Shown here: positions 1-43,635 of the stretch, piece by piece
Position numbering within the stretch: position 1 is the first letter of the stretch
Layout: every line of letters starts with the position of its first letter
Virus record (IMG/VR): IMGVR_UViG_3300021420_000066
Span: 1 to 43,635 of that record
DNA from: a virus
Strand: one strand, 5' to 3'
DNA length: 43,635 bases
Position numbers and translations under genes: made by a program
The notes under the pieces: model-generated
Seen by the model: only the letters and a program-made list of their open reading frames with translations
Told to the model about the DNA's origin: nothing
Database searches by the model: none

Positions 1-131
1 AAAAGGCAGAGGTGCGCCGCGTAATACTGCACGGCGTCGGCATATTGCGGCGCGATCTGGGTCTCGGCGTCGCCGGGGTTGAGCAGCGGGATCGGCAGGC
101 AGATCACGTCCCATTCGGTCACATACGACTG
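1..131. repeat. Terminal overlap, left copy (matches 43505-43635)
   Basis: These 131 bases recur at 43505-43635 with five substitutions (window positions 75, 78, 117, 120 and 126). The repeat lies inside one minus-strand gene, and every difference falls at a third codon position and is synonymous. It is best read as the overlap of a circular or circularly permuted genome assembled from two closely related haplotypes. A physical terminal repeat would be expected to have identical copies. Confidence 0.9.
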
Positions 132-842
132 GTCGGGCGGCGGCTGGATTTGCACATAGCCCATCTGCTGGTTGATGGTCCACACCATGCCGCGCTGGGT
201 GAAGAACTGCTGGCTGCGCATGTAGGCCTGAAACAGCATCGAGCCGCGCCACAGCAGCGTATAGCGCTGGTCGCCCCACAGATAGGAAATCTGGATCACG
301 TTCATGACGTTGTTGAACATGGTGGCAGTCGCGACCGCGCCAGTGCCTCCGCCGGTGTCTGCGATGGTGATGGTTGGCGGCTGCTGGTTGCTCATCGAGG
401 GCGAGGTCGATGGCAGCGCCGGGTTATAGCCGGTGCCCCACACCAGCATGTTGATGCCGGTGATGACGCCGCTGGTGATAACCGGGACGCCGATTGCTTG
501 GACGGAACCAGAGGGGCCGGTGCCGAAGGTGACCGTGGTGGCGGGTGAGTAGCCAGAGCCGCCGCTGACGATGTTGGCGCCGACCACGATGCCGTTCTGG
601 CCGTTGGCACCAACCAGAGGATACAGCTCCTGGTTCGGGATCACCGAAACCGGATTGTAGGCGCTGTTGTTCGGGGCGTTGTTCGGCGCCGACAAATAGG
701 TCTGGCGCACGCACTGGAAATCCTCGCCGACCACGGTGCGGGCGTTGTTGATGGCGGCGGTGAGTTCGCTCTGGGAAAAGTCAGCGTTGGTCTGGTCGTG
801 GACCAGAAACTGCACTTGCGTGATGTAATCGGATAATAGCAT
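1..842 (-). CDS. Head-tail adaptor-like protein (N-terminal part, runs off the window)
   Basis: ATG at 840-842; the frame is open to base 1 and continues in phase at 43635 down to a stop at 43366, giving 326 aa on the closed circle. The N-terminus (MLLSDYITQVQFLVHD, then a helical SELTAAINNARTVVGED segment) looks like podovirus adaptor or tail-tubular-A-type proteins that sit under the portal. A central insert carries two glycine-rich beta repeats (SGGSGYSPATTVTF and WGTGYNPA). The gene directly precedes the nozzle-like gene in transcription order, as in T7-like phages (gp11 then gp12). The role is inferred from position and fold-like pattern; the repeats are directly visible. Confidence 0.7.
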   Translation of the reverse strand, partial: MLLSDYITQVQFLVHDQTNADFSQSELTAAINNARTVVGEDFQCVRQTYLSAPNNAPNNSAYNPVSVIPNQELYPLVGANGQNGIVVGANIVSGGSGYSPATTVTFGTGPSGSVQAIGVPVITSGVITGINMLVWGTGYNPALPSTSPSMSNQQPPTITIADTGGGTGAVATATMFNNVMNVIQISYLWGDQRYTLLWRGSMLFQAYMRSQQFFTQRGMVWTINQQMGYVQIQPPPDQSYVTEWDVICLPIPLLNPGDAETQIAPQYADAVQYYAAHLCL

Positions 843-845
843 TCA

Positions 846-1271
846 TCACGCCGCCCCTCGTCGCGTCGGCCGTTGCGGCAGCGCCGGCAGTTCGCCGTCC
901 TTGGGTGGTTCGGTCGGCACTTCCGCGTCCGCCGGGATCGGCGCGTTGAGATCGGGCGTATCCTCGACCATGCGGTAGGTCACCTGCGCGATGTCGAACT
1001 GGTCGAACAGCCGCTCCGCCTCGGTCTTGCCCTTGGTGCGGACCAGATGCGCCGGCGTGTTCCAGCCCTGACGGCGGGCGGTGTATTTGAACATTTCCTG
1101 ATGCGAGGCACCGTCGCGATAGCCGAACAGGTGACCGGCCATGTCCGGCTCCATGTTGGTCGACTCCTTGGCCGGAATCGTGATCGGCACGCCGTCGAAC
1201 ATGTCGCTGAAGTCGGTGTCGCCCTTGTTGGTGACCCGGACGTAGTGGATGCGATACTTCTCGTCGTTCAT
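846..1271 (-). CDS. Conserved phage protein of the capsid-adaptor interval
   Basis: 141 aa, ATG at 1269-1271 overlapping the previous stop (ATGA) and ending 4 nt before the adaptor gene. The protein is charged and soluble, begins MNDEKYRIHYVRVTNKGDTD, and has an acidic, proline-rich tail (EVPTEPPKDGELPALPQRP). There is no signal peptide or membrane segment. Position between capsid and adaptor suggests a head-completion or minor capsid role, but I recognise no family. Confidence 0.7.
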   Translation of the reverse strand: MNDEKYRIHYVRVTNKGDTDFSDMFDGVPITIPAKESTNMEPDMAGHLFGYRDGASHQEMFKYTARRQGWNTPAHLVRTKGKTEAERLFDQFDIAQVTYRMVEDTPDLNAPIPADAEVPTEPPKDGELPALPQRPTRRGAA

Positions 1272-1519
1272 TTCTTGAACTTCCGGTTCAAAATCTCGAT
1301 GCGCTGCAGCCGCTGCTTGTCCTGCTCCGGCACTGCCTTGCGGCTGAAGGTGGAGCGCACCATCGGCATCGGCAGATGCTTGGCGCCGATGTCGGCACCG
1401 ATATGGGAGGACACGATGGCCGGATTGAGCCGCGACACGAACGCACCACCGCGAACCCGCTGGTTGACGCTGTAGGTCTCGCCGAACATCTCCTTGCCGC
1501 GCATCTTCTCGTCAGGCAT
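1268..1519 (-). CDS. Small phage protein, head region
   Basis: 83 aa, from the ATG at 1517-1519 (TGATG overlap with the upstream stop) to a stop overlapping the next ATG (ATGA). It is basic at the C-terminus (LQRIEILNRKFKK). The upstream in-frame extension runs antisense to better genes, so the short start was chosen. Likely a virion or assembly protein by its tight coupling; function unknown. Confidence 0.65.
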   Translation of the reverse strand: MPDEKMRGKEMFGETYSVNQRVRGGAFVSRLNPAIVSSHIGADIGAKHLPMPMVRSTFSRKAVPEQDKQRLQRIEILNRKFKK

Positions 1520-1926
1520 CAGAAATATTCCAGAAAGGTGACGTTGGTCGGGCCGGCGCCGTTGGCGATGACATTGATGGCGGCACCGACGCCGCCGCCG
1601 GAAGCGAGGCCGGATGTGCCGATGGTGTAGCAGGATGTCACTAGGTTTCCGGTCGGCAGCACGACACCGGTGGTCAGCGACACCGGGGTGACGCTGCCGG
1701 TGGTGAAGGTGACGATAAGGGTGGCGCTGCCGTTGCAGATCGTCACCGCCTTGCGGGTCGGGTTGGCCGGCAGCGCCGCCAACGAGGCAGAGGCCGTGAC
1801 GCTGACCGTGGTAGTGACCGGCGACAGCACGGTGCTCTGGGCATGGGCGACGCGCCAAGAAAGGCCAGCGAGCCCGCCGGCCAGCAGCGCAGCCATCACC
1901 CAAGTGGAGAACGAAACGCGCTTCAT
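1519..1926 (-). CDS. Small structural-type protein with signal peptide
   Basis: 135 aa. The N-terminus (MKRVSFSTWVMAALLAGGLA ending in AHAQ) reads as a Sec signal peptide with probable cleavage after AHA. The mature part is Ser/Thr/Gly-rich beta sequence ending NVTFLEYF. This core resembles the widespread small phage proteins with the pattern ARKAVTICNGS...G, and resembles the product of 34198-34506, which ends VIVLLEYYS. Both neighbours are joined by overlapping stop/start codons, so it belongs to the late operon. A secretion signal on a head-region protein is unusual. Confidence 0.7.
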   Translation of the reverse strand: MKRVSFSTWVMAALLAGGLAGLSWRVAHAQSTVLSPVTTTVSVTASASLAALPANPTRKAVTICNGSATLIVTFTTGSVTPVSLTTGVVLPTGNLVTSCYTIGTSGLASGGGVGAAINVIANGAGPTNVTFLEYF

Positions 1927-2150
1927 GGCGTCACCGGATGCGGGGTGCCGAACAGGCCGGGCTTGGCTGCATCGGGCGGCGGCTCGTCGACCACCGGATC
2001 GGGCACGCCGATCAGCATCGGCTGCCAGATGCCGGCGCCGTCCAGTTCGTAGATCGAGTTTTCGGTCGCCAGCAGCACCCGTCCCGTCGTGAGTAGCGTG
2101 ACGCCGATGATCTTGCCGGTCACGGTATGGGCGGTCTTTTTCGTGGCCAT
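1923..2150 (-). CDS. Small hypothetical phage protein
   Basis: 75 aa, ATG at 2148-2150, stop overlapping the next start (ATGA). The first half is beta-prone (GKIIGVTLLTTGRVLLATEN); the second half is Pro-rich. It lies between two structural genes. No family recognised. Confidence 0.6.
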   Translation of the reverse strand: MATKKTAHTVTGKIIGVTLLTTGRVLLATENSIYELDGAGIWQPMLIGVPDPVVDEPPPDAAKPGLFGTPHPVTP

Positions 2151-2160
2151 AGTCGGTCTC

Positions 2161-3054
2161 CTACTGGACCCGCGGTTGGAATGCGGCGGTGGCGTTGGCG
2201 GCGGCGGTGACCGCCGACATGGTGACAGTGGCGGCGCCGACGCCGGTGATGGTTCCGGTCGGGGTGCCGGTATAGCCCGAGCCGTTGTTGACGATGACGA
2301 CGCCAGTGACGGTGGCCGAGCCAGTCAGCGCGGTCGAGGTCAACTGCACGCCGACGGCGCTCGTGTTCTGGTTGCCCGGCACCGCATTGGTCGGGTAGAC
2401 CAGCCCCGGCGGCGGGAATGCGGCAGCGGCAAAGGTGCCACCGCCCGATGGGCCGCCGGTGTAATAGGCCGGCTGCGGGATCACGTACCAGTTCGGCGCC
2501 ACGGCGTAACCGGCGCCGGCGGTGACGATGGTGACCGAGGCGATGGTGCCGGTCGCGGAAAGTGCCGCAACCGCAGTGGCCTGGATGCCGCCGGTCGGAG
2601 GCGGGTCGCAGCACAGCAGTGGCGGCACCAGGAAGCCACTTCCTGCCTGGGTGATGGTGGGCGCGGCAACCGAGCCGCCGACGATGACGTAGCCGGTAGC
2701 CTGCACACCACCGGTGGTGTTGGAGGCGATGATTGCCAGCACGCCGGAGCCGGCGGTGCCGATGCCGTTGGTGCCGGTGGTGCCGGCGGTGAACGAGGCC
2801 ACCTGGACGATGCCGGTGGTGTTGATCAGGCGAATGTTGGTGCCGTCCGAGGAGATGAAATCACTCGCACTGGCGATGCTCTGCCAGGCGGTGGAGATCG
2901 GGTTCCACCACTGCAGCGACATGTTGGCTGGCACGTTGCACAGCCATTCGCCGGACGGCAGATACCAGGTGCCGCCGGTGCCGAGCGTGATCTGCACCAT
3001 GCCTTCCGAGGGCTGGGCGGTCGGATAAGGAAAATTGCCGCGGACTTGTGCCAT
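2161..3054 (-). CDS. Virion protein with GSGY-type beta repeats
   Basis: 297 aa, directly after the capsid gene. The N-terminal 60 residues (FPYPTAQPSEGMVQITLG, YLPSGEWLCN) form a distinct domain. From about residue 105 on there are three glycine-rich units with the pattern VxIxxxGSGYxxxP followed by a Gly/Ala-rich strand (QAGSGFLVPP, TAGAGYAVAP, NNGSGYTGTP). The same repeat occurs in the adaptor and nozzle genes. Probably a capsid decoration or neck protein; the exact role is not shown by the sequence. Confidence 0.7.
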   Translation of the reverse strand: MAQVRGNFPYPTAQPSEGMVQITLGTGGTWYLPSGEWLCNVPANMSLQWWNPISTAWQSIASASDFISSDGTNIRLINTTGIVQVASFTAGTTGTNGIGTAGSGVLAIIASNTTGGVQATGYVIVGGSVAAPTITQAGSGFLVPPLLCCDPPPTGGIQATAVAALSATGTIASVTIVTAGAGYAVAPNWYVIPQPAYYTGGPSGGGTFAAAAFPPPGLVYPTNAVPGNQNTSAVGVQLTSTALTGSATVTGVVIVNNGSGYTGTPTGTITGVGAATVTMSAVTAAANATAAFQPRVQ

Positions 3055-3061
3055 GTTGCCC

Positions 3062-4072
3062 TCAAATATTCAGGAACGCGAGACCGTCGAACTTGCCGTG
3101 TGCCTTGCACTTGACGTCGACCAGTTCGAGCAGCGACAGGATGGCGCCGATATACCCCAACTGGTTGTTCGGCAGCGTCGATTCGAACCCGGTGAAGGAA
3201 AACGCCGCGCGCTCATGCAAGAACAGCGACAGGTAGTTGTTGTTGACGAGATAGAGCGTGCCCTCCGGGCAGTACGGGTCGGCGTAGAACGGCACGCCGG
3301 CGACATCGAGTGCGCGGAAGAGCGACTGCACCTTGGTGTCGGCGCCGAACGCCGAACCCGGCGTGATGTTGTAGCGCTCTTGGCTGGTGAAGTCCTGCGC
3401 CAGCAAGGTCCAGGTGCCGAACCCCATGATGCCCAATGTCGGCATCTCGCCCGTGGTCTTAGAGACCTGGGCGATATACTGCAGCATCAAATTGCGGGTT
3501 GGAGTGGTGGTGCCGGTGCCATGGACGTAGGTGGATTTCCAGAAGGCGTTGGTGGTTCGAGATACACCTCCGTAAGTGGCGGAGAAAGTGCCGTCGTCGA
3601 TAGCGGCCGGTAGGCCCACCAGTTGCTGCTGGTTGCTAACGTTGTTGAACAGGGCTGTAGCAAACGTGTCGATGGTGACGTTGGTTGAGTCATTCATCCT
3701 CGCTTCGATCAGGGGGACGACCGAGTAATCGAGCTGCACCAGGCCTTCCATCCCGAGGAACGGGATCGTGGTGACGAAGGCCTTGAGGTTGAACTCGGCG
3801 TTCTGGATGCCGGGCTGCACGCCGGGCTGCTGGAACGAGCCGGAGTAATCGACCCATTGCCCCGACACCATCGGCGCACCCTGCAAGGGTGCGGTGATCG
3901 GCGACAGACCGCCGGTCGCCACTTGCGCCGAGGACAACAGCGCAGCAATCAGCGGCGCGGATTTCCATAACTGGACGTAGACGCGGGGCATGTAGGCCCT
4001 TCGAACTACTGAGGAAAGTTCGCTTGCTATGGCCCCAGAGGCTGGGATTATGCCTGATCCGAATTGTGGCAC
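3062..4072 (-). CDS. Major capsid protein
   Basis: 336 aa, GTG start at 4070-4072 with a TAGGAG Shine-Dalgarno 9 nt upstream. Length, position right after the scaffold gene and the long central region with mixed helices and strands fit an HK97-fold major capsid protein of a podovirus. Typical features are the N-terminal arm (RRAYMPRVYVQLWKSAPLIA), a dimer/spine-like segment (WKSTYVHGTGTTTPTRN) and the C-terminal LYLVNNNYLSLFLHERAAFS region, which recalls the A-domain strands of this fold. Assignment rests on order and pattern, not on a database match. Confidence 0.85.
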   Translation of the reverse strand: MPQFGSGIIPASGAIASELSSVVRRAYMPRVYVQLWKSAPLIAALLSSAQVATGGLSPITAPLQGAPMVSGQWVDYSGSFQQPGVQPGIQNAEFNLKAFVTTIPFLGMEGLVQLDYSVVPLIEARMNDSTNVTIDTFATALFNNVSNQQQLVGLPAAIDDGTFSATYGGVSRTTNAFWKSTYVHGTGTTTPTRNLMLQYIAQVSKTTGEMPTLGIMGFGTWTLLAQDFTSQERYNITPGSAFGADTKVQSLFRALDVAGVPFYADPYCPEGTLYLVNNNYLSLFLHERAAFSFTGFESTLPNNQLGYIGAILSLLELVDVKCKAHGKFDGLAFLNI

Positions 4073-4097
4073 AGCAAAATACTCCTACTGGTTGTAC

Positions 4098-4631
4098 CTA
4101 GCGTTTCTTCCGCATGAATTCGCCGATCACCTGATGCGCGGTGTCGCGCGCCGCCTTGGTCGGGTCGTTACCGAACTTGGCGAATTCAGGCATTTCCCAG
4201 GTGGCGCCGTGCTGCGGCGGCTCGTTGTCCAGATTTGGCTCGACGGGCGGCAGCGTCGCGGCGTACAGCGTGGCGCCGTCCTCGTAGTCGCTGATGCCCT
4301 TCTTGGTCATCAACTCTTCGATCTTCTTGACATCATCCTCGGAATATTTCCGTCCCGCCGAATCGCCGTTCAGCAGCCGGGTGCGCTTGGCGTTCATCTG
4401 CGCCAGCATTTCGTCCTGCTGCCGCTTGATCGCCGCCTCTTCCTGCTCGCGCTTGAAGGCCTCGAACTTGTCCTCGACATCGACATCGGCGAACGCCGCG
4501 GCGTGTTTACTGTCGGGCGCGATCTCGCGGATCGCTTTCGCAATGGTCTTGCGGGTTTTCTTGTCATGCGCCAGCTTCAGGAACAATTCCCTGAGTTCGT
4601 CGGTCGGCGGCGCCTGGTGGGTATCGGTCAT
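4098..4631 (-). CDS. Scaffolding protein (probable)
   Basis: 177 aa, highly charged and mostly helical. A central coiled-coil-like stretch (EDKFEAFKREQEEAAIKRQQ, residues about 52-71) and a basic C-terminus ending GEFMRKKR are typical of phage scaffolds, whose basic tail contacts the capsid. It lies between portal-proximal genes and the major capsid gene, the usual scaffold slot. Its ATG overlaps the previous stop (ATGA). Confidence 0.75.
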   Translation of the reverse strand: MTDTHQAPPTDELRELFLKLAHDKKTRKTIAKAIREIAPDSKHAAAFADVDVEDKFEAFKREQEEAAIKRQQDEMLAQMNAKRTRLLNGDSAGRKYSEDDVKKIEELMTKKGISDYEDGATLYAATLPPVEPNLDNEPPQHGATWEMPEFAKFGNDPTKAARDTAHQVIGEFMRKKR

Positions 4632-4843
4632 CAGATCGGCTTGCCCTTCTGGGCCGAGGGTCCGCCGCGTTCAAGGGTCGGCGAGCCGGTCTTGTAGCGC
4701 TCACCGGATGGCGAGGTCAGCTTTTCCGACGAGGTGAAGCCGCCGAGCGCGGTATACTCCGGCGGGTTGCGGAAGATACCGTCTTCCATGCGGCGGGTGC
4801 GCAGATTGCCGGTCTTGACCTTTGGCCTCAGATATTCTGTCAC
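4631..4843 (-). CDS. Small head-region protein
   Basis: 70 aa from a GTG start at 4841-4843 that overlaps the upstream TGA (GTGA), ending with an ATGA overlap into the scaffold gene. The sequence MTEYLRPKVKTGNLRTRRME is basic and hydrophilic. A longer in-frame opening exists upstream but runs through the better 141-aa gene, so the coupled GTG was chosen. Function unknown. Confidence 0.65.
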   Translation of the reverse strand: MTEYLRPKVKTGNLRTRRMEDGIFRNPPEYTALGGFTSSEKLTSPSGERYKTGSPTLERGGPSAQKGKPI

Positions 4844-5265
4844 GCTGCTTCTCCCTCTGCGCCTCCGCCCATGCCGGGCGGCGGGGTGTTGTTGGCGACA
4901 ATGCCCGGCGGCGGGGCTGCCGATAGCGGTCCCTGTTTGTTGGCCATAGCCATCTGGGCAAGGCCCGCCGGGACCATGTTGGCCTGTTCCGCCTTGCCAA
5001 AAATCGGATTGAGTGAGGACATCGCGCGCAGCAGCGCCTGCTGCTCCTTGGAGCCGGCCTCGAACGCCATACTTGCCTTGAGCAGCATCGGCATCACGGC
5101 TTTCACGCTTTGCACCGCAGCGGCCTTGTTGCCGGCACCGCCGCCGGGCGACATCACCGGCGAGCCGCCCGGACCTGGCGGGCCACCAGCGGGAGACCCC
5201 GGCATCGACGGACCACCGGGGGGTGGTGCCGGCGGTGGTGCCATTGGGGCTCCAGGTGCTTCCAT
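4840..5265 (-). CDS. Pro/Gly-rich protein between portal and scaffold
   Basis: 141 aa with low-complexity Pro/Gly/Ala ends (APPPAPPPGGPSMPGSPAGG near the start, PPPGMGGGAEGEAA at the end) around an amphipathic helical centre (residues about 47-100, VQSVKAVMPMLLKASMAFEA). It is the first gene after the terminator at 5314-5344. It resembles the Pro/Gly-rich product of 40094-40414 in composition. Role unknown; presumably capsid assembly by position. Confidence 0.65.
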   Translation of the reverse strand: MEAPGAPMAPPPAPPPGGPSMPGSPAGGPPGPGGSPVMSPGGGAGNKAAAVQSVKAVMPMLLKASMAFEAGSKEQQALLRAMSSLNPIFGKAEQANMVPAGLAQMAMANKQGPLSAAPPPGIVANNTPPPGMGGGAEGEAA

Positions 5266-5313
5266 GGCGCAATTGATACGCTTGTCGAGGTATCCGCGTC
5301 AATCCATTGAATC

Positions 5314-5344
5314 AAAACACCCCGCGGTGGGTCATCGCGGGGTG
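5314..5344 (-). terminator. Rho-independent terminator after the 16-aa peptide
   Basis: A perfect 9-bp inverted repeat (CACCCCGCG at 5318-5326, CGCGGGGTG at 5336-5344) with a 9-nt loop. On the minus strand it is followed directly by TTTT (5317-5314). It lies 36 nt past the stop of the 16-aa ORF and upstream of the 141-aa gene, so it would end or attenuate transcription coming from the portal side. Confidence 0.65.
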
Positions 5345-5379
5345 CCTTGCGAGTTAGCTCCTCTGAACAAACGGCTGGC

Positions 5380-5430
5380 TTACTTCCGGCGGTGCTTACG
5401 TCCACCGCGACGATGACGACGCTTGGCCAT
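5380..5430 (-). CDS. 16-residue, highly basic peptide
   Basis: ATG at 5428-5430 to TAA at 5380-5382, encoding MAKRRHRRGGRKHRRK: 11 of 16 residues are Arg or Lys. A strong Shine-Dalgarno (GGAAGGGAG) lies 6 nt upstream. It sits alone between a promoter-like sequence (5509-5536) and a terminator (5314-5344). The composition suggests nucleic-acid or capsid binding, or protamine-like action, but this is speculation. Real translation is supported by the ribosome site and isolation only. Confidence 0.55.
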   Translation of the reverse strand: MAKRRHRRGGRKHRRK

Positions 5431-5508
5431 GACAGGCTCCCTTCCTGGTTGGAGGAATGGCGGTCGTAATCGGATGGGGATATCCGAAACGCCCGTTTCA
5501 ACACAGTC

Positions 5509-5536
5509 AGGCTATCACGATTGTCTGTGGCGTCAA
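5509..5536 (-). promoter_or_regulatory. Candidate sigma70-like promoter after the portal gene
   Basis: On the minus strand TTGACG (5536-5531), a 16-nt spacer and TAGCCT (5514-5509) with an extended TGa before the -10. It overlaps the portal stop codon and would give a short transcript with the 16-aa ORF ending at the terminator. A 14-bp palindrome (GAAACGCCCGTTTC-type, 5486-5499) lies just downstream and could be an operator. Confidence 0.35.
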
Positions 5537-7296
5537 GGATGCGCGCCCTTGCCGTTGCTCTTGCCCTTCGGCGCGCCCGGCTCCGGCAATCCCATCTTCA
5601 TCCGCATCTGCGCGGCTTGGGCCGCCTTCTTCTGGCGGGCACGGAGCGCGTGCAGCAGATTGTCCCGATCCGGCGGATTGAGCAGCCGCAGCAGGCCCTC
5701 GGCGTCGATCGCCTGTGCCTTGAACAGGAACGCGGCCAGTTCCTTCGAATCGTCGGCGTAGAGCGGCGAGTGCGAATGGCCGGCGATTCGCAACGAATAT
5801 TCCTCGCTCATGTTGGCGTAGTAGAACGGATCGCCCGGCTTGCCGTCTTCCTTGGGGTCGGGCACGATCGGGTTGTCATCGTTGCGCATGTGCAGTTTGA
5901 AGGTCAGGTCGCCGAGCCGCACCAGCGGTCCCTCCAGCTTCAGCGCGGTCTTCTTGATTCGGCCGGCGCCGGTGGTGGCCAACTGCTTGGCGTGATCCTT
6001 GGAACGGACGCCGGCAGTGCCCTTGCCCTGCACCACCTCGGTCAATCCCGACGCTTCCATAAAGAGTTGCCCGATCTGCATGTAGTCGGCGAAGATGTCG
6101 GGTGGCATTTCCGGGTAGAGTTCCTTGATCGCGGCCTGCGGCAATTGGTCCATCACCCACGAATCAGCACCGCCGAACGCGTCCATCTTCTCGTCGCTTA
6201 AGCCCATGAAGCCACTTCCGACCCGCGGCGGGTAGGCCTGCTTCTCCAGGATGTCGTGTATCTGGTCGAGCCGTTCGTTCGACCATTGCTGCAGCGGAAT
6301 CAGGCTTTCGATGTGCGCCTTGCCCCAGAAATACTCGTAGATCGAGTAGGGCCGCACCAGCGTGTAGGGATGCTCGCGGGGCAGGAACGGGTTGCACTTG
6401 GTGTTGTAGAACGGTTCCTGTTGCTTGCGCTGCGCGCGAAAACCCTCGGTGCCCTTCAAGGCCTCGATGGTGCGCTTGCTGTCGCTTATCACCAAGCCCG
6501 GCGTCACCACCCAGAACACCCGGTAATCCTCGCACTCGTCGTCCCAGATCGTCACCTCGTGGAATTCGACCAGCGGGCGGTCGATCTTGGCATGGTAGGT
6601 GGCGCGCGACACGTAGCTTGGATTGATGGCGCCCGAGGTCTGACCGCCGATGTTTTCGCCGCCGGTCGACGAGATGATCATCCGGGTGATCAATTCGGGG
6701 AACGGTGATTCGTAGGGCGTGTTGACCACCGACAGCACGTCTATCTTGTCGGAAAGCCCGGCGCGGGTCAGCCGCTGGCAGGCGTTGTCGTAGTCGATAT
6801 GGTAAGAGTGGCAGAACGCCTGCTGGCTTTCCAGTTCGGTGATTTCCTCGGCGAACACCCCGAACTGCCACGGCATGATCAGCTTGCAGGTCGGGTCGTC
6901 GTTGACATCGCTCCAGCCGGACTTGAGGATCACGCTGTCGAATTCCAGCGCGCCGATCAGCGCGTCGCCAAAGAAGTCGAACATGCCGGCGTCGCGGAAG
7001 TCGTTGTTGAAGGCATCCTGCGCGCTCATGTACTGCTTGACCACTTCGTCCTTCGAGTTGAGCGGCGCGGAGAGGGAGAAGGTGGCGTGGTCGGGCGAGT
7101 AGAGGAACGAGGCCACGAGGTCGAGGTGGCTTTCGATCCTGTTGTAGATCACCTGGTCGGGGTCTTCACCGCCATAGAGGAAGAACTGCCGCCTACGGTC
7201 GTATAAATCCTTGCGGTCCTTCTTGGAGGCCACGCAGGTGTCGACCACCCATTGCACGAATTCGTCGCGGCGCTCCTTCTCGTGCGGGATGATCAC
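5533..7296 (-). CDS. Portal protein
   Basis: 587 aa from a GTG start (7294-7296) overlapping the upstream TGA. Length and gene order (terminase, portal, scaffold, capsid) fit a podovirus portal, the dodecameric channel through which DNA is packaged and ejected. Features include an N-terminal helical segment (HEKERRDEFVQWVVDTCVAS), YNRIESHLDLVASFLYSPDH, the central wing region, and a helical C-terminus with GMTRP-like loops (SGLTEVVQGKGTAGVRS) ending in an Ala/Gln/Lys-rich tail that may enter the capsid. Confidence 0.85.
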   Translation of the reverse strand: MIIPHEKERRDEFVQWVVDTCVASKKDRKDLYDRRRQFFLYGGEDPDQVIYNRIESHLDLVASFLYSPDHATFSLSAPLNSKDEVVKQYMSAQDAFNNDFRDAGMFDFFGDALIGALEFDSVILKSGWSDVNDDPTCKLIMPWQFGVFAEEITELESQQAFCHSYHIDYDNACQRLTRAGLSDKIDVLSVVNTPYESPFPELITRMIISSTGGENIGGQTSGAINPSYVSRATYHAKIDRPLVEFHEVTIWDDECEDYRVFWVVTPGLVISDSKRTIEALKGTEGFRAQRKQQEPFYNTKCNPFLPREHPYTLVRPYSIYEYFWGKAHIESLIPLQQWSNERLDQIHDILEKQAYPPRVGSGFMGLSDEKMDAFGGADSWVMDQLPQAAIKELYPEMPPDIFADYMQIGQLFMEASGLTEVVQGKGTAGVRSKDHAKQLATTGAGRIKKTALKLEGPLVRLGDLTFKLHMRNDDNPIVPDPKEDGKPGDPFYYANMSEEYSLRIAGHSHSPLYADDSKELAAFLFKAQAIDAEGLLRLLNPPDRDNLLHALRARQKKAAQAAQMRMKMGLPEPGAPKGKSNGKGAHP

Positions 7297-7439
7297 GGCT
7301 TGGCCTGTGTCAGCAGATATTCGGCATCACGCAAAAATACCGGATTGGGTTCGCCTTCAAAACGCAAGCCTTTCTTGCCAAGTCGCACAATAGTTTCGTT
7401 GCGTTCGGGATCATAAGTCCATTTGATTTTGCGATTCAT
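7293..7439 (-). CDS. 48-aa protein coupled to portal
   Basis: ATG at 7437-7439 overlaps the stop of the upstream gene (ATGA), and its own TGA overlaps the portal GTG. Sequence MNRKIKWTYDPERNETIVRL is beta-prone and soluble. The coupling on both sides supports a real gene. Unknown function. Confidence 0.6.
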   Translation of the reverse strand: MNRKIKWTYDPERNETIVRLGKKGLRFEGEPNPVFLRDAEYLLTQAKP

Positions 7440-7891
7440 GGCTTGTGCCTCGCCTCGATCGCGGTGTTGCTGCGCATTTCGGGATAGGCGGAATTGCGCT
7501 GCAGTGCCGTGCCGGGTGCCGCCTTGACCTTGAAGTCAACCTTGTTGGCGGTCGGCACGCACTGCGCGCCCCGCGACGGGTCGATCGCCGCCATGAAACC
7601 ATTACCGAAGTTGTGCACGTTGCCGGCGGTCGGCGGCGGCGCGGCAGGGATGTTGACCTTCTTGGCGCCGCGGCCTCGTTCTGCAGAATTCAGATCGGGC
7701 AGTTTGAACAGGTCGGCCAGCGCGCGCAATTCCGCGTCGGCTCCCTTGGCGCCGTTGCCGATATGGCCGCCGGCCGGACGCCAGCTTGTGCGGACGCATC
7801 TACATTTCGGACAAGCTGGGTTTGGTTCATACGAGTCGAACCAGGCCTCGCAGCGCTGGTTCTGGCAAATCCATGAACGGAGGATGGACAT
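7436..7891 (-). CDS. Zinc-ribbon protein upstream of portal
   Basis: 151 aa from ATG 7889-7891; a TTG at 7925-7927 could add 12 residues. The N-terminus carries Cys pairs (WICQNQRCEAW, then ACPKCRC), an apparent zinc ribbon, followed by a Gly/Ala-rich linker and a basic C-terminus with TANKVDFKVKAAPG. Operon position suggests a packaging or head role; the function is not identified. The stop overlaps the next ATG. Confidence 0.6.
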   Translation of the reverse strand: MSILRSWICQNQRCEAWFDSYEPNPACPKCRCVRTSWRPAGGHIGNGAKGADAELRALADLFKLPDLNSAERGRGAKKVNIPAAPPPTAGNVHNFGNGFMAAIDPSRGAQCVPTANKVDFKVKAAPGTALQRNSAYPEMRSNTAIEARHKP

Positions 7892-7930
7892 GGGCGCAAA
7901 CCTATGTCCACCGCCCGTGCAAGGCAATGC

Positions 7931-8176
7931 TTACTTGCGCGCCGATGCCGGCGGGGTGGTGACCGGCGGCGTGGTGGCGGCCGGGGTGTTGGCGGTGACC
8001 GCGGCGGCGAGCGCGGCGGCTTGCGTGGTAATGTCGGTCTGCAGCGCAGCCAGCGCGGCCGGGTCAGTGCCGGCAGCGGCGATCAGGGCGGGAATGCCGT
8101 TGATCAAGGTGACGGCGGACTGGATGACGGTATCCTCGGCAGCGACGGCAGCCTGCAGGTCGGTAAGTGCGGACAT
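7931..8176 (-). CDS. Small Ala-rich coiled-coil protein
   Basis: 81 aa (MSALTDLQAAVAAEDTVIQS...) from the ATG at 8174-8176, chosen for the strong AGGAG 6-7 nt upstream. An upstream ATG at 8288-8290 in frame would give 119 aa with a Trp-rich extension (MPNGWNHEWDHVAWEDAPLW) that also looks protein-like. The body is a heptad-like helix followed by a Pro/Thr tail. This type is common in phages as a short helical virion-associated protein; no precise role. Confidence 0.65.
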   Translation of the reverse strand: MSALTDLQAAVAAEDTVIQSAVTLINGIPALIAAAGTDPAALAALQTDITTQAAALAAAVTANTPAATTPPVTTPPASARK

Positions 8177-8369
8177 GATGGTCTCCTGATTTAACGTAAC
8201 AATGCGCAGCATCTCACGGATAATTCTAGCCCAAAGGGGCGCATCTTCCCAGGCTACGTGATCCCATTCGTGATTCCATCCGTTAGGCATTTGTCAACAT
8301 CCCCTGCAGATCGAGGGCGGTGGCGGCGGATAAGGCGGTAGTTCTTCTATCGACGATCCGTGTGGCGTC

Positions 8370-8618
8370 TCAGTGAAAGATGCCGCCGTGTCCCAGGCTG
8401 CCTCCGGCGCCGAGCAGGCAAGACAACAGATCGAAGATGATCTTGATGCAGATGATGGCGATGATCGCCCAGATCACGATGCGGATGATCGCCACCACGA
8501 TGCCGGGCAGGAACTGCATGACGTAGGGCAGCAGCAACTGGATCAGCGACCACAGCGCGATGATGATCACGATCAGGATGCAGACGTTTTCCCAGAAACC
8601 GAGTGAGAAGCAACCCAT
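8370..8618 (-). CDS. Small integral membrane protein
   Basis: 82 aa with two hydrophobic segments (about residues 8-35 and 38-65: ILIVIIIALWSLIQLLLPYV and VVAIIRIVIWAIIAIICIKI) and a Gly-rich tail. The ATG at 8616-8618 is 8 nt after GAGG; an earlier ATG at 8622-8624 is too close to it. A promoter-like sequence lies just upstream. Two-helix topology would fit a holin-like or inner-membrane protein, but it is far from the endolysin. Confidence 0.6.
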   Translation of the reverse strand: MGCFSLGFWENVCILIVIIIALWSLIQLLLPYVMQFLPGIVVAIIRIVIWAIIAIICIKIIFDLLSCLLGAGGSLGHGGIFH

Positions 8619-8640
8619 GTGCATCACCTCACTGAGTACT

Positions 8641-8667
8641 AATATACCAAACTGATGAAGGTTCCAA
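8641..8667 (-). promoter_or_regulatory. Candidate promoter for the membrane protein and portal genes
   Basis: Minus-strand TTGGAA (8667-8662), 15-nt spacer, TATATT (8646-8641) with an extended TGG before the -10. It lies in the gap after the HNH gene and could restart transcription downstream of that insertion. Confidence 0.35.
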
Positions 8668-8701
8668 GACTAATGTTGTGACAGCGAGATGTTGGCGCGC
8701 T

Positions 8702-9187
8702 TCAGAGCGGAAGTTTTTCCTGATAATGCCGCATGCGGGGTACATCGAGCGCCAGATCGACCGACCATCCCTTTGCCAGTCGATACTTGGCTATCGTTCT
8801 GGTCACCTTGCCATCCGAAATGCGAATCGCCTCGGCTAGTGTCATTTGCCGGCCGTGGTAGACAACCAAGCGGTTGCTGCGCTGGTTATTCTGTTGCTCT
8901 TGCCGCGTTGCCCACCGGACATTTCCCGACTCGTAATTGCCGTTCTTGTCAGGATATCTATCAAGACTGTGATCCCTGGACGGGCGATAGCCCACATCGT
9001 CCAGAAAATTCTCAAACCACACAAGCCAGCGCTCGCACACGGTGATGCCTCTACCCCCATAGCGTGGGTAGGCTTTTGCTTCCGGGTTGGTGCAGCGCTG
9101 AATCATGCTTTGCCATGCCACAAACTCCGGTGTGTCGGTCAGGCCGTGGCGGTATTGCGGATGATCTTTCCCACAAACGTAACTCAT
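8702..9187 (-). CDS. HNH homing endonuclease next to terL
   Basis: 161 aa. The central GGRGITVCERW...SLDRYPDKNGNYE...NVRWATRQEQQNNQRSN pattern is the classic HNH/AP2-like homing endonuclease core, followed by a C-terminal helix-turn-helix-like segment (MTLAEAIRISDGKVTRTIAK). Its ATG overlaps the terL stop codon (9184-9187, ATGA). Free-standing HNH genes often sit beside terminase genes; some help cos-site packaging in other phages, others are purely selfish. Which applies here is unknown. Confidence 0.85.
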   Translation of the reverse strand: MSYVCGKDHPQYRHGLTDTPEFVAWQSMIQRCTNPEAKAYPRYGGRGITVCERWLVWFENFLDDVGYRPSRDHSLDRYPDKNGNYESGNVRWATRQEQQNNQRSNRLVVYHGRQMTLAEAIRISDGKVTRTIAKYRLAKGWSVDLALDVPRMRHYQEKLPL

Positions 9188-11022
9188 GTTGGCACACTGA
9201 TGTTCATGCGCTTGAGATAAGAGTTAATCACTCGGTCCAGTGGAGGGGTTCCCCCCTTTTTTTCAATTTCCATGGACTTTTCCAAGGTGAGACCCAAGGC
9301 CTTCACTCTCGGTTGGCACCATGTGTTCCAAGCCTGATAGGCCAGCGCTGCCGCCATCACCCGGTCGTCCTTTGAGTTGCCCTCGGCGCCGACCGTGCCG
9401 CCGTCGTTGACGATGCGGCGCATCTCTTCCAGTAGCGGGATCGAGCGCGGGATCATGCGGCCCAACTCGATGCCGTTCTTCATCTGGTTCATGGCCCGCG
9501 TCTTCAGATCATGGGTGGTCTTCCACTGATATAAGAGTTCGCCGCCGCTTGGGTTGTCCAAACGTTTATAGAAGTAGTGCCGCATGTTACTGAGGATGTT
9601 GCGGATATGGTAGTTCTCGTCGTGTGGCCGGATTTCGGAAGCAAAGCGCCGCACCTTTTCCAGTTCGTCGAACACCGCCTGTCCGGGGCCGTTCATCTCG
9701 AGGATGGGCATCAGGAAGGTGACCCCGTAGTATCCCGCCAGATGTGCCAATACCCACGCACATTGGTAAGTGGAGGGTGTTGTTGAGCAATACTCGGCGA
9801 CCTGAACGAGACAGTCAGCGTAGCAGCGCCAGATCGAGATAACAGATCGGTCAGCCTCGTCAGAACTTCCGTAGGCAGGGTCACATCCAAGGACATAGTA
9901 GCCAAATCGAGATGCGTCATCATAGATTCGCAGTTCTGCCCTAACATCTCGCACCTGCCTTATGTCGGTTTCCTCGAACTTCATGCCCAACTTGTAGCGG
10001 AAGGTCTGGAACATTTCCTTCTTGGCTTTCCGCATGCATTCGGTCATGGCGTCGACGGTGAAGAACTTGCTTCCCGTGGCGACGAAGGCGTCGCCTTCCG
10101 TCCACGGGTATTCCTGGTCCATCATGCTCTGGTCGGAGTCTTTCTCGGCGGCGAGGTGCCACCGATACCACGCAATCTGCTGCAGCGAGATGTCGAACTT
10201 GTAGGTTTCGCGGACTTCTCGTATGCGTCTCTTCTCCAGCGCGGATAATCCTGACTTGATGCCATCCGGCATGTAGCTCTCAAAGAATGGGTGGTTGACG
10301 GGAAGCGCATTTCTTTCATCGCGCCACCAGCCGACGAAGATGGTTTTTTTGGTGGGATCGTTTTGTGCGCCTTCCCACATGTCCCAGAAGTGATTGAATC
10401 CGTTGGCAGTGGTTTCGTAAATCTGGAGACGGTGAGGATAGAGGGAGGAAGTCTGCGATCGGAACTCGGCCAGATCGTCACCGTTACCGTAAAAGGCGCA
10501 CTCGGTGGCATGGACGAAATTAGCCGCACCACCGCGGCCGAGACCTCCTTTTCTAACCTCTGACGTTCCTGCGATGAGATATCGGAATTTTGAAGCGTTC
10601 TTGAGGATGAGAAGGTTACGGTTATGCCGGACGTAGTTGATCCGGTACTTCGCAGGTGTTTCCGCAAAGAAGACCTCAACTGTCGATCGGAAATCATCTC
10701 TCGCTTCCTCCTTGTGGGTGATGAAGCATCCGAGCAGGCCCTTGTGCTCGAACGCCCAGAACATGTCCAAACTGAGAAAGAACGTCGAGGCGCCGAGCTG
10801 CCGCGCTTTCAGGATCACGAAGGTGGTGATGCCTCGCGACAGGCCCTCGATCATCTCGTTCAATATATAGCGCTGCGACCCCAGCATCTTGAACGGCACC
10901 AGGCCGAAGTCCTTGCTCTGCACCTTCAACTTGGCGACGAACGCGAGAAACCGTTCGGTCGGGAACGGTGCGACGCCCTGGTACTCGATGGTGAAGGCGT
11001 CGTGGCCTTCGGTGACTGTCAT
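9184..11022 (-). CDS. Terminase large subunit
   Basis: 612 aa packaging motor. Walker A is LKARQLGAST (residues 71-80); the Walker B region is FVHATECAF (169-177) with the acidic pair shifted to TE; the coupling-type motif is ETTANG (203-208). The C-terminal RNase H-like nuclease shows LGCDPAYGSSDEADRS (D381), ILEMNGPG (E442) and a late KDDRVMAAAL acidic site. The start overlaps the upstream stop (ATGA). A small terminase is not obvious next to it. Confidence 0.92.
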   Translation of the reverse strand: MTVTEGHDAFTIEYQGVAPFPTERFLAFVAKLKVQSKDFGLVPFKMLGSQRYILNEMIEGLSRGITTFVILKARQLGASTFFLSLDMFWAFEHKGLLGCFITHKEEARDDFRSTVEVFFAETPAKYRINYVRHNRNLLILKNASKFRYLIAGTSEVRKGGLGRGGAANFVHATECAFYGNGDDLAEFRSQTSSLYPHRLQIYETTANGFNHFWDMWEGAQNDPTKKTIFVGWWRDERNALPVNHPFFESYMPDGIKSGLSALEKRRIREVRETYKFDISLQQIAWYRWHLAAEKDSDQSMMDQEYPWTEGDAFVATGSKFFTVDAMTECMRKAKKEMFQTFRYKLGMKFEETDIRQVRDVRAELRIYDDASRFGYYVLGCDPAYGSSDEADRSVISIWRCYADCLVQVAEYCSTTPSTYQCAWVLAHLAGYYGVTFLMPILEMNGPGQAVFDELEKVRRFASEIRPHDENYHIRNILSNMRHYFYKRLDNPSGGELLYQWKTTHDLKTRAMNQMKNGIELGRMIPRSIPLLEEMRRIVNDGGTVGAEGNSKDDRVMAAALAYQAWNTWCQPRVKALGLTLEKSMEIEKKGGTPPLDRVINSYLKRMNISVPT

Positions 11023-11375
11023 TCATTCCTCCACTCGTCGGCGAACTCAAAGGTGTCCAGCCACAGGCCAGTGTCGCCAACAATCACCTCTTCATCACCT
11101 TGCCTGCGCCGGTAGGCATAGATGCAATCCGGCGGGTCGAGCTTCAGCTTGACGGCGCGGTTGTCGACGCGGACGAACTGCGCCAGTCCTACCTTGTCGC
11201 TGCCCTGCTGCTGCTCGTTGCCGACCGCGACGAACGAATCGATCCAGCCGATGTTGTTCTTCAGGATGTAGCCCTCGGCCGGCGGGTCGGCGATCTCGAA
11301 TTCCCGGCCCGGCGCGCTCCAGACGATCTTGCCGCGCAGGTTGAAATGCCATTGCATGACTACAACTTCGTTCAT
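11019..11375 (-). CDS. Hypothetical protein upstream of terL
   Basis: 118 aa from ATG 11373-11375 behind GGAGG (6-nt spacing); overlaps the upstream stop and the terL start. The fold looks beta-rich and acidic (MNEVVVMQWHFNLRGKIVWS, ending EFADEWRNE). It is in the place where a small terminase would be expected but shows no helix-turn-helix. Function unknown. Confidence 0.65.
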   Translation of the reverse strand: MNEVVVMQWHFNLRGKIVWSAPGREFEIADPPAEGYILKNNIGWIDSFVAVGNEQQQGSDKVGLAQFVRVDNRAVKLKLDPPDCIYAYRRRQGDEEVIVGDTGLWLDTFEFADEWRNE

Positions 11376-11659
11376 ACGCCGCCTCCGAGATAAATGCAGA
11401 TCATCGAATGGTTTTCGTTGTGGATGCAGACGTGGCAGCCGCCGTCGGTCGACGGCATGGTGCGCCATTTCTCGATCTGGTAGCCGTGCCATTTCCACAT
11501 CGGGCCGGTGCTCTCGACTTCCTCGCACGGCACCGGATGGCAGTCCTTGCCGCCGCAACAGGACGAGGAATAGTCCTCATGGCTCAAGGCGTAGCGGGTG
11601 CCGAGATAGCCCCACATCAGGGTGAAGGCGATGAGGAAGGATAGTATGGCGCGCATCAT
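11372..11659 (-). CDS. Secreted Cys-rich small protein
   Basis: 95 aa. An N-terminal signal sequence (MMRAILSFLIAFTLMWGYLG) precedes a mature domain with a paired-Cys core (SSSCCGGKDCHPVPCEEVES) and a late CHVC. This pattern (CC-G-x-D-C-x-P) is shared with small periplasmic proteins common in rhizobia. It probably acts in the periplasm with disulfide bonds. It is joined by ATGA overlaps to the recombinase and the next gene; it could be a host-derived moron. Confidence 0.7.
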   Translation of the reverse strand: MMRAILSFLIAFTLMWGYLGTRYALSHEDYSSSCCGGKDCHPVPCEEVESTGPMWKWHGYQIEKWRTMPSTDGGCHVCIHNENHSMICIYLGGGV

Positions 11660-12129
11660 ACCCGTGCCTCCAGTTTCAGCTTGCGCGGTTTGCGCTTGCG
11701 TCCCTTTTTCCAGCCGCCGACGATGCCCTTCTTCCGCGCCGCCGCCAACCCCGCCATGGTTCTTTCCACGATGATGTCGCGCTCGAACTCGGCAAAGCAC
11801 GCCAGGATATTGAACATCATGCGCCCCGTGGGCGTGGTGGTGTCGATCGGCTGCGTCAGGCATTTGAGGTGGGCGCCTTTCGACCTGACCTGTTCCGCAA
11901 TCTGACCCAGGTGAATCGTCGACCGCGCCAGACGATCAAGCTTCCAGAACAGCAGCACGTCACCATGACGCAGGAACGCCAGGGCCTTCGCCAGTTCAGG
12001 ACGATCACGATCGGCGCCCGACGCCTTTTCGGTGAAGGCCTTGTCATAGCCTTCCTCCATCAGTGCGTCGATCTGCAGCCGCGGGTTCTGGTCGGCGGTG
12101 GAGACGCGGGCATAAGCGACGACGCTCAT
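11656..12129 (-). CDS. Serine recombinase (resolvase/invertase) catalytic domain
   Basis: 157 aa. YARVSTADQN carries the nucleophile Ser10; FWKLDRLARS carries the active-site Arg pair; the dimer helix follows (FNILACFAEFERDIIVERTM). After it comes GGWKKGRKRKPRKLKLEARV instead of the usual helix-turn-helix domain, so the protein is about 25-40 aa shorter than Hin/Tn3-type enzymes. The basic tail may contact DNA non-specifically, or a partner may give specificity. Strand exchange or inversion is the expected chemistry; no target sites were recognised. Confidence 0.85.
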   Translation of the reverse strand: MSVVAYARVSTADQNPRLQIDALMEEGYDKAFTEKASGADRDRPELAKALAFLRHGDVLLFWKLDRLARSTIHLGQIAEQVRSKGAHLKCLTQPIDTTTPTGRMMFNILACFAEFERDIIVERTMAGLAAARKKGIVGGWKKGRKRKPRKLKLEARV

Positions 12130-12302
12130 GGCGCCCTGCCCTCGACGTGGCGGCAGGCCTCGACGATCTTCTCGGCATACGGCCCCTTGATACACTGGCA
12201 AGAAATCACCGACCCGTCCTTCAACTTGAAGAACAGGTTGCCCTTGACCACATAGGCGCCCGGCGGGCCACAGACGGCATCGATATAGGGGGTTTCGCTC
12301 AA
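12126..12302 (-). CDS. 58-aa hypothetical protein
   Basis: TTG start at 12300-12302 overlapping the upstream TGA (TTGA), stop overlapping the recombinase ATG. Three central Cys (AVCGPPG, SCQC, EAC) and a beta-hairpin-like YVVKGNLFFKLKDGSVISCQ. The coupled start on both sides is the main evidence. No family recognised. Confidence 0.55.
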   Translation of the reverse strand: MSETPYIDAVCGPPGAYVVKGNLFFKLKDGSVISCQCIKGPYAEKIVEACRHVEGRAP

Positions 12303-12436
12303 AACGGCCTCCGCCTGTGCTCTCTCGCATCGCCGAAACGCTGCGTCGCCATCACCGCGGCCAGCAGCACGAACAGCAGGCCGCCGACCGCGAGAAGGCA
12401 AAATACCAACAATGCCAACAGGATAGATGTGCCCAT
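12299..12436 (-). CDS. 45-aa membrane protein
   Basis: ATG at 12434-12436, preceded by AGGAGG about 10 nt upstream. One hydrophobic segment (SILLALLVFCLLAVGGLLFV) and a basic C-terminus (REHRRRPF), so probably N-out or N-in single-pass. It is the first gene after the candidate promoter at 12467-12496. Confidence 0.55.
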   Translation of the reverse strand: MGTSILLALLVFCLLAVGGLLFVLLAAVMATQRFGDAREHRRRPF

Positions 12437-12466
12437 AGCCCGAATCCCTCCTATAACGTACCTAAT

Positions 12467-12496
12467 ACGATAGGCACGCCTTGAAGGAGGCGTCAA
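12467..12496 (-). promoter_or_regulatory. Candidate promoter with palindrome in its spacer
   Basis: Minus-strand TTGACG (12496-12491), 18-nt spacer, TATCGT (12472-12467). The spacer holds an inverted repeat ACGCCT/AGGCGT (12476-12481 and 12488-12493), suggestive of an operator. It would drive the recombinase-terminase-portal block. Confidence 0.4.
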
Positions 12497-12515
12497 GCAG
12501 GGCTGTGGATATCTT

Positions 12516-12995
12516 TCAGTGGAATAATCGGTCGATCGCGGCCAAGGTCTTCTGGTGCAGCATTTCGCTGTAGCAGACGGCCAGATGCGGCATCGATATC
12601 TCTAGGCGCTCGACCTGCGGCCCAACCAGGATGGCGTGCCCCTCAGGCTCCCAATCGGTGTTGTGATAGAGCAAGAGCCGCTTGATGGTCGGCGCCGGAT
12701 TGGTGACGATCGACAGCACCGAGGGGTCGTAACACACCGCCAGATCGATCGGCGTCACCGTGTAGGCCGGTATCCACGTCACGCAATTGGCGCCCAGCGA
12801 ATAGCCGATGACGACGAGATGGCCGGTGCCGGTCGCCTTCCACTGCGTGATGTCGGTCGCAATCGCCGCCGGATCATCCCACGAATAGGTCGTCACCACC
12901 GCGGCCGGATATAGCGCTGCAATGCGCTGCGACAGCAGATACATCCCGAACGAGGTGATGACGCCGCCCTGACCATAGATGACGCAGACTTTCAT
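12516..12995 (-). CDS. Alpha/beta-hydrolase-like protein
   Basis: 159 aa from ATG 12993-12995 (TGATG overlap with the upstream stop). GYSLGA is a nucleophile elbow (G-x-S-x-G), an Asp follows in CYDPS and a late His in SMPHLAVC, so a full Ser-Asp-His triad is possible. It is short for a hydrolase and has no signal peptide. Substrate unknown; esterase-type lysis or host-surface roles are possible, as is a cytosolic one. Confidence 0.65.
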   Translation of the reverse strand: MKVCVIYGQGGVITSFGMYLLSQRIAALYPAAVVTTYSWDDPAAIATDITQWKATGTGHLVVIGYSLGANCVTWIPAYTVTPIDLAVCYDPSVLSIVTNPAPTIKRLLLYHNTDWEPEGHAILVGPQVERLEISMPHLAVCYSEMLHQKTLAAIDRLFH

Positions 12996-13129
12996 CAGTA
13001 TCTCAAACCCCGCCGCGTCCGCTCCCACCACAGAAACCTGTGCCAGCCCCAGGTGTAGGGGTTGGCGAACGAGTTGCGGACCACCAGCAAATGCATGCAT
13101 TCCTCCCACCAAAAGGCCATCGGCCACAT
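12995..13129 (-). CDS. 44-aa Trp-rich peptide
   Basis: ATG 13127-13129 behind GGAGG (7-nt spacing). The sequence MWPMAFWWEECMHLLVVRNS continues to an aromatic, basic end (FLWWERTRRGLRY), with six Trp in 44 residues. It may be membrane-interfacial. It is first in the transcript from the promoter at 13295-13323 and coupled to the hydrolase. Confidence 0.55.
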   Translation of the reverse strand: MWPMAFWWEECMHLLVVRNSFANPYTWGWHRFLWWERTRRGLRY

Positions 13130-13294
13130 AGTCGAACCTCCGAAACACGCTGCAACTGTAAGCCAGTTCACATTTCGACGCCTCAGATTTTTTCCCTGGG
13201 GTGGACAAGCTGCGGGGCGCCTCGATTTCGAATCTCGCGACCCATCGAGGTCGGCGGGCGCGCCGCGCGCAGGGCCAGGATCGGTGTCGCCCGT
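13130..13294 (-). other. Structured leader of the late transcript
   Basis: No gene in this stretch. It would be a 5-prime leader of about 160 nt. It holds a perfect 7-bp inverted repeat (CCTCGAT 13220-13226, ATCGAGG 13244-13250), a GC-rich GCGCGCGGCGCGC stretch and a small AACTG/CAGTT hairpin near the ribosome site. No known riboswitch class recognised. Confidence 0.3.
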
Positions 13295-13323
13295 GGTATA
13301 CAACGGAACCTCAATCAGATCAA
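13295..13323 (-). promoter_or_regulatory. Candidate late-block promoter
   Basis: Minus-strand TTGATC (13323-13318), exact 17-nt spacer, TATACC (13300-13295). It is placed to start the long minus-strand block. Confidence 0.45.
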
Positions 13324-13403
13324 TGGCCTACACGAATTGAATAACGGTGGTTATTGCGACACACAAGATATAGTGCGTGAACAAACGGTGAAACGAGGGT
13401 GAT

Positions 13404-13667
13404 TTAGGCCCCGAATTGCGTCTTGTAGCCCGATAGGCCACGCGTTCTTTCGTGCTGGCGTTCGAGACATGTCAGCGCTTTATTCAGTTTCAGACGTGCT
13501 TCAGCTCCCAGACTGCCGCTCCGGATGATGGTGTAGATGTGCGCCCGGGATAGGCCGGCGGTTTCCGTGACCTGGTTGAGCGTCGGGGCTCGACGGGCGC
13601 ATCTCTCACCTTGCGGGGAATAGCGTAAGGTTTTCAGTCTGCGGATAATCTCTTGATCGGAAAGCAT
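13404..13667 (-). CDS. Helix-turn-helix protein
   Basis: 87 aa, ATG with GAGG 7 nt upstream. The segment LNQVTETAGLSRAHIYTIIR (residues about 30-49) reads as a helix-turn-helix, followed by GSLGAEARLKLNKALTCLER. Possible transcription regulator; a small-terminase role cannot be excluded. It overlaps the previous gene by 34 nt. Confidence 0.6.
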   Translation of the reverse strand: MLSDQEIIRRLKTLRYSPQGERCARRAPTLNQVTETAGLSRAHIYTIIRSGSLGAEARLKLNKALTCLERQHERTRGLSGYKTQFGA

Positions 13668-13846
13668 CTGGCGGCCTCGTCTGCGGCTGCGCGTAGGGAT
13701 GCTTTGTCTGTGGCTGGTGTCAAGCCTTTCCGCTTGAGGCGATGGAGGCGGGCGAACTTCGCGGCGCGGATCGGATCATAATGGAACGGCAACCAACGCT
13801 CGCCGGATGTAGAGAAAGTGGTGCCTCTTCCCTTGAGCTTGTCCAT
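13634..13846 (-). CDS. Small basic hypothetical protein
   Basis: 70 aa, basic (ERWLPFHYDPIRAAKFARLH). The ribosome site is weak, and a competing ORF (13776-13997) overlaps its 5-prime end in another frame. Kept because the sequence is well mixed and its end couples into the helix-turn-helix gene. Confidence 0.45.
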   Translation of the reverse strand: MDKLKGRGTTFSTSGERWLPFHYDPIRAAKFARLHRLKRKGLTPATDKASLRAAADEAARCFPIKRLSAD

Positions 13847-13997
13847 ATGCTGAGGCCTTGGCCTGCTTTCTTGCGCGTCGCACGATTCCTGATTTGGACA
13901 ACTTTGTAAATCCGTCCTTCACAAGTAAAACACGCGCTTGTGATCGGAAAGGCGATTTATTCGCTGAACCGGCCTCGCTTTCGTTTGACAAACTCAT
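13776..13997 (-). CDS. Doubtful small ORF at the divergent promoter
   Basis: 73 aa (MSLSNESEAGSANKSPFRSQ...), with a basic, plausible composition, but no Shine-Dalgarno. Its start lies inside the plus-strand promoter, and it overlaps 13634-13846 by 71 nt. One of the two is probably not translated. Confidence 0.25.
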   Translation of the reverse strand: MSLSNESEAGSANKSPFRSQARVLLVKDGFTKLSKSGIVRRARKQAKASAYGQAQGKRHHFLYIRRALVAVPL

Positions 13998-14014
13998 ATA
14001 AGGCACGTTATTCT
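13985..14014 (+). promoter_or_regulatory. Early plus-strand promoter
   Basis: Perfect -35 TTGACA (13985-13990), 18-nt spacer, -10 TATTCT (14009-14014), about 30 nt before the first early gene. This is the best match to a host sigma70-type promoter in the window. Confidence 0.6.
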
Positions 14015-14043
14015 ATCACCACCATCAAACCGGGAGAATCACA

Positions 14044-14304
14044 ATGGCATACCGTTCTCGATCCACCGCTATTCGTACCATCACGGCAAAGTTTGCCGGC
14101 AAATGTGCTTGCTGCGGCGGGCAGATCAACGCCGGCGAGATTGTCGATTACTACCCCGCCAAGCGCGAAATTGCTCACTACCAAGCTTTCAACGGCAATT
14201 CCTCGAAATGCTACAACGTATTGCGGCGCGAGAAATATCCGGCCGACTACATCGATATCGACCGCGCCTATGAAGATCAATGCGCCGACATTTGCGGGCG
14301 GTGA
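14044..14304 (+). CDS. Early small protein with Cys motif
   Basis: 86 aa behind GGGAG (spacing 8). It contains CACCGGQINAGEIVDYYPAK and later single Cys residues, a partial zinc-ribbon look. It is the first gene of the early plus-strand cluster and shares the leader AACCGGGAGA with the gene at 14575. Function unknown. Confidence 0.65.
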   Translation: MAYRSRSTAIRTITAKFAGKCACCGGQINAGEIVDYYPAKREIAHYQAFNGNSSKCYNVLRREKYPADYIDIDRAYEDQCADICGR

Positions 14305-14309
14305 CAGTC

Positions 14310-14540
14310 ATGGGGAAGCCTGTTGAAGCCTGTCACAGCATGGTCGGTTTGCGTGTTCGCCAAATCAGGGAAGCGATTGGCATTACGCAAGGGGATTTAG
14401 CTAAACGGGTCGGCCTCGATCGAACTTCAATTGCAAATGCCGAAACGGGGAGGCAACGATTCTTGCTTGATACTGTCGAGCGCTATGCAAGAGCGCTTGG
14501 CACAACACCAAAAGCCTTAATGAAAGGTATTTGGTGGTAA
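14310..14540 (+). CDS. XRE-family helix-turn-helix regulator
   Basis: 76 aa. VRQIREAIGITQGDLAKRVG followed by LDRTSIANAETGRQRF is a standard Cro/CI helix-turn-helix (residues about 16-55). The start chosen is the ATG at 14310, 5 nt after the previous stop; in-frame ATGs also exist at 14280 and 14340. As an early gene it may repress its own promoter or the late block. Confidence 0.8.
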   Translation: MGKPVEACHSMVGLRVRQIREAIGITQGDLAKRVGLDRTSIANAETGRQRFLLDTVERYARALGTTPKALMKGIWW

Positions 14541-14574
14541 CCCACGTTAACCCTCACAAACCGGGAGATTGACC

Positions 14575-14868
14575 ATGCGAAAGATTAGATCATATCAAGC
14601 TATTACAACGCGATATTTCGGCGCTGGCAATGTCAAGGGGTCGCGCGTCAAGGCAACGGCCGCGGCCGGTAGCATTACCCTCCATTGGGATGACGCTCTA
14701 AATATCGAGCAGAACCATGCCAAGGCGGCCGAGGCTCTGGCCCGCAAGTTTGGCTGGCCTGGTAATTACTATGTCGGCGGATTGCCTGACGATCGGGGCT
14801 ATGTGTTTGTCTCGGCCGCGGCCGATACTTTCGCTTTTGGCGACGATGAAAAGGTCAATGCCGCATGA
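14575..14868 (+). CDS. Early hypothetical protein
   Basis: 97 aa, ATG with GGGAG 7 nt upstream. Mixed sequence: KIRSYQAITTRYFGAGNVKG, central NIEQNHAKAAEALARKFGWP helix and a beta end. It resembles a small family common in Proteobacteria in which a nucleotide or amide group is sensed, but I cannot name it. Ends in ATGA overlap. Confidence 0.65.
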   Translation: MRKIRSYQAITTRYFGAGNVKGSRVKATAAAGSITLHWDDALNIEQNHAKAAEALARKFGWPGNYYVGGLPDDRGYVFVSAAADTFAFGDDEKVNAA

Positions 14869-14921
14869 CCTTTGACCTGAATCAGATGGCCGAACTCGCC
14901 GCGCCTTACAGGGAGGATTGA
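14865..14921 (+). CDS. 18-aa coupled ORF
   Basis: ATG overlaps the previous stop; encodes MTFDLNQMAELAAPYRED. Its last codons contain the GGGAGG ribosome site of the next gene, so its translation could tune the next start. Peptide function, if any, unknown. Confidence 0.4.
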   Translation: MTFDLNQMAELAAPYRED

Positions 14922-14924
14922 ACC

Positions 14925-15146
14925 ATGCGCTATCGTATCGTGCCGAAAAGGGACTTTGGAGGACGCGGATTTTACGTTAGGGGTGGTTGGGTCAGGCACG
15001 GTTTTGTTGTCACCGATGGGCTTTGCAACATCATGCCCGCAGCGACGTGGTTTGAGACAATACCAGAGGCAATGCGGGCTCTTGATATCTGGATTGGCTG
15101 CCATGGCGACGCTGCGCAATGGTGGAAACATGCTTATGGCCGATGA
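14925..15146 (+). CDS. Early hypothetical protein
   Basis: 73 aa, ATG 8 nt after GGGAGG. Beta/alpha composition with many aromatics (RGFYVRGGWVRHGFVVTDGL, AAQWWKHAYGR). Ends in an ATGA overlap with the next gene. No family recognised. Confidence 0.6.
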   Translation: MRYRIVPKRDFGGRGFYVRGGWVRHGFVVTDGLCNIMPAATWFETIPEAMRALDIWIGCHGDAAQWWKHAYGR

Positions 15147-15376
15147 CTGACCTGGACAAACTCGCCTGTACCTACCTGCTCGCGCGTGGCCTCTGCACAC
15201 CAGCCGAGGCTGCCCGCTTGTCCGGCCACTCGCGCCAGCTCGCGCGGCATTGGGCACGGGCCGGACCGGCCGACCCGCGGGCGCGATACCTGAAACGGCA
15301 ATTCAAGCGGGCTAAAATCAGAGTTGCCCAGGTGGGGACTAAGACCCCTCTTCCTGGCCCGAAACGCGACGGTTAG
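15143..15376 (+). CDS. Small helix-turn-helix-like protein
   Basis: 77 aa from the coupled ATG at 15143. The first half (LARGLCTPAEAARLSGHSRQ) looks like a helix-turn-helix; the second half is very basic (KRQFKRAKIRVAQ). Probably DNA-binding. The 3-prime end forms part of the RNA fold at 15335-15388. Confidence 0.55.
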   Translation: MTDLDKLACTYLLARGLCTPAEAARLSGHSRQLARHWARAGPADPRARYLKRQFKRAKIRVAQVGTKTPLPGPKRDG

Positions 15377-15388
15377 TCCCGGGAGGGG
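15335..15388 (+). promoter_or_regulatory. Possible RNA fold masking a ribosome site
   Basis: Two crossing complementary pairs: GGGACTAA (15335-15342) with TTAGTCCC (15373-15380), and CCCCTC (15345-15350) with GAGGGG (15383-15388). The second pair covers the GGGAGGGG ribosome site of the ORF at 15394. The arrangement would be pseudoknot-like, or a switch between alternatives. Confidence 0.35.
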
Positions 15389-15393
15389 CTTGC

Positions 15394-15459
15394 GTGACAG
15401 CACGGAGAGACGGCACCGATTTGTCAAATGACGCCTACGCGCGTAAGGAGGGACCATGA
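15394..15459 (+). CDS. 21-aa coupled ORF
   Basis: GTG start 5-8 nt after GGGAGGGG; encodes MTARRDGTDLSNDAYARKEG plus one Pro. Its end overlaps the next ATG and contains that gene's AAGGAGG. Possibly a leader peptide controlling the membrane protein downstream. Confidence 0.4.
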   Translation: MTARRDGTDLSNDAYARKEGP

Positions 15460-15563
15460 TTGATTGGCGGGATTGGGCGGCCGGCTATGGCTTGATCGTG
15501 CTGTACATGGTCATTCCTGGAATTGTGCTGGGGACCATCATTCACATTTTGAGGCACCTATGA
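15456..15563 (+). CDS. 35-aa single-pass membrane peptide
   Basis: ATG behind a near-perfect AAGGAGG. One hydrophobic helix (YGLIVLYMVIPGIVLGTIIH) between an acidic/Trp start (MIDWRDWAAG) and a basic end. ATGA overlaps on both sides. An early membrane peptide; function unknown. Confidence 0.55.
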   Translation: MIDWRDWAAGYGLIVLYMVIPGIVLGTIIHILRHL

Positions 15564-15856
15564 CCGCCCACATCCACCATACGCCCTCGCGCGCGAAACA
15601 ATGTTGCGGGAACTGCGATGCGTGGCAAAAAGGACACATGCCCCGTAAATCCAATACGGAGCCCGTACAGGGGTTTTGCCACTCGGCCGGTCCTCACCTC
15701 GTCCAACTCATGCAACAGGGCCACAGCCTCGCCGCAAGCGGTCCTGTGATGGTTCCAGTGAGCATCCCCAATGTTTGGCCGCCGGTCACCGAAAACGAAT
15801 GGTGCCGGCTATGGAAATGGCAGGATGATACCGATGACGACAACAGACCAGAGTGA
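15560..15856 (+). CDS. Early Cys-rich protein
   Basis: 98 aa from the coupled ATG at 15560. AKQCCGNCDAWQKGH, GFCHSAG and EWCRLWKWQ give a spaced set of five Cys, together with the VWPPV motif, a pattern found in small phage metal-binding proteins. Probably zinc-binding. Function unknown. Confidence 0.65.
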   Translation: MTAHIHHTPSRAKQCCGNCDAWQKGHMPRKSNTEPVQGFCHSAGPHLVQLMQQGHSLAASGPVMVPVSIPNVWPPVTENEWCRLWKWQDDTDDDNRPE

Positions 15857-16079
15857 ACGACCGCTCGGCGGTCACCAGATACAGGCGATCCAGAAACAGA
15901 TGCTCGCCGAGTTCCAGCGGGCGCTTGACGACGTGGAATTGCGGAAGATCGCGCTTGGGCATGCCAGCGACCTCGCGCGGACGGCGGCACCATTGGGTTT
16001 GACCGTCGACCCGGTCACCCTCGCGCGGGAAATGCACGCGTTCCTGTCGGAAGGGGCGGCGGCGGTGCTGGCGAAATAG
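15834..16079 (+). CDS. Last gene of the early cluster
   Basis: 81 aa, mostly helical (HQIQAIQKQMLAEFQRALDD). It overlaps the preceding gene by 23 nt and the convergent gene on the other strand by 65 nt. No family recognised. Confidence 0.6.
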   Translation: MTTTDQSERPLGGHQIQAIQKQMLAEFQRALDDVELRKIALGHASDLARTAAPLGLTVDPVTLAREMHAFLSEGAAAVLAK

Positions 16080-16368
16080 CTTCCAAGCGCCACCTCGCGC
16101 CGTCGCCGAAATCGCGGTGGGTGACGATCTGGAGGCCATAGGCGGCCAGTCGCGGCGCCATCCTCGCGCGCATCACGTTGAGCACGTTGAGATCGTTGGC
16201 GCCATGCGGCCGGTGGGCATAAACCTGGTCCATCAGCCTCGCGCGCGTGATGCCGTAGCGCCCGGCCGCTTCCACCGCGTCAAACAGCCGGGTGTACTGC
16301 ACCGTCAGAGACCGCCGGACGCCCTTGGGCGGGACGGGATGGCCGCAGCACGGGCAGGTTTCAACCAT
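16015..16368 (-). CDS. Zinc-ribbon plus winged-helix-like regulator
   Basis: 117 aa. N-terminal CPCCGHPVPP knuckle, then LFDAVEAAGRYGITRARLMD...VLNVMRARMAPRLAAYGLQI, the pattern of small alphaproteobacterial winged-helix proteins (response-regulator C-domain type) ending RWRLEAI. Likely DNA-binding. It follows the replication gene with an 8-nt overlap and GAGGTG ribosome site. The 3-prime 65 nt are antisense to the early cluster. Confidence 0.6.
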   Translation of the reverse strand: MVETCPCCGHPVPPKGVRRSLTVQYTRLFDAVEAAGRYGITRARLMDQVYAHRPHGANDLNVLNVMRARMAPRLAAYGLQIVTHRDFGDGARWRLEAISPAPPPPLPTGTRAFPARG

Positions 16369-17014
16369 GGTTCACCTCGATCCCATGCTTTTGCAGCACC
16401 TCGCGCGGGCATTGGCACCCGGTATGGTCCGGCGCTGGGCCTGCCCAGCGCGACCAGTGGCCGGTCTTGGCATACAGGGAAGCGGTTCTGTCCCAATCCA
16501 CCGCCGGTTCGGCCGCCACCCCATTGAGAGGCAAGGTTGGTGCCGGCGTCTTGCCGGAACGATCCGCACTGTTGCGAACCCACTGCCGCCAGGTCGCATC
16601 CCAATCCAGCTTGGTGCCGCCCGCGCCTGCCTTGGCGGTCCAGTAGTCACGGAACTTCTGCACCTCGCGATCAATCTCGCTGACCGAGAAACCTTCGTGC
16701 AGTGCAAAATTGTGGCCGTCAGAACTCGGTAGCCATTCCACCGGAATTCTGCTACCGCGCCTATTACTTACTTTCTTAGAATCTTTAGATATATATGCAG
16801 TTTCTGGAATTCCACCGGTTTCCACCGGAATTCCGGTGGATTTCCGCTTTCTCTCCCGGTCCCAAGCCCGTCTTTTGTCGAGCGCGGTTTCCACCTTTTC
16901 CGGTGGAATTCCGGTGGAAACACCACGAGCGAAAGCGTCCGATATTACCTCCGCGGCGGTAGCCGGGTCAGCTCCAGCTTCGATCAATCGCTTGACCAAA
17001 TCGCCGACAATCAT
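16361..17014 (-). CDS. Replication initiator-like protein with embedded origin
   Basis: 217 aa from the coupled ATG at 17012-17014. A short N-terminal helical part (VGDLVKRLIEAGADPATAAE) is followed by a repeat-rich linker (TGIP, GIPVETGGIPE, RIPVEW). The C-terminal module FRDYWTAKAGAGGTKLDWDA followed by TWRQWVRN is the DnaT/phage-replication signature. As in lambda O, the repeats in the linker are encoded by iteron DNA (16736-16919). Predicted to bind these iterons and recruit the host helicase. Assignment to O-type function is inference from architecture. Confidence 0.7.
   Translation of the reverse strand: MIVGDLVKRLIEAGADPATAAEVISDAFARGVSTGIPPEKVETALDKRRAWDRERKRKSTGIPVETGGIPETAYISKDSKKVSNRRGSRIPVEWLPSSDGHNFALHEGFSVSEIDREVQKFRDYWTAKAGAGGTKLDWDATWRQWVRNSADRSGKTPAPTLPLNGVAAEPAVDWDRTASLYAKTGHWSRWAGPAPDHTGCQCPREVLQKHGIEVNHG
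16736..16919. repeat. Iteron cluster, probable replication origin
   Basis: An 11-bp unit TTCCACCGGAA (or its reverse complement TTCCGGTGGAA) recurs at 16736, 16810 (last two bases changed), 16820, 16831 (last base changed), 16898 and 16909. Copies at 16820/16831 form a perfect 20-bp palindrome (16821-16840); 16898/16909 are direct tandem copies. An AT-rich stretch (about 16760-16805) lies between the first and second copies. The whole lies inside the replication gene, like lambda ori in gene O. Confidence 0.65.
16757..16805. other. AT-rich putative unwinding element
   Basis: About 45 bases rich in A and T (for example ATTACTTACTTTCTTAG and TTTAGATATATATGCAG) in a GC-rich genome, directly beside the iterons. 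Within the gene it encodes TAYISKDSKKVSNR. Placement fits a duplex-unwinding element. Confidence 0.5.
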
Positions 17015-17406
17015 CTCCGCGCCTCGTTGTAGACCCTCATCGCGCAGCCCTTGGCGTTCTGGTAAATCTCGCTGCCGGTGAAGCGAAACAGCTTGATGCC
17101 CGCGCGCCGGATTCGGATGTCGCGGTTGCGATCTCGCTTCACATCCTCGGGCTTGGTGTGGAATTCGTTGCCGTCGCATTCCACGAAAATCCACGGTTTG
17201 TCCGGGCGCTCCAAAGCCCAATCGATCCGATACCGGCCCCACCATAATTGCGGGATCAGCGCCCAGTCGTCCTCCATGAATTCCATCATCGCCATGCCGA
17301 ACATGATCTCGATCGGCGATTCTGTAAAACGCGCCATCCTTGCGGCGATCTCCGCCTTCTGGCGGAAAAACGCCCCGTCTTCAAAGGTTTCGTCCTCGAT
17401 GCTCAT
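17011..17406 (-). CDS. DUF559/Vsr-like endonuclease domain protein
   Basis: 131 aa. The core GRYRIDWALERPDKPWIFVE then CDGNEFHTKPEDVKRDRNRD matches the PD-(D/E)XK/Vsr-related DUF559 pattern: Asp in RIDWAL, VECDG, His, then Arg/Asp-rich helix and LFRFTGSEI. Likely a nicking or repair-type nuclease acting near the origin genes. Starts at the ATG overlapping the upstream stop (ATGA). Confidence 0.75.
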   Translation of the reverse strand: MSIEDETFEDGAFFRQKAEIAARMARFTESPIEIMFGMAMMEFMEDDWALIPQLWWGRYRIDWALERPDKPWIFVECDGNEFHTKPEDVKRDRNRDIRIRRAGIKLFRFTGSEIYQNAKGCAMRVYNEARR

Positions 17407-17543
17407 TTGCATTCGCCGTTCGGTGCCTGCTGCTCGATCGTGCAGCCATAAAGCTGGTCTTCCGTCGGCTTCCAGACGATGTGGTAACCTAATGCGAACC
17501 AAGCCCAAACCAAAAGCACAATTATTGCAATGATTAGCGGCAT
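17403..17543 (-). CDS. 46-aa membrane protein
   Basis: One transmembrane helix at the N-terminus (MPLIIAIIVLLVWAWFALGY) and a short tail with two Cys (YGCTIEQQAPNGECK). Could be a signal-anchored periplasmic peptide. ATGA overlap with the nuclease gene. Confidence 0.55.
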   Translation of the reverse strand: MPLIIAIIVLLVWAWFALGYHIVWKPTEDQLYGCTIEQQAPNGECK

Positions 17544-17548
17544 GATCT

Positions 17549-18001
17549 TCACGTATTGATTGAACGCAGCACGTGGAAGCCGCAATACGGTCGGCCGTGA
17601 TAACGCAGGTTACCGCAGAAGGTATAAGGCCCCTCGCCGTGCGCCCAGCGGCAGCCGTCGTCCTCGCACATCTGCAGGAATGTCAAGTCCTTGGGTAACG
17701 GTTCTTCAACCATGATCTCAGGTTTGTGCGGCATCGCGACAGGCTTCAACTTGGGCGGCCTTTTACCGCGACGAGGCGTCGGCAGGTGCTTCGGCCTCGA
17801 TGAGTCCTTCGACACCTGGTTCAATGGATTACTCAACCCCAGCCTCCTTGCCTTGCCGCAGACCCCGCATCGGGTGTAGTCCGTGGTGAATTCGCGGTTC
17901 AGTATCTTCACCATCATGCCATATGACAAACTGTGCGTCGCTACCAGCGCGGTCAGGCGATCCTCGTGCATTTTCGGCCAGCGGGTTTCTGATCCCATCA
18001 T
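17549..18001 (-). CDS. gcrA-like: GcrA-like cell-cycle regulator
   Basis: 150 aa from ATG 17999-18001 (GGAGG 6 nt upstream). The N-terminal part (WPKMHEDRLTALVATHSLSY, then KARRLGL) matches the GcrA helix-turn-helix, and the C-terminus has the typical CRWAHGEG...FCG...HGRPYCGFH. In Caulobacter GcrA binds sigma70 and GANTC-methylated promoters. A phage copy could redirect transcription or coordinate with the host cycle. The middle linker is basic and Pro-rich. Confidence 0.8.
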   Translation of the reverse strand: MMGSETRWPKMHEDRLTALVATHSLSYGMMVKILNREFTTDYTRCGVCGKARRLGLSNPLNQVSKDSSRPKHLPTPRRGKRPPKLKPVAMPHKPEIMVEEPLPKDLTFLQMCEDDGCRWAHGEGPYTFCGNLRYHGRPYCGFHVLRSINT

Positions 18002-18198
18002 CACCACCTCCACTGCAGGAACAGCGGCGGCGGCTCGATCGCCTCCATGAACTTCTCTTCGTCGAGCACGAACCGGGCCAGCACCTCACCGCGCCCACGG
18101 GCTGTTTGTTGACGCGGTGAGGCCTGACCAACCGCCGGGAACCGGGAGGGACGACCGGCGGGAGCTGGCATGAAGGGGTTAGGGAGGGTTGATCTCAT
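18001..18198 (-). CDS. 65-aa hypothetical protein
   Basis: ATG at 18196-18198 overlapping the repressor stop (ATGA). Basic, Pro-rich first half (NPFMPAPAGRPSRFPAVGQA), acidic end. Function unknown. Confidence 0.5.
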   Translation of the reverse strand: MRSTLPNPFMPAPAGRPSRFPAVGQASPRQQTARGRGEVLARFVLDEEKFMEAIEPPPLFLQWRW

Positions 18199-18404
18199 GG
18201 TTGAACATCCTGTTCCAAGTTGATGAAATCGTTGGCGGTTACCTGACCATCGGTCGCCTCGAAGATACGCCGCGCCAAGTCGCGCTTGGGCCAAGGCGCC
18301 TTTTCCTCGCAAAGCTGGGTGATCCTGCTCGGACTGACCCCGATCTTGGCGGCGAACTCAACCTTCTTGATCCGGTTGAAATGGATATAGTCGCGAAGTT
18401 TCAT
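18195..18404 (-). CDS. Cro/CI-like repressor
   Basis: 69 aa. MKLRDYIHFNRIKKVEFAAK then IGVSPSRITQLCEEK is a clear helix-turn-helix of the Cro/YdaS type. There is no Shine-Dalgarno before the ATG, and the candidate -10 ends 7 nt upstream, so the message is probably leaderless, as is lambda cI from its maintenance promoter. Faces the divergent recombination operon. Confidence 0.8.
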   Translation of the reverse strand: MKLRDYIHFNRIKKVEFAAKIGVSPSRITQLCEEKAPWPKRDLARRIFEATDGQVTANDFINLEQDVQP

Positions 18405-18487
18405 TTTTTGACTCTATCAGCAAAAAAAATAAGCGCAAGTTGAATTTTTCTCTTGCAAAGATTTTCAGGCGCGCTTAACGTGGGGGC
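18405..18487. promoter_or_regulatory. Divergent switch region
   Basis: Minus strand: TTGCGC, 16-nt spacer, extended TGaTAGAGT (-10 at 18411-18416). Plus strand: TTGCAA (18453-18458), 17-nt spacer, TAACGT (18476-18481). Inverted pair TAAGCGC (18430-18436) and GCGCTTA (18471-18477) and another GCAAG/CTTGC (18435-18439, 18452-18456) are possible operators. A GACTC (GANTC) lies at 18410-18414 within the minus -10. Confidence 0.45.
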
Positions 18488-18601
18488 ATGAAACACGATT
18501 ACGAAGTCGACAAGGTGCTTTTAGGCTTCTGGGCCGCCGTACTGCTCTCGGCGATGATCTGGCTGATGCTCTACGTCGCAATGTGGGGGATGTTCGAATG
18601 A
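18488..18601 (+). CDS. 37-aa membrane peptide
   Basis: ATG behind GGGGG; MKHDYEVDKVLLGFWAAVLL leads into a hydrophobic helix ending AMWGMFE. First gene of the recombination operon; its stop overlaps the next ATG (ATGA). Confidence 0.55.
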   Translation: MKHDYEVDKVLLGFWAAVLLSAMIWLMLYVAMWGMFE

Positions 18602-18783
18602 ACCAACAGCAAACATTGGCGCTGGCCAAGGTGATCGGCTGCCTGGAGGGCATCGTAGAGGCCGGGCTGTTCAACTCTAGCGACGCCGAGCTCGAGGTGC
18701 GAATCATCATCGCGGAAGCGCTGGCAGCGTTCGATCTGCCGGGCAAACATGAACTCAACAACATGCCGAGGTTGCCACAATGA
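18598..18783 (+). CDS. 61-aa helical protein
   Basis: MNQQQTLALAKVIGCLEGIV... acidic and helical, from the coupled ATG at 18598. ATGA overlap into the next gene. Function unknown. Confidence 0.55.
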   Translation: MNQQQTLALAKVIGCLEGIVEAGLFNSSDAELEVRIIIAEALAAFDLPGKHELNNMPRLPQ

Positions 18784-18965
18784 GGTTTTGCTGCGCCGAA
18801 TTCGCCGAGAACACAGGCAAGCGGGACGTGGGCATCGAAAAACTCACAGACGGCTCGTGGTGCGTCAATGGCTGCTGTCACGGCGGCTGCTATGTCCTGC
18901 AAGACATCAAATACTGCCCGTTTTGCGGAACGAAACTAAGTCAGGAAAAGAGCAATGAGAATTGA
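18780..18965 (+). CDS. Small zinc-ribbon protein
   Basis: 61 aa with Cys pairs (FCCAEF, CVNGCCHGGC, YCPFCGTKL); the last is a typical zinc knuckle. Overlaps the exonuclease start by 11 nt. Probably DNA or protein binding. Confidence 0.6.
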   Translation: MRFCCAEFAENTGKRDVGIEKLTDGSWCVNGCCHGGCYVLQDIKYCPFCGTKLSQEKSNEN

Positions 18966-19857
18966 GAAACCGGGAATCTTTAGGGGCGTCTCGCCGGCCG
19001 ACTACCATGCCGACCCAGCCCCCGATCCGTCGCTGACGCAATCGATCGCCAAGATTTTGCTGGATCAGTCGCCCAAGCACGCATGGACCGCGCACCCACG
19101 GCTGAACCCGGATTTCGAGGAAGACAACGACAAGAAGTTCGATCTCGGCAACGTGGCGCACGCGCTGATACTCGGTCGCGGCAAGGATTTCGAAATCCTC
19201 CCGTTCGACGACTACCGCACCAAGGCTGCGCAACAGGCACGCGATGCGGCGCACGAGTCCGGTAAGGTTTCGATCCTGGATGAACAGTTCCGTCGCGCCA
19301 GCGACATGGTGGAAGAGGCTTGGCAGCAACTCTCCAAGCACGAGGACCACGACGCATTCCAAGTGCTGTATAGATCGAAAGAGACGATGATCGCGTGGCA
19401 GGAGGACGGCATCTGGTTCCGGGCACTGGTCGACTGCATCAGCGATGATCTATGCACCGTCGACGACTACAAGACAACCGGCATGTCGGTGGCGCCGCAT
19501 GTCATCGGGCTGCGCGCCGAGTCCGCGGGCTGGCACATCCAAGCGGCATTCATCGAGCGCGGGCTCGACGTGCTTGACCCTGTCAATATTGGCAAGCGCA
19601 AGTTTCGCTTCATCGCGCAGGAGACCGCACCTCCGCACGCACTGACCGTCATGCACATGGATGAGCACTGGATGACAATGGGCCACAAGCAGGTAGACAT
19701 AGCGGCCGCGATCTGGCGCCGCTGCATTAAAGGCGATTCGTGGCCCGGCTATCCGGCCAAGGGCATCGTGCCGGAATTTCCCGGCTATAAGGAAAAGTTA
19801 TGGCTCGATCGCGAGTTGAGCGGCGAGTTTGATCCAACCGTGCAGATGGCGGGCTGA
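18955..19857 (+). CDS. PD-(D/E)XK exonuclease (RecE-like)
   Basis: 300 aa. DPSLTQSIAKILLDQSPKHA, KFDLGNVAHALILGRGK (His of motif I), FRALVDCI (Asp), CTVDDYKTT (D-x-K motif) and WHIQAAFI (QxxxY-like) together match the RecE/DUF3799 (PF12684-type) nuclease domain. Such enzymes make 3-prime tails for annealing-based recombination. It is followed one gene later by the RecA-like ATPase, a normal phage recombination pair. Confidence 0.85.
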   Translation: MRIEKPGIFRGVSPADYHADPAPDPSLTQSIAKILLDQSPKHAWTAHPRLNPDFEEDNDKKFDLGNVAHALILGRGKDFEILPFDDYRTKAAQQARDAAHESGKVSILDEQFRRASDMVEEAWQQLSKHEDHDAFQVLYRSKETMIAWQEDGIWFRALVDCISDDLCTVDDYKTTGMSVAPHVIGLRAESAGWHIQAAFIERGLDVLDPVNIGKRKFRFIAQETAPPHALTVMHMDEHWMTMGHKQVDIAAAIWRRCIKGDSWPGYPAKGIVPEFPGYKEKLWLDRELSGEFDPTVQMAG

Positions 19858-19858
19858 G

Positions 19859-20047
19859 ATGGCAGACAAGTGGAAATTCGCGTTTCGCGAGGATCAGACT
19901 CAGTTTCTGAGTCGTGCAATGGAATTTATCGCCGGTGAATGTGACGAGCAGATACGAATTGGGAGCAATTTCCAGAAGTATTCTGCCCGACGGACCAAAG
20001 AGCGGGCGATGGAAATCCACGAAGAGATAAGGACGACTGTCGGATGA
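19859..20047 (+). CDS. 62-aa hypothetical protein
   Basis: Starts at the ATG overlapping the exonuclease stop region; MADKWKFAFREDQTQFLSRA, helical and charged. ATGA overlap with the ATPase gene. Function unknown. Confidence 0.55.
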   Translation: MADKWKFAFREDQTQFLSRAMEFIAGECDEQIRIGSNFQKYSARRTKERAMEIHEEIRTTVG

Positions 20048-20931
20048 CCTACACATTCCGCACGGCGCGCCGCAGCGAGGCCAAGCCGCTGATCGGGCTG
20101 TATGCCGAGTCAGGATGCGGCAAGACTTGGAGCGCGCTCTTGCTGGCGCGCGGCTTTGCCGGCCCGCAAGGCAAGATAGGCATGATCGAAACAGAAGGAG
20201 GTCGTGGTGAATGTTACGTGGGAAGAGAGCCTGTTGGTGATTATCTGGTGTGTCCGATCCGCGGTAATTTTGCGCCTGCTGCTTATGGCGATGCGATCAC
20301 GGCAGCAGAAGCCGCGCAACTGGACGTTCTGATCGTCGACAGTGCGAGTCACGAATGGGAAGGGGCCGGTGGCGTGCTGTCGATGGCGGCAGAGAATCAG
20401 GCCAACGGCGTCAAGGGAGTTTTGGTATGGCAAAAGCCGAAGATCGAGCACCAAAGACATTTTATGTTGCGGCTTATGCAAACCCCTATCCCGCTGGTCA
20501 TCGTGTGTATGAGGGCCAAATATCCTATGGTGCAAGTACCTGGGAAGTCGGAATGGTCCCGGTCGACGCAACTGGAGCCGAAACAGGCCGACGATATTTT
20601 ATTCGAGATGATGGTTCACGGCTGGATTGATCAGCAACACGCGCTGCACGTCACCAAATACACGCTGCCGGAGCTGGCTAGTGTGGTGGAAGACGGAAAG
20701 CCGATCACGCTGGAGACGGGCGCTCGCTTGGCGCAATGGGCACGCGGCGAGGAAGGCACTCGGAAGATCGACGACTTTATCGAGTGGGACAGCAGACTGC
20801 AGACTGCCGCTCACAACGGCACCGACGCTCTGGCCGCCGAGTGGAAACGGGTGCCGAAGCATCTGCAGACTGCACTCAAACCAAACCTCGACACCATCCA
20901 CAAGCCGGCCGCAGCAAAGGTGGCGGCGTGA
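20044..20931 (+). CDS. RecA-like AAA ATPase, recombination (AAA_24/Sak4-like)
   Basis: 295 aa. Walker A is LYAESGCGKTWS (residues about 19-30), Walker B is DVLIVDSASHEW (about 94-105). The length and the upstream exonuclease fit phage nucleotide-binding proteins of the AAA_24 group, some of which act like Sak4 single-strand annealing factors. No primase or helicase domain is seen. Annealing activity is inferred from context. Confidence 0.75.
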   Translation: MTYTFRTARRSEAKPLIGLYAESGCGKTWSALLLARGFAGPQGKIGMIETEGGRGECYVGREPVGDYLVCPIRGNFAPAAYGDAITAAEAAQLDVLIVDSASHEWEGAGGVLSMAAENQANGVKGVLVWQKPKIEHQRHFMLRLMQTPIPLVIVCMRAKYPMVQVPGKSEWSRSTQLEPKQADDILFEMMVHGWIDQQHALHVTKYTLPELASVVEDGKPITLETGARLAQWARGEEGTRKIDDFIEWDSRLQTAAHNGTDALAAEWKRVPKHLQTALKPNLDTIHKPAAAKVAA

Positions 20932-21017
20932 TTACCGGGTTTTTCCTCGGCGTAGTTTGCACGCTGCTTGTCGTTCTCGCCCTGGCGATCTATGCCGCCT
21001 GCAATATGGGAGCCTGA
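20928..21017 (+). CDS. 29-aa membrane peptide
   Basis: GTG start overlapping the ATPase stop (GTGA); MITGFFLGVVCTLLVVLALA, a single hydrophobic helix. Coupled translation supports it; function unknown. Confidence 0.45.
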   Translation: MITGFFLGVVCTLLVVLALAIYAACNMGA

Positions 21018-21018
21018 C

Positions 21019-21117
21019 ATGGGACCGCTTTATTCCGCCAGAACCGGCAAGCCGGTGCCAATGCTGACGGTGCGCGCGTTGTTTTGGAAATGGCTTAAAC
21101 GGAAGCTGGGAGCCTGA
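21019..21117 (+). CDS. 32-aa peptide
   Basis: ATG behind GGGAG; MGPLYSARTGKPVPMLTVRA then a basic end (KWLKRKLGA). The GGGAGCCTGA sequence that ends the gene before it also ends this one, so each supplies the next ribosome site. Weak but consistent. Confidence 0.4.
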   Translation: MGPLYSARTGKPVPMLTVRALFWKWLKRKLGA

Positions 21118-21119
21118 GC

Positions 21120-21776
21120 ATGTCATCCCCCGCAATAGGACTGAAGCCCTGCCCATTCTGCGGTTCTGACGCTGCCGAATTAACAACAGCGATGGGGGAA
21201 ACATGGGCGCGATGCCATTCCTGCAGTGCATCGGCCGCAGCCAGTAGCCATCCGGCTCTTGCTATAGGAAATTGGAATGCCCGCGCCGGTTCTGCCCAAT
21301 CGCAGTCATCCCCTGAAGCAGCACATCGGCTCGCCGACCAGCTCCAGACTTATGCCGATAGGTATAGGAGCGATTGGTCGGATGCCACCCCAATTCTTTC
21401 TTGGGAAGATTTGGCGGTGGTTATTGATGCACTTCGGCGCTGTTCTGCCCAACCGCAGCCTTTCGGATATCTCATTAAAAAAACGGGTGTCAACAACGGC
21501 TATTATTGGATCAGTCCCGCCGAATTTGAGCACGTTGAAGAGCGGTTTCGGTATCTCTACAAGCCGATTTATGAGGCGCCAGTTGCGCTACAGGATAGCA
21601 CCCATCCGGTGATTGAAATAGTTGATGACGATAAGTTTAACTCTGATCCCGACGTTAGAAGGTTTAATGCCGCCAAAAAGATGACATCGCTTTATAGATG
21701 CCGTCATTGCGACGGAGCGCTTGGCAGTCACTCGGCCACTTGTCCCGTTGCGCGCCCAGAACATGAACCTTCTTAA
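21120..21776 (+). CDS. Lar-like zinc-ribbon protein
   Basis: 218 aa. The N-terminus LKPCPFCGSDAAELTTAMGE then CHSC and a W/N-A-R end is the Lar-type restriction-alleviation ribbon. The middle is helical and the C-terminus has a second ribbon (YRCRHCDG, ATCPVARPE). Lar-like ribbons occur in many early phage proteins; anti-restriction activity is not established for this fusion. Confidence 0.65.
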   Translation: MSSPAIGLKPCPFCGSDAAELTTAMGETWARCHSCSASAAASSHPALAIGNWNARAGSAQSQSSPEAAHRLADQLQTYADRYRSDWSDATPILSWEDLAVVIDALRRCSAQPQPFGYLIKKTGVNNGYYWISPAEFEHVEERFRYLYKPIYEAPVALQDSTHPVIEIVDDDKFNSDPDVRRFNAAKKMTSLYRCRHCDGALGSHSATCPVARPEHEPS

Positions 21777-22053
21777 GCCACCCGTGCGGGAGCATTTTGC
21801 TGACGGTTCAACGTATAATCCGAGTACGGGCGGGATTACTTTTGGCATCACACTTCCGGTTGATGCACCGGAAAGTTTCATTGAGAATCAGGGACCATCC
21901 CCCAAACCAATTTTGAACTGGCTTGCCCGATGTATAGAAACCCAGGGCAATCCTCTGGCGCGTGCGGCATTGCGGACGTTGTTTGATTGCATCTATGACC
22001 GGACGACGCCAGATGAACGAATCTCATTCCCGAATTGGTTCGATAGCCAGTGA
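21763..22053 (+). CDS. 96-aa hypothetical protein
   Basis: ATG at 21763 overlaps the Lar-like gene by 14 nt. MNLLKPPVREHFADGSTYNP; contains GITFGITLPVDAPESF and ISFPNWF. Soluble, no recognised domain. Confidence 0.55.
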   Translation: MNLLKPPVREHFADGSTYNPSTGGITFGITLPVDAPESFIENQGPSPKPILNWLARCIETQGNPLARAALRTLFDCIYDRTTPDERISFPNWFDSQ

Positions 22054-22069
22054 CGAATGGTGACAGGTC

Positions 22070-22246
22070 ATGACCGAGGATAAAGAGCGCCCGATAGGCA
22101 CATGGTTCTATACTCGGGTCGGCGAGAATGTGTACCATCTTTGGCAGCAGACCGAGAACGTCCCGGAATGGTGGGGGATAATCTATGCCCTTCCTACCGT
22201 AGACTTCATATGCGAGCGGCTTAATGAGCCACCGAGCCCGTCATGA
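22070..22246 (+). CDS. 58-aa hypothetical protein
   Basis: MTEDKERPIGTWFYTRVGEN, aromatic-rich (YHLWQQTENVPEWW). Its last codons overlap an abortive 6-codon start (MTEDRT) that repeats the first residues, perhaps a relic of a duplication. GACAGGTC precedes the ATG; the ribosome site is weak. Confidence 0.5.
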   Translation: MTEDKERPIGTWFYTRVGENVYHLWQQTENVPEWWGIIYALPTVDFICERLNEPPSPS

Positions 22247-22275
22247 CCGAAGACAGAACTTAACAGGAGAATGAA

Positions 22276-22509
22276 ATGTCGAAGCCGACAAACATCAAAG
22301 ACTTTCCGGGCTTAACGCCCGTACAGCGCGCAATTCGTGAAAGTGATGCTAGGTTTTTGCCTCTGCTTGAGGCGGCTCTTCGACGCTGTGCCAACGCCTA
22401 CGAGCGCTCGCAGGCTATCAGGGCCTATGCCAATGTGATGCGGGTGTACGAAGATCAGATTGCCCAGCAGTATGGCTTATCGCCGATGGAGTGGCCGATA
22501 CTCCCATGA
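22276..22509 (+). CDS. 77-aa helical protein
   Basis: ATG 6 nt after AGGAG. Mostly helix (LLEAALRRCANAYERSQAIR). Function unknown. Confidence 0.6.
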   Translation: MSKPTNIKDFPGLTPVQRAIRESDARFLPLLEAALRRCANAYERSQAIRAYANVMRVYEDQIAQQYGLSPMEWPILP

Positions 22510-22518
22510 GGACAAAAG

Positions 22519-22629
22519 ATGAGTCCGTGTCTGGAGTGCGTGATCATGCTGGCGGTGGTATTCACCTGCGTGTTCGGGCTCGACTGGTATCTGGCGATCA
22601 GAAGGTGGCTGACATGGAAGAAGCGCTGA
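22519..22629 (+). CDS. 36-aa membrane peptide
   Basis: ATG behind GAGG; MSPCLECVIMLAVVFTCVFG then a basic end (RRWLTWKKR). One transmembrane helix with a positive tail. Preferred over a longer overlapping frame, which has no such pattern. Confidence 0.5.
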   Translation: MSPCLECVIMLAVVFTCVFGLDWYLAIRRWLTWKKR

Positions 22630-22682
22630 TGGTGCTGGTGTTTCCGTTTCTGATCGTGTGGATTTGCTCGTGGCCGTTCTAG
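22629..22682 (+). CDS. 17-aa hydrophobic peptide
   Basis: ATG overlaps the previous TGA (TGATG); encodes MVLVFPFLIVWICSWPF. It ends 1 nt before the convergent minus-strand gene. Could be a tiny membrane toxin or just read-through; evidence is coupling only. Confidence 0.3.
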   Translation: MVLVFPFLIVWICSWPF

Positions 22683-22709
22683 CCTATTTCGGCAAGTGCG
22701 AAATATAGG
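22683..22709. terminator. Imperfect hairpin at the convergent junction
   Basis: CCTATTTCG pairs with CGAAATATAGG with a two-base bulge and 7-nt loop, at the meeting point of the two transcripts. No clear T-run on either strand, so termination is uncertain. Confidence 0.25.
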
Positions 22710-23460
22710 TCATCACGGCGACTAGAAACGCCGCCCCGGCAATTGCGATGCCAGTCACTCCGAACAGTAACGCCCGGCTATCCGACGAATCACTCCGCAC
22801 CTCGCCGCGTGCCGATGAGATGCCGGCAGTGCGGTTTTCCATCGCCGTGACGCGATCCTTGAGGTCGCCCAGCGCGCCGTTCAGGTTAGAGGTCTTGGTG
22901 TCGATGATGTTGATCATGGCATCGATCTGCTTGGTAAAGCCGCCCTCGATCTTGGCCGTCGCCTCCTTCGCCGCCGCGAACGCCGCGTCAACCGCGAGTT
23001 TAGTGTCGCCGGCGCGCTGGTCCGTCCGCGTGTCGCGTTCCGAGAACTGTGCCGCGACGCCGAGGAAGCGTTCGGTGGTGACGGCGGCCAGTTCCTCGAC
23101 CTTGCTTAACATCAGGGCGTGCAGGTGTTCGATCTGCTCTTTCACCTTGTTGTCGCGCTGGTCTACTGCCTGATGCAGGCCCTTGACGTTGCTCTCGATG
23201 CCCCCGAACCGCGCCTCCAGCAATTCGCGCAGCGACGTGATCTGGCGGTCGACGGTGGTCGGCACCCGCGTCAGGTCGGCCTGAAACAGGTCTTGCGCCT
23301 TCTGCATGGCGTCGATACGCGCGGTGATCACCGCCGCCGCGGCGTCAATGGACTTGTCGATCGCCGTCTGGGTGATCTGGGATGGATTCGCCGGTTGGAT
23401 GCTTTCGGCGGCCATGGCCTTAGCGGCGATGCCTGCCGCCGCGGCTGACGAAGTGGCCAT
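22684..23460 (-). CDS. Tail-anchored coiled-coil protein
   Basis: 258 aa from ATG 23458-23460 (the ATG at 23413-23415 is an alternative). Long helical body (DAMQKAQDLFQADLTRVPTT, FERD-type repeats such as QFSERDTRTDQ) and a C-terminal membrane helix (LLFGVTGIAIAGAAFLVAVM). The family of long helices with QF-ERD motifs is common beside phage lysis genes. May act in lysis or anchoring; not established. Confidence 0.7.
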   Translation of the reverse strand: MATSSAAAAGIAAKAMAAESIQPANPSQITQTAIDKSIDAAAAVITARIDAMQKAQDLFQADLTRVPTTVDRQITSLRELLEARFGGIESNVKGLHQAVDQRDNKVKEQIEHLHALMLSKVEELAAVTTERFLGVAAQFSERDTRTDQRAGDTKLAVDAAFAAAKEATAKIEGGFTKQIDAMINIIDTKTSNLNGALGDLKDRVTAMENRTAGISSARGEVRSDSSDSRALLFGVTGIAIAGAAFLVAVMTYISHLPK

Positions 23461-23788
23461 TGATCGGAACCCCGTTGACCTCCGGCCATGCCGCACCGCG
23501 CAGCCTCGCGGCAGGAGCCGCCACCGCCGAGCAGATCGAGGCGGCGACCTGGCTGATGATGGCTGTCACCGGCGCCGCACCGGGGACGAGAGTGGCCAGG
23601 ATCGCCGCCACCGTCGCCTCGGTCGGCTGGAAGGCACAGATTTTTACCGCCAGCGCCTGGACGTTGGCGATTTCGGTGGCGATCGGTTGGCCGGTGATCG
23701 GGTCGGTGCCGGTAGTGGTGCCGGTGGTAGCGCAGCCGCCGAGCAGCAGGCTGCCGGCAACTACCGCACTTGCGAGCAGGTTCCTCAT
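23420..23788 (-). CDS. Lipoprotein, possible outer spanin
   Basis: 122 aa with a lipobox (VVAGSLLLGGC, Cys19). Helical body (VAAILATLVPGAAPVTAIIS) and NGVPINGHFVSRGGRHRR end. Close to endolysin and a coiled-coil membrane protein, so an outer-membrane spanin is possible, though the partner is not clear. ATGA overlap with the preceding gene; 41-nt overlap with the next. Confidence 0.65.
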   Translation of the reverse strand: MRNLLASAVVAGSLLLGGCATTGTTTGTDPITGQPIATEIANVQALAVKICAFQPTEATVAAILATLVPGAAPVTAIISQVAASICSAVAAPAARLRGAAWPEVNGVPINGHFVSRGGRHRR

Positions 23789-23976
23789 GGGTTTTTCCTC
23801 TTCGGCGATTTCGGCGGCGGTGGTGCCGGTGTGGCATTGAGCGCGGCCTCCAGCACCTCGGCGACCACGGTGCGCACCTCGGCGTCGCTGATCATGTGAC
23901 CCCAGGCCGAGGCATCGGCGACGGCGCGGGCGGCGTCGAACCCTGCGGATAGCTGGGCAAATGTCGGATCGGGCAT
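23785..23976 (-). CDS. 63-aa protein in the lysis region
   Basis: ATG 23974-23976 after GGGAGG. Helical (FAQLSAGFDAARAVADASAW) with a Pro/Lys-rich end (PPPPKSPKRKNP). Function unknown. Confidence 0.55.
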   Translation of the reverse strand: MPDPTFAQLSAGFDAARAVADASAWGHMISDAEVRTVVAEVLEAALNATPAPPPPKSPKRKNP

Positions 23977-23977
23977 G

Positions 23978-24736
23978 TCAACCTCCCAGATTAGCGGAAT
24001 AGGCACGCAGCGCGGTTGCATCGAATCCCTCTGGTGAAAGACCTTTTGCGTCGAGAATGTCAAGCGACAAGTAGGCGCGGGCCTCATCGGAATAGCGCTC
24101 ATAGAACGCTTGCGTCATCTCCTGCAGCGTGCCCCAGGTGACCACCACCACGTTGCTGCTGGCGACGCGACCGACCGCCGGCACGAAATGGCCGCCGTCG
24201 ATGCGGGAGTTCGGCACCACCGTCCACGGCACCCCGAGGTCGTTCTGCGACATCGCGCTCTTTGGCAGTTCGATCCCGATGCCACAGCCGCCAAACAGAT
24301 AGGTGGCAAGAATCATCTGGTCCCAATCGCCGATCGCCAGCGAGACATGGCAATCGATCTTGTGCCGCGAGGTGTTGCTGACGGCATCGCGAATTCCGGT
24401 GGTGCGCCAGTATTCGGCGCCGGCCTGCATGTCGGTGCCCTGGTCGGTGGCGTCGGTAAAGGCAAACCCGGTCACGGCGGCGTAGTCGCTCAATACATCG
24501 GCGGTGGTGATTCGGACCCGAGGCCGGCTGCCCATCAGCGACCAGGCATATTCGAGGTGCCCCGCTCCGGCCCAGACACAATCGCCCCAGGCGTCGTTGC
24601 CGAGCATGTGCCATTCGTCGACCAAATCCTGGTGGCCGAAGGTGGCCGGCGGCACCGGCAGGTTCGGCGCATAGAAAAAATCCTTGAATGACAGGGTGGT
24701 GGAGGCGCGGGCTGGTTTCTTGCCGAGCTTTTTCAT
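23978..24736 (-). CDS. Papain-like cysteine-peptidase-fold protein
   Basis: 252 aa. LGNDAWGDCVWAGAGHLEYA supplies a possible catalytic Cys with G-x-C-W/A context; GGHFVPAVGRV a His; VVVTWGT a late Asn/Asp-type strand. This order (Cys helix, then His) is that of papain-fold peptidases and resembles phage/bacterial proteins beginning with GND-GDC. Could cleave host wall peptides or another phage protein. Between endolysin and the lysis peptides. Confidence 0.65.
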   Translation of the reverse strand: MKKLGKKPARASTTLSFKDFFYAPNLPVPPATFGHQDLVDEWHMLGNDAWGDCVWAGAGHLEYAWSLMGSRPRVRITTADVLSDYAAVTGFAFTDATDQGTDMQAGAEYWRTTGIRDAVSNTSRHKIDCHVSLAIGDWDQMILATYLFGGCGIGIELPKSAMSQNDLGVPWTVVPNSRIDGGHFVPAVGRVASSNVVVVTWGTLQEMTQAFYERYSDEARAYLSLDILDAKGLSPEGFDATALRAYSANLGG

Positions 24737-25641
24737 CGGGTTTTCCCCGCACCGGACCGCAGTACCCTGATTTGTTCCTCCGCCGAGCCATCGACCACGG
24801 TGGTATTGCCCGGCATCTTCATCGCCAGATCATGCCCGGCCGGCGTGTTGTTGACGATGATGGCCTGCACCGGCGAATCCGGGTTCTTGGCCAGTTGGTC
24901 GACCACGGCGACCGCGTTGGTGTCGGTGTGGGCGAATATACCCCAGACCAACGGGATCAGGGATGCCAGCGCGCCGCCCCACATCTCCAGTTGCGACGAG
25001 GTGGCATAGCCGTGGGCGATCACGATCGGCCCAAAAGTGGCGATCAGCCAACGAACCAGCGCCTGGGATTGCTGCGCGTTCATGGTGATCATACCCTTCT
25101 TTGCTGGCGGTGACGCAAATGCAAGTGCAGGCGACACCATAGAAAGCGCGTTATTTTCGACAAATGCAACCCGGTTTAGCCATCCCTTGGTAAAACGCGG
25201 CTGATTTAAGCTGTGATACCAAGCCGTTGCCGCGGCGGAGTAGGCCCGTATGGCGCTGGCGGGATCACGGCTGGCAACGGCGGCAAGCGTAATCGGCCCG
25301 ACCGTGCCGTCGGCGGTGACCCCCAGCGCCTGCTGCAGCAGGATGGTGGCCCGCCGCGGCCCGGCCAGCACGCAATTGTTGAAATAGACATAATCGAGCC
25401 CGATCGGCATCTCGTCGCAGTAAGGCTCCCAATAATTGTCGTGGTAGATGGTCTCGATATCGTCCTGCGAGGCGGTCCAGACGTCCTGCGTCGGCAGGCC
25501 CTGTCCGGTGCGCCAGGCGTCATATTCGCGCTGGGTGATGCCTCTGGAGGTCCGGCCGCCATGATCCTGCGGGTCGTCGTCGTTGCCGCCCTCCGACTGC
25601 AGCACCAGCGCCAGACTTGCCGGGAAATTGGCAGCGACCAT
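24733..25641 (-). CDS. Endolysin (GH108) fused to a holin-like domain
   Basis: 302 aa. Residues 1-80: GH108 lysozyme pattern (LQSEGGNDDDPQDHGGRTSR, catalytic Glu17). Residues about 85-170: PG_binding_3-like (QQALGVTADGTVGP, KGWLNRV). From residue 187 (MNAQQSQALVRWLIATFGPI) a hydrophobic helix pair (VIAHGYATSSQLEMWGGALA, ASLIPLVWGIFAHTD) resembles stand-alone holins that begin with this Met. An AAGGG precedes an internal ATG (25081-25083), so separate translation is possible. A fused lysis unit is unusual. Confidence 0.8.
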   Translation of the reverse strand: MVAANFPASLALVLQSEGGNDDDPQDHGGRTSRGITQREYDAWRTGQGLPTQDVWTASQDDIETIYHDNYWEPYCDEMPIGLDYVYFNNCVLAGPRRATILLQQALGVTADGTVGPITLAAVASRDPASAIRAYSAAATAWYHSLNQPRFTKGWLNRVAFVENNALSMVSPALAFASPPAKKGMITMNAQQSQALVRWLIATFGPIVIAHGYATSSQLEMWGGALASLIPLVWGIFAHTDTNAVAVVDQLAKNPDSPVQAIIVNNTPAGHDLAMKMPGNTTVVDGSAEEQIRVLRSGAGKTR

Positions 25642-25644
25642 GAC

Positions 25645-28206
25645 CTATCCTGGGATGAGCAGCGATGATTTGACCGTGAAACTGGTGTCGGGCGAGGTAC
25701 AGACTGCGGCACCCGTGGCCTGCCACTTGTAAGTCCACACCCCGGAGACACTGGGGACGAGCTGCTGATGGAAATGCCCCAGCGAATCGCGGGTAATGGT
25801 GCCCGGATAGGTGTACGAGGTGGCGACACCGTTCGGGTTGAGCATAAATAGCGTGATGGCGGTCGGATCGATGTCGACGCCGGTGAGCGCGTTGATGAAA
25901 ATGCCGTTGATCTGGATGTCGGTATCGATTTCGTAGACGCCCATGTAACCAGCTCCGCTCCAGCCTTGGCCCGATGGGCTGTCCGATCCGATCGCCACGA
26001 ACAGGCCGTTGTCGAGCGCCTGCGAAGTATAAAGCAGCAAATCGAGCGCGTTGGCCGAAAATACCGGGATATCGACACAGAATGCAAGCGACGGCACGCC
26101 GATGATCGGCACCGGCAGCGTGAACACCAGGCCGCGCTGCGGCGTCTGCTGCCACCATACTGGCGGCTCATAGATGTTCCAGGTCCACCACGGCACGATC
26201 CGCGGCGGGTTCTGCACCGGCGGCGGGAACGGGCCATTGAGCAGGCCCTGGTGCGGCTGCTGCCAGATCGCCGGCTGATCGGCGTTGTAGTTCCAACTCC
26301 ACCAGTTGAAGTTAGGCCGCCCGGCCAGTACCGGCGCGATCAGCGAACTCGGCGGCGCCTGCCAGGCCCACATCTTGGAAAAGTCGTGGTCGTATTTCCA
26401 TACGCCCGGGATGAAAGGCACCGCCTGCGCCAGCGTGAATATCTGCTGGTCGCGTACCGGCGTGCGATACCAGATCGGGTCGTCTGGCACCGTGAAATTG
26501 TAGCGGTTCTGGTAGAGCGGCGCCGGCGGGATCACCACCGGACGCTGTAGCGCGGGCTGCCAGGTAACCGCAGGCTCGTTGAAAGCCAGATGAGGCCAGA
26601 AGGTAGGTATCAGCGGGTTTGGCTGCGGGGTGTGAATCAGAAGGTTGCCGTTGGCCCACGGGAACCAGTGTGAGGCGTCGTTATAGTCGTAGTTCCATTT
26701 CTTCTGCGGCGGGCGGCCGCCTGAAGTCAGTATCTGGATCGGCGCGGAGTTCAGGGTCTCGTTGGCGGGCTGCCAGACCGGCTGGTCGTCGGTATAGGAA
26801 TTCCACTGCCGCGCCGTGAACGGCTTGTTCTGCGACAGGATCGCCTCGACGTTGGCACGCAGCGCCTGCCATTGCCATACCGACCAGTCGTCGACGCTCT
26901 GCTTTTTCCAGTAGGCCGGCGAGAACGGCACCGCCTGCGGCGTGTTCAGAATTGGCAGGTTGCTCGATCGCGGTCCCTGCAGGTAGTTGTCGTCGTCGTA
27001 GTAATTGATCTCCATGCCGCTGGTCTTGTAGGGCACCAGCGACAGCGCGGCCGGGTTCGGCGCGGTCCATTGCCAGAATGCGGCGTCGTCATTGGCGAAC
27101 GAGGGCGAGCGAGCATTGGGAGGCTGCGGGCTCTGCACCACCTCCATCGTTAGCGGAACCTCGGTAGGCGTCGCATACCAGTCGGGCGGGTCGCCGGGCC
27201 GCGGCACGTAGAACGGCGGATAGAACAGCACCGGCGGGTTGATGATCACCGTCGTCAATGTCAGGAACGAATTCAGGGTGTCAGGGGTTGGCGCCCAGAT
27301 CGCCGCCTCGTCATAGTCATAGTATTGGTGCCAGTTCGGCGTCGGCGGCTGGCCTCCGGTCGTCAGCATCGGAATAGCCGCCGAGTTGAGCCATTCCGCC
27401 GACATCTGCCAGTTGGGCGCGTCATCATAGTCGGTGTGCCAAACCCTTGAGAACGGCGGCTGCAGCATCTGCAACGGCGCCGCATTCAGGTAATCCACAG
27501 ATATCTGCCACGGCGTATCGTAGGTGGTGAAGAACCACTGCGGCCCGTTGCCGATAACGGGATGAGCCAGAATCTGGATCGGTGCCGAGTTGAGCAGTTC
27601 CGCCTTGATCTGCCACGAGCCGGTCTCGCTGTAGTCGAAGCGCCATGTCCGCGGCTTTGTCGGCGCGCCGGAAGGTAGGTTCTTGCTTGTGACGGTCTTG
27701 CCCTGCCACGACGGCGGGTCGGGTGGATTGGAAATGCGGAACGGCGCGCGTGGGATGGTCGCCGGGCCGGAATTGGCAACGATATTTGGACTTTGCCAAC
27801 GCGACCAATCGGCTGGGTCGGGAGGAATAAAGAACCATTGCGGGCCGTTACCGATCGTAGGCCTGCCCAAAATCTGGATGGTGGCGGAATTCAGCAACTC
27901 GGCCTTGATCTGCCAAGGATGAGGCTCGTTGTAGCCAAACTGCCATTGCCGCGCGGTGGCGGTCGGTCGTTTGGCAAGCACCGGGATGATCCCCGAATTG
28001 AGGTTTTCTGGGACCGGCGCCCAAACCCCGGTCTCCTGGTAGTCATAGCACGATTGCTTGGTCGGCACCTGTCCGCCGGCACCGAACATCTTCTGTTCGG
28101 TCAGGAACTGGATGATTGGAGATCGGCGCGGCTGGGTGCCCGGCGACCACAATTGGTCTTCCGCCGGCCGCTTCACATAGAATGGGGCTTGCGGGAGGGT
28201 TGCCAT
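25645..28206 (-). CDS. 853-aa Trp-rich tandem-repeat protein
   Basis: No family recognised. About residues 50-700 are made of roughly 30-40-aa units with consensus W-x(3)-Y-x-[DE]-x(3)-W-Q-x(3)-E-x-L-N-S-A-x-I-Q-I-L then a PP/GG linker. LNS-type motifs are at about residues 69, 105, 205, 240, 273, 311 and 485. Units at about 98-126 and 198-226 are near-identical in protein but differ in wobble bases. The C-terminal 140 aa form an Ig/FN3-like beta domain (SGVWTYKWQATGAA). Placed between an adhesin-like gene and the endolysin; virion or surface-binding role is guessed. Confidence 0.8.
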   Translation of the reverse strand: MATLPQAPFYVKRPAEDQLWSPGTQPRRSPIIQFLTEQKMFGAGGQVPTKQSCYDYQETGVWAPVPENLNSGIIPVLAKRPTATARQWQFGYNEPHPWQIKAELLNSATIQILGRPTIGNGPQWFFIPPDPADWSRWQSPNIVANSGPATIPRAPFRISNPPDPPSWQGKTVTSKNLPSGAPTKPRTWRFDYSETGSWQIKAELLNSAPIQILAHPVIGNGPQWFFTTYDTPWQISVDYLNAAPLQMLQPPFSRVWHTDYDDAPNWQMSAEWLNSAAIPMLTTGGQPPTPNWHQYYDYDEAAIWAPTPDTLNSFLTLTTVIINPPVLFYPPFYVPRPGDPPDWYATPTEVPLTMEVVQSPQPPNARSPSFANDDAAFWQWTAPNPAALSLVPYKTSGMEINYYDDDNYLQGPRSSNLPILNTPQAVPFSPAYWKKQSVDDWSVWQWQALRANVEAILSQNKPFTARQWNSYTDDQPVWQPANETLNSAPIQILTSGGRPPQKKWNYDYNDASHWFPWANGNLLIHTPQPNPLIPTFWPHLAFNEPAVTWQPALQRPVVIPPAPLYQNRYNFTVPDDPIWYRTPVRDQQIFTLAQAVPFIPGVWKYDHDFSKMWAWQAPPSSLIAPVLAGRPNFNWWSWNYNADQPAIWQQPHQGLLNGPFPPPVQNPPRIVPWWTWNIYEPPVWWQQTPQRGLVFTLPVPIIGVPSLAFCVDIPVFSANALDLLLYTSQALDNGLFVAIGSDSPSGQGWSGAGYMGVYEIDTDIQINGIFINALTGVDIDPTAITLFMLNPNGVATSYTYPGTITRDSLGHFHQQLVPSVSGVWTYKWQATGAAVCTSPDTSFTVKSSLLIPG

Positions 28207-28207
28207 A

Positions 28208-28906
28208 TCACATCGACATCAAGGTTTGCTGTTGCAGAGTCAGAGGAACCGCCGTGGTGAACGGAATGCTGACGATCAGGCCGACCCAATTATCGGCAGG
28301 ACTGAGTGTATAGGTGTGGGTAACGGTACTTGAAGCCGAAAAACTATCGGCACCACGGCATACGGCGCCGGGAGAGTTCAGCGTATCATTGCCAAATCGC
28401 ACGGTGCCGCCGGTTGGTCCGGTCGGTGTGGTGCTGATGTCCATCATCGCCGAGAAGGCGTAGCTGCCGATCGTCGTCGTGGTGGATAGCGATGCGCTGG
28501 AGGCGCTGGTCCCAGAGCCGGCCGAAACGTTTGCACTCCAGTCGGTCAGCAGAGGATCGACTCCGAACAGGGAAACCGAAAACACGTCACAGCTCGATGT
28601 GGCACCGGCAATGCGCTTGACGCCAAGCGTCTTGTGGCCGGCCGTGGCATTGGCCAGACCATAGAAAAAAACATTGCCGACATTGGTGACCGCGTTGCTG
28701 CCGATCAGCGTCAGCAGTTGGTTGCTGCCGGCAGTGTCCCAATTGACCTGGAAAGAGGTGCCCGCGGTGCTGTTATCGAGCACGGCGACGAACAGCGCTT
28801 CACTAAATCCAGACCCGACTGTCTGGTTGGTGAAGCTGAAGGTCGCGCCGTTGGCCAGGGTGTTCTGGGCGCTGGCCGTCGCATAAGCATCGAGTGAAAC
28901 GGCCAT
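28208..28906 (-). CDS. Beta-sandwich adhesin-like protein
   Basis: 232 aa, Ser/Thr/Gly-rich. FVAVLDNSTAGTSFQVNWDT...LLTLIG...VFFYGLANATAGHKTLGV...SLFGVDPLLTD is the jelly-roll-like pattern seen in bacterial and phage surface proteins. It is paralogous to 30516-31196. Probably a fibre or receptor-binding accessory. Confidence 0.65.
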   Translation of the reverse strand: MAVSLDAYATASAQNTLANGATFSFTNQTVGSGFSEALFVAVLDNSTAGTSFQVNWDTAGSNQLLTLIGSNAVTNVGNVFFYGLANATAGHKTLGVKRIAGATSSCDVFSVSLFGVDPLLTDWSANVSAGSGTSASSASLSTTTTIGSYAFSAMMDISTTPTGPTGGTVRFGNDTLNSPGAVCRGADSFSASSTVTHTYTLSPADNWVGLIVSIPFTTAVPLTLQQQTLMSM

Positions 28907-28916
28907 GGCTCAACCA

Positions 28917-29270
28917 TCAGTGGAACCTTTGCAACACCAGGTTTGCCGGGCCGGAGTTGGACGTGCCGACGTTGGTGGCCTGCGGATTATACGACGTTAC
29001 CGCGATGGTGAAGCACGAATCGCATAGCATCGGGTCGGGTTCGGAGTCCGGTATCTGCAGGATCGACCTGATCTGGAAACGCTCCGGGAAGGTGCGGTCC
29101 TTCGGCTCGTATTGCGCGAAGCAGTGCCGGCAGACTCGCTTGCGCTCCGCCAGCGCGGTCAGGATCATCCGGGCGTGCATCGAGGCGCCGAGATCGGCCT
29201 CCGCAGTATCCAATATCTTGCGGGCCTGACGCGCCAGTTGCCAGGCCTGCCACCAGGATTTCAGGCTCAT
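28917..29270 (-). CDS. Zinc-ribbon structural-region protein
   Basis: 117 aa from ATG 29268-29270 (TAATG overlap). N-terminal helix (SWWQAWQLARQARKILDTAE), then CRHC...CDSC, a zinc ribbon, then a Gly/Ser tail. Function unknown. Confidence 0.6.
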   Translation of the reverse strand: MSLKSWWQAWQLARQARKILDTAEADLGASMHARMILTALAERKRVCRHCFAQYEPKDRTFPERFQIRSILQIPDSEPDPMLCDSCFTIAVTSYNPQATNVGTSNSGPANLVLQRFH

Positions 29271-29788
29271 TACTCGGACTCGAATATGGTATGGCAGCCG
29301 ATCGCGCCGGTGGTGCCGCCGGTATAGGCCGATAGCGACACCTCGCCGAATGAGGCGGTATTGCCCAATAGCAGCGGGCATTCCTCGACGCGGTTGGCGC
29401 GCCAGAAGTAGACGCCGCCGAAGGCATTGAGGCTCATGTTCAGGAGTTTCAGGGTCGCGCTGCGCTGCGGTGGTGTGGTCCAGGTGTTGTTGACGATTAC
29501 CGGAGCGGCCAGTGCGGCGGTGGCCGGATCGAGCGCGGCGACGGTGCCAATGTTGGCCGGGAAGGTGCCGGGGGTGGCGCCTACGGCTGAATCTCTCGCC
29601 AGCAGCATGAAGGTCGGCGAGGAAGAAGAGGCCGCCTGCCCCGAGATCGAGACTTCCCAGATACGGTTCACCTGGGTGGCGGAGCCGCCCTGGATGGCAT
29701 AGGGGTAGGTGGCGTTGGCGAGGGTAGTGGCGGCGTCGGCGGTGGCGGTTGGAGTAATGGTAACGTATTGAGCGCTGAGTCTTGCCAT
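29270..29788 (-). CDS. Virion-type beta protein
   Basis: 172 aa. MARLSAQYVTITPTATADAA; RIWEVSISGQAASSSSPTFM; ends GAIGCHTIFESE. Pattern of small phage particle-surface proteins found in tandem with zinc-ribbon proteins. Its first 121 bases overlap the upstream gene's reading frame. Confidence 0.65.
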   Translation of the reverse strand: MARLSAQYVTITPTATADAATTLANATYPYAIQGGSATQVNRIWEVSISGQAASSSSPTFMLLARDSAVGATPGTFPANIGTVAALDPATAALAAPVIVNNTWTTPPQRSATLKLLNMSLNAFGGVYFWRANRVEECPLLLGNTASFGEVSLSAYTGGTTGAIGCHTIFESE

Positions 29789-30120
29789 AACGGTAGTCCT
29801 TTCGCTGCGCTGTTGAGAAAGCTCTCAAGTATCTTCTTGAACGGCACGCACGGATGACCGAGCTTCATCAGCAGGGAGCATCGATCGCATATATCACGGT
29901 CGCAGGACCGGCAGTAGCCCCGGCTGCGATCACGCTTCGGGTTGAGGATGATTGTATACTGACAATGGGAACACTGGATAGTGGGTGATTTCAGCACGGT
30001 GCCGCCCGGAACCACCAGTTTGGACCCGACCGAGGCGGCCTGTTCGGCGCTGATGCCGGGCGAGTGGGAATGGTCGACTTCGACGTAGCCCTCCAGATCA
30101 CGCTTGGAAAACGGTCGCAT
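29668..30120 (-). CDS. Zinc-ribbon protein with odd C-terminus
   Basis: 150 aa. The first ~105 residues are a clean double ribbon (IQCSHCQYTI, GYCRSCDRDICDRC...CVPFKK). The last ~45 residues (PPPPTPPLPSPTPP) run through the next gene in a shifted frame, so the true end may be earlier, with a frameshift or sequencing error near 29800-29830. The coupled TGATG start is sound. Confidence 0.6.
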   Translation of the reverse strand: MRPFSKRDLEGYVEVDHSHSPGISAEQAASVGSKLVVPGGTVLKSPTIQCSHCQYTIILNPKRDRSRGYCRSCDRDICDRCSLLMKLGHPCVPFKKILESFLNSAAKGLPLWQDSALNTLPLLQPPPPTPPLPSPTPPTPMPSRAAPPPR

Positions 30121-30506
30121 CAGACCCCCGGAATCACCGCGTTGAAGGCCGCCGACACCGCGTTGTTGATATCGGTGTCGGGAATATTGGGTTGAACCGT
30201 ATCGCCGGTCGATGTCGTAATCGGCACATAGTTGGTGGTAGCCGTCGTGGCATCGCTGACCACGGTCGCATTGGCCGCAGCGAGCAGGGCGAATTGACTT
30301 ACCCAAGTGGAAAAATTGGCTGGGTTGAGGATTTGCGCCACCTGATTCTTGCGCAGCAGATGCAGGGCCAGCGGCATCGTGCCCGAGATTGCCTCGGAGT
30401 TGATGTTCATGCAGGTACTGACCAGTGAGATTTGCACTCGGCCCTTGAAGATCGCGCTATTGGACAGGTTGAACGAGTCGGAAAGCGTCGGTGTACCGGC
30501 GGCCAT
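30120..30506 (-). CDS. Small virion-region protein
   Basis: 128 aa behind TAGGAG. LHLLRKNQVAQILNPANFST is helical; ends in Thr/Ala-rich sequence. Function unknown. Confidence 0.6.
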   Translation of the reverse strand: MAAGTPTLSDSFNLSNSAIFKGRVQISLVSTCMNINSEAISGTMPLALHLLRKNQVAQILNPANFSTWVSQFALLAAANATVVSDATTATTNYVPITTSTGDTVQPNIPDTDINNAVSAAFNAVIPGV

Positions 30507-30515
30507 TGTTGTCTC

Positions 30516-31196
30516 CTACATCATCACCAGTTTTGCAGCCCCTACCAAGGCCAGGGATGCTGCAACAAGATCGACCCCGACCGCCACCCAAGGCACACCC
30601 GCCCCGGTGGCCGTGAATGCGGCCGATGCAACGCCCGGCGACAGATACGCGCTGCCCGTCGACATGTCCTGGTTGTCCAGAAAAATGATCGTATTCGAAG
30701 TGGGGGTTGGTATCGCCGTGACGCCGCTGCCGCCGACGCCGATCATGATGGCTACCGGAATATCACTGGCATTGCTGGCAACGGTGACGCCAGCGGTGCC
30801 GCTTGCAGATGCCGCTGTGACGGCGGTGCCAAAGCTTTGTACTCCACTGAAGGACGCGCCATAGAACATCACCGTGGCACTGACGGCTGATGATGTCAGG
30901 GTGATCGCCTTGTTGGTGACAGCGGTGGGATTCAGCAAGCCCCAGATTTCGGCGCGGCCCAATCCACCGGATGGCGTGTTAATGGCGCCGAGAACACTTA
31001 ACGCCTGATTTGTCCCGGCCGCGTCCAAGTGAACGGCAGTGATCGGCACGGTATTGGTTTCTACCGCAATGAAAACCAGAAACGCGCCGAGGGTAAGCCC
31101 ATTGGTGATGCTTGTATTAGCCGTTCCGGTGTAGGTTCCGCTGGCAGTATTGACCAGCGAGGTTGCGGCCGATTTCTGATCGAAAGCGACGGTCAT
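30516..31196 (-). CDS. Beta-sandwich protein, paralogue of 28208-28906
   Basis: 226 aa. FLVFIAVETNTVPITAVHLD, WGLLNPTAVTNKAITLTSS, SFSGVQSFGTAVTAAS repeat the same order of strands as the neighbour gene. Low-complexity Ala/Thr/Ser. Probably another fibre-associated protein. TGATG overlap with the spike gene. Confidence 0.6.
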   Translation of the reverse strand: MTVAFDQKSAATSLVNTASGTYTGTANTSITNGLTLGAFLVFIAVETNTVPITAVHLDAAGTNQALSVLGAINTPSGGLGRAEIWGLLNPTAVTNKAITLTSSAVSATVMFYGASFSGVQSFGTAVTAASASGTAGVTVASNASDIPVAIMIGVGGSGVTAIPTPTSNTIIFLDNQDMSTGSAYLSPGVASAAFTATGAGVPWVAVGVDLVAASLALVGAAKLVMM

Positions 31197-32974
31197 CAGT
31201 AACCACCCTGAGCTGGGAAGATGTTGTTGGTGACGGTGCGGTACCAGTCGTTGATGGCTGGCGCGGTCAACAATGGATTCCAGTTATCTTTGCACTGTCC
31301 CGTTAGCGATGTCGATCCGAGCGTACCCCACCAGGCATTGCGAAAACCCTGCACGCCAGTCGAAATATAGCTCAGACCGGAAGGCACCGCCGCTCCGCTC
31401 TTCCCCAGCACGGTCGTATAGTAGTAACCGAGAACGTCGGTCTGAGTGATGGCCGCCTGAAAACCGAGCGTGTTGGAATTGTTCAATTCGATCGTGTTGG
31501 GCGTCGTGGTATTGGCCGACCCCGTTTGACTGCCGGTCCCGCCAAGCGAAGTTGCAAAATTATAAATGATATTGTTGTTAACGACGACACCATTGCCGCC
31601 CTGCCCAGTGGCACCCGCCTGGAACTGAATGCCGGTGCCAGTCCCGTAAGTGCCGCCAGAATACCCATGGGCCATGATGTTGAATTGGTGAACACAACCA
31701 TTGGCCCAATTATTCGACACCACGAGACCATAGCCGCCTTGTTGGGTGGAAATTCCGTGCCCAAAAATGCCTGCCCAATCGGTAGGATTCACGAACACAT
31801 TGTAGGTGTTCGACACAGTGAAGACACTTGGATGCCCGGACTCGACATGGCCAATCTCCATATCGAACGCGTTAAACGCGCCAAAATTATTGTAGCAGGT
31901 TCCCCCGGATCGCATCTGCGCTCCCTCTGCCACCGAGAGAATCGTGATGTTGCCCGACACGGTAGCCGGACCATTCCCCTCGCCGCCTGCATTCACCGGG
32001 TCGGTGAAGGCTGTAGCGTTCGGGTTGCTCTGAATATACATATTGCGGTTGCGTACCTGGGAGAAATTATCGGTCGGGATGCCAAGTTGAGGATTCCAGC
32101 CGCCCTGATCAGAATAATTACCGGTGAGAATGGGATTTTGAAAGAGCCAACTGAGCGTATTCTGATCGCCTTCGACCGTGGAATAGGCGCCGATGAACTG
32201 ATTGCGATTTAGAATGAGCGTTCCGCTGGCCGTCGTGCCGCTAGTAAGAGCTCCCGCAAATATATCGGTTGAAAAGAATGACCATTTGCAATCTTCCACC
32301 AGATGCCAAGTGTTCGCCGTCCCGTTGCCCCCGATGAAGGCGCCGATGATCGTTGATCCTTCCTGACCCGAAGAAAATGATCCATTGGCCGGGTCTCGAT
32401 CAAAGCAATAAAACTCGAGTCCGACCATCGCGGTATCTAGACCAATAAAGGCAGGAGTGCCGCCAAAACCACCAGAAAAGTTCAGGACCGGCCGCGCCCC
32501 TTTGGTATTGTCTCCCAAGAAGGGGCAAGGATAAGAAGTTATGAGGATGACGCCAGAATAGGAACCGTCGGCGTTGGTGACTTGGCCCGGTCCACCAACG
32601 TTGGGTGGATTGACTTTATCAGCGGTCCAACTGTCTCCCTTTTTCAACAAGAGCCAGTCGGGATTGCCTGATCGAAGCAAACTCTTGCCGCCACTGGCGC
32701 CGTTGATACTGGCTTTTGGCGAGGCTTGGGTACCCGTGTTGCTGTCGTTGCCTGTACTGGATGACACATAGACAAACCGCGTCCCAGTTCCGCTATAGCC
32801 AGATCCCTGCTGCAACAACTGAGTTGTGGTGAATGTCGGCGTGAACGTGGACCAGCCCGTGCCCGATGGTGGCGGCGGTGTCCCCTGGGTCGTCGTGATC
32901 ACTCCACCCAACGTCACCATGGCTTTAGTGCCCGTTGCATCGGTGACGGATGCGGTGATCGTGATATCCGACAT
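31196..32974 (-). CDS. Tail spike with beta-helix (polysaccharide lyase-like)
   Basis: 592 aa. N-terminal 30 residues (MSDITITASVTDATGTKAMV) form a short module shared with 32974-33237. Next, FVYVSSSTGNDSNTGTQASP (residues 67-86) is the classic start of pectate-lyase/tailspike helices; the body is rich in N, G and S with ladder-type VVNNN and LNRN repeats. Likely binds or cuts capsular or other surface polysaccharide. Start at the TGATG overlap. Confidence 0.8.
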   Translation of the reverse strand: MSDITITASVTDATGTKAMVTLGGVITTTQGTPPPPSGTGWSTFTPTFTTTQLLQQGSGYSGTGTRFVYVSSSTGNDSNTGTQASPKASINGASGGKSLLRSGNPDWLLLKKGDSWTADKVNPPNVGGPGQVTNADGSYSGVILITSYPCPFLGDNTKGARPVLNFSGGFGGTPAFIGLDTAMVGLEFYCFDRDPANGSFSSGQEGSTIIGAFIGGNGTANTWHLVEDCKWSFFSTDIFAGALTSGTTASGTLILNRNQFIGAYSTVEGDQNTLSWLFQNPILTGNYSDQGGWNPQLGIPTDNFSQVRNRNMYIQSNPNATAFTDPVNAGGEGNGPATVSGNITILSVAEGAQMRSGGTCYNNFGAFNAFDMEIGHVESGHPSVFTVSNTYNVFVNPTDWAGIFGHGISTQQGGYGLVVSNNWANGCVHQFNIMAHGYSGGTYGTGTGIQFQAGATGQGGNGVVVNNNIIYNFATSLGGTGSQTGSANTTTPNTIELNNSNTLGFQAAITQTDVLGYYYTTVLGKSGAAVPSGLSYISTGVQGFRNAWWGTLGSTSLTGQCKDNWNPLLTAPAINDWYRTVTNNIFPAQGGY

Positions 32975-33237
32975 CAGTATACAAAGGTCCACTGCCCCGG
33001 TTTGCCGGCGACCGGCGTCATCACCTGACCACCAGAGCTGACAGGCGTCGAGTAGGTATAGGGCGGCGTTCCTCCGGTCGGGGAGACAACCACGGTACGG
33101 GTGACGGGGGTGTCTGAGGTGATCGGCGTGCATGTGGCGCCGACAATCATGGTAGTGCCGAGATAGGCTGCGAGACTGAAACTGCCGGTAACGCCTGCGG
33201 TGTCGGTGACGGTGCCGGTGATGTTGACGGATGACAT
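32974..33237 (-). CDS. Short Ig-like anchor protein
   Basis: 87 aa. MSSVNITGTVTDTAGVTGSF is similar to the spike N-terminus; the rest is Ig/FN-like (GGTPPYTYSTPVSSGGQVMT, GQWTFVY). May dock the spike, or be a duplicate of its attachment module. Confidence 0.6.
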   Translation of the reverse strand: MSSVNITGTVTDTAGVTGSFSLAAYLGTTMIVGATCTPITSDTPVTRTVVVSPTGGTPPYTYSTPVSSGGQVMTPVAGKPGQWTFVY

Positions 33238-33248
33238 GGGTTTTTCCT

Positions 33249-34223
33249 TTATTGCAGCCGGTGTACTGAGATCGTCGAGTCCTTGGAATTTCCGGTGGCG
33301 TTGAACTGCATCTTGGCGGTAGTGGTGCTGGCACTACAGTCGATCCTGATGTTCGCCACCGGACTGGCAAGGAACCCGGACAATGATATAGTAATCTGTA
33401 AATTAGCCGCAGGAAGCACGGTCTGCGCGCTACTTATGATCGTGGTGCCATCCCATAGTTTGCAGTTGTATCTCGGGGCGGCGGCGGTATCGGTCAATGT
33501 GATAGTGCCGGACGCCCACCACGTTCCTGTAGTGCCTTGGGCCACTGTTGGGCCGTTGAAATACACCGTGATGGTGCCGCTGTTCATCGCCACGTCGGCA
33601 CCGAGCGAATTGGTGATTCCGGTCGACTTCAGCGAGATCACGCCGACGCTGGATTGCAGCGTCACGTTGTCAGGCTCCATGCATCCAAACTGCGTGAATG
33701 ACGCCTGCTGACACCGGATGTCGTTGACGCTGTTGAAGATGCCGGTACCGGAATTGAGCGTGAAGGCGCCGGTGTTGCCGGCGATCGAGGTGACACCGGC
33801 GGCCGACGCCAGTGTCGACACCTGCACATTTTTCAACTGACCCGAGGCAGCCTGATCCTGAATCAGAACGAGGTCAGTACCGGCAGGCGAGGCCTTGTTG
33901 GTCAGGGCTCCGATGGTCGAATAGATCGGCGATGCGGTGACGCCGGAGAAGTTGCCGAGTAGCGACCATGCGGTGCCGGTGAACAGCGACGGGTTTGGAT
34001 AGGTGCCGGTCAACTGGCCGCCTGCCGGACCCGACGGCGGGAAACTGCCGGTGAGGCAGCCAAAGCCGGCATCCGCAATCTGGGTGGTAGAGAAGAATTT
34101 GGTGCAATCGCCGGGAATCGGCGCTGGCCCGATCACACTGACCGGAGATTGTGCCCATACCGGGTTACCTCCCAGCAAAACGAGGGCGAGAATTGCCCTA
34201 GCTGTAATATTCGAGCAGGACAA
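33249..34223 (-). CDS. Secreted fibre-like protein
   Basis: 324 aa from a TTG start (34221-34223); no in-frame ATG nearby. Signal-peptide-like ITARAILALVLLGGNPVWAQ, then GPAGGQLTGTYPNPSLFTGT (a phage fibre collagen/GDLTGTYPNP motif), then long beta sequence. Overlaps the previous gene by 26 nt. Confidence 0.65.
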   Translation of the reverse strand: MSCSNITARAILALVLLGGNPVWAQSPVSVIGPAPIPGDCTKFFSTTQIADAGFGCLTGSFPPSGPAGGQLTGTYPNPSLFTGTAWSLLGNFSGVTASPIYSTIGALTNKASPAGTDLVLIQDQAASGQLKNVQVSTLASAAGVTSIAGNTGAFTLNSGTGIFNSVNDIRCQQASFTQFGCMEPDNVTLQSSVGVISLKSTGITNSLGADVAMNSGTITVYFNGPTVAQGTTGTWWASGTITLTDTAAAPRYNCKLWDGTTIISSAQTVLPAANLQITISLSGFLASPVANIRIDCSASTTTAKMQFNATGNSKDSTISVHRLQ

Positions 34224-34506
34224 TGACGTTGCTCCCTGCGCTCGACGCGACCGCGTTCATACCGTTGGTCCACGCCGGCGTGTTGGGCGGGCCGAACATC
34301 ACGCCCTGCAGCGGCTGGATCGCCACCGAGCCGGCGCCGTTGACCGCGGCGTTGATCCCGGTAGGCGACACCCACAAGGTAATGGATGCTGACGGGTTAA
34401 ATACGTAGATGCCGGCGCGCTGGTTGTTGACGCTGGCGACCTGCACGCTGGCGTTGGAGACCGTTGGCGCGGACAGGGCATTGGGCGATGGGTAGGTGCT
34501 GGCCAT
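34198..34506 (-). CDS. Small structural-type protein, paralogue of 1519-1926
   Basis: 102 aa. AGIYVFNPSASITLWVSPTG and the end VIVLLEYYS match the pattern of the product of 1519-1926 (without signal peptide). ATGA overlap region with the upstream gene. Confidence 0.6.
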   Translation of the reverse strand: MASTYPSPNALSAPTVSNASVQVASVNNQRAGIYVFNPSASITLWVSPTGINAAVNGAGSVAIQPLQGVMFGPPNTPAWTNGMNAVASSAGSNVIVLLEYYS

Positions 34507-35009
34507 CAGAACTGATACCCGCTCGAATTAACGTTGACCGCAGTGGCGGTGGCATCCGCCGTGGTGGTGATAGTGATGGCGGTGTTGATGGCGCTCGACG
34601 GTAGGCAGGGCGTGAAGGTCGGCGACACGCTGCCGGGCGCTGTCAACTGGAAGGTCTCCGAGCCGCCGGCAAGGCCCGCAACCGTGATCGGACCGACGGC
34701 GCCGGTGCCGGAGGCCGACACGGTGAAGCTGCACAGCCAGGTCCGCTGTGTCGCCGAGGCGGCAAGCGTAGCTACCACCGCGCCTGTCGTGCCGGAGGCG
34801 TTGCCGACGATCTGGGTCGAGCCGGTGGGCGCGCCGGTGCCGCCCGAGGTGCAGGTGTTGCCGTTGAGGTCGACCACGCAGGCGTTGAAACCGCCGGCGG
34901 TGTAGGGGTTGGTCAGCGCCGAGCCGCAGGCCGAGACCGTGAAGCATTCGCTGGCCGCGATGGCAGGGGAGATGCCGAGCAGCAGAGCCGCTATGATGTA
35001 CCGTATCAT
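34506..35009 (-). CDS. Secreted Cys-rich beta protein
   Basis: 167 aa. Signal peptide MIRYIIAALLLGISPAIAAS; mature part with six Cys (ECFTVSACGS, ACVVDLNGNTC, WLC, PCLP) and long Thr/Ala-rich strands. Disulfides in the periplasm are likely. Strong GAGG before the ATG. Role unknown. Confidence 0.6.
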   Translation of the reverse strand: MIRYIIAALLLGISPAIAASECFTVSACGSALTNPYTAGGFNACVVDLNGNTCTSGGTGAPTGSTQIVGNASGTTGAVVATLAASATQRTWLCSFTVSASGTGAVGPITVAGLAGGSETFQLTAPGSVSPTFTPCLPSSAINTAITITTTADATATAVNVNSSGYQF

Positions 35010-35010
35010 G

Positions 35011-35175
35011 TTACCTCCCTTTGGAGCGGCGGGATGACTTTTTTACCACGGCATTTGCGGCCCGAATCGCCTCGCCCTTCGTCCTGCCGCGCTTCAACAT
35101 GCTCGCTTCGACGTGTGCCCACTGCCGTTTCTTCTTCGGCGTGGTGGCCTTCTTGGTAAAGCGCTCTGCGGGCAT
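35011..35175 (-). CDS. 54-aa basic protein
   Basis: TAA at 35011-35013, ATG at 35173-35175 overlapping the upstream stop (TGATG). KKATTPKKKRQWAHVEASML is the common small ATTPKKQRQWxHV family of rhizobia and phages. Possibly DNA-associated; not characterised here. Confidence 0.65.
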   Translation of the reverse strand: MPAERFTKKATTPKKKRQWAHVEASMLKRGRTKGEAIRAANAVVKKSSRRSKGR

Positions 35176-35438
35176 CAGCCCCTCCTGAAGTAAAGCAGCG
35201 TCTGCGGGATCACGAATACCACACTAAAGGCGATTGCGGCATAGAGACGGTCCCTCGAGGGGTCATAGATGGTCCAGAGCCATATTGCCGAGCCGGTCAG
35301 CACCGCGATCAGCAAAAGCACCCGCGTGGCGCAGATTGCGGCCACGGTGCGGGCCATTTCGACGAAAGACGGCGTGATATCCTCGTCTTTCTGAGGTCCG
35401 GGCTGGGTTGGTGTGAATAATGGGGTTGGATCGGTCAT
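35175..35438 (-). CDS. 87-aa two-helix membrane protein
   Basis: ATG 35436-35438 overlapping the HNH gene stop (ATGA). Two hydrophobic segments (ICATRVLLLIAVLTGSAIWL and YAAIAFSVVFVIPQTLLYF). Holin-like topology but distant from the endolysin. Confidence 0.6.
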   Translation of the reverse strand: MTDPTPLFTPTQPGPQKDEDITPSFVEMARTVAAICATRVLLLIAVLTGSAIWLWTIYDPSRDRLYAAIAFSVVFVIPQTLLYFRRG

Positions 35439-35914
35439 GGAATATGTTTCCAGCTTTTTCGATGCCTGATGAATGAGATTGTGGCCGGTGATACCGACAA
35501 TTCTTTTGCCCAAGATGCATTAGTCCGAGTCGGGGTATTTCTAATTTCAGTAACGATGTCGGCGCTCAGAAGTGACGTGGGAGAACGATGGTGCTTGGAG
35601 CCAGCGCGCATATTTTTACGGCCCTTTTGTACTGCATCGCGCATATTGTCCGAATGCGTGCCCAAAAACAGATGATCTGGATTGACGCACAGGCCGACAT
35701 CACATTTATGCAAAACATGCATTCCCGCCGGGGCTTCTCCGCGGTGGAGATGCCAAGATATTCTATGGGCACCTGCAGTTTTCCCTGGACCAATGTTCAT
35801 GCACCCGTAGGCATCTTTACGGCGCCCAGACGACTGAGTGGCGCCAAACCATAACCAGCAACCCGAATTTGGTTCCGGGATGTATTTTGCATCAAATCTC
35901 TCTTGAAGGTTCAT
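35435..35914 (-). CDS. HNH endonuclease, second copy
   Basis: 159 aa. YIPEPNSGCWLWFGA, HRISWHLHRGEAPAG, HVLHKCDVGLCVNPDHLFLG (H-N-H core) and a C-terminal helix-turn-helix (WAKELSVSPATISFIRHRKS). Paralogue of 40401-40826. Inserted between a small protein (ATGA overlap at 35911) and the membrane protein. Likely selfish; target unknown. Confidence 0.85.
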   Translation of the reverse strand: MNLQERFDAKYIPEPNSGCWLWFGATQSSGRRKDAYGCMNIGPGKTAGAHRISWHLHRGEAPAGMHVLHKCDVGLCVNPDHLFLGTHSDNMRDAVQKGRKNMRAGSKHHRSPTSLLSADIVTEIRNTPTRTNASWAKELSVSPATISFIRHRKSWKHIP

Positions 35915-36102
35915 TTGAAAAACCCTTTATCGTCTTCTCCGCCTTGAATGCGATGCCGGATTGCGAGCAATTTGGTGCCGGCATTGATAGCACTTAGCTT
36001 ATCCGCCTTGCTCGCCTTGTTGGATCGGACGATTTTGCGCACCGCCGTCTCCAATTCGTCGAGGAAATCGCTGTCCGGCTTGATGCCGTTCACCTCGGTC
36101 AT
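35911..36102 (-). CDS. 63-aa helical protein
   Basis: DELETAVRKIVRSNKASKAD, then KLSAINAGTKLLAIRHRI. Helical, DNA-binding-like, typical of small phage proteins sometimes labelled small terminase; there is no direct evidence for that. Acidic and Lys ends. ATGA overlaps on both sides. Confidence 0.5.
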   Translation of the reverse strand: MTEVNGIKPDSDFLDELETAVRKIVRSNKASKADKLSAINAGTKLLAIRHRIQGGEDDKGFFK

Positions 36103-37616
36103 GGGCCACCCGATGCAAGCGGCGAGGTCAGAGCCGAGCGCGCCGCTTGGGCGGCGGGTAAAGCGCGCGCTTCGGCCTGTGCCGGCGCAATCGCCGCAGC
36201 TACCGGCGCCCCCATTGGCGATTCGCTCTTGATCAGTTGCTCCAATTCCTTGATCTGCCTGCTTGTCAGGTATTCGCCGAGATATTTTGAGATCAGTCCG
36301 GTGCCGGCCACAGCGGCGGCGGCAGGCACACCGCCAGCAAAGCCGGCAACGATCGTCGTGCCGGATGATACGGGACCGGCAGGCGCATATTTACCCGCAT
36401 GTCGCGTTGTATTGGTCAGCCACGTTCCGAGAACAATTTCTTCCATCTTGTCCTTGGCCTCTTGCGACATGCCGCGCGATTTCTTGTCGCTGGACAGGAT
36501 GCGGTTGATCTCCTGCCGTGCGGTATTGATGCGATTCGCGCCTGTACCGGATACGCCGGCCCGACGCTGGCCCTTTATCGAGCCTTCCTCGATGGTTTCC
36601 AGTTGCTTGTTGGTGGCCCACAGGCTTTGCGCATATCGCAGCGCCTGCGCGTCCTCCTGCGGATTGCCGGACATGACGAATTTCGGGTCAACACGCATGA
36701 AATAATCGTCGATTGCGTCGATGGCCCTGTCGGCTGCTTCGGCTTCGGCCGGGTTTGCCTTATACTTGCCGAGTGCTTTGCGCACCGCATCGATGCCCTG
36801 GATCGAACCGCCACTGGTCTTAAGTTCATCGACAAGTTGAAGCGTAACGGCGCCAGATGCGCCAGGGAAATTCCTGAAACCAGCTCCGATAAGATCGGTC
36901 TTGATCTCTCCCGTCAAAACGTCCATCCCGGCCGGTGATATCCTGACGTTGGATTCTTCCAGCGCCTTGTAGATTTGCGACGACGCCGCCTTGGTCTCGG
37001 TACGGCCCGGCAATTCTGCCGCCAGTTTCGATAGACCGCGCTCTGACGCTGCCAATCCGCCGACACCGCCGCCCAATACCGCGCCGCCGACACGCAGCGC
37101 GGCCTCTGCACCGCCGCCCAAGTCCGCTTTTTTGGCAAACTCGCCCGCACTTTCCGAAAAGATCGATGACAGCGCGCCGAGAGCTATTTTCAGCGCCGTG
37201 CTACCAACACCAGGATAGGTCGCGGGATTGCCCAAGGTCTCGAAGATAGCCCCAGCGTAACGACCGGGGTCGGTCTCAGGCTTGGCCTCGATGTGAGCAG
37301 CCTTGGTGATCTGCTCGCCATAGGTCGGATCAGGTTTTGGGGGCTCTGATCCGGTGATGTCGGCCTTCAGTTTCTGGAAATGTTTCGACGGGCCAAACGG
37401 TCCCATCACCGCCTCGCCCATCGTGCCGGCAAAATCGGCGACGCCGCGCAGTAGGCCCTTCGTCCCTTCCTCGCCGACATCGGCCACCGAACGATCCTGC
37501 TCCGGCGCGGCTCCTGCATTCAGCTTTGCAAGGAGGCCGGGGTCGGTGACAGGCTTCGGAGCCGCGCCGGAATTAAGCTGCGCCAGAATATCCGGATCGG
37601 TGACAGGCTTCGGCAT
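36099..37616 (-). CDS. Internal virion / ejection protein
   Basis: 505 aa. Starts with a repeated PKPVTDP-I/L-LA-LN motif (MPKPVTDPDILAQLN and PKPVTDPGLLAKLN), a feature of podovirus ejection proteins. Hydrophobic Gly/Ala helices (IALGALSSIFSESAGEFAKK and VAGFAGGVPAAAAVAGTGLI) could insert into host membrane. C-terminal Ala/Gln-rich tail. With the next two genes this forms the ejectosome-type set. Confidence 0.7.
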   Translation of the reverse strand: MPKPVTDPDILAQLNSGAAPKPVTDPGLLAKLNAGAAPEQDRSVADVGEEGTKGLLRGVADFAGTMGEAVMGPFGPSKHFQKLKADITGSEPPKPDPTYGEQITKAAHIEAKPETDPGRYAGAIFETLGNPATYPGVGSTALKIALGALSSIFSESAGEFAKKADLGGGAEAALRVGGAVLGGGVGGLAASERGLSKLAAELPGRTETKAASSQIYKALEESNVRISPAGMDVLTGEIKTDLIGAGFRNFPGASGAVTLQLVDELKTSGGSIQGIDAVRKALGKYKANPAEAEAADRAIDAIDDYFMRVDPKFVMSGNPQEDAQALRYAQSLWATNKQLETIEEGSIKGQRRAGVSGTGANRINTARQEINRILSSDKKSRGMSQEAKDKMEEIVLGTWLTNTTRHAGKYAPAGPVSSGTTIVAGFAGGVPAAAAVAGTGLISKYLGEYLTSRQIKELEQLIKSESPMGAPVAAAIAPAQAEARALPAAQAARSALTSPLASGGP

Positions 37617-39205
37617 TACTGTTCAAACCATTGGCCGTCTTGCTTGAAGTAGGTCTTTCCGTTGATGGTCTTGGTTTCGGTACCGCCAGTCTGTGTAGTC
37701 GCGGCGGGAGGTGTGCCGTGCGATCCGGTGTAGCGGTTTTCGCCGCCGGGACCGAGCGTCTGGAAATTTGGAATGGCGTGCAGGCGAAAATTGATCAAGC
37801 GCTGCACTTCATCAAGCGATGCGTTCAATTCCTTGACGCCGTAATTGGCGTTGATCTGTTCGTTGGCCAGTTTCCACGCCGGTTCGGTCGGGGCATAGCC
37901 GCCATTGGCGAGGTTGGCAAACTCTTCCTTCAGGGTATTGACGGCGGAAACGTATTTGGCGGCCAGTTGTCCGTTCGGAGTGTTGCCCTGAGTCTGAATG
38001 TAGGCATCCAGTTTGGCCTTGTTGAGGAACGGAACGCCGCTGTTCTTCATCTGATCGGCGAGCGACTTCACCTCGTCGATGGTGTTGACGACGCTGTTGG
38101 CGAGGCCCGAATATCGCGTCATCTGCGGCCCGTTCAGCGACTGGATTTGCTTTTCGGCGGCCTTGTACTCAAGCTGCGCCTTGGCGAGGTCAAAGCCTTG
38201 CGAGGCCAGATATGACCGCACCGCCGGCTGCATCCGGTACAGCCCCGTCATGACCGGAGACTGTTCGCCCGCGATGATGGCGTCGCCGATCGCCTTGGCG
38301 TTAGCTTGTTGTTCGGCGGAGTTGGCTCCACCGGTGCCCTTCTTGCCCTCGTTGTAGGCCCCGAGGTCGCCCTGCTCTTTGATGTGTTTGAGTTTCAGTT
38401 GCTGGTCCGCCGTCCACGGCTGCCCGGTTTTAGGATTGACGCCGTTGGGATCGAGATCGCCGCTCGCTATCCGTTCGTATGTCAGCCGCTTCTGTGCCTT
38501 CTCGTTCTCCAGAGTCTTGTTGAGCTGTTCGGTCGACAATTCCAGCTTGCCGGTGTTCTTCACACCGGCCTCATAAATCTTTCCTACCATCGTGAAGTTC
38601 TTCGCCGCGGCTGCGTCGTACATGATCGGGTCGTGGTACTGCGTGGCGATCAGTTGGATCGCGGACATCTGCTCGTCGATGTTGTGCTGGTTGTTCTCCA
38701 GCGCCAGCTTGTATTGCTCCAGCACGGTGTGGTTGTTGAGGATGGTCTGCTTGGTCTTCTCCTGCCACTCTTTGGTCGCCGCCTCGTACTGCGCGAGGTT
38801 TCCGCTCTGCCAACCGTTGACCGCGGCACCAAATGCTCCGAGCGCAGCGCCGCCGGGCTGCCGGGTGCATCGGGTGGAGATGGCGCCGAGCACCGCCATG
38901 GCGGAGGCAAACTCCAGCGAGTTCTTCTGGAAATCCCTGTAATCCGGTGGTGGCTCTTTCTGCTGCTGCAACTGCGGCACCTGCGGGCGCTGCGATTCGG
39001 CTCTTCGCAGTTGGCCCATCGGACCTGCCAGCGCCTGACGCTCCCTTGCCTGATCGGCCTGCGCCTGCTGCTGCACGTCCTCGAGGCCGGGTGGCGCCAG
39101 TGGCGACGAGTTAGGGACAACACCCTGCTGCGACGTGAAATTGCCCTGCATCTGTCCGGTCGGAGAGAAGACGGCGGGTGCAAGTGCTGCCTGGTCGTCT
39201 GCCAT
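37616..39205 (-). CDS. Internal virion protein, coiled-coil
   Basis: 529 aa, long helical stretches (NLAQYEAATKEWQEKTKQTI, LENEKAQKRLTYERIASGDL) and Gln-rich N-terminus. Matches the middle ejection protein (gp15-like) in order. ATG behind an AACGATGG region; coupled TA(A)TG-type join to the next gene. Confidence 0.7.
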   Translation of the reverse strand: MADDQAALAPAVFSPTGQMQGNFTSQQGVVPNSSPLAPPGLEDVQQQAQADQARERQALAGPMGQLRRAESQRPQVPQLQQQKEPPPDYRDFQKNSLEFASAMAVLGAISTRCTRQPGGAALGAFGAAVNGWQSGNLAQYEAATKEWQEKTKQTILNNHTVLEQYKLALENNQHNIDEQMSAIQLIATQYHDPIMYDAAAAKNFTMVGKIYEAGVKNTGKLELSTEQLNKTLENEKAQKRLTYERIASGDLDPNGVNPKTGQPWTADQQLKLKHIKEQGDLGAYNEGKKGTGGANSAEQQANAKAIGDAIIAGEQSPVMTGLYRMQPAVRSYLASQGFDLAKAQLEYKAAEKQIQSLNGPQMTRYSGLANSVVNTIDEVKSLADQMKNSGVPFLNKAKLDAYIQTQGNTPNGQLAAKYVSAVNTLKEEFANLANGGYAPTEPAWKLANEQINANYGVKELNASLDEVQRLINFRLHAIPNFQTLGPGGENRYTGSHGTPPAATTQTGGTETKTINGKTYFKQDGQWFEQ

Positions 39206-39221
39206 CGTTACACCAGCCTCA

Positions 39222-39929
39222 TCACGGTAGGTTGAATCCGGTATCCTGCAGGTAATCCTGCTGTTCGTTCGTCATGCCCTGATAGTTGCCGGTGCTGTTC
39301 TGATATGCGGCACCGCCTGCGCCACCGCTCGCCAGAGACGACAGTCCGAACATCTTGCCGATCGCGCCGAATGCGTTGGTGAGATTGGTCGAATAGGTGG
39401 TATCGAGCTGCACCTGCGCCTGCCCGGCCTGGAACAGCGCCTGGTCGGCAGCACTGATTTCCGCACCGCCGGTTTGCATCAGCGAATTGCCGCTGGAAAT
39501 CTGCCCGAGCCCCAACTGGATGGTCGACTGGATCATCTGCTGCGCCATCGCATTGACCTGCGCGTCGACATTGCCCTGTTGCGTGATCGCGGCGGTGTCG
39601 GCATCGGGGTTGCGACCCATGTTGTAGAACATCTGCCGCGACTGGTTAGTCAGCCCGCTCTCGTACTGGCCGAGTTGCGCCTGCTGCGGCGCCGTCAACG
39701 TCCCGGCGGCGGCGTTGGCCAGCGTCTGCTCGCCAGCACCGACGAAGGATTGGCCCTGCGAGATGTTGTTGGCTCCGGTGGATTGCAGCCATGGTGCATC
39801 GGCGGTGGCCTGCCCGAACTGCGACGGCAGTTTGCCCGGTCCCTGCGCCAGCAGCGAGCCGACACCGAGCGCGCCAACGCCCAGCGACAATGGAGAGAGG
39901 CCACCGATACCTGCCAATAAGTCACTCAT
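39222..39929 (-). CDS. Internal virion protein, Gly/Gln-rich
   Basis: 235 aa. N-terminal Gly-rich hydrophobic run (LAGIGGLSPLSLGVGALGVG), then Gln/Asn/Ala helices (QQGNVDAQVNAMAQQMIQST). Matches the small membrane-active ejection protein (gp14-like). Order and composition support this. Confidence 0.65.
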   Translation of the reverse strand: MSDLLAGIGGLSPLSLGVGALGVGSLLAQGPGKLPSQFGQATADAPWLQSTGANNISQGQSFVGAGEQTLANAAAGTLTAPQQAQLGQYESGLTNQSRQMFYNMGRNPDADTAAITQQGNVDAQVNAMAQQMIQSTIQLGLGQISSGNSLMQTGGAEISAADQALFQAGQAQVQLDTTYSTNLTNAFGAIGKMFGLSSLASGGAGGAAYQNSTGNYQGMTNEQQDYLQDTGFNLP

Positions 39930-39932
39930 AGG

Positions 39933-40097
39933 TCAGCCTCCGCTCTTATTAGTTAAACGATCAATTATGGCCACCAGAGTTTTGACAAGCTGATAATCAA
40001 AACAGCACTCAGGATTGTCTGGCGATGCCCCCTCGACTTGATTGCGTGCGTTCTCCACACAACGTCTTTCCTGCTCGCTGAGTGCCGTCTTCCTCAT
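39933..40097 (-). CDS. 54-aa protein
   Basis: ATG 40095-40097 overlapping the upstream stop (ATGA). MRKTALSEQERRCVENARNQ; two adjacent Cys. Helical, function unknown. Confidence 0.5.
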   Translation of the reverse strand: MRKTALSEQERRCVENARNQVEGASPDNPECCFDYQLVKTLVAIIDRLTNKSGG

Positions 40098-40414
40098 AGC
40101 GCTGGTTTCCCGAATGGCGAGGCGAGACCGGCAGCGGGCGCCGTCCCTTGGGTTGAATCAACGGGCGCACCGGGCATTTGCGGCGTGGCGCCCGCCCCCG
40201 ACGACAGTACACCACCCCCGAGCGGGCCGGGCGAGCCAATTCCGGGCATCTGTGGCGCGGCGGGCATGCCTCCGGCCGGTGGAGCGACGCTTTGCGCCTC
40301 TCCACCGCCGACTGGCCCGGTTAGCGGAGTGGACATTCCGCCTTGGGGACTCTGAACAGCAGGGTCGGGCATCTCCGGGATGCCGAAGTTCTGCATGAAG
40401 TTACTCCCGAACAT
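40094..40414 (-). CDS. Pro/Gly-rich small protein
   Basis: 106 aa (ATG 40412-40414, AGGA 8 nt upstream). PPAGGMPAAPQMPGIGSPGP; similar composition to 4840-5265. Overlaps the end of the HNH gene by 14 nt. Confidence 0.55.
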   Translation of the reverse strand: MFGSNFMQNFGIPEMPDPAVQSPQGGMSTPLTGPVGGGEAQSVAPPAGGMPAAPQMPGIGSPGPLGGGVLSSGAGATPQMPGAPVDSTQGTAPAAGLASPFGKPAL

Positions 40415-40826
40415 GTCTGCGGTCCTCTCTACTTTTAATGCGAGAGATAACGCTTGCATCCACGTCGTATCTCCTGCCGAGGGCGGCGTTACTCTCGGTT
40501 GACAAGCGAATGTTTCTTACATCCTGATCTGAGAGCTTACAGGGCATTCGTCCTTTTGAGATGGCATCTTTGATGTTGTCATATTGTGACCCGAGAAAAA
40601 GATGATCTGGATTGACGCAGCACGGCATGTCACAGCTATGCAGAACATTTCGACCCAGCGGTTTCTCGCCTCGATAGATTTCCCAAGAGACTCTATGAGC
40701 AAGATGAAGTTTTCGTCCTATGCCAAATTTTCCATACCCATTCCGATGCACCGCCGCCGTCCACAGCCAGCAACCGCTATTCGGCTCTGGAATGTACTTC
40801 GATTCGAATCTCTCTTGCAGGCTCAT
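40401..40826 (-). CDS. HNH endonuclease, third copy
   Basis: 141 aa. MSLQERFESKYIPEPNSGCW, AHRVSWEIYRGEKPLGR, LHSCDMPCCVNPDHLFLG and a C-terminal helix-turn-helix (ALGRRYDVDASVISRIKSRE). Shares N-terminus with 35435-35914. ATGA overlap with the upstream gene. Free-standing homing element. Confidence 0.85.
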   Translation of the reverse strand: MSLQERFESKYIPEPNSGCWLWTAAVHRNGYGKFGIGRKLHLAHRVSWEIYRGEKPLGRNVLHSCDMPCCVNPDHLFLGSQYDNIKDAISKGRMPCKLSDQDVRNIRLSTESNAALGRRYDVDASVISRIKSREDRRHVRE

Positions 40827-41173
40827 GTGATACCTAGAAGTTGTCTTATGACGGAGTGTTCCGATGCGTGATACCCGGTCCAGTTGTAAAAATCATTTTC
40901 ATCATCTAGATTGACCGCTCCCAAGTCGATCCCTGTAATTCCTAACGTCGCCCTCAATAGTAGATGACTCTGGGCGTGGGATTGCACAATAGACGTTCTG
41001 GATTGCCCGGCTGTCAAGAACGATAGAAAATCAAAATCAGGAATTACAATCGGGGGCGTCTGTTGGGAGAGAACCTGAACGAATTGAATGTGTTCTCGCA
41101 TGTGAGAAACGTCCCATGCGCCGTAGCCGGCGAGATCGTTGAACGTCACCTGATCGGGCTGGAACTGCGGCAT
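40823..41173 (-). CDS. Head-tail region protein
   Basis: 116 aa. MPQFQPDQVTFNDLAGYGAW, DFYNWTGYHASEHSVIRQLL; acidic, mixed. Between nozzle and HNH. No family recognised. Confidence 0.65.
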   Translation of the reverse strand: MPQFQPDQVTFNDLAGYGAWDVSHMREHIQFVQVLSQQTPPIVIPDFDFLSFLTAGQSRTSIVQSHAQSHLLLRATLGITGIDLGAVNLDDENDFYNWTGYHASEHSVIRQLLGIT

Positions 41174-43362
41174 TACTTGTTGCCCACGTTGGTCTCCTGG
41201 TACTCAAGGGTCAAATTGGTCATGGTGAAGTTGGCCAGCGTCCCGGTCACGGTAGCGCCGAGATAGCGGCCAGCTCCGTCCCCGGTAACGGTTAGCGCGT
41301 TGAAGCCCGCCACGACGTTCTCCAGATAAGTCTGACTGCCCTCATTGGTGTCCATCGAGACGTTGAACTTGACGTTGGCCGTGGTAGTGGCGGCGAAACC
41401 TATGCGCAATGTCTTCTTCCTTTGCACCGCATTGCCGTGATGGGTCAATGCGGTCTGCAATTTGAACACCACCGGCTGTGCGGCGTTGGCGAGGATTTGC
41501 GTGATGTCCTGCCCGGAAGAGGCGAAGGTCAGCGTGCGTCCGCTAGCGAGCGTCGAGGCGGTGGCGACCGCGGTCAACCCCGTGCCCTGGTTGATGACGA
41601 ACCATTTCTTGTCGGTGAAGGCCAGCAGGATCGAGCGCTCGTTGGCGAGCGGGTCTTTGTAGCGCACCAGCCAGGCGATGTGATGGATGTTGTTGATGTC
41701 GGCGATGCAGGACTGCGGCTCCTGGGTGAAATCAATCAGTCGGAAGATGCCGTCCATGTCGTCGGAGACTTTCTGCACACTTGAGCCGAACACCGCATAG
41801 ACGCCATTGGTGTTGGCGAAGAAGAACACCCGGTTGAACGAGCCGCAACTATTGGTGTAGATCGTGCCCTGGTCGCTCGATAGCGTCAGGATGGTGAACA
41901 GCGTGATGTTGCCGAGCGAGTTGAGCGAGATGTTGCCGATCTGCTTCACCGACTGGTCGCCCATGATCCACAGGTAGTTGTTGAAATTCCGCAGAGCGGT
42001 GATGGAATGAGTGAGGTCGGCGTCGGTGATGGTCAGCGAGCCCGAGGCGTTGGTGGCGGAAAAATCGTCGAAGCCTGCCGTGCCGGTGTACTGCAGCAGA
42101 CGAAAATTGCCGCCCGGAGACATGCCGTTGAGCCACACTCTTCCGCCGAACACCGCCAGCGTGTTGCCCTTGGGCACGAACGGCCAGACGTGGGCGGTGG
42201 CGGATGCGCCGGTGCCACCACCACCGCTGAAGCCTACGGTGAGAACGTCGCTCGCCAGATAGCCGGCGCCTGGATTGGTCAGGGTGACCGAGGTGACGCC
42301 GGAGCCGCCGACCACCGCTGCCGCGGTTGCGCCCGACCCGGCACCACCGCCGGTGAACGACACCGATGGCGCCGAGGTATAGCCCGAGCCGCCGCTGGTC
42401 ACCGTGATCGACAGCACGCGGCCGTTGCCAACGGTGCAGGTGGCGGCCGGCGAGAAGCCGCCAGCGCCGAAGGTGCCGCCGGAAAACACCACGGCGGGCG
42501 CGCTGGTATAGCCCGACCCGGCCGTCACGATCGAGATGCCGGTCACCACGAAGAACCCGAAGGCATTGACGGAAAACGTGGATTGCGCCGTGGCGCCAGA
42601 GCCGCCGCCGCCCGAGAATGACGTCACCACCGGTGTCGGAAGATTGATGTCGCGGTAAGCGCCAGGATTGGTGACGGTGACGGTGTTGACGCCACGCGGG
42701 TCGATGGTGGCGGTTGCCGCTGCTCCGATGCCGCCGCCGCCGGCAAACACCACGCCTGGTGCCGGGCCATATCCCGAGCCGCCATTGATGACGTTGACGG
42801 CAACCACCGCCGGTGTGCCGATGGTGGCGACCGCGGTAGCGCCGGTGCCGGAGCCGCCGGTGATGGTCACGGTCGGCGGCGAGGTGTAGTTGGCGCCCGG
42901 TGCGGTCAGGGTGATGACCGGCGAGACGCCGCCCTGCTGCACGAATGCGGTGCCGTCCCAGGTCGAATAGCCGGCGGTCGGGTCGTTGATCAGGATGCGC
43001 AGGCTCTGCCACACCGTCATGTCAGGGTTGGAGAAGGTGCCGGGCGAGGCGAACCGGGCCGAGATGCCGGTCGCGATGTTGGTGGCCCAGCCGGCGCCGT
43101 TGGTGGTGAACGAGATGATGTAATCGACCGCGCCGATGTTGGCGTAGTATTGCAGGTTGATGCTGTCGGCGATGTTTGAGATCGCCGTATTAGGCCCCGG
43201 TACGGTCACCAGATTGTTGGGCGCGATCGGCTGCAGGTTTTCCAGCCACGCCAGTTCCTTTTCGTTGAGCGCCTGGCGCACGCTCTGGGTATTCATCTTC
43301 TCGAACTGCTCGAAGACGATGAACTTACTTTCAGCGCGCTGCACCTGTCCAGGCGGGGGCAT
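41173..43362 (-). CDS. Nozzle / tail-tubular-B-like protein with beta repeats
   Basis: 729 aa. N-terminus LNEKELAWLENLQPIAPNNL, then six glycine-rich units (residues about 145-375; NGGSGYGPAP, TAGSGYTSAP, SGGSGYTSAP). C-terminal half VFGGRVWLNG...LWIMGDQSVKQIGNI...SSDQGTIYTNSCGSFNRVFF, then MDGIFRLIDF, is the beta-propeller pattern of T7 gp12/P22 gp10-type nozzles. Directly downstream of the adaptor gene (ATG 4 nt after its stop, GAGGTG ribosome site). Confidence 0.8.
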   Translation of the reverse strand: MPPPGQVQRAESKFIVFEQFEKMNTQSVRQALNEKELAWLENLQPIAPNNLVTVPGPNTAISNIADSINLQYYANIGAVDYIISFTTNGAGWATNIATGISARFASPGTFSNPDMTVWQSLRILINDPTAGYSTWDGTAFVQQGGVSPVITLTAPGANYTSPPTVTITGGSGTGATAVATIGTPAVVAVNVINGGSGYGPAPGVVFAGGGGIGAAATATIDPRGVNTVTVTNPGAYRDINLPTPVVTSFSGGGGSGATAQSTFSVNAFGFFVVTGISIVTAGSGYTSAPAVVFSGGTFGAGGFSPAATCTVGNGRVLSITVTSGGSGYTSAPSVSFTGGGAGSGATAAAVVGGSGVTSVTLTNPGAGYLASDVLTVGFSGGGGTGASATAHVWPFVPKGNTLAVFGGRVWLNGMSPGGNFRLLQYTGTAGFDDFSATNASGSLTITDADLTHSITALRNFNNYLWIMGDQSVKQIGNISLNSLGNITLFTILTLSSDQGTIYTNSCGSFNRVFFFANTNGVYAVFGSSVQKVSDDMDGIFRLIDFTQEPQSCIADINNIHHIAWLVRYKDPLANERSILLAFTDKKWFVINQGTGLTAVATASTLASGRTLTFASSGQDITQILANAAQPVVFKLQTALTHHGNAVQRKKTLRIGFAATTTANVKFNVSMDTNEGSQTYLENVVAGFNALTVTGDGAGRYLGATVTGTLANFTMTNLTLEYQETNVGNK

Positions 43363-43365
43363 GGC

Positions 43366-43635
43366 TCACCTCGACACGCGGCGCTGGAAATTCTTGTTGT
43401 AGATGTTCGGAATGCGCACCCCGCCGGTGCCGATGATGATGCGCGGCACGCGGTTCTCGTACTTCTTCAGCATGTAGTCGGACTGCTGGAAATTCTGCAG
43501 TTTCAAAAGGCAGAGGTGCGCCGCGTAATACTGCACGGCGTCGGCATATTGCGGCGCGATCTGGGTCTCGGCGTCGCCCGGATTGAGCAGCGGGATCGGC
43601 AGGCAGATCACGTCCCATTCCGTGACATAGGACTG
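43366..43635 (-). CDS. Head-tail adaptor-like protein (C-terminal part)
   Basis: Continuation of the gene at 1-842 across the circle junction; stop 43366-43368. Sequence ...LPIPLLNPGDAETQIAPQYADAV then a helical end with IIIGTGGVRIPNIYNKNFQR. The first 131 bases repeat window 1-131. A GTG inside this part (43609-43611) is an internal codon, not the start. Confidence 0.85.
   Translation of the reverse strand, partial: QSYVTEWDVICLPIPLLNPGDAETQIAPQYADAVQYYAAHLCLLKLQNFQQSDYMLKKYENRVPRIIIGTGGVRIPNIYNKNFQRRVSR
43505..43635. repeat. Terminal overlap, right copy
   Basis: Right copy of the 131-base overlap, differing from 1-131 at five wobble positions. Removing one copy gives a circle of 43,504 bp and a 326-aa adaptor gene with no break (327 codons). 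Confidence 0.9.

Follow-up and report, generated by a model that had tools for sequence, protein, structure and literature searches.

A Trp-rich tandem-repeat protein with a predicted Ig-like C-terminal domain, a candidate host-contact protein of uncultured tailed phages

Results

The 853-amino-acid (aa) protein encoded at 25645-28206 of a 43.6-kb virus record (the window, i.e., the whole stretch of 43,635 nucleotides analysed here) is a tandem array of Trp-anchored units followed by a predicted Ig-like domain (the cap), and probably serves a tailed phage as a virion-associated arm for host contact, as judged from sequence and gene context. The array changes in unit number between relatives, one cap ends three different kinds of array, partner genes are conserved beside these arrays and the protein is under selection. 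The Trp-type unit is a new repeat type, used in a strategy familiar from the BACON arrays of crAssphage, and the protein is not isolated but part of a wider set of repeat-array proteins in uncultured phages.

Layout of the repeat gene

The repeat ORF lies on the minus strand, with its ATG at 28206 and its stop at 25645, in a record that also carries a terminase and a major-head-type gene (36102; phrog_21712), and no tRNA was found in the 43.6-kb window. A single base separates the gene from an upstream 232-aa gene and three bases separate it from the endolysin ORF. Its parts are as follows:

25645..28206, minus strand: whole repeat gene including the stop codon (ORF; full-length homology to L010:4732-6441)
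28054..28206, minus strand: conserved N-terminal segment, aa 1-51, with the first array unit (common to L010, L026 and L027)
26098..28182, minus strand: tandem array, aa 9-703, about 20 Trp-anchored units of 30-42 aa (anchors, unit scores, cross-trained profile against shuffles)
27829..27945, minus strand: aa 88-126, first unit of the closest pair in the array (29/39 residues shared with aa 188-226)
27529..27645, minus strand: aa 188-226, second of that pair (same comparison)
25648..26097, minus strand: C-terminal cap, aa 704-853, predicted to be Ig-like and ending in SSLLIPG (20 invariant columns in seven sequences; model of L002)

The N-terminal segment carries the motif PFYVxRPAExxxWS…SPIIxFLTxQKMFGAGGQVPTK. 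The array has 19 anchors in which an acidic residue precedes Trp, plus one degenerate unit, spaced 30-42 aa apart, and its composition is 15.1% Pro and 6.3% Trp. Its consensus reads W-x-Y-D/N-Y-D-D-P-S-x-W…L-N-S…I-x-x-L…P, with residue percentages over 46 unit rows of W48 N20 Y39 D33 Y41 D54 D65 P33 S35 V26 W100 (the last value is fixed by anchoring on that Trp), followed by LNS, I..LL and P-rich linkers. The original prediction had described cores resembling LNSAxIQIL joined by PP/GG linkers; these are present but clear in only about eight units.

A profile built from L026 and L027 only, two other phages, with the window protein left out, scored eight window units at 3 bits or more, against a mean of 0.04 and a maximum of 2 when the array was shuffled 1,000 times. 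The ORF, the anchors and this cross-trained profile thus agree on a large Trp-rich tandem-repeat protein, as had been proposed. Many units are far diverged, with only 31% of window unit pairs scoring above the 95th percentile of shuffles, and a search by regular expression alone and self-BLAST of the window protein returned nothing useful. When the whole window protein was modelled in AlphaFold2 with six aligned relatives, the repeats had no confident fold (pLDDT 31), nor was any structure predicted in the repeat region of L002 (pLDDT about 30). For overlapping six-unit fragments MAFFT aligned by identity rather than by repeat register, and the other fragment alignments were likewise dropped.

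Age of the units and selection

No DNA-level tandem repeat is left in the array, which indicates that the unit copies are old. In the most similar pair (aa 88-126 and 188-226), 29/39 residues and 82/117 bases are identical (70% at the DNA level), so that the earlier description of two almost identical units was overstated (74%), but the excess of wobble differences that it reported is real: 20 of the 35 base differences fall at third codon positions, and 14 codons differ silently while 10 change the amino acid. This argues for an old duplication with the protein kept by selection. Between the window and L010, dN/dS was 0.37 in the repeats (0.329/0.886) and 0.12 in the cap (last 150 residues; 0.079/0.673). 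The units are therefore old copies of one another that have diverged under purifying selection. Of the proposal that the sequence is kept by selection rather than recent copying, the first half stands; whole units, however, are still being copied, as seen in the count of about 12 in L010 against about 20 in the window.

Relatives with Trp-type units

The protein in L010 (L010:4732-6441, 570 aa) is 65% identical to the window protein over aligned positions, matches it at both ends and is without about 280 residues of units. The proteins of L026 (398 aa) and L027 (430 aa) share the window protein's N-terminal segment; their units, 11 in each, are cleaner, and they have no cap. The repeat gene of L026 lies inside a virion block with tail-protein PHROGs (phrog_376 and phrog_394). 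L010 keeps the window's order of repeat gene and then endolysin; in L026 and L027 no endolysin comes after the repeat gene.

As predicted, the protein belongs to no named family. Pfam and NCBIfam held none at E<=1, PDB sequences gave no usable match, and in PHROGs only sub-threshold hits were obtained (best phrog_17896 at 0.31, or 0.0035 for the best cap-domain member). There was no match to the window protein in 50,697 phage records, none in cultured phages for the window protein or those of L003, L013, L019 or L038, and no relative in a cap scan of genomes from 84,980 species; no mention of the repeat motifs was found in open-licence literature. All the relatives found come from uncultured phages (IMG/VR contigs), and more may exist, as the collections searched leave out records very near the window.

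The C-terminal cap and the arrays that carry it

A second type of array, with a repeat of about 40 aa, a YDWPNPRG core and FFGAAGQvP linkers, is present in at least 12 other viral contigs (L002, L003, L013, L014, L016, L019, L034, L035 and others). In L002 and L003, the C-terminal 150 residues of the window protein recur after such arrays, and L003 also encodes the cap alone, as a 130-aa gene without an array, adjoining the capped array gene. L038 and L039 carry the cap as well, there behind a third kind of array whose repeat, ADxAVPLESLGS, has a period of 14 residues; the cap there is 36% identical to that of the window (E 8e-28 and 1e-26). These two proteins (L038:4516-6507 and L039:997-2736) are large arrays that share the window's cap but have a different repeat, without Trp and with a period of 14; L038 has a collagen-like fibre gene near the array gene. 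Both the YDWPNPRG/FFGAAGQ and the ADxAVPLESLGS repeat-array proteins were previously unnamed and were found here. Standalone Ig-like candidate genes beside the arrays of L012 and L019 were considered as detached caps and rejected, as their cap profile scores were not above those of shuffles.

An alignment of seven caps has 20 invariant columns, and all end similarly in S-x-x-(I/L)-(A/P)-G. The fold was modelled on the relative L002, about 59% identical to the window in this domain: AlphaFold2 predicted a six-strand sandwich (aa 241-330; mean pLDDT about 60-87 in blocks). The top Foldseek matches in the PDB were CBM48, filamin and other Ig-like domains, none at E<=0.001, and VIA gave Ig/filamin-like matches with middling Z scores (up to 8.0). 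In BFVD, an uncharacterised protein of an uncultured phage was among the best viral models for the cap, at E 2e-5, as was a BppU N-terminal domain protein (E 1e-3). With no PDB match at E<=0.001 and a best Z of 8.0, only a general Ig-like fold is claimed; at that level the model and its Ig/filamin-like matches support the prediction of an Ig-like C-terminal end, in which the cap would form a two-sheet beta-sandwich of Ig-like topology.

The YDWPNPRG arrays resemble the window protein in having two conserved aromatic positions per 30-42-aa unit, an FGAAGQvP linker, the same partner genes and, in L002 and L003, the same cap, but the unit profiles of the two types do not align significantly (profile-profile P 0.26). 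A profile of the N-terminal segment matches the FFGAAGQvP linkers (L013, 44.6 bits; L016, 25.3 bits), carried by the short FGAAGQvP motif; its best single-domain score was 14.4, against 7.7 for the best shuffled sequence. In L014, a phrog_26379 domain (E 1.7e-54), which baseplate PHROGs match more weakly, precedes a YDWPNPRG array in one protein, and the gene adjoins a Baseplate_J gene (E 1.8e-28); the fusion partner thus appears to be tail- or baseplate-like. Given the P of 0.26, what ties this fusion to the window is only the cap, the N-terminal linker and the neighbourhood shared by the two array types.

A strict scan of genomes for YDWPNPRG returned one true repeat protein and two chance matches. 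The true one, 473 aa long (L023:553-1971), sits on a contig of 3.9 kb that was binned to a Chloroflexi MAG; as none was found in 300 further genomes of that phylum, the contig may be a binned phage fragment.

Neighbouring genes

The genes around the repeat gene in the window are:

28208..28906, minus strand: upstream neighbour, 232 aa, beta-rich (the near relative L025 has a different gene in that place)
29270..29788, minus strand: partner gene, beta-sandwich-like, 172 aa (also L010, L026, L027, L002, L003, L013, L016, L017, L034 and L035)
29668..30120, minus strand: partner gene with CxxC zinc-ribbon motifs (in 9/16 loci tested)
24733..25641, minus strand: endolysin with GH108 and PG_binding_3, and a Pam3-type holin domain in the same ORF (Pfam)

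The placement between a beta-sandwich protein and the endolysin had been part of the original prediction; the endolysin is confirmed by its GH108 and PG_binding_3 domains, and the beta-sandwich nature of the upstream neighbour is a reading of its sequence, which has no match in Pfam, PHROGs or NCBIfam. The two partner genes lie upstream of the repeat gene in most loci and with both repeat types. The zinc-ribbon gene, whose start is an internal ATG assigned by alignment to L010, is near the repeat gene in L010, L026, L027, L002, L003, L013, L016, L017 and L034, and on the short contig L035 the sandwich gene was seen; neither gene is present in the examined stretches of L011, L012, L014, L019, L038 and L039.

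The holin domain at 24733-25641 (PF23987) scores 30 bits against a cut-off of 27, and in L010 endolysin and holin are encoded by two genes that overlap (6448-6960 and 6957-7325). The joint ORF is either a genuine fusion or due to a frameshift in one of the records.

Most nearby genes of the window and L025 are 61-97% identical, and the genes at 28211, 30519 and 31199 have no counterpart. Host-contact modules typically swap their adhesin-like genes in this way. Unlike adhesin-type genes (window 28211 and 30519; L025 7236 and 10142; L026 4524) end in Met-rich C-terminal tails (…AKLVMM, …QQQTLMSM, …SARLVMM, …GYQPMVLM and …QPQTMKMM), which might perhaps be a common docking tag. Several fibre-like proteins (window 33249-34223 and 34506-35009; L003 4345-6876; L026 at about 8380) start with Sec-like signal peptides, for example MIRYIIAALLLGISPAIAAS, which is odd for presumed virion proteins. 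The protein at 33249 also has a GGQLTGTYPNPSL motif, as in tail fibres, and that of L003 (4345-6876) has an S74-chaperone-like C-terminal stretch. In the 729-aa structural-type protein at 41173-43362, the same stretches match many PHROGs of baseplates, heads and fibres, probably via a common repeated domain.

Discussion

Our data suggest that the repeat protein is probably carried on the virion of a tailed phage as an arm that contacts the host. The array of about 20 units rich in Trp, Tyr, Asp and Pro would form an elongated shaft presenting many aromatic side chains, and these could contact the host envelope or its polymers; the shaft would be interchangeable and variable in length and the Ig-like cap its constant end. 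We infer both its location on the virion tail and which end would anchor it. Consistent with this role are the cap common to Trp-type, YDWPNPRG-type and ADxAVPLESLGS arrays, the range in unit number (20, 12 and 11 in the window, L010 and L027), the lower dN/dS of the cap than of the repeats (0.12 vs 0.37), the partner genes in most loci, the adhesin-like neighbours that differ between near relatives, the L014 fusion and the tail PHROGs of L026; the evidence on cap and neighbours comes from a few uncultured contigs. Against it stand the pLDDT of about 30 for the repeats of the window and L002, the P of 0.26 between unit profiles, the capless arrays of L026 and L027, the lack of zinc-ribbon and sandwich partners in L038 and L039, and a repeat gene that directly precedes the endolysin. 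A bolder form, which we consider rather unlikely, is a modular adhesin system in which the constant Ig-like cap is recombined with unrelated shafts and the Trp shaft is a new fold giving multivalent, ladder-like aromatic binding to the host.

Two other roles are each unlikely. The protein could decorate the head or capsid surface, its array binding particles or polymers in soil rather than a receptor. Ig-like domains are found on capsids as well as on tails, and the capsid-type gene 36102 (phrog_21712) is upstream of the repeat gene, with no obvious tail-fibre gene between the two; non-tandem crAss-BACON proteins have also been suggested to decorate capsids (PMC6949934). The L014 protein, in which a related array is joined to a tail/baseplate-like domain, the tail-protein PHROGs in the L026 block and the differing adhesin-like neighbours of near relatives speak instead for the tail. 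Just as improbable, in our estimate, is a passive role in which the array is no more than a spacer: a Pro/Trp-rich linker, extended or disordered, that only determines how far another receptor-binding protein reaches, its Trp residues packing along the shaft without binding the host. The low model confidence, the lack of predicted secondary structure, the Pro content of 15% and the use of three unrelated arrays with the same cap would all fit such a linker, but the Trp-acid core is strongly conserved across phages and under purifying selection, which argues that more than length matters.

An accessory protein for lysis or the cell wall, produced alongside the endolysin to act in the cell, is very unlikely: the endolysin ORF is only three bases downstream and the order is the same in L010, but no endolysin follows the gene in L026 and L027, and there is no catalytic or wall-binding family match. 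A chance low-complexity ORF without function, to which the low-confidence structure prediction might point, is refuted by the dN/dS of 0.37 and 0.12, the homologues of the same layout in other phages and the shuffle test, and retains a negligible probability.

For the preferred role in host contact, the closest parallel is one of strategy. In crAssphage, tandem arrays of BACON domains are tail-associated, vary in unit number and have been proposed to bind the host (PMC6949934). The window protein resembles these in its varying unit number and virion-gene neighbourhood, not by homology: BACON units are known Ig-like domains, whereas the window's units of 30-42 aa are rich in Trp and Pro and of no known fold, and no BACON domain was detected in the protein (no Pfam match at E<=1). 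BppU of the lactococcal phages TP901-1 and Tuc2009 links the tail core to the receptor-binding proteins (PMC3893620). Any likeness to the window protein is confined to the cap, where one BFVD model, that of a protein with a BppU N-terminal domain, matched at E 1e-3. In place of the helical linker and trimeric C-terminal domain of BppU, the window sequence appears to have the Trp-rich array, and, unlike in BppU, the predicted Ig-like domain is C-terminal, after the array, and has no Pfam sequence match. With a BACON-like strategy and a possible BppU likeness in the fold of the cap only, we place the protein among the repeat-array host-contact proteins of phages, its location on the virion being predicted.

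Phages without cultured relatives would thus carry host-contact proteins that are absent from databases, and since no database recognises them, host prediction misses them. The profiles of the cap and of the Trp unit, together with zinc-ribbon and sandwich neighbours, provide a searchable signature for such genes, and one cap joined to different shafts offers a case for testing how phages alter reach and specificity without replacement of the whole protein.
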